A stretch of DNA of 64,000 nucleotides from NCBI GenBank assembly GCA_949752735.1, contig OX457053.1:26463797-26527796 (forward strand), written 5' to 3'. Both the position numbers and the translations under genes were made by a program. The stretch is from Lumbricus terrestris. Its lineage: Eukaryota > Annelida > Clitellata > Crassiclitellata > Lumbricidae. The first letter of the stretch is position 1. The number at the start of each line of letters is the position of its first letter. Positions 1 to 64,000 of the stretch are shown here, piece after piece. Below the pieces are notes generated by a model that saw only the letters and a program-made list of their open reading frames with translations, was not told the origin of the DNA and did not search any database.

Positions 1-95
1 CTCCATAAATCCAACTTCTGTGGAAGCAAGGATTATTTCCATCAATCCAACTTCTACTTAAGCAACAATATTTTTATCAATCCAACTTCTGAACA
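1..95. repeat. Short direct repeats of a CCAACTTCT motif
   Basis: The motif ATCAATCCAACTTCT recurs about every 35-45 bases in the first 95 bases, so the window opens inside a small tandem repeat. It lies downstream of the last kinase exon seen in the window, and is therefore probably intronic. Confidence 0.45.
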
Positions 96-102
96 GTTAG
101 AT

Positions 103-190
103 ATGCAGTGTCTACGCTGCATTTGTTAGCGCCTCTGAGTAGGGAGCTTGAAAGGGTGCTAAAGAAATGGAGAAATAAATAAACAAATAA
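103..190 (+). mobile_element. 3' end of a tRNA-derived SINE (family 1), 5'-truncated
   Basis: The stretch matches the 3' half of the fuller copies at 5905-6130 and 24615-24834: a GCAGTGTC..GCTCTGCAT block, then AGCGCCTCTGAGTAG, then CTTGAAAGGG, ending in an A-rich AAATAAAT tail. The tRNA-like head is missing. Confidence 0.55.
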
Positions 191-301
191 AGGGCTAACA
201 GCCCTGGTTGATTTAACACCACTTCTCGTTAGACAGAATGGCGCATAAGCCGAGAGTGAATAAATGAGCCTACCGCTTATTACAAAAAGGTCAATGCTCA
301 C

Positions 302-376
302 TCAAATTCTTCTAAGCCATCCTCGTTGCCTCCGGTCAAATTATTTACAAATGACCCAGGAACAAGACCGACTTTC
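302..376 (-). CDS. BTK/TEC: Tec-family kinase, exon 8: end of the SH3 domain
   Basis: After the acceptor TATTTACAG, one base completes a glycine codon, then the exon encodes KVGLVPGSFVNNL and an acidic tail ending LEEFE (residues 244-268 of the model). GLVPGSF is the last SH3 strand and 3-10 helix (usually GYIPSNY in Tec kinases). The exon closes either at the donor GA|GTGAGC (phase 2) or at a TGA overlapping that donor at 298-300. I prefer the donor: in BTK the SH3/SH2 linker ends in a glutamate followed by the first SH2 tryptophan, and from memory BTK also has a phase-2 intron inside that glutamate codon. The SH2 and kinase exons would then lie left of the window. Confidence 0.82.
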
Positions 377-786
377 CTGTAAATACCAATTTTGCAAACA
401 GCAATTATATGATTGTAGAACCAACCAAAAGTAGAGAATCTGAAAGAGCAGCTGGACTAGCAATAGTATGTAGACATTGATTTATTGGGGGAAGAAACAA
501 AAATGGTATATATATATTCATTTAATGCGAAACAAATACTACATATTTATTTATTGAGAAAAGAAAGACGACTTTGATTGGCACAACCAAATCAGTTACA
601 ATTATGCAAAATTTAAAGAAAATTCTATTAATTATTTGGAGAAAATAATTGGAGTTTTCGCAATGATTAATCAACCAAAATGACCAACCAAAATGATTAA
701 ATGAAATGTGAACATTTTCACTAAACACAATGGCATAGATAGGAATGTAGTCGAAGTTTCTATTGTTGAGGCTAATAAAGCTCATT

Positions 787-960
787 CATTCATTCATTTC
801 AGGCATTTACATAGCGCTTCTTCAAGAGTATCTACTCAGAAGCGCTCCCGACCCAACCACGGCTAAAGAGAACAGTATTAAGAGCAGAAGCTGTTCTGCT
901 TCAACAGTCACACAATTAAAAGTCACAGTAAATAAATTTACAATGCACTCTGCCTGAAAG
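787..960 (-). repeat. Dispersed repeat with CTACTCAGAGGCGCTC module
   Basis: CATTTACATAGCGC, CTACTCAGAAGCGCTC and ACGGCTAAAGAG match blocks found in many copies here (1498-1860, 4130-4300, 7190-7440, 10728-10878, 45078-45300). The reverse complement ends like SINE family 1 (GAGCGCCTCTGAGTAG, then GCGCTATA), so the copy reads on the minus strand. Confidence 0.5.
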
Positions 961-1099
961 CTAAAACTTTTCCTGTCAAGACAATTTAAAGATGTTTCTA
1001 TAACTGTCAGAATTACACAAGTATTAATAAAACTAATTGGCAGTTCTCATAAAAAACCCAATGTATAATGAATGCACAAGGCATAATCTAATCTAATAT

Positions 1100-1175
1100 G
1101 AACATTTGTAAAGCGCTTCTCGTGGCAGAACTATTCAGAAGCGCTCTCAGCGTAACAGGCTCATAAAAATACAAA
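1100..1175 (-). repeat. Fragment of the CTACTCAGAGGCGCTC dispersed repeat
   Basis: AAAGCGCTTCTCG..CTATTCAGAAGCGCTCTC matches the 3'-end module of the dispersed family. Only the terminal part is recognisable. Confidence 0.4.
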
Positions 1176-1497
1176 GGTCTTCAGGCAACGAAAAAATGCA
1201 AGTGAATTTCCCAACAGAAACCTGATGGCACACGAAAAAAATCATGCTCTGATCAGGCCATACAACCAAGACCAAGGCAGACAATCAATTCAGCTGGGAG
1301 AGGTCTAAGGAAAAGACCATTGACATAACGCTAAGTAGAATGAACAGTTGCCAGCATAGAGCACCAAAATCAGCATCCACCAGCCGGAAAAACTTGATCA
1401 CCGAGAATAGTTAGACAAGTCAAGCAAAGTAATTTTTTATTGTCACCAATTTTCACATGGTAACATATTGATGAGATCTCATTCATTATTGATTCAT

Positions 1498-1860
1498 TCG
1501 TTATCGAAATTTATATAGCACCTCTACTCACGAGCGCTGAAGAGGACCGTTTTAAGGCTATGATGATAAAACGCATCTGAGCAAACCTGGCGTAAAAACA
1601 ATGGAAGCCCATTCCATACAATGGGGCCATAACAATGAAAGCACGGTGCTGTCTAAGAGTAGTTTGTGCTCAGGGAATGAAGAGTTCGTCCTGAGAGGAG
1701 GAACGCGGAGCACAAGGCCCTGTACATTGGTTAATACAAAGCGGAGGTCCAAAGTTATTGCAATACCACTATGAGGGACACCCTCAGTACAAATAATTGC
1801 ATATAAATCAAAAGATGGAACTGAAAAAGGGGGTGGCAGTGGAATACAAACAGCCACAAT
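1498..1860 (-). repeat. Longer copy of the CTACTCAGAGGCGCTC dispersed repeat
   Basis: It starts with TTATATAGCACCTCTACTC and continues with GAGGACCGTTTTAAGGCT, GAGCAAACCT and AAAGCACGGTGCTGTCTAAGA. The last two blocks recur at 10845 and 11120, where a small transposon interrupts the same repeat. Short ORFs inside do not look like conserved protein. Confidence 0.5.
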
Positions 1861-1996
1861 ATAAACTTTATGAGCAGATTATAGTTGAAAATCCATAATG
1901 GACAATGAGCATGTGCATCATCATGTAACATGCAAAAAACACAGTTAAGCTGTGTCAAATAAACACGAATATCCTCTCGGAAATTTTCCCACTTAC

Positions 1997-2064
1997 CCTT
2001 TCTTATCTTTAACTGATAGCCATGTGTCAGGGTCAAACTTTACAAGTAACTCATATTGTTCACC
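1997..2064 (-). CDS. BTK/TEC: Tec-family kinase, exon 7: middle of the SH3 domain
   Basis: Acceptor TTGTTTCAG, then GEQYELLVKFDPDTWLSVKD and KKG, then donor GTAAGT. These are residues 221-243 of the model. W235 is the ligand-binding SH3 tryptophan; the second tryptophan of the usual WW pair is leucine. The exon enters in phase 0 and leaves in phase 2, which fits exons 6 and 8 exactly. The KxxDKKG turn is typical of Tec kinase SH3 domains (RDKNG in BTK). Confidence 0.9.
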
Positions 2065-2296
2065 CTGAAACAATCAAACAACACACAATCAGATGCAACA
2101 TGAGCTATGTCTAACAGATTATGCATATTTCAAACATTTTTAGCAACAGCAAGTTCTAAAACATTTATGCACATTCTGTGCAAATTTCATCAAAATCTGA
2201 GATGGTCGAGTGGGAAACTGTTTAAAAATTTGTTGATTTGAGATGGAATGACCCTTATTACTGCAAACGCAAACTTTCAACAGACCAGAAACTAAC

Positions 2297-2371
2297 CTTT
2301 GCAATATCAAGCTCAGTCGGCTCCGCTGCCTCATAGTCATACAGCGCCAAAACGAAACCAAACATTTCTTC
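2297..2371 (-). CDS. BTK/TEC: Tec-family kinase, exon 6: start of the SH3 domain
   Basis: The exon has 25 codons in phase 0 at both ends: acceptor CTATAG, donor GTTAGT. It encodes EEMFGFVLALYDYEAAEPTE and LDIAK (residues 196-220). ALYDY is the SH3 signature and the following acidic stretch is the RT loop. It is too short to be predicted as an ORF, so the evidence is the domain motif plus splice sites plus phase agreement with its neighbours. Confidence 0.9.
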
Positions 2372-2564
2372 CTATAGAAAACATTTAAGAGACTGTAGAA
2401 TTCAGGCTATCTTGCTGTCATTTATACAAATGGGTGAAAATACCTTAATATAATCTGATGACTTCTATAGAGCACTGTCTCCCGCTTCTCTGTTAGATAA
2501 GTCTCGGCAAAATTCGATAGGTTGAGCAAACCGGAAGTTAGTGATCAATGATGACTGAGAAGTC

Positions 2565-3003
2565 AGACTATGACAGGTAGAAGTCAGACTATGATAGGTA
2601 GAAGTCCGTCTATGGAATGCAGAAGTCAGACTATGATAGGTAGAAGTCCGTCTATGGAATGCAGAAGTCAGACTATGACAGGTAGAAGTACTATGGCAGG
2701 TAGAAGTCAGACTATGACAGGTAGAAGTACTATGACAGGTAGAAGTCAGACTATGACAGGTAGAAGTCAGACTATGACAGGTAGAAGTACTATGACAGGT
2801 AGAAGTACTATGACAGGTAGAAGTACTATGGCAGGTAGAAGTACTATGGCAGGTAGAAGTCAGACTATGACAGGTAGAAGTCAGACTATGACATGTAGAA
2901 GTCAGACTATGATAGGTAGATGTCAGACTATGATAGGTAGAAGTCAATCTATGAAATGCAGAAGTCAGACCATGATAGGTAGAAGTTCTGGCTACGACAT
3001 ATA
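2565..3003. repeat. 18/21-bp minisatellite (GACAGGTAGAAGTCAGACTAT type)
   Basis: About 22 units of GGTAGAAGTCAGACTATGA and a shorter GGTAGAAGTACTATGA form alternate. All unit lengths are multiples of three, which leaves long stop-free frames on both strands (144 and 160 codons) that I do not consider genes. It sits in the intron between kinase exons 5 and 6. Confidence 0.85.
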
Positions 3004-3143
3004 GAAGATGATGATATACTCAAGATCAATGATATACCAAAATCAATGGACAAAAGATCAATGATACACCAAAATCAATTATACACCAGAGATCATTTGA
3101 CCAGAGATCAATGGGTCAAAGATTAATGATAATACCAAAGACC

Positions 3144-3716
3144 TGGGACAACGACTGCAGTAAAGAGATAAGAAGAAGAATAGCGAAGGCAGCAGGGGCA
3201 ATGGTGGGCTTTGGGAACATTTGGAGAAGCCGTGAAATCAGCAAACAAACGAAAATGGGGATCATCAAAACCTGCGTATTTAGCATACTACTATATGCAT
3301 GTGAGACATGGACTCTACGGAAGCAGGACACAAGCAAACTCCTGGCATTTGAGATGAGATGTTATAGACGGATCTTGCGCATAAGATGGCAGCAGAAAAT
3401 AACAAACAAAGAGGTGCGTGAAAGAGTGGGAAGCAATAAAAGCATCGAACAAGTGATAATGGAGAGGAAGCTCAACTTTTTTGGACATGTGTGCCGAATG
3501 GACAGCAGCAGACTGGTGAAGCAAACTATGTTCGGGGTAATTGACGGCACTGGGGTCAGAGGGAGGCCAAGCAGGGAATGGCTGGACGACGTCAGAGACT
3601 GGTGTGGAATAGACGTACAAAAACTGAGCTGGCTGGCGCAAGAACGTGACAAATGGAGGATGATGGTGAAACATGCGATCGACACCAACGGGCATTGTGC
3701 CTATGGACTGAGATGA
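3144..3716 (+). CDS. C-terminal part of LINE reverse transcriptase (ORF2 remnant)
   Basis: About 190 intact codons encode the region after the polymerase core of an RTE/BovB-like ORF2. Landmarks are KTCVFSILLYACETWTL, the FEMRCYRRILRIRW block, LNFFGHVCRMD and a final WLDDVRDWCGID. The endonuclease and the YADD polymerase centre are missing, so it cannot be active. The frame is undamaged, which suggests a fairly recent insertion. The 11 codons from an upstream ATG at 3111 are host DNA, including the target duplication, and do not belong to the element. Confidence 0.8.
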   Translation, partial: WDNDCSKEIRRRIAKAAGAMVGFGNIWRSREISKQTKMGIIKTCVFSILLYACETWTLRKQDTSKLLAFEMRCYRRILRIRWQQKITNKEVRERVGSNKSIEQVIMERKLNFFGHVCRMDSSRLVKQTMFGVIDGTGVRGRPSREWLDDVRDWCGIDVQKLSWLAQERDKWRMMVKHAIDTNGHCAYGLR

Positions 3717-3724
3717 TGATGATG
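3144..3724 (+). mobile_element. 5'-truncated RTE-like LINE with target duplication
   Basis: The inserted body starts at the TGG codon and ends in a TGATGATGATG tail, as RTE-type LINEs do. The 10-base direct repeat ACCAAAGACC stands immediately before (3134-3143) and after (3725-3734), so both ends of the insertion can be read to the base. It lies in the intron between kinase exons 5 and 6, in the opposite orientation. Confidence 0.85.
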
Positions 3725-3973
3725 ACCAAAGACCAATGGATCAAAAAAATATAAGAATAAATTTGGGCTACATCTTCAGAGTAAGTTCCACCACAAAAAT
3801 ACCTTTATCGATATTGCCAAAAGAAATGACTTTCAATTAAACTCGTGTTTATTAAAACGAGAGGGCAGCTGGGCAGATATACTGATTTTTTTATAAATTA
3901 AATTTTTTTACAGTATATTACTCATGTTTCCTCAAACAGGAAATTTTAAATAGCGAATAACACTCTAACACAC

Positions 3974-4026
3974 CTTTTCAACTTCTCTTGACTTCCGGTG
4001 ATTCGTCTTGGCCTTAGAGTTATTTG
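3974..4026 (-). CDS. BTK/TEC: Tec-family kinase, exon 5: linker before SH3
   Basis: The exon is 53 bases: acceptor TTTTGTAG, donor GTGTGT. Two bases complete an alanine codon, then NNSKAKTNHRKSREVEK follows (residues 178-195). Entry in phase 1 and exit in phase 0 join exons 4 and 6 in frame. It is strongly basic. The PxxP motifs usual in the Tec-homology region of BTK, ITK and TEC are not seen here. This is the least certain exon, because it has no domain signature and rests on splice sites and phase. Confidence 0.6.
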
Positions 4027-4129
4027 CTACAAAATAATCAATTTAAATATATACATGAAAGGACATGAGTCACTAAAAACAACCCACAAACAACACACAA
4101 CATCTCTATTTCAATAAAAAAAACTCATT

Positions 4130-4300
4130 CTTTCATTCGAGTATTTATATAGCAACTCTTCAAGAAAGCTACTCAGAGGTGCTCCTGATTCCAGCATGGC
4201 CAAAAAGGATGGTCTTCCAGTGCTTATAGAATGTGTCAGAGAGTAACCTCTAGGAACAGGTGCAGCTCAAGAAGAAGGTTAATCATGCAGCGCAGCGGCC
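4130..4300 (-). repeat. Copy of the CTACTCAGAGGCGCTC dispersed repeat
   Basis: The copy includes TTATATAGCAACTCTTCAAG, CTACTCAGAGGTGCTCCTGA and CAGCATGGCCAAAA, then AGAATGTGTCAGAGAGT and GGAACAGGTGCAG. The same order of blocks recurs at 45078-45300. Confidence 0.55.
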
Positions 4301-5119
4301 TAAGTGCTCACTTAGTATTCCTGACTGTGCGGTATTGAGTCCTCACTGATATAATTAGCATTTGAGGACCTTGAGCAAGTCTTTCGAGAACATTTGCTCA
4401 AAGTTTTATATTTGATTAATAGGCAGCGGCGTATGACAAATACAGAAGCAATATGCGATGCTACACATGAAAGGGACCTTGTGGCGGGTTTGGAATTATT
4501 CACACCACCACGATCTGCAAAACATTCTGAAAATAATGATGCACAATGTTAACCAGTGGGCATATTATGAGATTTTATTAGAATTTACAACATTGTGTGG
4601 CTGAAAGACAACATTTTCCGTAAAACCCACTTAGAATTAAGCTCCGAGTCACTTATATTTCGCACATACACCTTCACTTTAAAATATAGAAAAAACATAA
4701 CACTCTCATTCCATAACATAATACATCATTATTTTCAATTTTTTGGCAGATCATGGAGGCATGAATAAAAAATTATAGTTTTGAAAGTACTCAGATTTCA
4801 GATAGATACCATGAGAATAGTGATACTGCGTAGTGCGTAGTCAACCCTTTTATAACCAATCCTTCGGCAATAAAATAATTTCTGCAATGTTCTATTTTCA
4901 TCAACCATTGCGCTATGGAGATGTTTTAACTAGCAAAGCTAGTGAAAACCCGGTTTCGATACTTTGATGGGTGACTATGTTCAAAGGCCTGTATATCAGC
5001 AAATAAATCCTGTGTTGTGTCCCTTTTCATGCATGGCATCCCATATATATTATAATAATGATGATGATGAAATAATGATCATGTTTTCTCTGCCCAAAAC
5101 CAGACCCATTGGTTTTTAT

Positions 5120-5280
5120 GCCACCAGGGTAGAGAGGAGAAAGATAGTTTCCCATTGTCATCCTCACAGACAATTGTGGGTGAGCAACTTGTACAAAGTC
5201 GCTACACAGTGGTGTGAGGTAGATTCAAACCTGCAACCCTTTGGTTACTAGGCATGGAACATACAGCTACACAACCACAA
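5120..5280 (-). mobile_element. Degenerate tRNA-derived SINE head
   Basis: On the minus strand the stretch holds GGTTGCAGGTTTGAATC, a degenerate pol III B box, preceded by an A-box-like region (TGTAGCTGTATG). This is the same arrangement as the SINE copy at 47489-47710. The 3' part differs, so it may be another family. Confidence 0.4.
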
Positions 5281-5401
5281 TTATATAAAAATAACAACAA
5301 TGACAACAACAACACCACCACCAACAACAACAGCAACACCTCCACACCAACAAAAGCAACACCAACAAGAGCAAGAACAACAGCAATAAATAGCAAATTT
5401 T

Positions 5402-5402
<1 letters not shown>

Positions 5403-5470
<68 letters not shown>
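5403..5470. repeat. (AAT)n microsatellite
   Basis: About 22 perfect AAT units, preceded by a degenerate AAC-rich stretch (5290-5390). Confidence 0.95.
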
Positions 5471-5471
<1 letters not shown>

Positions 5472-5648
5472 GCAAAGCTATCCCTAACTGTTTGAAATCC
5501 TGAGGGATTACATGTACCTTAGGCAAAAAAATAACAACAATAAAAATAATAATAAAAAAATAAATTTCCTATATCTTGCTACTTTGACCCAAAAATTTAG
5601 CTCTTATTCCTAAGCTCTGTTTTATTATTGAAGGTATATTCCTCGAAC

Positions 5649-5831
5649 CTGAAACAACTTTCTTTTCCGCTATGTCGCAGGCTGCTGATGATTTGGCGAA
5701 CGGACAAGTCACTGGCTGGCAGCCTTCAGATCGTTTGTTGATGCTTTCACAGCAGCTGAACTTAGACCCCTTCATCATCCAAATGCCCGGATGGAACTTA
5801 TGACTAAATCGACATCCGTAACTGGAACAGG
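5649..5831 (-). CDS. BTK/TEC: Tec-family kinase, exon 4: zinc-binding Btk motif
   Basis: The acceptor ACTATATAG has a pyrimidine tract (TTCCGTTTCTTT) and the donor is CAG|GTTCGA. Two bases complete an alanine, 60 codons follow, and one base is left over. Residues 117-177 contain HPGIWMMKG, then SCC and EGC. This is the Btk motif, in which one His and three Cys bind zinc and brace the PH domain: here H130, C143, C144 and C154. The CC-x9-C spacing equals BTK. The H to CC spacing is two residues longer than the usual ten. The motif is practically restricted to Tec kinases and some RasGAPs, and with an SH3 domain following it identifies the gene. Confidence 0.92.
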
Positions 5832-5904
5832 CTATATAGTCACAAAGAAACGGAATGAAACTGTACCGTAACTGCACAATCATAAAACACTGCTAAATTA
5901 GCTG

Positions 5905-6130
5905 GTGGGGTGCGGTGGTGTAGCGGGTATGTTCGTTGCCCTGCAGCTGGAGGGTTACAGGTTCAAATCCACCTCAAGCCGCCTCGTAAGGAACTTGGGC
6001 AAGTCCTTCACTCACAATAGCTCATGCGCTTCGGCTTGAAACTCCAGTTCGGTGTCCGTGCTGTAGTCGGGAGCGCCTCTGAGTAGATTCTTGAATGGGC
6101 GCTATAACAGGTGCACATACAATTATTCAT
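5905..6130 (+). mobile_element. tRNA-derived SINE (family 1), full-length copy
   Basis: The head is GGTGTAGCGGGTATG (A box) and GGTTCAAATCC (B box). The body has CTTGGGCAAGTCCTTCACTC and GAGCGCCTCTGAGTAG. The 3' end is GGGCGCTATAACA followed by an A/T-rich tail. It is a pol III-type element and not a tRNA gene: the anticodon stem does not fold well and the unit continues for 150 bases. It lies between kinase exons 3 and 4, opposite to the gene. Confidence 0.8.
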
Positions 6131-6138
6131 TTAATTCA

Positions 6139-6330
6139 TTCGCCCAACTTAAACTGTGAGGTGCTCCCTGCCCAACTCTAGTAAAAAGGAAGTCTTTAGA
6201 CGCTTGCAAAGGTGTATGGAGAGTCCCACAGCTAAAAGAACAGTACCGATAATAGGGTCATTCCAGGTTGTGGTGGGCCCAATCACTGAAAGGGAGGATA
6301 TGATTTCGTGTTTTTGAAGTGCGCTCAAAA
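6139..6330 (-). repeat. Copy of dispersed repeat related to the GCGCTC family
   Basis: GAGGTGCTCCCTGCCCAACTC, GGTGTATGGAGAGTCCCACAG and GGGTCATTCCAGGTTGTGG match the order of blocks in the copies at 7190 and 45078. Confidence 0.4.
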
Positions 6331-6464
6331 GTTACAACAAGTTCACCCTGCCATGAGAAGAATGTGTCATCGCTGGAAAATTTAAATCACAACACAAGAC
6401 CTATCTTTGTATGTATGTACGACATCGTATGAGTGTTTGTATAAGCACTTGCTGATACTGTTGC

Positions 6465-6835
6465 GAGGCGGAAACTTTCCTCGGAAAGTTTCATATCTTT
6501 CCGGAAAGTTTCGGAAACTTTCCGACGAATCTTTCCGGAAACTTTCCGACGTATTTTTCCACCAATAAAATATTATTAAATACATACTCAATTCCAATGA
6601 GTCCGAAATTTTCTTTCAATATATTGTTAATAAATACATCAATCACTATAAGAAGTTTGTGAGGTGGAAAAATTGTCCGGAAAGTTTCATATTTTTCCGG
6701 AAACTTTCCGACATATATTTCCACCAATAAAATATTATTAAATACATACTCAATTCTAAGGAGTCCGAAGTTTTCTTTCACTATAATGTTACTAAATACA
6801 TCAATCACTATAAGCAGTCTTATGTGGTTGTAAGT
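6465..6835. repeat. Tandem duplication (~190 bp) with fold-back core
   Basis: Two copies contain CCACCAATAAAATATTATT and the following ~100 bases almost unchanged. Each begins with GGAAAGTTTC/GAAACTTTCC blocks that can pair with each other. It lies just 3' (in gene direction) of kinase exon 3. Confidence 0.75.
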
Positions 6836-6856
6836 AATAGTTTATTCAATAGATAC

Positions 6857-6962
6857 CATTTCTGACTGCATCAATCCAGTCGTTCATCTGTTGTTCGTAG
6901 ACGGCAATTATGTACAGTGTACACGTTTCGTCAAGAGTCGGCTCTCCTGTTTTGTAAACGAC
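6857..6962 (-). CDS. BTK/TEC: Tec-family kinase, exon 3: C-terminal half of PH domain
   Basis: Acceptor TTTGTTTACAG, donor GTATCT. There are 35 codons plus one base: VVYKTGEPTLDETCTLYIIA, then YEQQMNDWIDAVRN (residues 82-116). The last stretch is the C-terminal PH helix with its invariant tryptophan (W110; KRWIHQL in BTK). VVY at the exon start corresponds to QVVYDEG in BTK, whose strand also follows phenylalanine-glutamine. Phase-0 entry and phase-1 exit agree with exons 2 and 4. Confidence 0.9.
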
Positions 6963-7189
6963 CTGTAAACAAAAAACCCTTTGTTTAATTCGACCCGATT
7001 GCATATGCAATAAAATTTTACATCAGCAGATCAGTTGGAATGGAGACGTTAAACATTCGAACCTGCCTAAGGGCAAAGCACGGATAAGAAAGAAGAAGAG
7101 ATCAGTTTATTGGAGTGTCTCTAAATTGCAACAATTTATCAACTGTCATCTTAGTTCGATAAAAAAGAAAAAACTCAATCATTCGTTCA

Positions 7190-7440
7190 TTACGAGGATT
7201 TATTTAGCGCACCCTTCAAGGCGAATACTCAGGAGTGCTCCTACTCCAGCATGGCTAAAAAGACGGTTTTGAGATACGCATGGAAAGAGTCAGAGTGGAC
7301 ATTGGGGAACAGTTGCAGCACCAAAAAGAGCCCGTTCCAAAACAATGGGCCAACTACTGAGAAGGCTTGGTAGCTGTGTCGGGAGAAGGAATGATGAGAA
7401 CATCCTGCCTACTAGTAGAGCGTGAATACCAAATAGCTTA
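7190..7440 (-). repeat. Copy of the CTACTCAGAGGCGCTC dispersed repeat
   Basis: It contains TTTATTTAGCGCACCCTTCAAG, ACTCAGGAGTGCTCCTACTC and CAGCATGGCTAAAAAGACGG, then CATTGGGGAACAGTTGCAG. Gene-free and intronic. Confidence 0.5.
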
Positions 7441-7469
7441 AAATAAGCTGGATTGATCAATGCAATCAG

Positions 7470-7790
7470 AAATGGTATTTGACATTTTTCACGTTCGGCT
7501 CACGTCTGACTTTTCCTTCATGAAGCGTGCTTACATGCTGCTCTGAAATTTTTTTCATGTAATTGCTATAATTAATAGCAGCAATGAAGGCTAGATCCAG
7601 CTTTCGAACAGCAATCAAACCATAATAAATGGTATTTAACATTTTTCACGTATGGCCCACGTCTGACTTTTCCTTCATGAAGTGTGTTTACATGCTGCTT
7701 TGAAATTTTTTCATGTAACTGTTATAATTAATAGCAGCAATGACGGCTAGATCCAGCTTTCGAACAGCAATCGAACCATAATTTCATTCT
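7470..7790. repeat. Tandem duplication of ~155 bp
   Basis: GGTATTT(G/A)ACATTTTTCACGT, CACGTCTGACTTTTCC and GCTAGATCCAGCTTTCGAAC each occur twice in the same order, about 155 bases apart. No coding capacity is seen; intronic. Confidence 0.8.
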
Positions 7791-8240
7791 ATCAATAAAT
7801 CAGAGAGTGAAAATAGGGTGTTATATATATATCTGATTATATCAATTAATCAACAATAAAAGAACATAAATCGTGTATAAATACTTATACATGTCAACCT
7901 GTGCTTTATAAATCCTCGTAATTATATTAATAGCAATAATTGATATATAATTATATATACACACATACAATGTCATACATATTGAAGTTGTCGGGACGTG
8001 ATAAAGCATTTTTCTGCAATAAACCAATAAAAAATCCACGTACAATGGCGATGCACTCCTGTCATTAGATACACAAGAACGTGAAACAAACAAAAAATGA
8101 AGATCAACACTGAGGACACTGCTTGGCATCACTGCTGTGAAAACACAACAAATTCCCAAAATAATTAAATGTCAAATTTGTAGACTCATTTCACGAGCTA
8201 CGGCACTAAATCACATAAATAAATCAAATAGTTCCAGCAC

Positions 8241-8342
8241 CTGAAATGCATTTGGTCGGTTACCAAGGCATTCAGCATCTGCATTTTCAACGGTAGTCAC
8301 TTGATTCAGACCAATCTGACCCTTCACTTTTCCAACTCCACT
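8241..8342 (-). CDS. BTK/TEC: Tec-family kinase, exon 2: middle of PH domain
   Basis: The exon is exactly 34 codons, phase 0 at both ends: acceptor TCCTTTTAG, donor GTGCTG. Residues 48-81 read SGVGKVKGQIGLNQVTTVEN and end NAFQ. KGQIGLNQVTTVE aligns with the KGSIDVEKITCVE strand pair of the BTK PH domain, which follows the phosphoinositide-binding loop. A second AG two bases downstream could also serve as acceptor, but only the first keeps the frame. Confidence 0.9.
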
Positions 8343-8371
8343 CTAAAAGGAATACCATACATCAATACAAT

Positions 8372-8443
8372 ATTGGGCAGGCAGGCAGACAGACAGGCAG
8401 GCAGGCAGGCAGGTAGGCAGACAGACAGACAAAGACAGGCAGA
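8372..8443. repeat. (CAGG/CAGA)n microsatellite
   Basis: An impure tetranucleotide tract of GGCAGGCAGACAGACAGG type just upstream of kinase exon 2, within the intron. Confidence 0.85.
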
Positions 8444-8824
8444 CGGCCATGGTGAAAAGTAATTGATGGCAACGATGAGAGGTTACGTTAAATCAGTACA
8501 TCCTGAACCAACCAACAATTAGACAAATTATACTTGTCAAACGCATTACACAACCAAAAGAGAAAATTATATACAAAGTATTTTTTAATAGACCACGAAA
8601 ACTAAGTATGCAGGAAGTACGTGAAATAGCAGGGCCTAGCCACCATATCAGTAGTTTTGTTCAATGAAATGTCTCATTTAACCAAATGGATGCTGAATAT
8701 ATATATTACACTCTAGCACAGAATTTGCAGGTTCCTAACTAAGACTGTCATCTTTATAGTACAAAGACTTCAAGAACAATACCTTGTACATAACTACATA
8801 ATGTACATTAACTGATGTCTTGCC

Positions 8825-9041
8825 ATGAGATAATCATAGTAATAATCATAATCCATGAGATAATCATAGTAATAATCATAATCCATGAGATAATCATAGT
8901 AATAATCATAATCCATGAGATAATCATAGTAATAATCATAATCCATGAGATAATCATAGTAATAATCATAATCCATGAGATAATCATAGTAATAATCATA
9001 ATCCATGAGATAATCATAGTAATAATCATAATCATAGTAAT
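8825..9041. repeat. 30-bp tandem repeat, about 7 copies
   Basis: The unit is CATGAGATAATCATAGTAAT plus AATCATAATC, with seven nearly identical copies. The stop-free frames in it (poly-Ile/His or Asp/Tyr) come from the 3n unit length and not from a gene. Confidence 0.95.
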
Positions 9042-9181
9042 CCAATATTACTTAATAGATAGGAATTGTTAGATACATATATATATATATATAATAACAA
9101 TAATAATAATCCTGAGTGAGTGGTAGCCTGGAAGATAACCATATCTTTTTCTTCTTCCAAGTTCTCTGCCCATGGGCAGAC

Positions 9182-9392
9182 TCAAACGTCCAATGGCACC
9201 AGTCTTCCCAATGTTAAGCCTTCTCCTTCAGTTTTCTGTAGTCTTCCATCATCATCCAAACCAACAGCATCTGTCTTTATCTTCCTCTTTTTCTTCTTCC
9301 ATTCATTCTTGCTTTGCTGATTTCTATCAGAAGGAAGTCTGCTTTCAATATAAGTCCTATCCGTTTTCTTTGCCTCATAAATCCTCATACTG
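9182..9392 (-). CDS. Unrecognised coding-like ORF in a kinase intron
   Basis: A ~68-codon open frame on the minus strand reads like real protein rather than repeat: a lysine-rich block (KNEWKKKKRKIKTD), then GLDDDGRLQKTEGEGLTLGR and a stop. An AG precedes it (AGTATGAG|GATTTATGAG). It lies between kinase exons 1 and 2, but their phases join directly without it, and Tec proteins have nothing like it there. It could be a fragment of a retrocopied gene. I do not recognise it, and it may be chance. Confidence 0.25.
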
Positions 9393-9394
9393 AA

Positions 9395-9400
9395 TGAATG

Positions 9401-9433
<33 letters not shown>

Positions 9434-9576
9434 AATAAGTAAATAAACCTAACGTTGAACATCGAATGCTTTAATAAATTTATTTAACAAATTTATTATT
9501 GAGAGGTCATTCCAGATAGCGGGACCCACAATAGAAAAGGCTCGACACACAATTACCATTACACCGACAGACACAC

Positions 9577-9612
<36 letters not shown>
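9395..9612. repeat. (AAT)n and (TC)n microsatellites
   Basis: AAT/AAAT units at about 9400-9440 and a perfect TC run at about 9577-9610, with an unremarkable A/T-rich stretch between. Confidence 0.9.
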
Positions 9613-9729
9613 AATAAATGCCTATAAATACAAACTGACATGTATGCAAGCAATAAAATTACATGATATATTATATGGTAACAGACGATAACAAGTCTAA
9701 CAGGAGTTCAACTTAATTGTATGGCAGAC

Positions 9730-9875
9730 CGTATGGCCCCCATCTGTCCTCTGCGCTCAGTGCACAGTCTCCTATAAGGAGTGGAAAGCTGAGACGACCT
9801 GAGGAGCAGATATCAAACCCAGATCCTTCTGATCTCCACGCCAGCAAGTAACCATTTAACCATCCATGCATGTAT
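9730..9875 (-). mobile_element. tRNA-derived SINE head (family 2 type)
   Basis: The minus strand reads GGTTAAATGGTTACTTGCTG, then GGCGTGGAGATCAGAAGGAT and GGGTTTGATATC. This follows the plan of the copies at 21781 and 36818 (TAGCGCATTGG, GGCATGGAGATCAG, GAGTTCGAGCCC). Its internal promoter boxes are degenerate. Confidence 0.4.
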
Positions 9876-10157
9876 TGTGCTTTGTCACTTTTGTCAATCA
9901 CTATGTTGATTTTGCAAAGATTTCGTCATGGCCACCTCACATCGTCAACTCAATATATTAGTTGGTGTCCCTAGATTCTACAGCAGGATTATTTTATCCC
10001 TTTAGGGCCTCACTTTTTTTAACCAATGAGCAAGATGTGTAAACCTGTCATGTATACTTTGGTTGCAAAATAAAAAATTTGATTGATTGACTGATTGAAT
10101 GATCTAACACTAAATAGATTGATTGACCTAACACTAAACTCCAACTGTTCCTCTAAT

Positions 10158-10215
10158 GCAGTGATTCCCAACTTTTTTTACTTCAGGGCCACTTTTTCTG
10201 TTCCCCTGCTCCCTA
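10158..10215 (+). mobile_element. Left end of a CAGTGGTTCCCAACC-type hAT element
   Basis: GCAGTGATTCCCAACTTTTT resembles the terminus of the three complete elements at 44-48 kb, followed by a GGGCCACTTTTTC block. No right end is seen, so this is probably a truncated copy. Confidence 0.35.
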
Positions 10216-10279
10216 GTACAATTAAAATAAGTAAGCAAAACCCGAATGTGTGGATCATGGCAGGAAACACAATGAAAAA

Positions 10280-10428
10280 TCACAATAATAAATTGAATAA
10301 TGTTAATAATAATGTCACTAATAAAGTCAATAATAAAGTCAACAATAATGTCAATAATAATGTCAATAATGATGTCAATAATAATAAAGTCAACAATAAT
10401 GTCAATAATAATGTCAATAATAGAAAAT
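10280..10428. repeat. AAT/GTC minisatellite (AATAATGTC units)
   Basis: Irregular 9-21 base units of AATAATGTCAATAATAAAGTC type. The 111-codon frame across it is Asn/Val-rich and not a gene. Confidence 0.85.
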
Positions 10429-10474
10429 AAACAGTACAGCTGATATTAAAATGACTTTAGTCTTGATGTGGCAC

Positions 10475-10619
10475 CTCGATGGATCCATCACAGTATCGCA
10501 AAACCGTCGACGTCAGCTGAAACCATCGATTCTTGTAGTTTTCCGTCTTGAATTTGCCTTTCATCTGCGATCGCTTCAGCATGTAGTCGCTTTTGAGTAC
10601 TTCGCCAGTTGTCATTTTC
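10475..10619 (-). CDS. BTK/TEC: Tec-family tyrosine kinase, first coding exon (PH domain start)
   Basis: Cytoplasmic Tec kinases act downstream of immune and other surface receptors; the PH domain recruits them to PIP3 membranes. The coding part is 10475-10615, exactly 47 codons, with acceptor TTCTCGTTCTTCTAG|GAAA just before the ATG and donor GAG|GTGCCA. MTTGEVLKSDYMLKRSQMKG aligns with the BTK/TEC start (ILES.FLKRSQQKKK), and YKNRWFQLT with FKKRLFLLT. K14 and R30 correspond to the PIP3-binding K12 and R28 of BTK. From memory, the first coding exon of human BTK also ends after codon 47. Exons 2-8 follow at lower coordinates with matching phases: PH 1-116, Btk motif 117-155, SH3 200-256. The untranslated upstream part implies an earlier non-coding exon. 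Confidence 0.92.
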
Positions 10620-10727
10620 CTAGAAGAACGAGAAAATAAAAATCGATCAGAAACTACAATCTTAGAAAGGTTTCACTCGTCCTCTCAAGGCTCTCATGCA
10701 GTTCACACCACGAACCCTACTCCTACC

Positions 10728-11165
10728 TTCATATTCATTTATCATAGAGATCCTTCAAGGCAACTACTCAGGAGCGCTCTCGACCCGAACTCGGCTGAAA
10801 AGGACGGTTATTAAAGCTGCTATAAAACACATCTGAGCAAACCTTATAAAACATATCTGAGCAAATCTCAGGCACAAACAGGGTTTAAAGTGGGTGGGAA
10901 CGTGTGGGAACGGCGCTCCCACTGCTCTCGAATTTCTTGGCTTGCGTTCCCACTGTATGGAACCCTGGAAGCATGGGCATTCCCATTAAAACTTCATCAG
11001 CGTTCCCACTGCTCACCATTGGCGTTCCCACTGCTCATCCAAACCACTTTAACCACTGGGCATAAAGCCTATATAGACAGCGGAAGTTCATTTCATACCC
11101 AGGGTGCAAATAACAGAAAAGCACGGTGCTGTGTAAGATCAGTTCGTGTTTATGCCATTGATTGA
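10728..11165 (-). repeat. Dispersed GCGCTC-family repeat interrupted by a 180-bp MITE
   Basis: The left part (CTACTCAGGAGCGCTCTCG, ACACATCTGAGCAAACCTTA) and the right part (AAAGCACGGTGCTGTGTAAGA) are contiguous in the uninterrupted copy at 1498-1860. The interruption is the element at 10879-11058. Confidence 0.6.
10879..11058. mobile_element. hAT-type MITE 'A', copy 1 (180 bp)
   Basis: The inverted ends are CAGGGTTTAAAGTGG and (reverse) CAGTGGTTAAAGTGG. The flanks GGCACAAA (10871-10878) and GGCATAAA (11059-11066) form an 8-bp target duplication with one change. The interior repeats GTTCCCACTGCTC several times. It is non-coding and relies on a transposase from elsewhere. Confidence 0.75.
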
Positions 11166-11444
11166 AACCTAGTCTCTCTTCTTCAGGGATTGCGGCTTAT
11201 CTAGTTCATCCGAATGCTGATGATAGTCAGGCATCTGACACCAGTTTGTCATTTGTCATTTACGGATACTTGTGAGCAGGAAGAGAAAAATAACTGAGGG
11301 TCATGAGACATTGATTTATGAGGACTTTGGGAGCACAATGAGAACTATGGGGTCCTAAGAAAGACCAGGGGGTTGAACCCTCCCCGCAATTCTCACCCTG
11401 CTTGTAAGGCTGACTGGATACCAGATTATGTCATTGTATTGTAT

Positions 11445-11505
11445 ATGAGAATTTATAAAGCGCCTCTTACAGTACTAGCTATTCAGAGGTGCTCTCAGCC
11501 ATGAG
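11445..11505 (-). repeat. Fragment of the GCGCTC-family repeat
   Basis: TTTATAAAGCGCCTCTTACAG and CTATTCAGAGGTGCTCTCAG match the family's end module. Confidence 0.4.
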
Positions 11506-12039
11506 GAAATAAAAATTAAAAAAAATATATATATATATCACACACCACATGATATACCACATACCACATACACCCATCACAGACTCTTGGCATCGATTCA
11601 AGTATCTACTGGGAATAGCACTGCTTGCGTCTTGACAAACCAGGGTTTCATCAAGCACAAAGCAAACTATTTTAATGTGAAAAAACAGCATAACTAAATT
11701 AGTAAATTAGCAGTTTGGCGCCATAGATGTTTGCACCAAAAGACAAACAAACAGGTCTATGCAAATTTTCAAACAAATGCTTTAGAAAATTATTAAATTT
11801 ATGTAAAATCTATTTGCACGGAACAATGATAAAATATGGCAAACGTGATAATCGAATAAAACACGATATCAGTCTTATCTCAAATCTATTCAGTGGCTAT
11901 ATATCAATACCACAAACAAATGGGAAATAAATTAATTCCATTCACAAGCAACTCAACCCACTGCTCAAAGTCATCCTATCTTCATTTGACCTACCACTAA
12001 ACTCCAACTATTCCTCTAATGTAATGTAGTGTTGCTCAC

Positions 12040-12101
12040 AGCCGTGGCCATTCAGCAGCGCTCCCAGTGCAAGAACCCCGAGGAAGGTCCTAAGACGAGA
12101 G

Positions 12102-12138
<37 letters not shown>

Positions 12139-12350
12139 CAGAGACAAGACAGAGACAGAGAGAGAGAGATATGTAGATAGCGATTTAGAAAGAGAGTCCC
12201 ACGCAATGGAGGGAATTACATAAGGAGAGCCCAATGAAGGTAAAGGATAGAGTTTGAGCAATAGTGGTTCTAGCTCATGGGACAAACATGTCAGTCCTGA
12301 CTAGAGAATGGAGAGGTCAATGAGATATTGAAGAGAGAAGAGAAAGAATG
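12040..12350. repeat. Dispersed repeat with (GA)n tract, related to 46815-47090
   Basis: CATTCAGCAGCGCTCCCAGTGCAAG and CCTAAGACGAGAGAG resemble GCGCTTCCAGTGCGCAAGGC and GTTCTGAGAAAAGAAAGTGAG at 46850. A GA-rich purine tract (12098-12170) has expanded inside. Confidence 0.45.
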
Positions 12351-12465
12351 AGATACCTGAGATATTTCAGTGCAAGACCCAGTTTCTACTTGAGGACCAG
12401 AGCAGGGACTTTAAAATTGGATGCGAAAGAGGAAGCCAGTGTAGTTGGTTGACCAAAAACGATGA

Positions 12466-12766
12466 TCTATATAAATAAAGAGAAGATTCTGTGTGTCTGT
12501 TTGTCTGAGGGAGGGTAAGAGGGAGGGTGGGAGGGTAGAAGGGTGAGAGTGAGGGTGAAAGAGAGGGTAGGAGGGAGAGAGGGGTGGGAGAGAGGCTGGG
12601 AGGGAGGCTGGGAGGGTGGGAGAGAGGGAGGGTGGTATGTAAGAGATGGTGGGGAGGGAGGGAGAGTGGGAGGGATGGTGGGATGGAGGAAGGGACGGAG
12701 GGAGGTATTGACGGGGGAACAGCCCGAATCCTAAAATTCCCGGGCAACGCCGGGTACCCCAGCTAG
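12466..12766 (+). mobile_element. Small non-autonomous Helitron (301 bp)
   Basis: It starts with TC (TCTATATAAATAAAGAGAAG) directly after an A and ends with CTAG directly before a T. The 3' hairpin CCCGG-GCAACG-CCGGG (12739-12754) lies about 12 bases before the end. A/T insertion, 5'-TC, 3'-CTRR and the subterminal hairpin are the Helitron hallmarks. There is no Rep/helicase. The interior is a GGGA-rich tract. Confidence 0.8.
12506..12715. repeat. GGGA/GGGT purine tract with G-quadruplex potential
   Basis: Around 200 bases are almost pure purine on the plus strand, with dozens of GGG runs (GAGGGAGGGTGGGAGGG types). It is inside the Helitron. The overlapping ORFs are compositional. Confidence 0.85.
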
Positions 12767-13596
12767 TACATGTATATGAGAAGATTTATGAAGACAAGCA
12801 ATCAAACGAGCAGCAACATGAAGGTCAGATTGAATAGGATATAGACAGACCCTGGGATTAAGAACGAAATTGCAGCACTAATTAATTCTGGAACAGACGG
12901 ATGCAAGGACTATTGATGTCATGGTAGGATGGTAGACAGATCCACAACTCTACCACTGCAGCATAATTTATCCCTCGTGTTTTCATGACAACTAGCCAGC
13001 CATTCCATGCTTCAGGCTCACCCAACCTCTTTTTATTTCTCCTCAAATGGGATTTCCACTATTGCGTCTAAATATTTACCTGCATTTATAGTTCAGCAGT
13101 CCTCAACCTGTGGGTCAACCAATACTACTTAGAGTTTCTTCACAAAAATATTAAAGACTGTTTTCATGTTTAAAGTACTTCGTTATAAAATTCAAATGAA
13201 AAGTTGCTCGAAAACATAAATTTCGGTAGTTGAAATTGAAAGAATCATATCTTTCTATCCGTTCAAATTTATGACATGATATGTTGGAATCATATTCTCG
13301 GTTCAATTCTCTAAATATCAGGAAATTTTTAGTATGATTAATCATCAGGCAATAGAGATTTATTAGAAACAGTTTGGCTTACTTTTAAGCAAACCATGTT
13401 GCATTATAATACATCTGTTTGTTTCTATGGCCAGTCAAGGTTGGGTGAGCTTTGTGCATGTAATGGCTGGCTAGTCATCACTTACCAGAAAGTTTGTTTC
13501 AAAATGGGAAGAAGGGGAAGATGAGAACAAAGAAACGAGGCATAACAAGAAGAAGTGGAAAAAGAAGACAAAGAATCCGTTGGAAATGCATGCTGT

Positions 13597-14480
13597 CCAT
13601 TAATGTTTCATCGAACTTCAATTTACACTTAAAGGCAAATCATGATTCATGAACTCACTACCAGGTACTTTCAATTTATGGGTCAACCCGAATCCCTGAT
13701 TACCGATTTCCTACAAGCGATTAATATGAAATATATAGAGAGTCTGTGAAAGCAATTTTACTAATTAAAAGGTTAATTAGTCGGAAATTAATTGGAGCAT
13801 TGGAATGGTAGTTTCAGGTGCCTTACAGCATCCTTATTTTACCTCATTCTAGTAGCGCATGATTTGATTTTTGCAACAACTTTCAATGATGCTAATGTTT
13901 CATCGAGCTTCAATTTACACTTAAAGGTAAATCATGATTCATGACCTCACTACCAGGTACTTTCAATTTATGGATCAACCCGAATCCCTGATTAATTACC
14001 CACATCCTACAAGCGATTAATGAGAAATATAAAGAGAGTCTGTGAAATCAATTTGACTAATTAAAAGGTTAATTAGTCGGAAATTAATTGGAGCATTGGA
14101 ATGGTAGTTTCGGGTGCCTTACAGCATCCTTATTTTACCTCATTCTAGTAGCGCATGATTTGATTTTTGCAACAACTTTCAATGATGCTAATGTTTCATC
14201 GAGCTTCAATTTACACTTAAAGGCAAATCATGATTCATGAACTCACTACCAGGTACTTTCAATTTATGGGTCAACCCGAATCCCAGATTACCGATTTCCT
14301 ACAAGTGATTAATGTGAAATATATAGAGAGTCTGTGAAAGCAATTTTACTAATTAAAAGGTTAATTAGTAAGAAATTAATTGGAGCATTGGAATGGCAGC
14401 TTCAGGTGCCTTACAGCATCCTTATTTCAACTCATTCTAGTAGTCCATGGTTTGATTTTTGCAACAACTTTCCGTGATGC
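13597..14480. repeat. Three tandem copies of a ~295-bp sequence
   Basis: AATGTTTCATCGA(A/G)CTTCAA starts near 13604, 13896 and 14190. Each copy also has CTACCAGGTACTTTCAATTT and GGTTAATTAGTCGGAAATTA in the same order. The third copy drifts at its end. No ORF; lies in the presumed first intron of the kinase gene. Confidence 0.85.
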
Positions 14481-14992
14481 CAGTATTGTTCTTGCATGCC
14501 AAGAAGTTAGTTAACTACCAATATCCTGCATATCTGCAACCAACGTTTCTTTCGTTATTATCTATTTTACCCATTACCCGAAAGGTATGGCATACTGTAA
14601 ATACTACTGTGCATCACTGACTTAATTCTTAAGAGGCATTACACCCGTCTCTTGCTTCAGAACAAAAAGAAGGAATGAATGCTTCCAGTTTTAGATGCAT
14701 TAAAAGACAAATCATGCTGAATGATCTTGCCTGTCACAGTGTTATCAGATCTATTTGCCATAAAACTTTTAACGACCAGCTACATATGTTTTTTCCCATA
14801 CATTTTTAATACATGCTGGTTGTTAAAACCCTTTAAAATGAAATAAGTTGACGACCTGATAATTCAGTACATTGCGAACTGCATACCCAGAATTGAAAGT
14901 CAGATGCTTCATGCTTCTGCAGAGAGTAATAAAGAACAATCATGATGCAAACAACACTACTGGGAATACGTACTACTGCTACTGCTCACAGT

Positions 14993-15168
14993 CAGTGTTT
15001 AATCTAAACGTCTCTTCAGGGGAGGGGGGAGAGTGGTGAAGCTCCCCCAGGAATGACATTCACCCCAGAAAAATTCTAGAGGTGTTGTTTACATGTAAAT
15101 ATGTAGCATTCCTGCCCCCCCTCATAAAAATGATACATGTAACAATTCACCCCCCCCAAACCGGTCAT

Positions 15169-15203
<35 letters not shown>

Positions 15204-15255
15204 ACCCCAGAAACCTGAATTCCCCTAAAGCAGGAGGGGAATAGATTAAACACTG
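14993..15255. mobile_element. MITE with CAGTGTTTAATCTA inverted ends (263 bp)
   Basis: Perfect 14-base terminal inverted repeats (CAGTGTTTAATCTA) begin and end it. The inside is C-rich on the plus strand with a (CA)n tract at 15174-15202. No convincing target duplication is left, so the superfamily is open; the CAG end suggests hAT. Confidence 0.6.
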
Positions 15256-15415
15256 TCTAGCAGCGAAAAAGCTGTGACATCCAATAGTGATTACAATTTC
15301 AAAGACTTAACGACTGTGCAGGAAGAGGCTCTTCAATTGACATAATTAATGATATGTCATGTGAACTGTAAACAGGGTTTGAAGTGTGTGGGAACACGTT
15401 GGAACGGTGTTTCAC

Positions 15416-16102
15416 GGTAAACGGACATTATCTCCCGGACATTATCCCCCCTCCAAACAATAGCATCCCAGACATTACCCCTCGGGGTAGGACATCACCC
15501 CCCCATGATATCATTACCTAAAAATGATGCAAAAATATACGAATTGGCCTGTTTTGAAATGAAGATCTATACTTTAAACATTAGTTGAATATTTCAAGAA
15601 TATGTTATTAAAGGTGCATATTTGCATAGTATACATGAATATTATACATCAAAAATTTCTAGGAGAATATGTCAAGGTGTATATTTATGTTTGACATTAA
15701 GAATATACATCCAAAACATCTAGAAGAGTACATTGTTACACTAGTCGTCCACAGCTCACATTGCTAGATCGTTCATTGTAAAATACGGTATAATTTGTTA
15801 CATAAAGTGCAAGTCTCTAATTTACGTCGCAGACAACAGCAACAAGCCTTAAAATATAGACCCAAATGACAAGTCCTTGCTTTAGAAATGAATATTAAAC
15901 TGAATGACAATAACAAGTCTTAAGCTTGCAAATGAATGACAGTAACATGTCTTTACCGTGATGCATTAACAAGTTGAGCGAAACCAGCTTTACCGATGAA
16001 ATTAAGAAATACACTAATTGCACAGAGGGGGGATTTTGGCCGGGGGATAATGTCCTACACACAATCTTGGGAGGTTTTTCCGGGGCTGGGGTGGAGATAA
16101 TG
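15416..16102. mobile_element. Element B: fold-back MITE with GGACATTATCTCC ends
   Basis: GTAAACGGACATTATCTCC on the left and, reversed, GTAGGACATTATCTCCACC on the right. GGATAATGTCC blocks are repeated near both ends. It splits the ACGGTGTT/CCGTTCCC part of MITE A copy 2. Exact ends are uncertain by a few bases; no ORF. Confidence 0.55.
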
Positions 16103-17067
16103 TCCTACAACCGTTCCCACTGCTCTTGAAATTCTTTGCCTGCAATTCCACTGCTCACCATGCATTCCAAAAAACAACACTTCTCAGGCATTAGGATAGA
16201 TTGATTCATCCCCCCGGATAGCTTTCAGGGGGGATACTCCGTTTCGTGTCACCGGGAGATCCAACCGGGTCAAGACATCTCTCTTGCGTGTAATTTCCTG
16301 CAGATTTAATTCTGGTTCATTCATGCTTTTCATATTACCACTGTCTTGCTGAAGAAATTAGAGGTGGAATTAGGTGACCAATGTTCCCATGTGATTTGAC
16401 GCGTTCTACGAGCGTTCGGAAGGGCTGGCTTCAGGGAGATATGTACCGAAATAACCAGGTACTGAAATAACCAACGAATTTATGTCTCTATGCGCTTCCG
16501 TATTCGGCTCTGCTAATCTTGATGCGTGTTCTTTGTTGACATACTTTAGTTACAACCAATGTGGATATCGAAACATGGTTGAAGAAAATTTTTATAGCAC
16601 TTTATAGTTTTCCGCTGCCAAATGTAATTTTTAGGCTGTTGGAATTTGTCAAGTTTGCCGGTGATATTTTAGGGGAATGTTGTTGCAAATTTGTATTTGC
16701 AACCATTAATGGTCTATCTAATGATATATATGCTAAAGGTATCCAAATTTCGCGCATGGATTCGCGTCTTGACATTTGATTTGAACAGGCGCATGTCGTA
16801 CTGAAATAACCAGGTTTTGTGGTACCGAAATAACCGGTTATTTCGGTACCGATGGTTATTTCAGTACAACTCTGACTGTTACTTATTGCAGTTCGACTTA
16901 AACTTAAGACTTTAACTCCTGTAAATATATGTTTGCATTGTTATATCTTTATGTAGTTACAAAAGTAAGTAAGTGAGTATGTTCATTATCCAAGTACATA
17001 ATTATATATCTATTAAATATGGACCAAATAAAAGTTTTCTTGCTAAAGATAACAAATAATCAGCTGC

Positions 17068-18450
17068 CTTCATCATCCTCAGCAATCATGCACTAACAGG
17101 CTTCAACATCAACGGATATCATCGATCAAAAGTCTTCATCATCCACAGCTATCATGCACTAACAGGCTTCAACATCAATGGATATCATCGATCAAAAGTC
17201 TTCATCATCCACAGCTATCATGCACTAACAGGCTTCAACATCAATGGATATCATCGATCAAAAGTCTTCATCATCCACAGCTATCATGCACTAACAGCCT
17301 TTAACATCAACGGATATCATCGATCAAAAGTCTTCATCATCCACAGCTATCATACACTAACATCTTTCAACATCAATGGATATCATCGATCAAAAGTCTT
17401 CATCATCCACAGCTATCATACACTAACATCTTTCAACATCAATGGATATCATCGATCAAAAGTCTTCATCATCCACAGCTATCATGCACTAACAGGCTTC
17501 AACATCAATGGATATCATCGATCAAAAGTCTTCATCATCCACAGCTATCATACACTAACATCTTTCAACATCAATGGATATCATCCATCAAAAGTCTTCA
17601 TCATCCACAGCTATCATGCACTAACAGGCTTCAACATCAACGGATATCATCGATCAAAAGTCTTCATCATCCACAGCTATCATACACTAACATCTTTCAA
17701 CATCAATGGATATCATCCATCAAAAGTCTTCATCATCCACAGCTATCATGCACTAACAGGCTTCAACATCAACGGATATCATCGATCAAAAGTCTTCATC
17801 ATCCACAGCTATCATACACTAACATCTTTCAACATCAATGGATATCATCGATCAAAAGTCTTCATCATCCACAGCTATCATGCACTAACAGGCTTCAACA
17901 TCAACGGATATCATCGATCAAAAGTCGTCATCATCCACAGCTATCATGCACTAACAGGCTTCAACATCAACGGATATCATCGATCAAAAGTCGTCATCAT
18001 CCACAGCTATCATGCACTAACAGGCTTCAACATCAATGGATATCATCGATCAAAAGTCTTCATCATCCACAGCTATCATGCACTAACAGGCTTCAACATC
18101 AATGGATATCATCGATCAAAAGTCTTCATCATCCACAGCTATCATACACTAACATCTTTCAACATCAATGGATATCATCCATCAAAAGTCTTCATCATCC
18201 ACAGCTATCATGCACTAACAGGCTTCAACATCAACGGATATCATCGATCAAAAGTCGTCATCATCCACAGCTATCATACACTAACATCTTTCAACATCAA
18301 TGGATATCATCCATCAAAAGTCTTCATCATCCACAGCTATCATACACTAACATCTTTCAACATCAATGGATATCATCCATCAAAAGTCTTCATCATCCAC
18401 AGCTATCATGGATCAACAGCCTTTAACATCATTAGATATCATGGATCATC
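17068..18450. repeat. 66-bp tandem array, about 21 copies
   Basis: The unit holds TTCATCATCCACAGCTATCA, GCACTAACAGGCTTCAACAT and GGATATCATCGATCAAAAG. The block CTT(C/T)AACATC occurs at 17101 and again at 18421, exactly 20 x 66 bases later, so no net indel has accumulated. Two unit types (GCACTAACAGGC and ACACTAACATCT) alternate irregularly. One plus-strand frame is stop-free from 17060 to 18475 but has no ATG. Confidence 0.95.
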
Positions 18451-18583
18451 AGCATGGCTATCATCGATAGTATTTTAGTATTTTTGTTCTGTTTTAGATA
18501 ATTGAAACCATTGCAGAGTGGATTTTGTAACTTGGATGTACTAAAATAACCAATGGTTATTTTAGTACAACCCTGGTTATTTC

Positions 18584-19520
18584 CAGGGATGGGCAGTAAT
18601 TTAATTGAGTAATTGAAATTACGTAATTTAAATTACAATTGTAATTGGTAATTTGTAATTTGCAGCTCTGAATCAAAGTAATTTGTAATTTGTAATTCAA
18701 TTACATTTTCCCCTGTAATTTGTAATTTCAATTACATTCCTCAAAATCAAATTACTTTGGATGTGACAATGCTAAGATTCTTTGGTGAATCAAGCAATCC
18801 TTGCAACAGTGACTCACCCACTTTTAAAGTTATGCTGGCTGCCTGCACAAATTGCAGATCAAACTAAAAGAATATATACAAATTGCTAGTAACAATATCT
18901 GAAAATGCCACCAGTAGCGAACAAAATATTGAGAATCTAGTGGTCATAAAGAAGGAGAGGAAGGTGAAGAACTTTATGGTTTTAATGTGCAGCGAGCGTG
19001 CAGTGACCACAAAGTCGACCAGCAGAAACAAAAAACGATTTAGAAATCTTGCAGCATACAGAAGATGACAGAAATGGAACTATAGCAGTGCCTCATTGCT
19101 AGCCAACTGCTAGCAAGTTGTCTATACAATTTAATGCTGCCATGCCTTGGTCTGCAATAGAAGAGAGGGTCTTTAGTTTTTACAGGCATGACTGTAAGGC
19201 CAAACAGACGGCTTTAATTGTTTGAACAGCTGCTGCTTCTTAAAGACATTTAAATAGACTTTAATTTTTCTTACACAATAAATAATAATACACATAGAAA
19301 TAAGAATAAAGGCATGCACTTCCTGCCTGAGTTTTTTATTCCAATGATTTCAGCCCCAAAGTAATTTGTAATTGATGTAATTGAAATTACGTAATTTGTA
19401 ATTTGTAATTTGAGGCTCCGAGTCAAAAGTAATTTGTAATTTGTAATTCAATTACATTTTCTCCAGTAATTGGTAATTTGTAATTCAATTACATGTTGCC
19501 CTGTAATTTGCCCATCCCTG
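18584..19520 (+). mobile_element. hAT transposon, internally deleted (937 bp)
   Basis: The ends are CAGGGATGGGCA and its complement TGCCCATCCCTG, with a perfect 8-bp target duplication GTTATTTC at 18576-18583 and 19521-19528. Subterminal regions carry many AATTTGTAATT repeats. A transposase relic lies inside (19130-19250). It was inserted into one of the GGTTATTTCAGTACC motifs of element C. Confidence 0.9.
19130..19251 (+). pseudogene. hAT transposase remnant (C-terminal dimerisation region)
   Basis: AAMPWSAIEERVFSFYRHDC, then, after a frameshift near 19227, EQLLLLKDI and a stop. This is the C-terminal hAT dimerisation segment (SSA..ERVFS..., FEQLLLLK). The catalytic DDE part is missing, so the copy is dead. 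The upstream 61-codon ORF at 18883 is not recognisable. Confidence 0.75.
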
Positions 19521-19817
19521 GTTATTTCAGTACCCAATGAGGTACTGAAATAACCATAAAAAAATATAGAGGTGCACACAAAATTTTCATTTTTTTAGGT
19601 TCTGTGTGAATGTTATAAATGCTTTCTATTGTGTATATGGTTGATAAACAAATATTTTATTAGTTCCCTACCTTGAATTCTAGTTTGAAAATTAACACAA
19701 TGGAGTTATATCATTTTTCCCAAATCATCTGAAATGTGGTTATTTCGGTACCTACCTCCCCCACTGCTCACCTATCCAGCATTCCCACTGCTCATCCAAA
19801 CCACTTTAACCACTGAC

Positions 19818-20091
19818 CAGTGGCGTAGGTAGACAAGGGGGTTTCGGGGGTTAAACTCCCCATTGGCCTAAGAAAAAAGTTTTTTTAAGGTTATTTATCC
19901 ACTTAAATAAGAAAAAACAAAACAATTGCTTGTAGTAAACAATTGCTTTTCTTACTTTATTCACTTTGTTACATTATTCCCTTTTTATTTACTGTAATAC
20001 TGTTGGCTTGGTGTCAGAAAGGGCATCCGACCAGACTGGTCATAAAACCCCACAAACCCATCCCCATCAAAAATTCCTGGCTACGCCACTG
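19818..20091. mobile_element. MITE with CAGTGGCGTAG ends (274 bp)
   Basis: CAGTGGCGTAGG..CTGGCTACGCCACTG inverted ends and a perfect 8-bp target duplication CCACTGAC (19810-19817, 20092-20099). A sister copy lies at 46271-46533. Non-coding; hAT-like by target duplication length. Confidence 0.85.
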
Positions 20092-20197
20092 CCACTGACT
20101 ATAAATGCTGGACAATCATCAGATAAGTCATTCTGCACCTCGACACAGTCAGCATTCCAGTTGAGAGACTGCTTAATTAAAGCAGCACTGCGTCACA

Positions 20198-20199
20198 CG

Positions 20200-20234
<35 letters not shown>
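20198..20234. repeat. (AATC)n microsatellite
   Basis: About nine perfect units. Confidence 0.9.
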
Positions 20235-20235
<1 letters not shown>

Positions 20236-21300
20236 TGTGTGACCATCACGATTGTAATGCAAGCATGCAGGTTGTCAATAGGCAAATCCAAATGTTTCAT
20301 GGTTCCGCTAAAACAGGGTTGCCCATTTACAACAGTTATTAATTAATCATTTACTACACATTGATGGTCTCCATTTAATAATAGCCCACATCTTCAAACA
20401 ATCATATTATAAAATGTCAACAGTTGATTTTACTGAGAAATTTTGGCTAAAAAAAGGAATCGCTTATCTGACGAAAATGCTTAACAGTCGCAATAACTCA
20501 AAGTAAACAAAAGCTACCATTAGTAAAAGGTAACCAATGCACATTACAGAATTTCAGAATTTCTTTTAAATACGGTAGTTATATGCATTTGACACCAATT
20601 ACAGCTAAATCGTTTTTAAATAGTTGTGTGGTACCTGTAATGGTTTGCACCCATTGACTATTTTAAATACTATTTAAATACTTATCCTTATAATAACTAC
20701 TCTATTAAAAATAGACAACCTATTTTCCCCAACACTGGACCTCCTGGATTGCTGCTGATCATGTCATATTATCTTACGCAGTAAAATGTTTCACAAAGCA
20801 AGCCCACTAGGTAAATGGATACACAGTTATTACAAAACTTGTTTCAACATACTGAATTTTACTGATCAATAATAAGTTAATAACATTAGTAACTGATTTT
20901 CCTATTTCACACATAGGCCTCCAAACAACTCAAGCATCCTGTCAACACAAGAAATCAAAAGCATCGCATAAAATATGAAAAACTGTTTCTGTGGGGTAAT
21001 CAATGGGGTTATAAATGGCAAAAACGGATAATTTAGGGCCCTCCAGGATGTACGCTTGGTCGAACAGTGCTCATCATTTTGAAAACAGAGCCATGTCTGC
21101 AGCCAGCATAGGCTACTCGAATTACTTCTTGTCTTGAAAAAAGGGACATTTGAAAACCGTGCAAGTCAATCTTTCGTGTAAACAACACCACTTGGTCACG
21201 AGTTACATCACTTGATAAAAGTTTTGGTCCGTGTTATTGACTGCAATACGCCCGATGGCAATACAAGCTAAGCGGAACTTAAACACTATCACGGCGGTGT
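20235..21300. other. Non-coding stretch, no feature recognised
   Basis: A/T-rich sequence with no supported ORF, repeat family or RNA gene. It probably belongs to the kinase gene's first intron if the exon at 21329 is right. Confidence 0.5.
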
Positions 21301-21328
21301 TGACAAAATGTGCGAACGGACAACTTAC

Positions 21329-21560
21329 TGTACTTGAAAAATAGAACATACAAAGATCCAACTAAGTAGACGACGACGATTTATCTCCGCCGAGATAAAG
21401 AAACGATTTCATAAGCATTAAATTGAGCGAATTTTAAAGTTTTCCTTTAGGCCTACACGTCTAGAGTAGGGTAACGTTAGTATAGTAACTACACGGGCGT
21501 TGACGACACCCTAGTCACCGCCTTCCGACTTCCGCATTGGCTGCCATGGCCGTCAGTCTT
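21329..21560 (-). promoter_or_regulatory. Candidate promoter / non-coding first exon of the kinase gene
   Basis: The first coding exon of the kinase has an acceptor before its ATG, so an upstream non-coding exon is expected on the minus strand. Here the minus strand shows a consensus donor (AAGTACA|GTAAGT, exon end 21329) downstream of a locally GC- and CpG-richer stretch (21470-21600). The spot also marks the sharp start of the AGGCCT-rich domain. No TATA box is seen and the exon start is unknown; another gene or nothing is possible. Confidence 0.25.
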
Positions 21561-23310
21561 CGGGCCGCAGCTCGGCTGACGATCTCTACGCTAATTGCAA
21601 ACTAATTAGTGTCACATAATTGGTAATTAATTTATAGTCTCATGTAGGGCTACTGTACGTAGGCATATTCTGCTAAACTGTTGGGTTCTGTGGATTTTAG
21701 GTCAGTCTAGGATGAGCCAAATCGATACGGTGATAGGCCTACTATTATAAGGATATAATATTATGGTCTAGGCCTATGGGAGCCCGGTAGCGCATTGGAT
21801 CACACCGGCATGGAGATCAGCGGACCCGAGTAACCGAGTTCGAGCCCCGCAGAGCGGGCGTGCTTTGTATAGGCCTACATATAGGCTGCTATTAGAGCCG
21901 TGTATTGCAGTCTGTCCGTTCTGTTAGAAGTTAAGATTAATGCATTCTGTCATTTGCGTTCTTGTTTGTTTCAATTGCATAACTGTGTGCCTACACTGTA
22001 GTCTGTATATAAGCTTAGGCCTGCTGTAGCCTATAGCCTAGGCCTAACCGGTTGCGGTCTCTCAAGTCTCAACCGGGTTGCTCAATCAAGATTTTTATTA
22101 TTACTCTATAGTGCGAACTGTGAAACAATTAGGAAAGACACCGGCTCACAAAGTTTGGGATGTGCACTCTTTAGGCCTATCATCTTATTGTCCCAGTAGG
22201 CTATGCGCCAAAGTGGAGCCGTAGGCCTAGGCCCAACCCTAGTTACTCCGTTGGACCTCTAGCTGTTTCTTGGAATGATCATGATTGGGATCATGGACTC
22301 GGACTATTCAGGTAGACTTAGGCCTACCTAAAAACTAAACAGGTGTGGTGTTCACATAGTATAGGCCTAGGTCTACGGAATCTCACCTGACGAATAGGCA
22401 TAATGAGTGAATGGATCTTTCCTATAGTAAACTTGCATGTAAGGCCCGTGAAAAGCTAAAGCTACGCCACTGCAGATCGAGGCTCAGGCCCCACAAATAA
22501 ATTTTAGAAAAAAGACCATAGGCCTAACAATTACCGCGCGCGCGAGCAGCTCGATTTTTATGCGCGGCAGAATTGAAACTTTGTCCAAAGGTGTTAATTA
22601 GGATAAGACGGCGCAGAATAATTATAGCCTCTGACCCATAGGTCTATGGCCTAATCCGACATCAAACTATTGTGTAGAAAGATCTTTTATCGATACGCTG
22701 TATAATACGACACTGCTGTAACGTGCCTATGGCCGGGTAACCTAAGGCGACGAAGTGTCGCGAGCACAATTAGGTCAACACTGCAGCTTTATCGAGATGC
22801 TTGACAAAGTTGACAAAGGCGTCAAGGGTCAGGCTACAGATAGGCCTAGCATATCATATATCAACGGGGTCAGGGTTATATTCATAAATCTATACGGAAT
22901 AGTAACGGAAATAATCTGTCGACGTCTTTCAGGCCTAATCGCAATTATCGCAGACCATTAATTGTCGTGGAATAGGTTATCTTGTATTATACATGATGGG
23001 TAGGCCTAGGTATCTTAATTCAAAAAGTAGCAGTTAGGCCTAGCTACGCCTATAGGATATCAGCTATAAGCCAATAGGCCTAATCCTAATTTATAGCGTA
23101 AGACCTATAGGCCTAAAGGTTTGCTGATGCCTTCAGTGGTGACTACGTAGGCCTATACTAAGCCTACGTAACTAGGCTACGACATTAAGAAGGCCTGCTG
23201 ATTGTAATGCATACAATTACAAACCAGATTATAATAGGCCTATATATCTGGTCAATTGTATATGCATTTATGATATAAGTCAGATAACCATTAGCCAGAT
23301 AGGCCTACAT
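21400..23310. repeat. Core of the AGGCCT-rich domain
   Basis: Roughly 23 occurrences of (T)AGGCCT(A) in 1.9 kb, against only about two in the first 21 kb of the window. They are scattered rather than tandem, with variable spacing and flanks. The density stays high, though lower, to about 44.4 kb. Confidence 0.8.
21781..22105 (+). mobile_element. tRNA-derived SINE (family 2), copy 1
   Basis: Head GGTAGCGCATTGGATCA (A box) and GAGTTCGAGCCCC (B box). The body has GTAGTCTGTA and GGTTGCGGTCTCTCAA, ending CAACCGG.TTG..TCAA.A. The same plan is found at 36818-37070. Confidence 0.65.
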
Positions 23311-23319
23311 AGGCTATAA

Positions 23320-23375
23320 TAATAATAATAGATATATATATATATATAATAAAATAATATTATATTATATATTAT
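23320..23375. repeat. AT-rich (AAT)n/(TA)n tract
   Basis: AATAATAAT then TATATATA, followed by A/T-only sequence. Confidence 0.85.
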
Positions 23376-23661
23376 AGATCCGTGTACTTAATTTATGCAT
23401 CAAAAATTATCTGGGGAGTTAATGTTTAAGGTAGACCTACCGCCAATTAATGGTTAACAAACTTAACACTCTTGTCATGAAGAGCGTATGGGTGCACGCT
23501 TGTTACATGTTTAACGATCGACACTGCCATTTCAAGGATGATTAGTGTCGCCCTCCTCCTTTATCCAGGTTTGGGACTGGCACTGGCAGATAACAACCAG
23601 TGGCGGAGTGCTTCCCTCCCAAAGGTCCACTCAACCTTCCAATCCGCAGATGCCGTTGGTA

Positions 23662-23973
23662 TAAGGGCGGATAGCCTATACAGAATTTTTGAAGAGGGGG
23701 GTGCAAAACTTACGGTGACTTTTGCCAAAAAAATTCTGACGACCTTTTTTTAGTCATTAATTTTGGTCGATATGTCTGGAAAATCTGGAAAATATACCCA
23801 ATTTTTCCTGCCGAAATAACTGATGACCTTTGTTATTAGTCATCAGTCATCTGGTCGACGTCTATGCATCTGTGCAAGCCATTGATTTTGCTTGTTGAAA
23901 CCAAATGGGGGCCACGTCCATGCACTTTTGAAATGGGGGCCATGGCCGGATTGGCCCCCTGGATCCGCCCCTG
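23662..23973. mobile_element. Family-G MITE (GGGGCGGATCCAG ends), 312 bp
   Basis: The left end is AAGGGCGGATA and the right end GGATCCGCCCCTG, with a perfect 8-bp target duplication CGTTGGTA (23654-23661, 23974-23981). The interior carries GGGGGCCATGGCCGGATTGG, shared with the copies at 26331, 28762 and 41745. Confidence 0.85.
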
Positions 23974-24201
23974 CGTTGGTAAGATGAGTAGGACTGGAGC
24001 CTTGAGGATGAGCGTCCAGTTGGTTGGCGACAGTTAAATTCGACTTCTGTAATAACCTGTGAGGCTGTGATCATCCGTCATACTATGAACAGTAATCACG
24101 TCATACTATGAATAGCAATCACTCTGCGTTGCGTCAGTTTCAAACTAAAATGAAAGATTATTATAATAAATTTTTTATCAATATATTTTTTCAACAAATA
24201 T

Positions 24202-24375
24202 CAGGGCTTTTTTAACGTGCAGTTGTACACAAAATGTGCAGTTGTAAAAGCACTTCTGTACAGAACTAGCAACAAAGGTCATTGTCCTCCGATTGGATGT
24301 AATTTACCATGGAAGATGGGAAAGGAAAGAATTAAGGAGTAGTGCAGTTCTAAAAATTCCTTTAAAACAGCCCTG
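24202..24375. mobile_element. hAT-type MITE with CAGGGCTTTTTTAA ends (174 bp)
   Basis: CAGGGCTTTTTTAA..TTTAAAACAGCCCTG inverted ends and a perfect 8-bp target duplication ACAAATAT (24194-24201, 24376-24383). Non-coding. Confidence 0.85.
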
Positions 24376-24614
24376 ACAAATATTCCAAACAGAACAAAAG
24401 CTGTGTCAATTTCAGTGAGACCAACCACCTCCATCCATTTCAATTAGGGCTTAATAAAGGAACCTGTAAAAACCACAGCGTTGAAGCGTTGTAGGCCTAT
24501 ACAGGCACAATATAGTTATTATTACACATTATAATTATTATAATTTCATAAGCCTATATTATTTCGAATTCAGGCCACCATGTCAAGCAACAGATATATA
24601 GGCCTACATATATT

Positions 24615-24834
24615 GTGGGGCGCGGTGGTGTAGTGGTGGCGTCGTCGCCTTGAACCCGGAAGGTTCGGGTTCGAATCCACCTCGCCGCGTAAGGATCTTG
24701 GGCAAGTCCTTCACTCACAATTGCTCAGCGCTTCGGCGTGAAACTCCGATGCAGTGTCCGCTCTGCATTCGGGAGCGCCTCTGAGTAGTGAGAGATCTTG
24801 AAGGGGCGCTATAACAAGTGCACATACAAACAAA
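24615..24834 (+). mobile_element. tRNA-derived SINE (family 1), full-length copy
   Basis: The A box TGGTGTAGTGGTGG and B box GGTTCGAATCC are both well preserved. The body TTGGGCAAGTCCTTCACTC and GAGCGCCTCTGAGTAG and the tail GGGGCGCTATAACAAGTGC follow. It is the best-preserved copy in the window. Confidence 0.85.
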
Positions 24835-25228
24835 CATATAGGCTCATGTATAGGCTATGCCTACATAATTATATACATAAGCTTATGTGGGCCAATTCGT
24901 ACCATGATGCTAATTTGGAGGAGCATGGGGTTTCCCCCTCCCCCATCACTGCTTGACGCTTTTAATATTATTTGGCATCCAAATAACTGCGTTGAGTTTT
25001 ATGTCAGTTTAACCTAATAATAATTGAGGATGGTCTTAGACGTTGGTAGGCTAAATATAATTTAGCAAATGCTGACCTTTGAACTTTGGGCCTGTGAAGT
25101 TCCGGATAGAACGGGGTGATGTCTTAATTACATCCGGTGGAGAGTTATAAAGTAGATGAGTAAGCCGACTAAAATGCGCGAGAATCTTTCGTCCGTACAA
25201 ATGCAGAAATACGAAGCAGGTCAGCAGA

Positions 25229-25567
<339 letters not shown>

Positions 25568-25584
25568 ACGACCCAAAGAATAAT

Positions 25585-26135
25585 AATGATATTGAGAGAA
25601 GGTCACTCTATCAACCGTCTTGAACGTGCATGGACTTTGATGATGACCGCTGGCTCCAGGTTTCTCTGCCGGTGAGAGGTGATCATGGTCTGGAAGTTCG
25701 TTGTGTATCAACGCTGGTAAGCCTACTTTCCGCCTCTCTGGCTTCCACCGCTTGCGCAAGAGAACAACAGGCTTGCATTCTAGCCACCGAGTCATCACGC
25801 ACCATGAACTCGCAAACTTTGATCAGCGCTCGCGGCTCAATGCATAGGTATGATGGGTAAACCTGGCAGGTGCACAACCATATGACAGTGGAGCAGCAAC
25901 TACATCCAAAAGAGTGGGATCCCAGTTTACAGAAAAGACATGGATGAATTGCTCGAGTGCGTCGAGTACACTAGCGCCCCAAGACATCGTGCTCGCCTGC
26001 TAGCCTCGCGAGTCGCGGGCACTCATTCTGGAGACTGGATGCACCTCCCAGACGAAGCGGTACTATTCGCAGTCGGTGCGAAGCTAGACAGTAGTAGACA
26101 CGTCACTTATTCTATGCAAACCTCATTTTGTGCCA
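25585..26135 (+). pseudogene. LINE ORF2 remnant (C-terminal region, frameshifted)
   Basis: Plus-strand pieces in two frames resemble the C-terminal region of retroelement polymerases: RWLQVSLPVRGDHGLEVR, later SAPRHRARLLASRVAGTHSG and DEAVLFAVGAKL. The usual pattern is SLPVR.GGLG.R..., RARLLA...SG.WL..LP..., LRLAVGLRLG. Stops and frame changes lie between them. The clade cannot be told from this part. Confidence 0.6.
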
Positions 26136-26330
26136 CCGCTGCCGAGAGAAAATTGACGCAATTGGGCTTATATAATTGCTGCATATAATCTACAGACTCC
26201 ATGGTTTGTATATAGGGAAGCAGATCTCGAGGAATCATCAAAGAAGTAGTAGGCCCTATGCTTAAAACGACGCCATCTGTATTGCTTTCCGCAGATTCTT
26301 ACAAATTTCGTTTCTTGTATGGACATAGGC

Positions 26331-26554
26331 CAGGGGCGGATCCAGGGGGGCAATCCGGCCATGGCCCCCCATTCCAAAAGTGCATGGGACGTGACCCCCG
26401 TTTGGTTTCAACAAGCATTAAATCAATTACTTGCATAGATCGATGTCCACCAGATGACTGATGATTAAAAAGTCATCATAATTTTTTCTGGCAAAGATCA
26501 CCGGAAGTTTTGCCCCCCCTTCGAAAAATTCTGTAATTTTTGTATTCGCCCTTG
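26331..26554. mobile_element. Family-G MITE copy (224 bp)
   Basis: It begins CAGGGGCGGATCCAGGG and ends GTATTCGCCCTTG. It shares AATCCGGCCATGGCCCCCC and the CTTCGAAAAATTCTGTA end with other copies. The flanks are too diverged to show a target duplication. Confidence 0.7.
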
Positions 26555-27036
26555 CCGAGGCTACTACATGTATTTTTCAAATGAGGACTTAAGTTTTAAA
26601 CAATTACATAATGACACTAAAGTTATCTGAATCCTTGAGAGTAGGCCTACGATGAAAACGTATGGATTATCAGACAAAAATTAAATTAAGAAAAAAAAAT
26701 AATAGAGAGTACATAAATAAAGTTACCAAAAAATAAAAATCGAAACAAACTATGCGAAAAAACCCCGGAAAAACGACTTTTTCGGAGAGAATTTTTTTAC
26801 AACTACATGGTAACCATCCTATAGTCATAATAGCGCCGCGTATTCTGGTGTATTCTATTCACGCAGGCATTAATACCGAGTAGCGGCGTTTATGTTGCAG
26901 AAAACAAGTGTACGTGATTGAGACAATGCATGGAATGCAGTTCTTATCATCTTCAGAGGCAGCCGAAGAATTCAACACGATCACCGTTTTCTTTGAAACA
27001 GACCGACCTTTTTTATGCATGCATGTGTACATTACA

Positions 27037-27272
27037 TACATACATACATACATACACACATACATACATACACACACATACATACATGCATACATACATA
27101 CATACATACATACATACATACACACACATACATACATACATACATACACACACATACATACATACATACATACATACATACATACATACATACATACATA
27201 CACACACATACATACATACATACATACATACATACATACATACATACATACATACATACATACATACATACA
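27037..27272. repeat. (CATA)n microsatellite
   Basis: About 59 units with CACACA interruptions. The Tyr/Ile/His/Thr and Met/Tyr/Val/Cys frames in it are compositional. Confidence 0.97.
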
Positions 27273-28135
27273 ATACATAGGCCTACATAGGGGCCTACAT
27301 AATTATATACTATAGGGACATTAAATGTCGCGACTCCCATTCAAAGTGGCTGCTCTTGTTGAAAGATTTTAGCTGTTCAATTCATAGAGTCCATGGCATA
27401 TAGGTCTAGCCTACACGGTCGCAACAGAAAAACTTGCTTACATTATTTTACTATTAAAAAGTAACGAATACTAACGATAGGCGTAGGCCTATTATACAGA
27501 CAAAAAAATCCAAAGAAGAAGTAATAATATAGATCTATCAGCGCATCTGCAGATCAGCAAGTGGATGCACTGCATTCAGTGCGTTGTGTATACGAAGAGA
27601 AAAAGTGTAAATATTTTTTGAGTCTTCCAAGAAGTCGATTGTGCTAAGAAGCCTACGTACGTGTAGTTTGAACAGCAGTTAAGACGCGAACTTCGTATCG
27701 TCCATAAAGAAGAAGAAGAAGAACTCAAGACATTATTTTTTTATTGCACTGATTCACTTCAAGTCCAATTCCCACCCCCCCCCCCCGTTTTATAGTCTCT
27801 TTAAACAAGATGCCAGAGGCCGAAGTAGCAATTCCGCTAAAGAAGGTCAGCTCAATTTTTAACCTGAGGTATATATGTCCTGAGAAATCTTTGATGTAGG
27901 CCCTATTGTATGGTGCAGATCATAGCGCTTAAACGCTTGATGGGTTAAATAGTCTACTTAACAGAAACCAGCGGATTCTAATAAGTTTCCTGACGCATAG
28001 GCTATATGCACACTTATTACATACACATACACACATATAGGCCTATGAGCCTACAGTCCCCTACATGCAGTATGAGAATTATAGAAAAATAACAGTTACT
28101 GGGGTCAAACATAATACATTGACTTATGTGGACAC

Positions 28136-28171
28136 ATACACACACACACGCGCGCGCACACACACACACAC
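28136..28171. repeat. (CA)n/(CG)n tract
   Basis: An alternating purine-pyrimidine run ACACACACGCGCGCGCACAC, potentially Z-DNA forming. Confidence 0.8.
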
Positions 28172-28984
28172 CGGTTAGTGCCATGGCTATGCTGCTAAAT
28201 CGCCATTCATTTGTTTATAGATATAATAGTGCTTTCATTTGAGTTCAGTTGATGTTGGCACTAGTCTTGTCGTCATTGTGCAATTAATTCTCTGAATAGA
28301 ATCTCCCATGTTTAGCCTAATATCGCAGTTGCGGCGCTACCATAGGTTGTGGATCGACCTATTATACCCGTGATCGACCTGCCTTACGACCTGCCAAAAT
28401 TCCTTGGAATTTGTAATATCGTCTCCACATTCAATTTCTTTGACCTGCTGAATAACACTCCCGGCCATGATTACATGACTCTGACGTGATCTGCTGAAGT
28501 CAAATATCTAGCGCAGCCACTGCATGCATACTTCCAGAATCAGTGTCACCGATTCGGTGACAGCGTAGCCCAAGAAGCACAGCAGCTGCTATTTGATTCG
28601 CTACTGATGGCGGAAGAAGGACTGGCAAGAAACCAGATGCGACGGAGTTTATGGGTGACCTTTGAGTCGTCGACAACCATAGCTATAGCAGCTATAGCAG
28701 CAGCAGCAGCAGCAGCAGCAAACAACAACAAGACAACAACAGTTATACAGTAGCCGATGGACAGGGGTGGATCCAGGGGGCCAATCCGGCCATGGCCCCC
28801 CATCTAGATATTTCTTTTTTTACCAGCTATTCTGGCTCGGAAAGTTGAAGTGCCCCCCGATGCCCCGTGAGTAGGCCTAGTTCCGTAGGCCCCTCTCCAC
28901 GCCCACGAAGTCCGCACACGATGTCCGTACAGTAAGCTAAATTAAGAAGAATGTAGGATTGTAGGCCTCCCAGGTAGCACACAA

Positions 28985-29935
28985 ACGTTTATAAAACGTT
29001 GATAGATGGTTTGCGGACTCGTTCGTGTAACGTTTGCTTAAAACGTTCAAAAAACGTTATTTTGGCCGTTCTTCTGACGTGTATAAAACGATTACAACTA
29101 ACGTTGAAAAAACGTTAAATCGATGTTAAAATAACGTTTATATAACGTTGATGAAACGATTTTTTAACGCTAGGTTAACGTTTGATCAAAACGTTCATAA
29201 AGCGTTATTTTGGCCGTTCTTCTGACGTTTATAAAACGAGTACAATTAACGTTTAAAAAACGTTAATTCTACGATAATATAACGTTTATATAAGGTTGAT
29301 GCAACGATTTTTTAACGCTAGGTTAACGTTTGATCAAAACGTTCATAAAGCGTTATTTTGGCCGTTCTTCTGACGTGTATAAAACGAGTACAATTAACGT
29401 TTAAAAAACGTTAATTCTACGATAATATAACGTTTATATAAGGTTGATGCAACGATTTTTTAACGCTAGGTTAACGTTTGATCAAAACGTTCATAAAGCG
29501 TTATTTTGGCCGTTCTTCTGACGTTTATAAAACGAGTACAATTAACGTTTAAAAAACGTTAATTCTACGATAATATAACGTTTATATAAGGTTGATGCAA
29601 CGATTTTTTAACGCAAGTTTAACGTTTGATCAAACGTTCATAAAGCGTTATTTTGGCCGTTCTTCTGACGTTTATAAAACGAGTACAATTAACGTTTAAA
29701 AAACGTTAATTCTATGATAATATAACGTTTATATAAGGTTGATGGAATGATGTTTTAACACTAGTTTAACGTTTGATCAAAACGTTCATAAAGCGTTATT
29801 TTGGCCGTTCTTCTGACGTTTATAAAACGAGTACAACTAACGTTAAAAAAGTCAATTCGATGATAATATAACGTTTATACAATGTGGAAGAAAACGATTC
29901 TTTCACATTAGGTTAACGTTTGATCAAAACGTTTA
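28985..29935. repeat. ~148-bp tandem repeats carrying AACGTT palindromes
   Basis: GGCCGTTCTTCTGACG recurs at about 29063, 29211, 29359, 29509, 29657 and 29801. Each unit has four or more AACGTT motifs spaced by A/T sequence. No coding potential. Confidence 0.9.
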
Positions 29936-30008
29936 TTAAATGATTATTCACAATAAAGGCAGAAAGTGCAAAACAAGAAGTAATCTTTACTACCGTGAAA
30001 TAAACGTT

Positions 30009-30010
<2 letters not shown>

Positions 30011-30055
<45 letters not shown>
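30011..30055. repeat. (CA)n microsatellite
   Basis: Perfect CA repeat of about 22 units. Confidence 0.95.
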
Positions 30056-30058
<3 letters not shown>

Positions 30059-30059
30059 A

Positions 30060-31560
30060 AAACTGTGTGCAAAAAGTAAAGCTCACAACATGACACCTAA
30101 AAACATCTTGTCACTATATCTGAAGCCATGCATGGCAAGTCTTTTTAAACACAGAACTTTGTATAAAATCTGCAATAGATATTTACTACGGTGAGATAAG
30201 ATAAATCTCCACCCTTTTAAACCATACGTATAAAAGTAAAAAGCACAACTGATCTGAAAAAGCAATGGCAAGTCCTTTTAAACACAGTCGTTTGTAGAAA
30301 TCTGCAATACATCTTTACTTCTGTGAGATAAGGTAAATGTCCTCACTTTGAAACCATATATAAGCACAAGAGTAAAATGTAGGCCTACAACTGATCTGAA
30401 GCAGCCATGGCAAGTCCTTTTAAATACAGAACTTCGTAGAAATCTGCAATAAATCTTTATACCACTCTGAGATACATATCCACACTTTTAAACCATACGT
30501 ACACACTTGCATAGATACATGTCATCAAAAACATCTTATCACCAAATCTGAGGCAGCAATGGCAAGTTGCTACAGTTTATTCTTCCAATCCTTGGACTGT
30601 ATATTTAGGACAATGTGAAACAGCCAACTCATTTCTTTTGTGATTTTACATGCATAGGCTACAAAAAGACATATACAGACACACATGCAAGCATACATAC
30701 AATTATACACACATATGTACAATTGTACATACAGGACTTACAGGTCTGCAATCATACATATACACACAGAATAATACATTCATGCACATACATTCATTCA
30801 GTCATTCACACATACACACATGCATAGATACATACATTCAGTAATTCATACATACACACATGCATAGATACATACATGCATTCACATATGCAAATCTATG
30901 TACAAACATGCATACAATATAAATGCAAATACGGTATACACATAAATATAATTATGCATACAAACATACATATAAGTACACTTACATGCAAACATACATA
31001 ATACAAACACTCTTGCATACAATAAAAATCCATACAAGCATGCATATAAGCATAGCCTACATACATACGTACATATATTCCTGCATACATAAGCATACAT
31101 GTACATACGTTGTGTCAGGTGTATGCATACAATGTTTACAGGTATACAACATACATTAATTCATACATACATGCATTCATACAAATATACTGGTCCAGAG
31201 GTCTTATTTTTTATGACTTTAGCAATAAAGCTCGAAATCGACCCGTGGCTAGAAACAATGGATCTGGGAACTTTGTATAAATTTGCAATTAATCTCTACT
31301 ACTGTGAGATAGACATCCACATTTTAAAACTATACTTGCAAAAGTAAAGAGCACAAAAGTTATATAAATTTTCGGAATGAATGAATGAATGAATGACACC
31401 AAAGATATTTTGTCACTAGCCTATATCTGAAGTAGACGAGGCAAGTCGTTTAAACACCGAAATTTGTAAAAATATGCATTTAGTCTTTACTATCGTGAGA
31501 CAAACACCCACACTTTAAAACGATACATATATACGTCTACGAACAATAAAAACCTCACAA
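30060..31560. repeat. Diverged ~150-bp repeats interrupted by a CATA-rich tract
   Basis: GGCAAGTC(C/T)TTTTAAACACAG, TCTGCAAT and ACTGTGAGATA recur at about 30135, 30270, 30410, 31265 and 31440. The 30660-31190 part is an impure CATA/CATG microsatellite. No gene. Confidence 0.7.
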
Positions 31561-32248
31561 CGTGTCAGTTTGTGAATTGATTTAGATTGTGTGATGCCTG
31601 TAGAATGACATTGATTTCCGCTCGTATCCTGCAGTCGTCATCACGCTCAGTGGTAAATTTCATTCAGTCTTTGATTCGACCATCTGCGTCAGATGCATTT
31701 GACGAGATCGGTTTCATTCGTAGCCTACACCTCCTGTGGCAAGACATAATAAATGCACAATTACAAAGCAAAATTTGCACATGAGGCTAAAATGCATTGT
31801 AATTTGCAGTTGAAGCAAATTAGACCACTTAAACTCAGAAATAATCAGAAATAATGGTTTAGACCCTAAAGTATCGATTTCTTTACAATCATGGATAAGA
31901 GAAGCAGGGTGGTTTTTATCAAATGTATCATGTGAATAATGATCATATTCGATCCGAATATACATATATAGGCCTATTACTAAATATGCTATTATGAAAA
32001 GGACTAAATTTAAATTAATAATAATTTGTATTTTATAAGCAGTAAATTAAAGTTATCAGCAAGTTTCAGGTATTTTACCATTAGACAGAAACTTTATTAT
32101 GATATTAATTTATTGATCAGGTCTACTTGAACGTTTTGTTCAGTCAGAGAGCGGTCTCTTGGAAGGTATGAGATTGGAAGGATTTTGTTAGAGAATTTTA
32201 ATAGCATAGATAAGCTAGTTACATATGCTTGCGTGTGTGTGCTCGTGC

Positions 32249-32254
32249 GTGTGT

Positions 32255-32303
<49 letters not shown>
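32249..32303. repeat. (GT)n microsatellite
   Basis: About 27 GT units. Confidence 0.95.
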
Positions 32304-32308
<5 letters not shown>

Positions 32309-33156
32309 TACATAGGCCTATATGCGCCTCGCCGATCGTCCGAAGAATGTCTGTTTGTGGTCTCCCATAAATCTTGTTCCCAGAAGTTGGAGTAGAGTAT
32401 AGGCCTACATATCACATAGGAAAATGACTAAATCAGTAGTTGACAGTGCCAGTCATTTTCAAACTTACTGATAACTACAGGAGTCAAAGTTTGCAGTTTC
32501 ACGCACAATCATGTTCGTAAGGGACATGTCTTAGACGTCGTCTGGTGCGGTCTCTGGCAGACGTCCGACAAACAGCTAGAGCTGCTGTTGTGCATCTAAG
32601 TAAAATTAAAATAGCAGTAAACAGAGCATCCAGATGCAAGAGAAGTGCTTAGTGTTAGAGTTATAACAAAGGGAACACTTGCTGTAGTTTTATGTCAAGT
32701 TCTCATAACTAATAATATACTGTAGCAGGAATGGGTACAATTTAACATGTGGTAGAGCAGGGGAGGTTAGAAAACACAGAACTGTGAGCGGTACATATAT
32801 AAACAGTTAGCGCTCTGTGTGTGTGGTGTGTGTGTGTGTGTGTGTGCACTACCATGTCTATACGATATGCATGCCATATTCTGTAGATTCCAGGTGACTT
32901 ATTATCTTCCATATGGAACTTATATCAATCAATCAATCAACCAACCAATCAAACAATCAGAATTTACATAATTTATATGATTTAGTGATTTCCTATATTG
33001 CAGATTGCTAGTGAGAGACATGAAACGTCAAACTATGCTCATATTTTGCAGTACATTCCTGCAACATCATAGCATTTTCTACTAGGCTTATGCATTGTTT
33101 AGACATTTAAGTAAAATTTCCGTACAATTTTTCAAGTAGGGCTTAATGAGTCCAAA

Positions 33157-33160
<4 letters not shown>
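32304..33160. other. Non-coding stretch, nothing recognised
   Basis: Unique-looking sequence with one short GT tract (32818-32846). No supported ORF or element ends. Confidence 0.4.

Positions 33161-33210
<50 letters not shown>
33161..33210. repeat. (TA)n microsatellite
   Basis: Perfect TA run of about 24 units. Confidence 0.95.
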
Positions 33211-33211
<1 letters not shown>

Positions 33212-34424
33212 TTAGATATATATATATGCTCTCATACATTACTGAGACTTATAGTAAGACTTTGAGTTTCCTGCAAATAATCACACCAGACAGTCGATTG
33301 TAAACGTAACAAGTCAGCCCGAGTAAAAATTTAATGAGTTAGGCCCATTCATCTTTCACAGATAGAATTAATAATGAGCGGTTAGGCCTACATCACTAAT
33401 GTTGCATCACGTGTTGAAAGCAAAATATGAGACCCAGTCCAATAAACCAGGTAGATCATAATTATTTTAGCAACTGGTTTACTACAATGAAGAATAAGTA
33501 ACGCATAGTCCTACACAAAACTTTTTTTAAAACACTGAGGAAAATTTATTTGTAGACCTATAAATCTGACTTTGGGGGAATATGCTACTTCAGAACAGTA
33601 GGCCATTTTGTAGCTCACCTGAATTTCATTGCCCAAAGTATCGGAGTAGCAGAACGAAGCCTTGCATGGTAGTTTAGAGGAATGTTGATCTGCCCAGCTA
33701 CATGTATGTATACAGTGTCTCTTTGTCTAGGGCTGACAGTCCCCCTCGCACTCTAGTATACAGACGCTGTGCAGACTGCATGGTACCCGTGGTTCAAATG
33801 ATCGCTCTCTGCCGCTGCAACCGCCCAACCGATCGCAGGACCGTTGCTAATGGCCCCCAACCGACTGTCGTTAACATAATGACCACCACCATGACCCCAT
33901 ATGACACCGGCCTCCGGGAGATAATTTAATTTAAGGTAATTACAAACAACCTGCTAAGACGCAGCCTTTACCCGTGGCACTGCCATCATCGATGGGTGCG
34001 CAGATAGATACACGTGCAACCCGATATGTCTTCAGAGAGACGTCTTATAAGAAGGAACGATGAGAAGAGAAGGGATGAAGTGACTGGAAGGGAGGAAACG
34101 AATGAGAGAATGAAAGAAAGGACGAATCAAGGAAGAGAAAGGGAAGACTAAGTCTATGGTATGAAGAGAGTGAGGAAGTAACGATCAATAAATAATCTTT
34201 AAAAAATGTAACTAACGGACAGAAGGAGGATGGGGACTGCATTGAAGAGGTGCTCTTTCATCACATCACTTATTGCAGAACATCTGTCGCTATATAATCG
34301 ATTATAATTATAGACGTCACACACGGTCACATATCACATAGTATTGCATATTAAATATGCATATACTAATATACTATAGTCTATATGTATATATTATATG
34401 TATGTGTGTATATGTATGAGCAAT

Positions 34425-34470
34425 TGTAATAGCGCCTTTTCAAGATTACTACTCAGAGGCGCTCCTGAGT
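34425..34470 (-). repeat. Fragment of the GCGCTC-family repeat
   Basis: AATAGCGCCTTTTCAAGA and TACTCAGAGGCGCTCCTGAG, the terminal module only. Confidence 0.4.
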
Positions 34471-34550
34471 ACATGTCTCCGTCTCCGTCTGTCTGTCTTG
34501 CTGTCCGTCTCTATCTCTCTCACTCGCTCTATGTGAGACTCTGTCGCTCC

Positions 34551-34727
34551 ATGGCTTAAAGTGTGGCTGGACGGTCATGGACGGCGTCCATGCACTTATT
34601 TTAAAATATGAAGGCCGTCCTTCCACTTATTGGCCAGCACAGCCTGTAGGCGTAAGGGGCGTCCAGGCACTTCTTTTGGAAAGGTAAGGGGCGTCCATGC
34701 ACTTATTTTCCTACACTTTAAGCACTG
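34551..34727. mobile_element. Family-E MITE (GCTTAAAGTGTGG ends), copy 1
   Basis: GGCTTAAAGTGTGGCTGGACG to CTACACTTTAAGCACTG. The interior repeats GGGGCGTCCATGCACTTATTT. Sister copies lie at 41190 and 42287. Target duplication not visible here. Confidence 0.7.
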
Positions 34728-35199
34728 CCCGTGGGGGGAAACGAAGATTCAATGCAGCGTCGAAGTTTAAGTGTAAGCATTTCGGACTTGCCTTTGCTAT
34801 AGACCTATGTGAAATCCACGCCTGCCACATATTGCGTATACACTGATCGGATAGATGGGGTGGGGAATATGGTTGAAAGATAGACCTGACAAACTTACTC
34901 AAACAATAGGCCTATTAATATTATGTTAAAAGAAAGATAATAACATGAATAAAACTAATAATTATAGTCCTAATTCCTCTCATCCAGTACTTGGCCTGTA
35001 TATTTCACATATTATAATAATATTGTTGAAATGATTTTGGAACATTAGAATAATGTCTGTACACCCAATCTGAGTCACAGGCCTGAACGTTACCACATCG
35101 TCACGGAATATATAGTATATAGTAACAATCATTATCTATGACGCGAGGAACTTGATTTTATGACTCAATCCATCTGTCAATCTGCCGTCTATTTGCCTG

Positions 35200-35600
35200 C
35201 CCTGTCATTTCTATCCATCCACCCAGCCATCTGTCTATCTGCCTGTCTCTCTGAATCCCTCGCGTCCATCCGTCCATCTATCCATCGATCCATCGATCCA
35301 TCCATCCTTCCATCCGTGCATCTATCCATCCACCCATCCATTCATCCATCCATCGATCCATCCATTCTTCCATCCGTGCATCTATCTATCCATCCATCCA
35401 TCCATCCATCCATCCATCGATCCATCCATTCTTCCATCGGTGCATCTATCCATGTATCCATCCACTCATCCATCCATACATACATAGATCCATCGATCTA
35501 TCCATCCTTCCATCTGTGCATCTATCCATGCATCCACCCATCCAGCCATACATACTTACATCCATCCATCCATCCATCCATATATCCTTCCATCTAAAGA
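35200..35600. repeat. (CCAT)n microsatellite, left block
   Basis: Impure CCATCCATCCATCGAT tract. The 145-codon Ser/Ile/His/Pro frame is compositional. Confidence 0.95.
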
Positions 35601-35915
35601 AAAATGGACTGGAGTGGTGACAGCATTATACGTTAGTGAACGAGCAATTCTGTAAAGTTGACGCAGTTGATAGCAACAGTCTCAAGCAAGTCGATAAATG
35701 AGAGAAGCAAACGTGAGCTCCTGGTCCAAGAGGACACCAAGGTCACGGACCGTTTTGAGAAGGTATAACTGGAGAATTCAGTCACAAGTGCAGCAAAGTC
35801 AATTTTAGCAAGTTGCTTACGATTGCTATCTATAGCATGCAGATACATTTAGTCTTACTTGGATTTAGGCGCAATCGGTTAGACGACATCCATGTTTCTA
35901 GGGCATATACATTAT
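35601..35915 (-). pseudogene. CR1/L2-like LINE reverse transcriptase fragment
   Basis: On the minus strand [17 protein letters not shown] is the segment just after the YADD motif in CR1/L2-type LINEs. After frameshifts come RDLGVLLDQELTFAS and CYQLRQLYRIARSLTYNAV. Several stops and at least two frame changes show it is dead. It is bounded on both sides by CCAT microsatellite. Confidence 0.75.
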
Positions 35916-35924
35916 ATAATACAT

Positions 35925-36400
35925 CTATACGCCCATCCATTCATTCCATCCGTCCATCCATACATCCGTCTACCCATCAATACACCGATCCATCCATACA
36001 TATATACATCCGTCCGTCCATTCATCCATCCATCCATCCATCCATCCTTGCATCTATCCATCCATACATCCATTCATTCATCCATCCTTCCATCCCTCCA
36101 TCCATACTTTCATGCATCCATACATATATACATCCGTCCATCCTTCCGTTCATCCATCCATCTATCCACCTGTATATAGATCCATCCATACATCCATGCA
36201 TCCAAGCATCCATCTATCCATCCATGCATCGATTCCCATCCATCCATCTTTCCATCCATTCATCCATCCATCTATCCATCCATCCATATCCATCCATCCA
36301 TCCATATCCATCCATACATACATCCATCTATACTTACTTACATACATACACACATACATACACGCATACATACATTCATACATACATTCATACCTACAAA
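35925..36400. repeat. (CCAT)n / (CATA)n microsatellite, right block
   Basis: Impure CCATCCATACAT tract passing into CATA units after 36330. The long frames are compositional. Confidence 0.95.
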
Positions 36401-36539
36401 GTGTCTAAATATTAAGATGGACTCCCCATAAAGGATTTATTTTGAATTCGACTGGTCTACAAGACGCATTTGATGTTGGTTGAACCAATTAATCTTTATG
36501 GGAAATAGACTAATACTAGGCTATATGCCTATCGAATTG

Positions 36540-37935
36540 TTTATGCAACATTAAAATAACGTTGGTAACCGAACGTTATATGCGCAAGTTCTCAAAACCT
36601 TACGAAAACGTCTGAAAGTTTCATATAGACTAATTATTTTAATGTTAACAAGGATTCCATAATTTTGAATTCAACTGGTACAAGGCACAGTTGATATTGA
36701 TTGAAACAATCCCTCTAGCCGAAACGTATCTGGAACACCAGAATAACGTTTGCAGCCTAGTGTTATAGACAAAACGTTCCCATGGACGACGTTATGTAAA
36801 CGTGTGGAAGTTGGATAGAGTAATGGATAGCACGCTGGCATAGAGAGCAAGAGGTAACGAGTTCGAGCCCCCATTGACAGAACAAGCTTTATATAGGCTG
36901 CTATAATTAGCGCCTAATACTGAAGGCTGTAGGCTATGTTTTTATAGTGTAGTTAAGATTTGCGTATTCTGTTATCTGCATTCTTTTTAATTGTTTAAAC
37001 TGCATAAGTGTAGACTGTAAACGGTTTCGTTCTCTCAACCGGATTGTTTAATAAATGAAAATTGTTATCTAATGAATTGTCTTAATATAACTGTGATTCC
37101 ATAAACGACCATTTACGGGTTCAATTGGCACAAGACGCAGTGCATATGTGTCGAAACAATACGTCTTTATAGACAATTGGCCAACATCCTGCTGAAACGT
37201 TTCTGGAACATTGGAATAACGTTTTTAGCCTAACGTTGTATACAAACGTTTCTGCCACGTTGCGAAAACGTCTAAAAGTTGGATATCTACTAAATTGTCT
37301 TAATATAAGAGGGATTCCATAAACGACCAATTATGTGTTCAATTGGTACAAGACGCAGTGCATATGTGTCGAAACAATCCGTATTTATAGACAATTGGCC
37401 AACATTCTGCTGAAACGTTTCTGGAACATTGGAGTAACGTTTGTAGCCTACGTTGCATATAAACGTTCCACCAACGTTACGGAAACGTCTGCAAGTTCGG
37501 TATCTAAAATATTGTGTTAATATTGCAAGGGCCTCTTTTTATGTGCTCTCCATGTTTATCTGCTTCATCGCATTTGATCTACGCTCAAGAAATTCGTCTT
37601 TTTGGCTAAAGTGAAATTCTGCTGAAACGTGGCAGGAACGTTACCGAAACGTTTGTTACTCCGTGTTAAAATAAAATGATTTAATGCTACTAGGTCATTT
37701 ATTTTAACGTAGCTATTTTTATCTTAAATAGAATGCGTCCAATCTGAGTGCAAATAAAACGACTGTAGCGTCAAGTGAAATTTTGAGCAAACGTTATCCC
37801 AACGATAGCGAAACGTCGTGACAAAACTGCTCTCTTAATAGCGTTTCTTCAACGTTATCGTGACGTTTAGAATGTAACGCAAACCGTCATTCAACGTTCC
37901 TAACTAAAAGTAAACGTTTAAAAAACGTTTCCGTG
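36540..37935. repeat. AACGTT-rich repeats, right end of the ~9-kb insertion
   Basis: AACGTT motifs are dense again. A ~235-bp unit containing GACGCAGTGCATATGTGTCG and TTCTGGAACATTGGA is present twice (37100-37300 and 37330-37510). Confidence 0.75.
36818..37070 (+). mobile_element. tRNA-derived SINE (family 2), copy 2
   Basis: ATGGATAGCACGCTGGCATAG and ACGAGTTCGAGCCCC, then CTTTATATAGGCTGCTAT and GTTCTCTCAACCGGATTGTT, in the same order as the copy at 21781. It sits within the AACGTT-rich repeats. Confidence 0.6.
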
Positions 37936-38037
37936 CTGCCTAAAAGTGACAACTACATGCATTTCTTCGTGCACTGAACAGGTGAAATGCGTAGGGTTCC
38001 GCGAGCAAATGAGTGCTTGAGAAGGGTTCCGTCACTA

Positions 38038-38062
38038 TAAAAAGGTTGAAAACCACTGATGT
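38038..38062. mobile_element. Right end of a CAGTGGTTTTCAACC hAT element
   Basis: AAAAAGGTTGAAAACCACTG is a typical hAT terminus. No matching left end was found, so it is a fragment next to the AACGTT insertion boundary. Confidence 0.35.
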
Positions 38063-38203
38063 AGGGCTATGAAAAAGGTCATCAACTATTTTGACGGATA
38101 AAATGGTATCTTTTTCTTGGGAATTCGACAAATGACTAAAAAAATTATCAGATTAATTTTTCGCTGACCAAGACGAAAATTTCTGTCCGCCCTTGCCGAT
38201 GGA

Positions 38204-40560
38204 CACAGCAGGCGGCTATTCTTTAAAGCTATGCCTGCCAGTACTGGTTATTTCTAGGCTAGATGTGAACAGAAGGGTGTATTATACTCTGGGCTGGAAA
38301 GTCCTTCTGCAACGTTATGTAGGCTATACGCCTGTTGGAGCGCGCGAAGGCCTCTTCCGTCAGGAAAGCATCAAGTCCTGCGTAATGAACAAAATGCCAG
38401 GCAGTTTATTGTATTAATTAAGAAATATCGACGAATACCGGTAAGAAACCGGGGCCCAGGTGTACGGGAAATAAAACTGAATGTGGAGAACAAGGCACAG
38501 GCCTATTTCAGGGTGAGAATTTTGAGGGGTGGGGTGGAGTTTCAACTCCCAGTCTTTCTTAGAGCTCCATAGCAAAGTTTGATTTTCACACCCCAATTTC
38601 AAGTGGATCATAGACTCATAGTCCAACCCCTCCTTCAGTTATTTTTCTACAATTCTCACACTTGCCTATTAAATATTGTTGTAAAAATTGAGCCGAGGCG
38701 ACACCTCATGGTAAGGAAGGAAACAACCGGATATAGCTTAAATTTGCACGATATGTCAGTCCTTCACATAGATTCCTTGAGTTTAGAGCACACGGCATCG
38801 CATGGCGTCTTAAGTATCTTCTGAGATGCATCTACATAAGTACGTATACATAGGCAGAAGAAGGGGGCGTGGCAAACTTCAAACAGTTTACGACGACGAC
38901 CACCGCATTGGAATTCGACCAATAAAATTTTATAGGTCTACTATCGAAGAACTTCGAGTGTCTAAGATTTTTGTTACTTTCGCCAAAACGAACGAGTTCC
39001 CGCTTCTAGCTGCTATCAAGAAAGTACGCACTGCACTGTATTTAAAAAATCTTTTTTGGCATTGCGACCGAAACAATCAAGTAGGGCCTATATCAATGCC
39101 TGAATATAATTTGCATAATAGGACCTATATTAGGCCTATGTAGGTCCAATACATGCAGCGATGAGCAAGCAACTTTAAAAAGTAGGCCAATTTTTGAACA
39201 TGCAAAATAAAACACTTTTCTAATGAATTTGAAAATAAAAATAAAATACTGTTCAGTCAAACTTGCTTATTCCAATTAGCTCTGCCATGAATACATATGC
39301 ATGCCTAGGCTTAAAGCATATAAACAGCAAAGCAGTAACAAAACACATAGCCACGAAGAAAATTACCTAGAACATGAACAGGGATCCCTGGAAATGTAAT
39401 TTTAAAATATTTAGAAAATACATTATTTTATGAAACACTTTTCGCAGTGCGCTGCATGGAGCCCAGTTCTGCGCAGTTGTCGGTCCATAGGCCTATTGTT
39501 TCAAGAGAAAGATCTCTTGTAATCTATAGGGCATATACGACTTGACGGTTGACACACTTCATTCTGCAGGCTTCAACAAATTCTTGACATTTCTTGTCCG
39601 CAAGAGCTTTGAAAACTATCAACGGCGTGGCGTATTCGACCTTGGTTGAATTCGTGTTGTCAGGTCAAACAGCCTCTTTATTGTTTATTCTAAAATGGCG
39701 TTATATAAATTTACAATTACAGCTAGATTACAGCCTTCTTTAGGCCGACTGCACTGCCAACATGCAGAGAGAGACGATTCAAAACCTATATAGCTATAGG
39801 ACTCTGTTTTTCGCGCATGTAGACCTAGGCCTATAACAGCCGCATGTCTCGCTTGATTTAAGGACTATTGTCTGCCTGACTGTTACGGTAGGCCTACGTG
39901 ATGCGCTTAAACCCGCGGGACAGTCAGCTATAGACGCATGCGCAGATAAGCACACAGGGTCTCAGACAGACGCAAAGACACATACAAGCAGAAAGATAAA
40001 TAAAAAGAGAAATAGAAAAAGATCAGGATTGAGTGAAGTTTAAGTATTGCATCTTACCCCACCGCAGTTCATATTTAACGGTCGAATTGTCTTGGAAAGA
40101 AAAAACCAAAAAGACAGAGAGATAGACAGACAGAGAGACAAACAGACACGCAGGCAGACAGACGAACAGACAAAGACACATTTCCAGAGAATTGGAGGAG
40201 GAGAATTCTCTGACGTCGTAGTTTCGACGCAGTGGTGGCGGCGGAACATGCCTTCGCGGGTAAGTTTAAAGAGACCATGCAGCGAAATGAAAGTGTTTCG
40301 CCAAACCTTCTCAAGTGGGGCCTTCATTGTACATCAAGGTTAATGGGGTCTAGCGGGTGCACGCCTTCCTCAGAACTCCGAGAAAACACGTGTGTATACC
40401 CGCCGCATAAACGCAACATCCAAGTATCTGCAGCCATGCAATCATCGATTACACGATGGTGGTAGGCTACCATATTATGGTTCCTGGACTCCATCACCTG
40501 ACCCCGCATACCCCCTCCTTCTTCCGTCAGTCTTGCCTCTCTGCCTTCCTCGGTCCTTCT
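38204..40560. other. Intergenic region upstream of the neurotrophin gene
   Basis: No supported gene. AGGCCT motifs are still frequent (39127, 39490, 39826, 39890). A CACGTG E-box at 40385-40390 and a CRE-like TGACGTCG at 40211 lie within 400 bases of the presumed start site; their use is speculative. Confidence 0.4.
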
Positions 40561-40574
40561 CAAGGAGTAGCCGG

Positions 40575-40585
40575 TATATATAAGG
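40575..40585 (+). promoter_or_regulatory. TATA box of the neurotrophin gene
   Basis: TATATATAAGG is followed about 29 bases later by a pyrimidine-CAG context (TCCAGTAC, A at 40604) suitable for initiation. The exon that follows ends at the ATG of the neurotrophin. No other TATA box lies closer. Confidence 0.55.
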
Positions 40586-40603
40586 ACCACTCGTTGATCG
40601 TCC

Positions 40604-40864
40604 AGTACGTCTCAGATGCGATCGGCTGTCGACTTTTTGGTCTACTCCAGCGAGATTCGTAACCACATCGTCCAACTCGCTCCCAAGTAGACGTCTGGTA
40701 GAGCCTGACTTTCCTGCACAGCTCTGGAATCAAGTTATAAACTGCGATTGATAAAGATTATAAGGAACGGTAGCGACATATTTGGCGACTTTCTCCGACG
40801 TCTCAACTCTCAAGTCTACCTGCAGACTCTCCAAAACGGAATCTCAGATATAGTTTCTACAATG
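40604..40864 (+). CDS. NT: Neurotrophin exon 1: 5' UTR plus start codon
   Basis: The exon is about 260 bases and its last three are ATG (40862-40864), with A at -3 (ACA ATG). The consensus donor GTAAGC begins at the next base. Exon 2 opens directly after a splice acceptor with a hydrophobic leader but has no usable ATG: its first in-frame ATG lies about 90 codons in, past the signal peptide. The single-methionine exon therefore supplies the start. A 24-codon uORF (40616-40690) lies in the leader. The start at 40604 is inferred from the TATA box. Vertebrate neurotrophin genes also place short 5' exons before one large coding exon. Confidence 0.7.
40616..40690 (+). promoter_or_regulatory. Upstream ORF (24 codons) in the neurotrophin leader
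   Basis: ATG CGA TCG ... AAG TAG, wholly inside exon 1 and ending 171 bases before the main ATG. If the transcript starts at 40604, ribosomes meet this ATG first (context CAG ATG C, G at -1 and C at -3, weak). It could reduce translation of the neurotrophin. Confidence 0.45.
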
Positions 40865-40962
40865 GTAAGCATAATCAGTAGAAGCGTTGCCCGTGTCTCG
40901 CGCACGCTTCTGTGAAAGATGATGCACTGATCGCGATCATCGATCGATCCTGGCTTTCTTCA

Positions 40963-41418
40963 CAGTGGCGGCTCCAGGATTTCATTTTTTAGGGGGCTGA
41001 ATCTTCGCGGAGGAAATTTTCAATTTTCCATTTTCATCCGCCAGCAAATCTGACGACCTTTTTTAGTCATTCGGCCGAAATCTCATGAATGAATGTACTT
41101 CATTTTCAGAGGGGGGAGCTTATCGTGGAAATGTTTCAGTTTGACATGTCCAAACAACCGGATGGCCTTTTTTAGGATGGGGTTAGCTACAGTGCTTAAA
41201 GTGGGAAAAAATAAGTGCCTGGACGCCCCTTATCTTTTCAAAAGAAGTGCCTGGACGCCCCTTACCTTTCTAGTTATTGCTGGCCAATAAGTGGCTGGAC
41301 GGCGTTCAGATTTTAAAATAGGTGCATGGACGCCGTCCATGACCGTCCAGCCACACTTTAAGCTCTGGTTAGCTACCGGATGGCCTTTTAGGGTGGCTTA
41401 GCCCTCCGGCCGCCAGTG
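40963..41418. mobile_element. MITE 'H' (CAGTGGCGGCTCC ends) with nested family-E MITE
   Basis: The left end is CAGTGGCGGCTCCAGG and the right end CCTCCGGCCGCCAGTG. The flanks TTTCTTCA (40955-40962) and TTTCTTTA (41419-41426) form an 8-bp target duplication with one change. A family-E copy sits inside at 41190. It lies in the neurotrophin intron. Confidence 0.7.
41190..41367. mobile_element. Family-E MITE, copy 2 (178 bp)
   Basis: CAGTGCTTAAAGTGGG to CACACTTTAAGCTCTG, with a perfect 8-bp target duplication GTTAGCTA (41182-41189, 41368-41375). Nested in MITE H. Confidence 0.85.
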
Positions 41419-41744
41419 TTTCTTTAAGAGAGTCAAATCTCGGGATAGCATATTTATTTATTGAAATCTTCAACCACTCTTTTCCATGCCCACTGAAATA
41501 ATAGTATAATTTGTTAAGACGACGCATGGTACTTATGTATAGCCTACCATTACAATAATTACACGGAAACTAAAAAAGAATTTGTTATCATCGCAAAAGT
41601 TTATTTTATTGACACCTTAAACCACTCTTATGAGCACTGGAATTCAGTGAAATAGTACAACAATTATTTTAAAGACGTCAGTTTAAAACTGCATTGTGGA
41701 AATTTAAACAAGAGTCGGTGAGGAGTCGCCGCATCCATTAAAGT

Positions 41745-42145
41745 CAGGGGCGGATCCACGCAAGGCCAATCCAGCCATGTCCCCAATGAGAATTTGCATA
41801 GGACGAGCCCACCCTACCATCAGGTTCCAACAGGCTTTTATAGAATGTAGCGGGAAAAGTTGAGAGTGAAAAAGTAGCATATAATTATACGTACGATGCA
41901 ATGTATGAACAAGCTGAGAGAAAACAGCCAACAGTAGCGTATATAGGCCTACTATAGCTATGAATAAAAAAGGACATCAGCTATTTTGGCGGGGAAAATG
42001 GTATGCCTATATATTTTCACGGCATCTCGACCAAATGACTAAAAATGGTCGTCATCTTATTTTTCGGCCAAAGACCCATCAAATTTTTTTCCAGCCAAGA
42101 CAAAAAATTTAGGCCCCACTTCGAAAATGTCTGTATCCCTCCCTG
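41745..42145. mobile_element. Family-G MITE copy (401 bp)
   Basis: CAGGGGCGGATCCACG to GTATCCCTCCCTG. The flanks ATTAAAGT (41737-41744) and ATCAAAGT (42146-42153) differ at one base. It is the longest contiguous copy of the family here and includes TGACTAAAAATGGTCGTCAT. It lies in the neurotrophin intron. Confidence 0.75.
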
Positions 42146-42286
42146 ATCAAAGTAGGCCTACTGGTAGACCTATAGGCTACTGTTGTAGAATGTAGAGTAT
42201 GATAGGGTCGCGTGGTCGGACACAGTCACACAAAGAGTTATGGCCCAATAGGCTTATAGCATCTAGAATTTGAGAGTGAGTAGATG

Positions 42287-42463
42287 CAGTGCTTATAAAG
42301 TGTGGGAAAATAAGTGCCTGAAAGCCCCTCATATTTCCAAAAGAAGTGCCTGGACCCTCACCTTTTCAAGCCGTGCTGGCCAATAAGTTGCAGGGCGGCA
42401 TTCAGATTTTAAAATAAGTGCATGGACGCCGTCCATGACCGTCCAGCCACACTTTAAGCCCTG
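42287..42463. mobile_element. Family-E MITE, copy 3
   Basis: CAGTGCTTATAAAGTGTGG to CACACTTTAAGCCCTG, same interior as 34551 and 41190. The flanks (AGTAGATG / TGTAGATG a few bases further on) suggest an eroded target duplication. It lies only 80 bases before neurotrophin exon 2. Confidence 0.65.
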
Positions 42464-42545
42464 AACTGTAGATGAGATAAACAGAGCGTAGGCCTATACA
42501 CGTCGTTATGCTTAGCCTAATTCTAATATGTCTTTATAATTGCAG

Positions 42546-43316
42546 ATTACAATAGCGTCAACCACTCTGGCGATCTGCTTAGTGCTCATCCAGATAGTCA
42601 ACGGATTGCCATCATCAACAAGGCAAACGAAGTCAGCAGCTTCCGATGGCTCCTCGGTACCTCCATCTCCTCCTTCCCATACGGCAGCAGCACCAGCCCA
42701 CCTGAAGCTTCAGCAGCAGCAGCAACTCAAGAGAGACCGCTCACTGACGCTTCCATTCATCCACTCCGACGAACGAGTCTTGATAAGCAACACCTGGCCA
42801 CTGGAACCACCGATGTCACTCAGCGACCTAACACTCAACGCCACTGGGACCGACAAGAGATCTCCCAGGTCGGCCAGGTCCCCCGATCGTCAACCGCTAG
42901 GGCGGCCGGTGATGAGGAGTTCGGGCAGCAGCAGCCGCGGCCTCGTGCCTGCCTGCGAGAGCGTCAGTGAGTGGGCACAGCTGACGGAGGTGGAGGACGC
43001 GTGGGAGAAGCGCGTCAGCGTCGTGCAAGACTTCGACAACGGAAGCGGACCTCGAGTCAAGCAGTATTTCTACGAGACGTACTGCCACCGCCCGGCCGGG
43101 GTCTCTTCGGCCGCCGATCGACCCCCGTCGTGCGTCGGGACCGACGCCACCAACTACGATTCGGTCTGCTTAGAGAAGTACGTCTACGTGTACGGCAAGG
43201 TCCGCTACGCCGGGGAGAGCGAGGAACGCTGGACCTACGTGAAGATCAGAGCGTCGTGTAACTGCGCCGTCAGCCGGAAGAGCAACAACGACCGCAGGTC
43301 ATATGTCAGAGGTTAA
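42546..43316 (+). CDS. NT: Neurotrophin exon 2: prepro-neurotrophin (secreted growth factor)
   Basis: The acceptor is CTTTATAATTGCAG. With the ATG of exon 1 the protein has 257 residues, close to NGF and BDNF (about 240-250). It shows a signal peptide (residues 2-21, ITIASTTLAICLVLIQIV), a glutamine-rich prodomain with an N-glycosylation site N99-A-T, furin-type sites RSPR and RSAR (ending at 109 and 112), and a mature part of about 145 residues. KQYFYETYC matches KQYFFETKC of NGF and RWTYVKIRASCNC matches the AWRFIRIDTACVC strand. The six knot cysteines are C138, C181, C197, C209, C239 and C241. Spacings are 43, 16, 12, 30 and 2, against 43, 10, 12, 28 and 2 in NGF, so the C2-C3 loop is six residues longer. 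The receptor would be Trk/p75-like. Another frame at 42971 is a shadow. Confidence 0.95.
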   Translation: MTIASTTLAICLVLIQIVNGLPSSTRQTKSAASDGSSVPPSPPSHTAAAPAHLKLQQQQQLKRDRSLTLPFIHSDERVLISNTWPLEPPMSLSDLTLNATGTDKRSPRSARSPDRQPLGRPVMRSSGSSSRGLVPACESVSEWAQLTEVEDAWEKRVSVVQDFDNGSGPRVKQYFYETYCHRPAGVSSAADRPPSCVGTDATNYDSVCLEKYVYVYGKVRYAGESEERWTYVKIRASCNCAVSRKSNNDRRSYVRG

Positions 43317-44550
43317 ATGTCAGAGCTTATAACGAGGTCCGAACAGCCACCGATGAGTTTCATAGCAACCTTCGCAACGGTGAGGTAGACTGCTAGACCA
43401 ATGGTTTCCATCCCACCCATGGGCGCCCGCACATAGGGGCAAGACGGGGCACTTGCCCCCCCCACCCTGGAAAATTGAAACCTATTTTTCTCACTACTAA
43501 ACCTACTTTTGGGATTTATAACAAATTTCTTCGCATTAGAGAATTAAAAACCTACATTTTAACTAATACTTTTCGATTTTTAAAACAAATTTCCTTGCAA
43601 AAAGAAACAATTCATATTAGAAATGTTAAAAAGCGAAACTAAGAAATTTACATCAAGAGACCTCTATGAAAAATATCCATGCCCATGTTCTTAACTCCCT
43701 GATTTGCATTTTTTTACCTCTTGCCACAAATGTTTTAACCCTGACCATCGTATTTTGCCCCACCCTGCAAAAATTTCTGCGGGATCCCATGATTCAACCC
43801 CCTAAACAACTGGGCTAAATCTCTACCATACTCCTCCAAGGTCGGATTTTCCCCCCACCTCCCGGCCGGTCTCCCCCCCGCCTGACGTGAGTTTAGCTCA
43901 TTTCATATTCTGCTCTGTTTTTAACTGGACTCAAGTTGCACCCATTCTGAATAAGGAGAGGCCACCATGGGCGAAGTTTATCAGGGACTAGGGGGGGCTA
44001 AGCCCCCCCCAGAAGACCCAGATTCATTTTTTACCGTGTAAATGATATCTTTTCCCGGACTTAGACCCCCCAAACTCCGCCCATGGAGGCCACTGAACTA
44101 GACACCATGAAGCAGTAGGCTGCGTCGGAAAGCTGGTCATGCACTATGAGAAAGAGTCTCGTTTCATTGACGTTGCAATTTACATAAAATTTGTGTTCTT
44201 AATTCTTTTGCTAGGTTTATTCAGTTGACGGTATTCGTTAGGAAATGAAATGGTCCAGTGTAGTTAACCGACTCTAATTCTGGCTGATGTTCTACGCAGA
44301 GAATAATAGCCTAATAGGCCTACGTGTTTAAAAAAGAAACGCCCTTTTGGCCAATTTGGCCGTCCATGGGTAAATAATGGTGCATGTATTTCTGTGTGAA
44401 GCTTAGAGGTTCACCATTTCTACGACACTTTAGCCCAATTGGTCGCCGACGGCAAGACATTGCCACCGAGCTAGCCTACTAGGGTAAAGAGCTATTTTGT
44501 AAATCTGGGTAAATAAAGTTTCAGTGTTGCTGTATGTTTTGTCCGCAGGT
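43317..44550 (+). other. Neurotrophin 3' UTR and downstream region
   Basis: The nearest convincing poly(A) signal is AATAAA at 44512-44517 with a GT-rich stretch behind it (TTGCTGTATGTTTTGTCCG). If it is used, the 3' UTR is about 1.2 kb. The segment contains C-rich, transposon-like text (about 43425-44080, GCACTTGCCCCCCC and GGGGGGCTAAGCCCCCC), so an earlier end is possible. Confidence 0.35.
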
Positions 44551-44560
44551 GATCTTATTT

Positions 44561-44893
44561 AAGTGGTTCCCAACCCGTGGCCCAAAAGTGGCCCGCCAGG
44601 CCTAAACAAATGGCCCTCATATATCAAAGAACTAACCAAAAAATATATGAAAACTTGATAATTTAGACAGGATAGAACACATACTTATTTTATATTACAA
44701 AATATTTTATTTTGACGTCTGTAAATGACATCAAACATTCTATTTTGAATCAATTATAACAATTTTGTATGCTTTTAGTTAATTAAATTTTAGCCTTGTG
44801 GTTCCAAATGTCCCTCAACTATGAAAAAGTGGCCCTCGTGTTCTCCAACTTAGAAAAAGTGGCCCTACAGTCAAAAAAGGTTGGGAACCACTG
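44561..44893. mobile_element. hAT-type element, CAGTGGTTCCCAACC family, copy 1 (333 bp)
   Basis: AAGTGGTTCCCAACC (first base mutated) to GGTTGGGAACCACTG, with a perfect 8-bp target duplication TCTTATTT (44553-44560, 44894-44901). The interior has GTGGCCC repeats. No ORF. Confidence 0.88.
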
Positions 44894-45077
44894 TCTTATT
44901 TGCTAGGCAATATATATATATATATGCTACTGCAATTAACATCTGACTGACATCATACACTCCATGTATAATATTTGTATATTGCTAATGTGCAAAGCTT
45001 CTACAACGAAACGAATAATCTTGTTCTCAACATTTCTCGTCTTGTGCTTCAAAGATTAGTTCTATATTATTCATTTA

Positions 45078-45300
45078 TACAAATAATACAAGTATTTATA
45101 TAGAGCCTTTTCAATGAAACTACTCAGAGGTGCTTCCGACTCCAGCACGGCCAAAAGAACAGTTGCCAAGTGCTTACAGAATGTGTCAGAGAGTGACCCA
45201 AGGAACAGGTGCAGTTCAAGATGGAGGTCATTCCATACAGCAGGGACAACCACAGAAAAAAGCACGGTCGCACATCATGGAGGGTTTAACTGCTTAATTG
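45078..45300 (-). repeat. Copy of the CTACTCAGAGGCGCTC dispersed repeat
   Basis: Same block order as 4130-4300: TATTTATATAGAGCC, CTACTCAGAGGTGCTTCCGA, CAGCACGGCCAAAAGAACAG, AGAATGTGTCAGAGAGTGACC and GGAACAGGTGCAG. Non-coding. Confidence 0.55.
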
Positions 45301-45523
45301 CAACAAAGCATCTCATAGTAATTCCCTGAATAACATGAGAATGACGAACAAAGTCCCGAGTTGCACTTGGCTGTGTACAGTGAAGTGGCAAAAAAGCTGT
45401 GGAACGTCTTATCCACAAAACTTCTATAACAGCACTTTTGTATAGTAGGCCTTTTTAATATGCAAAGCATAAAGCCATGATTGAGGTGTAATTGTAGGCA
45501 AAGACAACAACGTATCACAAAGG

Positions 45524-45690
45524 GTGCCCTTGAATTAACTTTGAAGAAGGATGCCTTTGAATTAACTCTGAAGAAGGGTACCTTTGAAATAACTTTGAAG
45601 AAGGGTGCCTTTGAATTAACTTTGAAGAAGGGTGCCTTTGAATTAACTCTGAAGAAGGGTGCCTTTGAATTAACCGACCCTTTTAACAGC
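45524..45690. repeat. 30-bp tandem repeat, about 5 copies
   Basis: GGTGCCTTTGAATTAACT plus TTGAAGAAG, repeated with small changes. It gives a KGAFELTLKK periodic frame on the plus strand that has no recognisable context and is probably not a gene. Confidence 0.9.
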
Positions 45691-46270
45691 AGAGTAACAA
45701 AATAGTATATGAACACTTTTAGTATTTCTCTGCACTTGGAGTAAAACAGCCAAGTTCATGCTTAGTACCGTACATAAAAAGCCAGTGCATGACACCGCTA
45801 ATGTACATTCATTTACCATCAGCTGTATCAAATGTTGTACATTTTGTAAATAAAGAATTTTTCAGATTCATAATTTTGTTAATAAAACAACAACAAATTC
45901 TTGAAATTTATAAAACATTAAAATGGCCAAGGTGTCAATGACAGGCAAAACGCGAATTCAGACATTTCGTGAGCAGGGTCTTGAAGCCAAGATAATAATC
46001 ACCACATTCTCTGATAAACAGTGAGAGCGAAGAAATTAAGTACTTCTCTGCACTTTAGTAAAACTGCCAAGTTCATGCTACATAAAACTTACGCATATGA
46101 CACCACGATTATACGTTCATTTACTGTTTATGAGTGCATACTCGGTACTTAGCAATTTCTCGGTACTTAGTAAAGCCATGTTGTGGGAATTGGCTTATTC
46201 ACTCGTTTGCTTCATTAAAACAATAATTAACGACAAGTCTCAGTCACCATTTTCACAGTAAAAGTTTATT

Positions 46271-46533
46271 CAGTGGCGTAGACAAGGTCGGTTTCGGTGG
46301 GTTAAACCCCCATTGGTCTAGGAAAAAGTTTTTTAAAAGGTTATTTATCCACTTAAATAAGAAAAAAACAAAACAATTGCTTGTAGCAACAATTGTTTTC
46401 TTACTTTATTCCCTTTGTAACTTTGTTCCCTTTTTATTTACTGTAATACTGTTGGGTTGGAGCCAGAAAGGGCATCCGGCCAGGTCATAAAACCCCCAAC
46501 CCCGCCCATCATAAATTCCTGGCTACGCCACCG
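46271..46533. mobile_element. MITE with CAGTGGCGTAG ends, copy 2 (263 bp)
   Basis: CAGTGGCGTAGACAAGG to CCTGGCTACGCCACCG. The interior closely matches the copy at 19818. The flanks no longer show a clear duplication. Confidence 0.75.
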
Positions 46534-46814
46534 AAAAGTTACATACAAGCCTACGGAGCTATCAACATAAAAATCAGACTTGAAACATATAAGAATCAAT
46601 AAGAAATGTAAGCAGCAGAAATCTTTGCTAGCTTCTCTCTACTTACTTATATGCATGATTAATTACCGGGTAAGTCGACCATTCCTGATTAGTTTCTGCT
46701 CCTTGATCATCAGCTAATTAAACTGCTTTACACTCTAGAATGTTCATTCTTTAAACAATGGCAACACGTCGCAAATTATCATATATGTAACATCGTATTG
46801 TACTAAGACATTTA

Positions 46815-47090
46815 AACAGTACCTCTAATAAGGTGAACCATTTAGAGGCGCTTCCAGTGCGCAAGGCAAGAAATAGGTTCTGAGAAAAGAAAGTGAGGGG
46901 ATGCATTACCAACTAGAATTTGAGGGCGAGTACCGTAGATGGGGACAGCATATTCCAAAGAAAGGAATCATTTGAGTTGAAGGACCGGGATTGAGCCATA
47001 GCTGTTTTAGTAGGGGGAACTAGATCAAATCTGTTTAAAGAACAAAGTGGACGATACGAGGAGGCTGACAGAGGTCCGTGAATTACAGCA
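46815..47090. repeat. Dispersed repeat related to 12040-12350
   Basis: CATTTAGAGGCGCTTCCAGTG, then TTCTGAGAAAAGAAAGTGAGG and GGATGCATTACC. Its right end is cut by the hAT element at 47098. Confidence 0.4.
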
Positions 47091-47097
47091 CCTAGAC

Positions 47098-47404
47098 CAG
47101 TGGTTCCCAACCCGTGGCCCGCGGGCCAAAAGTGGCTCGCCATGCCTCAAAATGGCCCTCATCTCTCAGAGAATTAACAAAAATATGTAAAAATTAACAA
47201 TTTGGACAGGATAGAACACATAATGATTTTTCTATTACAAATTAATTCGATGTCAATAAATAACATCAAACATTCTATTTTGATTCAATTATAACAATTT
47301 TATGCTTTCAGTTAATTAAATTTTATCCTTGTAGGCTGTAGCCCCCTAATGTCCTTCAACTAAGAAAAAGTGGCCCTATAGTAAAAAAAGGTTGGGAACC
47401 ACCG
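47098..47404. mobile_element. hAT-type element, CAGTGGTTCCCAACC family, copy 2 (307 bp)
   Basis: CAGTGGTTCCCAACCCGTGG to AGGTTGGGAACCACCG. The flanks ACCTAGAC and GGCTAGAT share CTAGA, an eroded duplication. Interior as in copies 1 and 3. Confidence 0.8.
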
Positions 47405-47488
47405 GGCTAGATGTTTGGGGCCAGACTCCGCTGTGCTGGAGAGAAACCTGATCACCGGTATCGATTAATTAAAAAGTTCAGCATTATT

Positions 47489-47710
47489 TATTTATTTCTC
47501 CATTTCTATAGCGCCCCTTCAAGCTCTCTACTCAGCGGCGCTCCCGACTACAGCACAGACACTGCATCGCAGTTCCACGCCGAAGCGCCCGAGCAACTGC
47601 GCATAAAAGACATGCTCAAGGTCCCTACGAGGCGGCTTGCGGTGGATTCGAACCTGCAACCCTCCGGCTGCAAAGCAACGAGCACACCAACTACACCACT
47701 GCGCCCCACA
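47489..47710 (-). mobile_element. tRNA-derived SINE (family 1), minus-strand copy
   Basis: On the minus strand it reads GTGGGGCGCAGTGGTGTAGT, then GGTTGCAGGTTCGAATCC (B box), and further on GGGAGCGCCGCTGAGTAG and GGGGCGCTATAGAAA. Some body blocks differ from the copies at 5905 and 24615, so it may be a subfamily. Confidence 0.8.
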
Positions 47711-48076
47711 AGGCCATCACATACCGCCTTCCAAGGCTATTCCACAGAAAATAATCAGAACGCACTTTCCTACTGGCCATCGTCCGTAACGCCGTGCGCC
47801 GCTAATTCCGACGCGACGTTGCTCAGATAGTTCGGATCCGGATACCCGTGTCCGCTCGCGTCCGTCATCTCCGTCTTGTGATGGATCTCGTTCCAGACGA
47901 CAACGTCCGGTTCGCCGGTCGTCACGGATGTCCCGATCGTAAACGTGAGTCGACGTCTCCATGCGTCCATCAACAGCGACAGCACCTGAACGTGTGACAT
48001 GTTAAGCGCCTTCGTGAGATTCTTGTTAAAGCGCTATATAAATTGTCATATACAAACATGCATACATACATTAACC

Positions 48077-48505
48077 CAGTGGTTCCCAACCCGTGGCCCG
48101 CCAGGCCTTAAAAATGGCCCTTATAATATCTCAAAGAACTAACCAAAAAATATATGAAAACTTGATCATTTAGACAGGATAGAACACATAATTATTTTCT
48201 ATCACAAAATATTTTATTTTGACGTCTGTAAATGACATCAAACATTCTATTTTGAATCAATTATAACAATTTCGTATGCTTTCAGCTAATTAAATTTTAG
48301 CCCTATGGCCCCCTAATGTCCTTCAACTAAGAAAAAGTGGCCCTCGTGTTCTCCAACTTAGAAAAAGTCTCATGTTCTCCAACTTAGAAAAAGTCTCATG
48401 TTCTCCAACTTAGAAAAAGTCTCATGTTCTCCAACTTAGAAAAAGTCTCATGTTCTCCAACTTAGAAAAAGTGGCCCTACAGTCAAAAAAGGTTGGGAAC
48501 CACTG
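48077..48505. mobile_element. hAT-type element, CAGTGGTTCCCAACC family, copy 3 (429 bp)
   Basis: CAGTGGTTCCCAACCCGTGG to AGGTTGGGAACCACTG, with a perfect 8-bp target duplication CATTAACC (48069-48076, 48506-48513). Inside, a 26-bp unit (TCTCATGTTCTCCAACTTAG plus AAAAAG) has expanded to about four copies, which explains the extra length. Confidence 0.9.
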
Positions 48506-48513
48506 CATTAACC

Positions 48514-50100
48514 CTTTAACGACCAGCTACATATGTTTACCATGCATTCCAGAACACGATGGTCCTGAACCCTTTATACGCTAGTGGCAAAATATATTTG
48601 CCGTTGCATGCGATATACCAAACAACTAACGTACGGTATTTTGCCAGTAACCTAATGCATGTGGATTCACAAGATGTCACTACGAGATACCGTTTAACAG
48701 AAAAAATCAAAACAGGGTACATAATGAAGACCTCATCGATGTCTAGTGTAGTATGAGCAGCTAGTGGCAAATATGTTGTCACCACTTACTTTTTTATTGA
48801 TTTCAATTCAACAATATTATACGCTTGATTACTTTCGCATTCATAATATGTATTTATACTAACTGTGCCTGCCCTGGGCGCTTCTCGCTTATAAAGGGTT
48901 AACGCAAATGGATATTCAGCCTGGATCTATTTCGCACTAACTAAGAAACAATGGAGGCGCCGGGGATACAATTTCAGCGGGTCGTGTCCTGGTCATGGGA
49001 GCTGTTTTAGCAGGTCAAAGAAATTAAATGTAAAGAGGATATATAACAATTTCCAATTAATTTCTGGCAGGTCGTAAGGTAGGTCAATGGTAAGACATAT
49101 GTCGACTGAACTATGCTGGCATCACCACAAAGAAAGTAATTGGAATTGCAGTTCGCCATGAGCCGACGATCTTAAAAGTGTACTGAGCTGCAGAGTATCC
49201 AGGAAACGCCATCAGTTAAGGATGTAAGTATGAAAGAACACAATATTACAAAAGTCATAACAACATCAACTGAGCATAGATCTATCCATCTAACTTGATT
49301 AGAACAGAAACAACTCCAAGATGAATATATCAGTATCAAAGAAACAGGTCTCTAATACATCCTTCAGTACCAAAGGAATGAGCTCAATACCTAGGAAACA
49401 AACTGGTATGAACAAATGTGCACATACATAACTGATGCCTGATACACGCAACTTTAATGCACACTCCAAATGAATTTGTGCAACAAGGTAACACATGGAG
49501 AAACCTGCAGAATAACTGAAATGTTGGTAGACCAAGGTTTTTACCAAATTGGATCAACACCACGAATACTGGCCATATTAAAACTCGATGTGTTTTCATC
49601 ACACGAATGCTATTCACGTGACTTCATTAGTTTTTCTTTTCTGTCTTTATCTTATCCCTCTCACACTTGTCTATTATGTTCTGAAATTTTTTTCAATATT
49701 TAATTGCATAGTTTTATTATTTTGTGATCGTACACGCCGTAGATTGTACATGCCATAGATTGTACACGCCATAGATCATTCTCGTTCGATATTCCCGCAG
49801 TGCGTTTGCAGGCACCTACTTCCTTACCAACTTTTACCGCTTTCCATAAGAATATTCGCATGGCACAATGATTGCCAGCTGATGAGACGTTCTTATAAAG
49901 GTGCTACATAAATTGGTCCCAGAATAGATACCAGAGCATGAATGATACGATTAGAACTGACCTTTTGACCCTCATGGTTATTCGGTAGGTATCCAAAACG
50001 AGGGAATCCTCGGACTTTGTATGGACGACCTGGGTTAGGATGCATGTCACCCTGGACAGACCAAAACAAAATGTTAAAAGAATCAGATAAAGCACAACAG
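48514..50100. other. Non-coding stretch, nothing recognised
   Basis: No supported exon, element end or RNA gene. Short ORFs on both strands show no conserved motif. TACACGCCGTAGATTGTACA-type direct repeats occur at 49731-49780. Confidence 0.4.
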
Positions 50101-50106
50101 AATGCT

Positions 50107-50181
50107 GGCTAATGCATCAAAATATTACATATGAATGTATTGCATGTATGTGTGTGGGTATGCATGTATTCTATGTATGTG
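50107..50181. repeat. Degenerate TATG microsatellite, left of the palindrome
   Basis: ATGTATTGCATGTATGTGTG-type sequence ending in TATGTG right at the palindrome's edge. It continues on the far side (59525-59542 and 61921-62085). Confidence 0.7.
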
Positions 50182-50760
50182 AGTAGTGGATATATAGACA
50201 GTTGAAACTCACCTTCCCCCAGTAATGAGTGACAGTTCTACCTCACATCCCCCACCCACACAGCTGTAAGATTTCTACCTCACCTAAAAATAGATCTATG
50301 ACGTCACTGAGTTAGTGGCGCAGCCACGCCCCCTGTCCAATGACAGTCCCGCCTTGTCACTTGATCTGTCAATCAATTCTGCGCAGTGGCGGGCTAGCCC
50401 ACAACCAATCAGAATCCAAGGCTGTGTGCGGTCATGTATAACATGGACTAATCCATGTGCGCCGGGCAGCCCCAGACCTAACTCCTATCCAATAAAAATC
50501 TTCACATGCAATTCTATCGCCGCAGGCACAGTCATGTCAATCCAATTATTGTCCGTGTCATTGTAAGCATTATGCACTGGCATCGGAAACCGTTGTCACA
50601 TGTGGTTTAAATATTAACAGTCTGTGCGGTATACTGTTGATTCTCTCTCAACCCCCCAGGCTAGATGCAAATCAAATTATGGTCCGTACCTTCATCGGAT
50701 GCTGACAATAATCACATGTGAAAGTATTTTCGGCAGCATGCAAAGAGAAAATAGTTCTAG
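50182..50760 (+). promoter_or_regulatory. Outer arm segment with promoter-like motifs, left
   Basis: A perfect CRE TGACGTCA (about 50298-50305), a CACGCCCCC box and three forward CCAAT boxes (GTCCAATGAC, AACCAATCAG, ATCCAATAAA) lie within 250 bases, all pointing inward. The mirror copy is at 58936-59524. An 83-codon frame is identical in both arms, which shows how similar they are; I do not think it is translated. Confidence 0.5.
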
Positions 50761-51368
50761 TATATACATGAGAAATTTATCTTAAGTGAAAATTCTTAAA
50801 TTTTCCAAAACAGCTTTATTGTATTGTAAGTAGTTACATAACCATATGTTTTGGCTCACATGCATAAAAAATTTATCTTAAGTGAAAATTCTTAAATTTT
50901 TCAAAAGAGCTTTATTGTAAGTAGTTACATAACCATATGTTTTGGCTCACTTGCATAAAAAATTTATCTTAAGTGAAAATTCTTAAATTTTTCAAAAGAG
51001 CTTTATTGTAAGTAGTTGCATAACCACATGTTTTGGCTCACATGCATAAAAAAAAATTATCTTAAGTGAAAATTCTTAAATTTTTCAAAAGAGCTTTATT
51101 GTAAGTAGTTGCATAACCATATGTTTTGGCTCACTTGCATGAAAAATGTTGCAGGTGCATTCGATTTTTCAAAAGTCTTTAATTTAAGTAGTTGTACAAA
51201 CGCATGGATTGGATCACTTGCATGAAAAAGTTATCATAAGTGAAAATTCTTAAATTTTCCTAAACAGCTTTATTGTAAGTAGTTGCATAACCACATGTTT
51301 TGGCTCACATGCATAAAAAAATTTATCTTAAGTGAAAATTCTTAAATTTTTCAAAAGAGCTTTATTGT
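50761..51368. repeat. ~93-bp tandem array, left arm (about 7 copies)
   Basis: CTTAAGTGAAAATTCTTAAA begins units at 50781, 50877, 50968, 51061, 51234 (diverged neighbour before it) and 51327. Each also has AGCTTTATTGTAAGTAGTT and ATGTTTTGGCTCAC. Confidence 0.92.
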
Positions 51369-51369
51369 A

Positions 51370-51570
51370 CAAAATCCGCAGCGGGTGGCGGGCATGTGCT
51401 AGCGTTGGCGGCGGCGGCAGCAATGGACTAGCATGGGCTAGCATGGGTGGCGGCGGCAGCAATGGGCTAGCATGGGCGGCGGCGGCAGCCAAGGGCTAGC
51501 GTGGGCTAACCCCTGTGCGGCGGCAGCAATGGGCTAGCATGGACTAACCCCTGTGCCACAGTGGCAGGCC
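51370..51570. repeat. GCTAGC/GGCGGCGGCAGC minisatellite, left arm
   Basis: GC-rich repeats of GGCGGCGGCAGCAATGGGCT and AGCATGGG type in an otherwise A/T-rich arm. Mirrored at 58045-58245. Confidence 0.9.
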
Positions 51571-51584
51571 TGAGATATCCAACT

Positions 51585-54500
51585 TACCATGCAATTTCTA
51601 CAATTCCATACCAACTTACTTACTTATTCACAAAATTTCAGCAATTCAACAGCTTTACACGCGCACGTACATGGTCATATTTCTCATTTCTTCAAACCTG
51701 CAGTTCTTAATACTTGCATCTTTCAAATTATTATCCATGCAAATTCCACAATTTCATACCAACTTACTTTACTTTCTTGTAAAATTTCATCACTTCAACA
51801 CCTTCAGTCCTTAATACTTGCATCTTTCAACTTCTCAACCGCACAAATTCCACAATTTCATACCAACTTACTTACTTAATCACAAAATTTCAGCACTTCA
51901 ACAGCTTTACATGTGCACATACATGGTCATATTTCCATTTCTTCAATCCTCCAATTCTTAATACTTACATCTTTCAAATTCTCAACCATGCAAATTCGAC
52001 AATTTCATACCAACTTACTTACTTATTCACAAAAGTTCAACAATTCAACAACTTTACACATGCACATGCATGGTCATATTTCTTCAAACCGTCAGTTCTT
52101 AATACTTGCATCTTTCAAATTCTCAACCGTACAAATTCAACAATTTCATACCAACTTACATACTTATTCACAAAGTTTCAGCAATTCAGCAGCTTTACAC
52201 GTGCGCATACCTGGTCATATTTCTCATTTCTTCAAACCGTCAGTTCTTAATACTTGCATCTTTCAAATTCTCAACCGTGCAAAGTCCACAATTTCATACC
52301 AACTTACTTACTTATTCACAAAATTTCAGCACTTCAACAGCTTTACATGTGCACATACATGGTCATATTTCCATTTCTTCAATCCTCCAATTCTTAATAC
52401 TTGCATCTTTCAAATTCTCAACCATGCAAATTCGACAATTTCATACCAACTTACTTACTTATTCACAAAAGTTCAACAATTCAACAACTTTAGACATGCA
52501 CATGCATGGTCATATTTCTTCAAATCATCAGTTCTTAATACTTGCATCTTTCAAATTCTCAACCGTGCAAATTCAACAATTTCATACCAACTTACATATT
52601 TATTCACAAAGTTTCAGCAATTCAGCAGCTTTAACGTGCGCATACCTGGTCATATTTCTCATTTCTTCAAACCGTCAGTTCTTAATACTTGCATCTTTCA
52701 AATTCTCAACCGTGCAAAGTCCACAATTTCATACCAACTTACTTACTTATTCACAAAATTTCAGCACTTCAACAGCTTTACATGTGCACATACATGGTCA
52801 TATTTCCATTTCTTCAATCCTCCAATTCTTAATACTTACATCTTTCAAATTCTCAACCATGCAAATTCGACAATTTCATACCAACTTACTTACTTATTCA
52901 CAAAAGTTCAACAATTCAACAACTTTACACATGCACATGCATGGTCATATTTCTTCAAATCATCAGTTCTTAATACTTGCATCTTTCAAATTCTCAACCG
53001 TGCAAATTCAACAATTTCATACCAACTTACATATTTATTCACAAAGTTTCAGCAATTCAGCAGCTTTGCACGTGCGCATACCTGGTCATATTTCTCATTT
53101 CTTCAAACCGTCAGTTCTTAATACTTGCATCTTTCAAATTCTCAACCGTGCAAAGTCCACAATTTCATACCAACTTACTTACTTATTCACAAAATTTCAG
53201 CACTTCAACAGCTTTACATGTGCACATACCTGGTCATATTTCCATTTCTTCAATCCTCCAATTCTTAATACTTGCATCTTTCAAATTCTCAACCATGCAA
53301 ATTCGCCAATTTCATACCAACTTACTTACTTATTCACAAAAGTTCAACAATTCAACAACTTTACACATGCACATGCATGGTCATATTTCTTCAAATCATC
53401 AGTTCTTAATACTTGCATCTTTCAAATTCTCAACCGTGCAAATTTAACAATTTCATACCAACTTACATATTTATTCACAAAGTTTCAGCAATTCAGCAGC
53501 TTTACATGTGCACATACATGGTCATATTTCCAGTTCTTCAACCCTCCAATTCTTAATACTTGCATCTTTCGAATTCTCAATCATGCAAATTCAACAATTT
53601 CATACCAACTTACTTACTTATTCACAAAAGTTCAACAATTCAACAGCTTTACACATGCACATGCATGGTCATATTTCTTCAAATCGTCAGTTCTTAATAC
53701 TTGCATCTTTCAAATTCTCAACCACGCAAATTCGACAATTTCATACCAACTTACTTACTTATTCACAAAAGTTCAACAATTCAACAACTTTACACATGCA
53801 CATGCATGGTCATATTTCTTCAAATCGTCAGTTCTTAATACATGCATCTTTCAAATTCTCAACCGTGCAAATTCAACAATTTCATACCAACTTACTTACT
53901 TATTCACAAAAGTTCAACAATTCAACAACTTTACACATGCACATGCATGGTCATATTTCTTCAAATCGTCAGTTCTTAATACTTGCATCTTTCAAATTCT
54001 CAACCGTGCAAATTCAACAATTTCATACCAACCTACTTACTTATTCACAAAAGTTCAACAATTCAACAACTTTACACACGCACATGCATGGGCATATTTC
54101 TTCAAATCGTCAGTTCTTAATACTTGCATCTTTCAAATTCTCAACCGGTCAAATTCAACAATTTCATACCAACTTACATATTTATTCACAAAGTTTCAAC
54201 AATTCAGCAGCTTTACATGTGCACATACATGGACATATTTCCAGTTCTTCAACCCTCCAATTCTTAATACTTGCATCTTTCGAATTCTCAACCATGCAAA
54301 TTCGACAATTTCATACCAACTTACTTACTTATTCACAAAAGTTCAACAATTCAACAACTTTACACATGCACATGCATGGTCATATTTCTTCAAATCGTCA
54401 GTTCTTAATACTTGCATCTTTCAAATTCTCAACCGTGCAAATTCAACAATTTCATACCAACTTACTTATTTATTCACAAAGTTTCAGCAATTCAGCAGCT

Positions 54501-55160
54501 TTACATGTGCACATACATGGTCATATTTCCAGTTCTTCAACCCTCCAATTCTTAATACTTGCATCTTTCAAATTCTTAACCGTGCAAAGTCCACAATTTC
54601 ATACCAACTTACATATTTATTCACAAAGTTTCAGCAATTCAGCAGCTTTACATGTGCACATACATGGTCATATTTCCAGTTCTTCAACCCTCCAATTCTT
54701 AATACTTGCATATTTCGAATTCTCAACCGTGCAAATTCAACAATTTCATGCCAACTTACTTACTTATTCACAAAAGTTCAACAATTCAACAGCTTTACAC
54801 ATGCACATGCATGGTCATATTTCTTCAAACCTACAGTTCTTAATACTTGCATCTTTCAAATTCTCAACCGTGCAAATTCAACAATTTCATACCAACTTAC
54901 ATACTTATTCACAAAGTTTCAGCAATTCAGCAGCTTTACACGTGCGCATACATACATGGTCATATTTCTCATTTCTTCAAACCGACAGTTCTTAATACTT
55001 GCATCTTTCAAATTCTCAACTGTGCAAAGTCCACAATTTCATACCAACTTACTTACTTATTCACAAAATTTCAGCAATTCAACAACTTTACATATACACT
55101 ATCCTGCACCTATCTGTCATTTCTTCAATCCATCAATTCTTCATATTGACATCTTTCATC
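51585..55160. repeat. ~145-bp tandem array, left arm (about 24 copies)
   Basis: Units start GTTCTTAATACTTGCATCTT and contain ACAATTTCATACCAACTTAC, TTATTCACAAA and GCACATACATGGTCATATTT. Three unit types (about 149, 145 and 140 bases) tend to alternate as a ~435-bp higher-order unit, e.g. starts at 52096, 52245, 52390 and 52530. The strand is poor in G, so very long stop-free frames (up to 1061 codons) occur. Confidence 0.93.
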
Positions 55161-55409
55161 ATGTCAACGTTAGAAACTCTACAATTTCTCACATTCTTAC
55201 TTACTTATTCACAAAAATGTCTACATACCAAAGTTTTACACAAGTACAAGCATGCAATTGTTATTCATTTCTGCACTTCTTCAGTTCTTAATACTTGCAT
55301 CTTTCAACATCTCAAACATGCAAATTCTGAAATTCCATACATACTTACTTACTCTCAAAATTTTTGCAATTCAATTGCTTTTCAATTGTAAATGCTTGCA
55401 CATATTTCT

Positions 55410-55630
55410 CATCTCTTGATTCTTACGATTTTCAACATCTCAAGCTCATCATTCTACAATTTCTCAGCTACTTGCTTACTCACTGCATAGAAAAAGACAG
55501 AAAATGCTTGAACATAGAATATTTGTGAAGAAAATTTTATGAACATGGAGAAAATTTTGGAACTTCGAAACTTTCGAAACTTTCGGTGTCAGAAATGGTA
55601 TGGACTTAGAAACTTTGCGAAGAAAAATGT
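55410..55630. other. Spacer (loop) of the giant palindrome
   Basis: 221 bases not shared by the two arms. It contains GAAACTTTCGAAACTTTCGG. It has no gene-like content and would be the loop of a transcript or single strand folding on the arms. Confidence 0.8.
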
Positions 55631-55889
55631 AGAAATATGTGCAAGCTTGTACAATTGAAAAGCAATTGAATTGCAAAAATTTTGAGAGTAAGTAAGTATG
55701 CATGGAATTTCAGAATTTGCATGTTTGAGATGTTGAAAGATGCAAGTATTAAGAACTGAAGAAGTGCAGAAATGAATGACAATTGCATGCTTGTACTTGT
55801 GTAAAACTTTGGTATGTAGACATTTTTGTGAATAAGTAAGTAAGAATGTGAGAAATTGTAGAGTTTCAAACGTTGACATGATGAAAGAT

Positions 55890-58035
55890 GTCAATATGAA
55901 GAACTGATGGATTGAAGAAATGACAGATAGGTGCAGGATAGTGTATATGTAAAGTTGTTGAATTGCTGAAATTTTGTGAATAAGTAAGTAAGTTGGTATG
56001 AAATTGTGGACTTTGCACAGTTGAGAATTTGAAAGATCCAAGTATTAAGAACTGTCGGTTTGAAGAAATGAGAAATATGACCATGTATGTATGCGCACGT
56101 GTAAAGCTGCTGAATTGCTGAAACCTTGTGAATAAATATGTAAGTTGGTATGAAATTGTTGAATTTGCACGGTTGAGAATTTGAAAGATGCAAGTATTAA
56201 GAACTGATGATTTGAAGAAATATGACCATGCATGTGCATGTGTAAAGTTGTTGAATTGTTGAACTTTTGTGAATAAGTAAGTAAGTTGGTATGAAATTGT
56301 CGAATTTGCATGGTTGAGAATTTGAAAGATGCAAGTATTAAGAATTGGAGGGTTGAAGAAATGGAAATATGACCATGTATGTGCACATGTAAAGCTGTTG
56401 AAGTGCTGAAATTTTGTGAATAAGTAAGTAAGTTGGTATGAAATTGTGGACTTTGCACGGTTAAGAATTTGAAAGATGCAAGTATTAAGAACTGACGGTT
56501 TGAAGAAATGAGAAATATGACCAGGTATGCGCACGTGTAAAGCTGCTGAATTGCTGAAACTTTGTGAATAAATATGTAAGTTGGTATGAAATTGTGGACT
56601 TTGCACGGTTAAGAATTTGAAAGATGCAAGTATTAAGAACTGACGGTTTGAAGAAATGAGAAATATGACCAGGTATGCGCACGTGTAAAGCTGCTGAATT
56701 GTTGAACTTTTGTGAATAAGTAAGTAAGTTGGTATGAAATTGTCGAATTTGCATGGTTGAGAATTTGAAAGATGCAAGTATTAAGAATTGGAGGATTGAA
56801 GAAATGGAAATATGACCATGTATGTGCACATGTAAAGCTGTTGAATTGTTGAACTTTTGTGAATAAGTAAGTAAGTTGGTATGAAATTGTTGAATTTGCA
56901 TGATTGAGAATTCGAAAGATGCAAGTATTAAGAATTGGAGGGTTGAAGAACTGGAAATATGCCCATGTATGTGCACGTGTAAAGCTGCTGAATTGCTGAA
57001 ACTTTGTGAATAAATATGTAAGTTGGTATGAAATTGTTGAATTTGCACGGTTGAGAATTTGAAAGATGCAAGTATTAAGAACTGATGATTTGAAGAAATA
57101 TGACTATGCATGTGCATGTGTAAAGTTGTTGAATTGTTGAACTTTTGTGAATAAGTAAGTAAGTTGGTATGAAATTGTCGAATTTGCATGGTTGAGAATT
57201 TGAAAGATGCAAGTATTAAGAATTGGAGGATTGAAGAAATGGAAATATGACCATGTATGTGCACATGTAAAGCTGTTGAAGTGCTGAAATTTTGTGAATA
57301 AGTAAGTAAGTTGGTATGAAATTGTGGACTTTGCACGGTTGAGAATTTGAAAGATGCAAGTATTAAGAACTGACGGTTTGAAGAAATGAGAAATATGACC
57401 AGGTATGCGCACGTGTAAAGCTGCTGAATTGCTGAAACTTTGTGAATAAGTATGTAAGTTGGTATGAAATTGTTGAATTTGTACGGTTGAGAATTTGAAA
57501 GATGCAAGTATTAAGAACTGACGGTTTGAAGAAATATGACCATGCATGTGCATGTGTAAAGTTGTTGAATTGTTGAACTTTTGTGAATAAGTAAGTAAGT
57601 TGGTATGAAATTGTCGAATTTGCATGGTTGAGAATTTGAAAGATGTAAGTATTAAGAATTGGAGGATTGAAGAAATGGAAATATGACCATGTGTGTGCAC
57701 ATGTAAAGCTGTTGAAGTGCTGAAATTTTGTGATTAAGTAAGTAAGTTGGTATGAAATTGTGGAATTTGTGCGGTTGAGAAGTTGAAAGATGCAAGTATT
57801 AAGGACTGAAGGTGTTGAAGTGATGAAATTTTACAAGAAAGTAAAGTAAGTTGGTATGAAATTGTGGAATTTGCATGGATAATAATTTGAAAGATGCAAG
57901 TATTAAGAACTGCAGGTTTGAAGAAATGAGAAATATGACCATGTACGTGCGCGTGTAAAGCTGTTGAATTGCTGAAATTTTGTGAATAAGTAAGTAAGTT
58001 GGTATGGAATTGTAGAAATTGCATGGTAAGTTGGA
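55890..58035. repeat. ~145-bp tandem array, right arm (about 15 copies)
   Basis: Inverted counterpart of the left array (AAGATGCAAGTATTAAGAAC, GTAAGTTGGTATGAAATTGT), with fewer units. The long frames are now on the minus strand. Confidence 0.93.
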
Positions 58036-58044
58036 TATCTCAGG

Positions 58045-58245
58045 CCTGCCACTGTGGCACAGGGGTTAGTCCATGCTAGCCCATTGCTGCCGCCGCACAG
58101 GGGTTAGCCCACGCTAGCCCTTGGCTGCCGCCGCCGCCCATGCTAGCCCATTGCTGCCGCCGCCACCCATGCTAGCCCATGCTAGTCCATTGCTGCCGCC
58201 GCCGCCAACGCTAGCACATGCCCGCCACCCGCTGCGGATTTTGTA
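58045..58245. repeat. GCTAGC/GCCGCCGCC minisatellite, right arm
   Basis: Mirror of 51370-51570 with the same order of variants. Confidence 0.9.
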
Positions 58246-58249
58246 CAAT

Positions 58250-58935
58250 AAAGCTCTTTTGAAAAATTTAAGAATTTTCACTTAAGATAAATTTTTTTAT
58301 GCATGTGAGCCAAAACATGTGGTTATGCAACTACTTACAATAAAGCTGTTTAGGAAAATTTAAGAATTTTCACTTATGATAACTTTTTCATGCAAGTGAT
58401 CCAATCCATGCGTTTGTACAACTACTTAAATTAAAGACTTTTGAAAAATCGAATGCACCTGCAACATTTTTCATGCAAGTGAGCCAAAACATATGGTTAT
58501 GCAACTACTTACAATAAAGCTCTTTTGAAAAATTTAAGAATTTTCACTTAAGATAATTTTTTTTTATGCATGTGAGCCAAAACATGTGGTTATGCAACTA
58601 CTTACAATAAAGCTCTTTTGAAAAATTTAAGAATTTTCACTTAAGATAATTTTTTTTTATGCATGTGAGCCAAAACATGTGGTTATGCAACTACTTACAA
58701 TAAAGCTCTTTTGAAAAATTTAAGAATTTTCACTTAAGATAAATTTTTTATGCAAGTGAGCCAAAACATATGGTTATGTAACTACTTACAATAAAGCTCT
58801 TTTGAAAAATTTAAGAATTTTCACTTAAGATAAATTTTTTATGCATGTGAGCCAAAACATATGGTTATGTAACTACTTACAATACAATAAAGCTGTTTTG
58901 GAAAATTTAAGAATTTTCACTTAAGATAAATTTCT
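58250..58935. repeat. ~93-bp tandem array, right arm (about 8 copies)
   Basis: Mirror of the left array with one additional unit: two successive copies share the AAAAAAAATTAT variant found once on the left. Confidence 0.9.
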
Positions 58936-59524
58936 CATGTATATACTAGAACTATTTTCTCTTTGCATGCTGCCGAAAATACTTTCACATGTGATTATTG
59001 TCAGCATCCGATGAAGGTACGGACCATAATTTGATTTGCATCTAGCCTGGGGGGTTGAGAGAGAATCAACAGTATACCGCACAGACTGTTAATATTTAAA
59101 CCACATGTGACAACGGTTTCCGATGCCAGTGCATAATGCTTACAATGACACGGACAATAATTGGATTGACATGACTGTGCCTGCGGCGATAGAATTGCAT
59201 GTGAAGATTTTTATTGGATAGGAGTTAGGTCTGGGGCTGCCCGGCGCACATGGATTAGTCCATGTTATACATGACCGCACACAGCCTTGGATTCTGATTG
59301 GTTGTGGGCTAGCCCGCCACTGCGCAGAATTGATTGACAGATCAAGTGACAAGGCGGGACTGTCATTGGACAGGGGGCGTGGCTGCGCCACTAACTCAGT
59401 GACGTCATAGATCTATTTTTAGGTGAGGTAGAAATCTTACAGCTGTGTGGGTGGGGGATGTGAGGTAGAACTGTCACTCATTACTGGGGGAAGGTGAGTT
59501 TCAACTGTCTATATATCCACTACT
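58936..59524 (-). promoter_or_regulatory. Outer arm segment with promoter-like motifs, right
   Basis: Inverted copy of 50182-50760: CRE TGACGTCA at about 59400, GGGGGCGTG, and three CCAAT boxes on the minus strand, directed inward toward the spacer. Confidence 0.5.
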
Positions 59525-59542
59525 TATGTGCATGTATATATG

Positions 59543-61920
59543 TTAGAGTGTTTCAAAAAAAAATATTTTTGAAAACTTGAGGGGCTAGATGCTTAAATGG
59601 TGCCGTTTGGTGTTGTAAATAACTCCTTAAATTTTCATGAGATTACTCCACTGTTTAGTGACACCTCTACAGAGTTCTGTATTCTGTAATCAGTCATTGT
59701 GAATTTACCTTCATTTTCGTACATAAAAATACATTATTTTGTGCTGTGACGCCTGTGAGTGGCAGACAATCAGACACAGTGTAACAGACTACTTCTTTTC
59801 TTTACTTACTTGCATTTAAGATGCACATTGCATCTTTGGCATTCAAAGAATGTGAAGAGAAACGCAATATAGAAGAAGTTTGAAGAAATCTGTTGCATCA
59901 AAAGGGCAATGGAAGCAAAAGGTGATACAAAGTCAGCTACAGTGACAGAATACAACAATGACACTGACGATTAAGAACTGCTAATTAGCAAACGTATATC
60001 ATTGACACAAGACTTGCTGCTGGAAACAAACACTCTAATGACTCCATGGATAACAATACAAACTCATCAAACTGCAATGTTCACTACACTCAAAAGATGA
60101 CATCTCACTGATGATCCACTGTCTGCGGCAATCCTTGGTCGCACAAAAGCTACACCATGAGAAGCAATACACATTGTTGCTCCAGCTCTTACTTGCTCTT
60201 GGCATTGACATTGAGGACATGACACTGTCAACTAGTTCTATTTGGAGAGCATGGAAAAGAGTTAGGAGGAGGAATGAATGTTGATAAATTGTTGTCCATT
60301 CCTGAACTCCTAGCGAACCCCGCTGGTTCTGGTGAACTTATGGAAAGCACTGTGATCCAAACATGACAAGACTGGAAAGATGTACCAGACTGGCTTGCAG
60401 GTCTTTGTTCTGATACAACCAGCTTAAACACTGGTGTTCAAACCGGTGTCATTATAGTCATTCAGCAGCTATTTGACAAATGCTACTGTCTTTAGCCGGC
60501 CGGCATCATATCTTTGAACTTGTTTCAGCTGCAGTGTTCGAACAATATTTCAAGTCTTCCGGGCCACAGATTGCAGCAATATGTAAGCTTACTCGATTCA
60601 AAGAAAAGTGGAATTTCTTTGACACTAGCAAATACAATGTTTACACTGTATGCTGTAGCCATTGGAGCCAAATCTGATCTCACAAGTGGTGAGTTTTGTT
60701 GGCTTGACCAGAAGAGGGAGGACAATTGGGAGGACAATTATAGGCTTCCTTCAGACTCAACTCAGCCGAGATATTCAACCGTGTCAGGATTGCCTCAAGT
60801 TCATAAAATTGGAACTAGGTACTGGGTGCAAATGTCACTGTTGTAAGTGTAATTATCAAGTACATTTCAGCCATCCAGTAGCATATCACCATGCCAGATG
60901 GATGGCAAAGGAAATTTGCTGTTCAAAAATTTACTTGTTCTTGAACAATTCAAACCTACAGCACAAGAGCCAAAGGCTCTTCGACGCACCCTGTCTGGCA
61001 GTGTCTGCTCACCATTAACACCAATGTGAAAGTCTGGTTAACTGCTCCAAACAGTTCAGGTGTTCCATATAATGACCTCTGTCGCCACCATACTTTGGAG
61101 TTATTTGGCAAGGATGACAGTCAAGTGGCAGACATTACGCTGAAGAAAATGAGAAAGCATTCATCTGTGGTACATGAGTGACTATTTGATTGGTCTTGCA
61201 TTGTTTCTGATTGTGTCTGGAATAGAGGAGAAAGATGTGATGATTGCTGTTCTGAAGAGACCACAGATGAGAACAGATGTCAGAAGGGTTTATTTCAAAG
61301 TCAATTGAATAATTCCAAGAATAGACCAATTGGATTCTGTCACTAAAAGATCTATGCAGCTGTTCACTGCACTTACCGGGTAAAATTGATCCACATTTTC
61401 TTACAGATGATCAAATTATTTGGCCTTCCAGCCCTCCCTACATTGATGCCAAGCAAAAGGTGGCAAGCAAAAAAGTCATCAATGACTCTGTGGAACATGC
61501 TGTCTAGTTGCAATGGACTTCAATTGTGCTCAGCGGCAGCTTGTGTTTCAGATAGCTGAATATGATCGACGTCTCATGACGACTTCACTTAAGAAAAAGA
61601 ACAGAGCTGACAAGACACTTTCTAATCTTTACCTACATTACTGTGAACACTGAATAGTAGTGTGACATGACCTATGCACTATTTCACTCAAATATCTTGA
61701 CCAGTTCATATAAGAATTAACATTAAATGTTATTTGACAGTAAAAATACCGTTTTCGTCGTTTTACAAAACTTTGCATGTCTTGAGGTGTCACTAAAACT
61801 CATTGTATATGCCTATAAATTTGCACTAATGTTCCTGAACCCAAACGGCACCAAACTAGGGTCTAGCCCAATATGAAATCAAAAATAATTTTTTCCCCTA
61901 ACGTTGGTGAATCGGCCTAA
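59543..61920 (+). mobile_element. DNA transposon with diverged inverted ends (2.4 kb)
   Basis: The left end (TTAGAGTGTTTCAAAAAAAA) and the reversed right end (TTAGGCCGATTC) are followed on both sides by ATTTTTGA, GGGCTAGA, TGGTGCCGTTTGG and TTTAGTGACACCTC in the same order, i.e. ~150-200-bp diverged inverted repeats. TATATG flanks both sides (59537-59542, 61921-61926), though in microsatellite DNA. It lies 18 bases from the palindrome. Confidence 0.65.
59990..61640 (+). pseudogene. Transposase-like pseudogene, family not resolved
   Basis: Plus-strand pieces in changing frames read in order: QYTLLLQLLLALGIDIED, VPDWLAGLCSDTTSLNTG, a RHHIFELVSAAVFEQYF stretch with FKEKWNFFDTSKYN, and finally NVKVWLTAPNSSGVPYNDL. 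The pattern D-T-T-x-x-N-T-G, then RHH.hE, then VK.W..AP...P.NDL, recalls a widespread invertebrate transposase-like family with an RNase-H-type core. Many stops and frameshifts make it inactive. The superfamily is not claimed. Confidence 0.5.
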
Positions 61921-61994
61921 TATATGTATGTATGTATGCGAGTGTATATATGTATGTATGTAAGTACTATGTATGTATGTATGTACTATGTATG

Positions 61995-62028
<34 letters not shown>

Positions 62029-62085
62029 TGTATGTATGTATGTATGTATGTATGTATGTATGTATGTATGTGTGTGTATGAAGGT
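61921..62085. repeat. (TATG)n microsatellite, right of both elements
   Basis: About 38 units with a few interruptions. Together with 50107-50181 and 59525-59542 it seems to be one tract into which the palindrome and the transposon were inserted. Confidence 0.95.
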
Positions 62086-62228
62086 ATGAATTCACATGGT
62101 AATTCAGAATATACTATAATTACTATAAATTATCATAAAATTAAATAACAGTTAACTGAATAAGGCAAGTGAAATGCAGTGCTAACCAAATGAGTTTCAT
62201 TTCACTTAATAAAATGAGGCTCATTCAA

Positions 62229-63934
62229 ATGATGATTCTGTAGCGACGTATGACTACGCTACAGGTTTCTGGTCGATAATATTATTATATTATTATTTTA
62301 TTTAATTTTTGTTCGGTTTCAGAGATCTGATATATATATATATGGTTTTATTTCGGTGCTTCGTGTGACCTAGATTTTAATGTTGATGCGTGTTTGACAC
62401 GGGTCACCGCGACCGCCTGTCTAGGCAGCAGCCGCTGCTGTGTCAGTAGCTCGTATATTTTTCGCACGATATTGGCGATCGTCGCTCGCCGACTTGAAAG
62501 ACCGTCGCCGCCCGCTCGGCCAATTATCACACGGTTCGCCCGAGGTGGTCCGATGAACAGAGGGAGCGAGGAATACAGCCAGCCAGACAAGCACAGACAG
62601 GGAGACAGATTGAGAAGGAAACACTGTAAGCGTGTGGGCCTGTGTATGTGTGTTTTCGCAAGGTTAAACTGGTGCATCTGTGGTCTACGTGACTGACGTC
62701 AGATGTCGCTTTTCAGAAGGAGAGAGAGACAGAGAAAGACAGATCACTTCAGACAGACAGAAGAAGCTGCACGTGGCAGCTAATTCTTGCCGCCTTGAAA
62801 CAGCTGTACAGCTGCTGGATTGGCGCGCTGGGCTGTCTTGCTGCGCATGCGTAGTAGAGGGGACGCTCTGCAGACCAGGCAGTTATAAAAGCGAGAGCAG
62901 GCCGCAAAAGCGCAGTTGCGCACAGGATTGCAAGGACAGCGGATGTATCGAGAGTTGCGCACAGGATTGCAAGGACAGCGGATGTATCGAGAGTTGCGCA
63001 CAGGATCTCAAGGCAATTGGATGTATTGCGGCTTTTGGTAGTCTTAGGCTCGATCGAGTTAGTGAAGTTTGGCCAGGATAAAGCGCCGCTTACACTAGTC
63101 TTCTGCGTCGTTGTTGTCGATTCATTCTCTCTCGACATGGAGTCGATTTAATAGAAGAGTTAGTTTGTTGCGAGAAATATATCAGCGTTGTTGCGAGTTT
63201 TGCCTTCGCTTTCGCATTGGATCTACTCCCGGATTAATCGGTCAAGGCCTCTCTTCGCCCTGTCACACGGAGTGATTTATCGTGGGCTTCGAATCGTCAG
63301 CGCTCTGTTCTCGTGCTTCGGAATTGTGTTGCGAAGCGGTTGTTCGTATGTTTGCCTAAGGGCGTCTTTCTCAAACGGCCTGGATACATAGCCGAAATTG
63401 TTGTTCATTGCGTGAGATCAGCGACGGATTTAGCTGATCTTTTCGGGCGTTTCAAACTCGACGCCTTGGTTGTGCCTTCGTCGCCTCTCTTGGAATTCGA
63501 CTTCGTCGATGTTCTTCGCACACGATCGGCTTTGTCCCTTGTCTTCGGACATAAGGTACGCTTTATTGGGGAATTAATACGATCGGTTATTAAGATATTT
63601 TGGGCTGAACTGAAATTGGCTGTGGGACTTGAGAGTCAATCGGGATGTAATTTAGGCATACTCCGGTTGATAGGTGTTTGCATTGAATTGTTGCATTTGA
63701 TTTTCATTGAATGTCTTTACAAAGGATAGGAACCGATAACGGAACTTACTGACTTTTATGTTTGATTGCTTTGAACATAATTGATGTCAATTGAAGATTC
63801 AATTGATTGTGAATAATAAGAAGTATTAAATAAAACTACTGACTTTGATCCTTGATGGCATTGAATGCAACTGACGTTGAATGAATACTTGATTGATTGT
63901 GAGCTATAAAGATAGGAGTCATTTCTATAGCGCT
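62229..63934 (+). other. Candidate LTR/leader region of a retroelement, or a gene 5' end
   Basis: It starts with TGTAGCG..CGCTACA, a short inverted repeat with TG at the edge as in many LTRs. TATAAAA lies at 62884-62890, a 39-bp unit (GTTGCGCACAGGATTGCAAG) is present three times at 62915, 62954 and 62993, and CpG content is higher than elsewhere. An ORF opens right after it at 63935. No second LTR or primer-binding site can be checked inside the window, so an ordinary gene start is equally possible. ORFs within (62680-63081, 63313-63729) are not recognised. Confidence 0.3.
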
Positions 63935-64000
63935 ATGGAGGAGTCTAGGCCAGTCACTCCTGCTCAGCCTTCTAGGCCCCCTTCTTCTATGGAGATATTG
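63935..64000 (+). CDS. Start of an unidentified ORF running off the window
   Basis: An ATG is followed by 21 open codons up to the last base. The translation is proline- and serine-rich (EESRPVTPAQPSRPPSSMEI), a composition common in gag-like N termini and in disordered protein starts. CTATAGCGCT precedes the ATG. Too short to identify; the preceding leader-like region suggests it begins a retroelement polyprotein or a gene. Confidence 0.3.
   Translation, partial: MEESRPVTPAQPSRPPSSMEIL

What the first reader, a model, noticed from the sequence alone, without database searches (positions are those of the whole stretch)
50182..59524. Giant palindrome with three-layer tandem-repeat arms and no protein of its own
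Two inverted arms of 5.2 and 3.9 kb surround a 221-bp spacer, in the order outer segment, ~93-bp array, GC-rich GCTAGC minisatellite, ~145-bp array, each mirrored. Ordinary transposons, satellites or segmental duplications do not look like this. It resembles a fold-back element in the style of the sea urchin TU elements (modular inverted repeats made of tandem units), but with other sequences and a different target duplication length. Any transcript would fold into a kilobase-scale hairpin.
Basis: partly seen in the sequence, partly recalled or inferred. Interest (0 to 1): 0.88.

Follow-up and report, generated by a model that had tools for sequence, protein, structure and literature searches.

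The report
Giant palindromic Polinton segment without genes
In what its mitochondrial gene shows to be an earthworm genome, this 9.3-kb mirror-image DNA element has the ends and the 6-bp target duplication of a virus-like Polinton transposon but no Polinton gene, and it is likely copied and inserted by Polinton proteins that the same genome carries on separate elements with matching ends.

Summary
The palindrome is real and one of a dispersed family: a 24-base terminal motif has 183 matches genome-wide (up to 3 mismatches) against 5 for a control. All 19 elements whose two ends were read have an exact 6-bp target duplication (5 in simple repeats); 18 of 19 end in (AGT)2//(ACT)2, the published Maverick/Polinton end motif.

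Elements with such ends carry Polinton genes. Some hold DNA polymerase B and a PC4-like gene (10.3 kb). Others hold capsid, protease, integrase and packaging ATPase but no polymerase (9.4 kb). One of each shares 300 identical terminal bases and nothing inside. Of 60 scored polymerase loci, none lies within 100 kb of a scored integrase or capsid locus; 79 of 93 scored capsid loci have an integrase within 10 kb.

So the window element is a gene-less fold-back member of what looks like a gene-split Polinton. Arms evolve in concert from the terminus inward, as copying one arm from the other during fold-back replication would give (inferred). The split genome is the most novel part; the gene lists are partial, so it needs an exhaustive survey.

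The parts
50176..50181 (.). left target-site duplication TATGTG
   Evidence: exact 6-bp repeat with 59525-59530
50182..55409 (+). left arm of the fold-back element
50182..50187 (+). terminal AGTAGT, the Maverick/Polinton (AGT)2 end motif
   Evidence: at all 22 ends of the 11 copies; motif published in PMC8097293
50197..50213 (+). terminal box 1, direct-repeat motif GACAGTTGAAACTCACC
   Evidence: changes in step with boxes 2 and 3 across end types (coordinates)
50231..50247 (+). terminal box 2 (GACAGTTCTACCTCACA)
50270..50284 (+). terminal box 3 (GATTTCTACCTCACC)
50182..50771 (+). left outer segment, shared with Polinton gene-bearing elements (first 120 bp identical to the PolB element C7:42.75M)
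50773..51369 (+). left 91-93-bp tandem array
   Evidence: the same unit lies in the terminal repeats of the capsid/integrase element C5:22.46M
51379..51561 (+). left GC-rich GCTAGC minisatellite, only in this copy among the 10 fold-backs read
   Evidence: partial 82% match in L054
51586..55409 (+). left 141-148-bp tandem array
   Evidence: 5 units also lie inside a capsid-gene element, L058
55410..55630 (.). central spacer (hairpin loop); with 50-bp flanks it is 88-96% alike in eight other places
55631..59524 (-). right arm
55628..58027 (-). right 141-148-bp array
58052..58234 (-). right GC-rich minisatellite
58244..58933 (-). right 91-93-bp array, one unit longer than the left
58935..59524 (-). 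right outer segment, identical to the left
59422..59436 (-). terminal box 3, right
   Evidence: mirror of the left
59459..59475 (-). terminal box 2, right
   Evidence: mirror of the left
59493..59509 (-). terminal box 1, right
   Evidence: mirror of the left
59525..59530 (.). right target-site duplication TATGTG

Best explanation
This is a gene-less fold-back mobile element with the ends and the 6-bp target duplication of a Polinton (Maverick), and it is likely copied by a Polinton protein-primed DNA polymerase and inserted by a Polinton integrase, both likely supplied by other elements of this genome with the same kind of ends. Shown: a dispersed family, perfect 6-bp duplications, ends shared with gene-bearing Polinton elements, and arms that evolve together within each copy. 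Inferred: (1) priming at the terminal AGTAGT, where the repeated triplet would allow jumping-back as in adenovirus; (2) recognition of the three terminal boxes by a Polinton protein; (3) equalising of the arms when a displaced single strand folds back and one arm is copied from the other, starting at the terminus; (4) integration by the chromodomain integrase at sites close to NAYRTN. The helper genes look split. One class of element carries PolB with a PC4-like gene, the other carries capsid proteins, protease, packaging ATPase and integrase. Functionally the palindrome would be a copy-back defective segment of a gene-split Polinton.
For: Family: 183 motif matches (81 + 102) against 5 for the reversed control; the 100 listed give 37 inward-facing pairs about 5.9-11.8 kb long, median 9.1 kb, and 26 unpaired ends. 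Target duplication: exact 6 bp in 19 of 19 elements with both ends read, 14 of them outside simple repeats; A at position 2 in 17 of 19. End motif and TSD match published Mavericks. Genes between such ends: rve integrase + Chromo, Pox_A32-type ATPase, DJR-like capsid (weak Pfam match), DNA_pol_B_2, PC4; adenovirus-type protease. Window outer 120 bp = 100% the PolB element C7; C2:20.59M outer 240 bp = 100% the capsid/integrase element C5 while most of its interior is 98-100% the palindrome C8, with a stretch at 90-96%. Concerted arms: 0 arm-shared sites in 12 of 12 copy pairs against 4-160 concerted sites; arms 95-100% identical per 300 bp from the terminus for 1.8 kb or more in 8 of 9 fold-backs profiled. 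Split: INT within 10 kb of 79 of 93 scored MCP loci; PolB within 100 kb of a scored INT or MCP in 0 of 60. Shared ends with different genes: left ends 100% over 300 bp. Both halves are under purifying selection, pN/pS 0.10-0.20 between lineages.
Against: No transposition, replication or transcript was observed. The gene lists are partial: 60 PolB loci of 1451 candidates, 114 INT of 3463 and 93 MCP of 910 were scored, the nearest to my queries, so a one-piece helper Polinton of a more diverged lineage is not excluded. Two of 11 copies (C12, C5) have outer arms under 90% identical because of indels. In the window copy the fall of arm identity is graded (94-98% from 2.4 to 3.3 kb), not one sharp step. 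Fourteen of 93 MCP loci have no scored INT nearby, and 35 of 114 INT loci no scored MCP. The right end of C1:84.16M matches C5 at only 87.5% over 441 columns, with gaps. The boxes are not perfectly in step: box 2 of type B and box 3 of the C12 left arm each differ by a base. Five target duplications lie in simple repeats. One lineage (C18:31.95M) ends AGTAGA, not AGTAGT. Synonymous sites are near saturation. Chromosomal gene conversion could also equalise arms.
Confidence: 0.82

Rival explanations
1. Polintons here are ordinary one-piece elements; the PolB-only and capsid/integrase-only elements and the palindromes are all independent deletion derivatives, rescued by one-piece helpers that my lists missed.
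For: Canonical Mavericks are one piece of 12.7-24.6 kb. Only the nearest candidates were scored. A deletion derivative with a truncated integrase exists (L058).
Against: Two diverged PolB lineages (77-86% identity; C7 and C1 against C9) and two diverged capsid/integrase lineages (87% MCP, 79% INT; C5 against C18:31.95M) show the same split in five elements read end to end, save an unread middle of C1 that the PolB match covers in large part. 0 of 60 PolB loci are within 100 kb of a scored INT or MCP. Matches without a stop: PolB 48 of 61, MCP 85 of 93, INT 106 of 114, under purifying selection. No listed terminus pair exceeds 11.8 kb.
Confidence: 0.3
2. Arm identity comes from gene conversion between arms in the chromosome, after insertion, rather than from fold-back copying during replication.
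For: Palindrome arms are known to convert (recalled). Identity runs to the core in C4, C2a, C8 and C18.
Against: The near-identical tract starts at the terminus in 9 of 9 copies profiled and runs inward without a break for 1.8 kb or more in 8 of 9. It includes the end-type boxes, which are exchanged between bodies on both arms at once. Random conversion should give scattered tracts (inferred).
Confidence: 0.3
3. A fold-back transposon of the FB/TU/Galileo type, mobilised by a cut-and-paste transposase and unrelated to Polintons.
For: Long modular inverted repeats with tandem units; no gene found inside.
Against: Ends, duplication length and the outer sequence itself are shared with gene-bearing Polinton elements. 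Pfam recognised no other transposase among the nine ORFs and ORF pieces of C5 and C7 scanned.
Confidence: 0.05
4. A locus co-opted by the host: its long hairpin RNA feeds small RNAs that silence Polintons.
For: A transcript would pair over kilobases and share sequence with Polinton ends.
Against: Dozens of dispersed copies, with their own target duplications where read, look like mobile DNA, not one host locus. No RNA data were available.
Confidence: 0.1
5. Assembly artefact (false inverted duplication).
For: Large palindromes are a known artefact of long-read chimeras (recalled).
Against: Same structure at many sites, each with its own target duplication where read; arms of this copy differ in array length; flanks are not mirrored.
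Confidence: 0.02

Closest known systems
Polinton/Maverick (adintovirus-like) transposons
   Same: (AGT)2//(ACT)2 ends, 6-bp target duplication, inverted terminal repeats; such ends bound PolB, rve integrase with chromodomain, packaging ATPase, DJR-like capsid and adenovirus-type protease genes
   Different: The window copy has no Polinton gene and is a near-complete palindrome of tandem arrays. In the elements read, the helper genes lie on separate elements rather than in one 12.7-24.6-kb element.
Bidnaviridae (bipartite, Polinton-derived PolB)
   Same: Two segments, a conserved terminal structure, different genes and protein-primed PolB (PMC4061559, abstract and passages)
   Different: Bidnaviruses have ssDNA and a parvovirus-type capsid; here the capsid, integrase and ATPase are of Polinton type and the segments sit in chromosomes.
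Snap-back / copy-back defective-interfering virus genomes (adenovirus, parvovirus; recalled)
   Same: Palindromes that keep the origin ends, have lost the genes and would be copied by a helper
   Different: Found as chromosomal insertions with target duplications and with large tandem arrays in the arms.
Sea urchin TU elements, Drosophila FB and Galileo (recalled; Galileo seen only in listing PMC3573991)
   Same: Modular long inverted repeats with tandem subunits
   Different: Other ends and duplication length (8-9 bp recalled for FB/TU); no kinship to Polinton ends known to me.

Membership tests
Polinton/Maverick | 5'-(AGT)2 // (ACT)2-3' (or AG-repeat) end motif | tested here: met
   Window and 17 of the other 18 elements with both ends read; C18:31.95M ends AGTAGA
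Polinton/Maverick | 6-bp target-site duplication | tested here: met
   TATGTG at the window element; 19 of 19 elements, 5 of them in simple repeats
Polinton/Maverick | encodes protein-primed PolB and retroviral-type integrase | tested here: not met
   No hit of 13 Polinton queries in the window. So it is a non-autonomous relative; the genes lie in other elements with shared ends
Polinton/Maverick | terminal sequence shared with gene-bearing members | tested here: met
   Outer 120 bp identical to PolB element C7:42.75M
Polinton/Maverick | single element of 12.7-24.6 kb with both gene modules | tested here: not met
   Modules on separate elements of 9.4-12.5 kb in the 5 gene-bearing elements read end to end or nearly so; 0 of 60 scored PolB loci near a scored INT or MCP; lists partial
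Fold-back (FB/TU) elements | long inverted repeats built of tandem units | tested here: met
Fold-back (FB/TU) elements | 8-9-bp target duplication (recalled) | tested here: not met
   6 bp in 19 of 19; a longer repeat is seen only in simple repeats
Bidnaviridae | two segments with common ends and different genes | tested here: met
   C5:22.46M and C1:84.16M left ends: 300 identical bases, 97.7% over 441, nothing inside; C1 right end 87.5% with gaps
Bidnaviridae | parvovirus-type capsid and superfamily 3 helicase | not tested
   No search was made; the capsid found is DJR-like
Copy-back defective-interfering genome | replicates only with a helper | not testable with these tools
   Needs experiment
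Satellite DNA array | head-to-tail array without mobile-element ends | tested here: not met
   Arrays are bounded by Polinton-type ends and target duplications; whether array units also occur elsewhere was not searched

The most novel reading that the evidence does not exclude
A multipartite Polinton: an animal virus-like DNA transposon whose replication gene (PolB) and whose capsid, packaging and integration genes travel as separately inserted chromosomal segments held together only by common, co-evolving ends, accompanied by giant gene-less palindromes that behave as defective-interfering segments and whose arms are rewritten from one another each time they are copied.
Probability: 0.55. Interest if true: 0.93.

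Novelty: new variant of a known kind. Interest (0 to 1): 0.84.

Why it matters
Polintons are placed at the core of the evolution of adenoviruses and large DNA viruses (PMC6431247, passages), and the vertebrate Mavericks described in PMC8097293 carry replication, capsid and integration genes in one element. A genome where these modules live on separate segments with common ends would be a segmented form of a Polinton and would make the origin of multipartite DNA viruses testable with chromosomal copies. The palindromes give a natural record of what may be fold-back copying: arms alike within a copy and different between copies. The end boxes that change in step offer a direct way to find the protein that reads them. 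In ten searches of the held library, judged by listings and by passages of six papers, I saw no palindromic non-autonomous and no gene-split Polinton; subscription papers and Repbase entries are not covered.

Tried and rejected
Rfam and tRNA scans of the window: nothing. Viral-contig scans for the terminal 20-mer, the 93-bp unit and the capsid protein: no relative found. A made-up terminal pattern: no match, not used. A loose fuzzy regular expression for ends gave false places and was replaced (then). PDB sequence search with the capsid ORF: no match; with the PolB piece: only a FYVE finger, so PolB rests on the Pfam match DNA_pol_B_2; the second PolB lineage has no such Pfam match of its own and rests on 77-86% identity to the first. 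The Pfam HTH_38 hit on array read-through is taken as spurious. Satellite, assembly artefact and TU/FB kinship were considered and rejected for the reasons given under rivals. No empty-site search was made. The quartet counts for the window copy include misaligned array columns, because its arms differ by one 93-bp unit; this raises its within-copy differences (37-49 sites where 1,100 bp were compared, 0 where 600 bp were) and no arm-shared site arose. The first look's caps mean that all genome counts are lower bounds. A 5-kb piece after a third PolB lineage (C11:37.59M, 60% identity) showed no other Polinton gene; the rest of that element was not read.

Full report
OBSERVATION. Two arms, 50182-55409 and 55631-59524, flank a 221-bp spacer. 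Each arm runs outer segment, 91-93-bp array, GCTAGC minisatellite, 141-148-bp array. From the terminus to 52632 the left arm differs from the right by one 93-bp unit and three substitutions; further in, the arrays differ in number and sequence. An exact TATGTG flanks both ends. Thirteen Polinton protein queries have no tblastn hit in the window.

HOST. The genome has 1.056 Gb in 331 contigs. A 900-base piece of mitochondrial COX1 matches earthworms best (Amynthas sp. 97%, Pontoscolex 97%, Eisenia 96%, best 120 of 7,996 listed).

A MOBILE FAMILY. The outer 589 bp found 55 matches, pieces included, among which I count 17 facing pairs about 6-10 kb long (40 of 226 candidates scored). The end of the window's own type gives 13 matches and 0 for the control: six complete pairs and one single that runs into Ns. 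A 24-base motif shared by the end types gives 183 matches (up to 3 mismatches) against 5 for the control; the 100 listed give 37 pairs, about 5.9-11.8 kb long, median 9.1 kb, and 26 unpaired. Part or all of the window's core occurs in at least nine listed pairs that were not fetched. In 19 of 19 elements with both ends read there is an exact 6-bp direct repeat at the ends; seven of these were read by eye from the printed flanks. Five lie in simple repeats and weigh little. Position 2 is A in 17 of 19, position 3 is Y in 17 and position 4 is R in 18, so the target is close to NAYRTN, a palindromic preference.

KINSHIP. Published vertebrate Mavericks have 5'-(AGT)2//(ACT)2-3' ends most commonly, 6-bp duplications, terminal repeats of 46-1,447 bp and a size of 12.7-24.6 kb; the repeated triplet is thought to allow jumping-back in protein-primed replication (PMC8097293, passages and section 7). 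The family here has those ends and that duplication. Of 12 copies read end to end (window, ten, L051), ten are fold-backs (C12 only loosely) and two hold genes. C7:42.75M holds a 1,112-aa ORF with DNA_pol_B_2 and a PC4-like ORF, and no capsid, integrase or ATPase match. C5:22.46M holds an rve integrase with chromodomain, a Pox_A32-type ATPase, a capsid-like ORF (weak DJR match, E 0.0038), an adenovirus-type protease (79% to that of L058) and a RING protein, and no PolB match. The capsid ORF has 3,499 homologues among 7,994 scored, the best at 93%; none of the 120 listed bears a functional name. The window's outer 120 bp is identical to C7's end.

GENE SPLIT. C1:84.16M (10,361 bp, TSD GACGAT) holds PolB and the PC4-like ORF, with no other Polinton gene in its two fetched end pieces, and has the same end type as C5:22.46M. 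Their left ends are 100% identical over the outer 300 bp, 97.7% over 441 bp, and unrelated inside; the right end of C1 matches at 87.5% with gaps. C9:40.63M (12,507 bp, TSD GACGTC) is a second PolB lineage, 77-86% identical, with no hit of the other 11 gene queries. C18:31.95M (about 9.4 kb, TSD GATGGA) is a second capsid lineage with RING, ATPase, integrase, penton-like ORFs, capsid and protease, and no PolB. L058 is a 6.6-kb derivative with capsid genes, protease, an integrase tail and five 145-bp units, which ties the arrays to gene-bearing elements. Genome lists: 60 PolB loci (of 1451 candidates), 93 MCP (of 910), 114 INT (of 3463). INT lies within 10 kb of 79 of 93 MCP loci, median 3.2 kb; no PolB locus is within 100 kb of a listed INT or MCP locus, the nearest being 101.5 kb. 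Of the 37 terminus pairs, 7 hold a listed MCP, 2 a listed PolB, none both, 28 neither. Both halves are conserved by selection: pN/pS 0.20 and 0.10 for the two parts of PolB, 0.10 for MCP, 0.17 for INT, 0.12 for ATPase, with synonymous sites near saturation. Matches without a stop: PolB 48 of 61, MCP 85 of 93, INT 106 of 114. Twelve MCP copies are 98-100% identical, so spread is recent. These lists hold the nearest candidates only; a diverged one-piece Polinton is not excluded.

CONCERTED ARMS. Within a copy the outer 620 bp of the arms are at least 97% identical in 9 of 11 copies; C12 (78%) and C5 (87%) have indels. Between copies the same stretch is 76-99% identical. In 12 of 12 pairs of copies tested, no site is shared by like arms of two copies, while 4 to 160 sites are alike within copies and different between them. 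Inward profiles per 300 bp show 95-100% identity from the terminus for about 1.8 kb in C2b, 2.4 kb in C15a, 3 kb in C15b, and to the core in C4, C2a, C8 and C18; beyond that C15a has one window at 96% before falling to 80%, and the others fall to 87% or less. The window copy is 99-100% to 2.4 kb, 94-98% to 3.3 kb, then 81% and less; C12 keeps identity for 300 bp only. Copying of one arm from the other, starting at the end, explains this; terminal-repeat repair in adenovirus is the model (recalled). Conversion in the chromosome is the rival.

END TYPES. Three short direct repeats in the outer 105 bp change in step: GACAGTT in boxes 1 and 2 of type A, GAGAGTT in both of type B, AACAGTT in both of C8, AAGAGTT in both of C18. 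The CTACCTCACC half changes likewise in boxes 1 to 3, save for one base in box 2 of type B and one in box 3 of the C12 left arm. C2:20.59M has type B ends, identical to C5 for 240 bp, on a body mostly 98-100% identical to C8, with a stretch at 90-96%. So bodies change ends. A protein that reads the boxes and sets which helper serves which segment is the simplest reading (inferred).

MECHANISM. Shown: family, ends, duplications, shared termini, concerted arms, exchange of ends. Inferred: protein-primed copying by PolB, fold-back equalising, integrase insertion, dependence on helpers. Untested: expression, particles, mobility, small RNA, empty sites.

NOVELTY. In ten searches of the held library I saw no palindromic non-autonomous and no gene-split Polinton (listings and abstract starts, with passages read in PMC6431247, PMC12220804, PMC8097293, PMC11071296, PMC11071308 and PMC4061559). 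The closest precedent for a split is Bidnaviridae, bipartite with a Polinton-derived PolB (PMC4061559, abstract and passages).

Noticed in passing
42540-43316: ORF with a nerve growth factor (neurotrophin) domain, PF00243, E 7e-20; closest unnamed homologues at 63% identity.
   Followed up: partly
17068-18448: 66-bp tandem array of about 21 copies that stays open as a 472-aa frame.
   Followed up: no
29028-29933: 148-bp array of 6 copies rich in AACGTT motifs.
   Followed up: no
13601-14480: 296-bp array of 3 copies, 92% matches.
   Followed up: no
3033-3713: ORF that looks like a LINE reverse-transcriptase tail (recalled), with a DUF6451 match below cut-off.
   Followed up: no
L044:5101-5851: Remnant of two Polinton gene ORFs 54 bp outside the palindrome at C15:26.66M, so one Polinton piece lies beside another.
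   Followed up: no
L058:2569-9199: Capsid-gene element with a truncated integrase and five 145-bp units. Its capsid belongs to a large group of 441-aa ORFs at 91-93% identity to the C5 capsid, many of which do have an integrase about 3.2 kb away.
   Followed up: partly
L060:2219-2915: Extra internal copy of the 700-bp terminal repeat inside the PolB element at C9:40.63M.
   Followed up: no
L031/L032 (C4:5.24M), centre: Nearly perfect 8.8-kb palindrome whose loop of about 110 bases appears to be a second copy of the innermost arm sequence, read by eye.
   Followed up: partly
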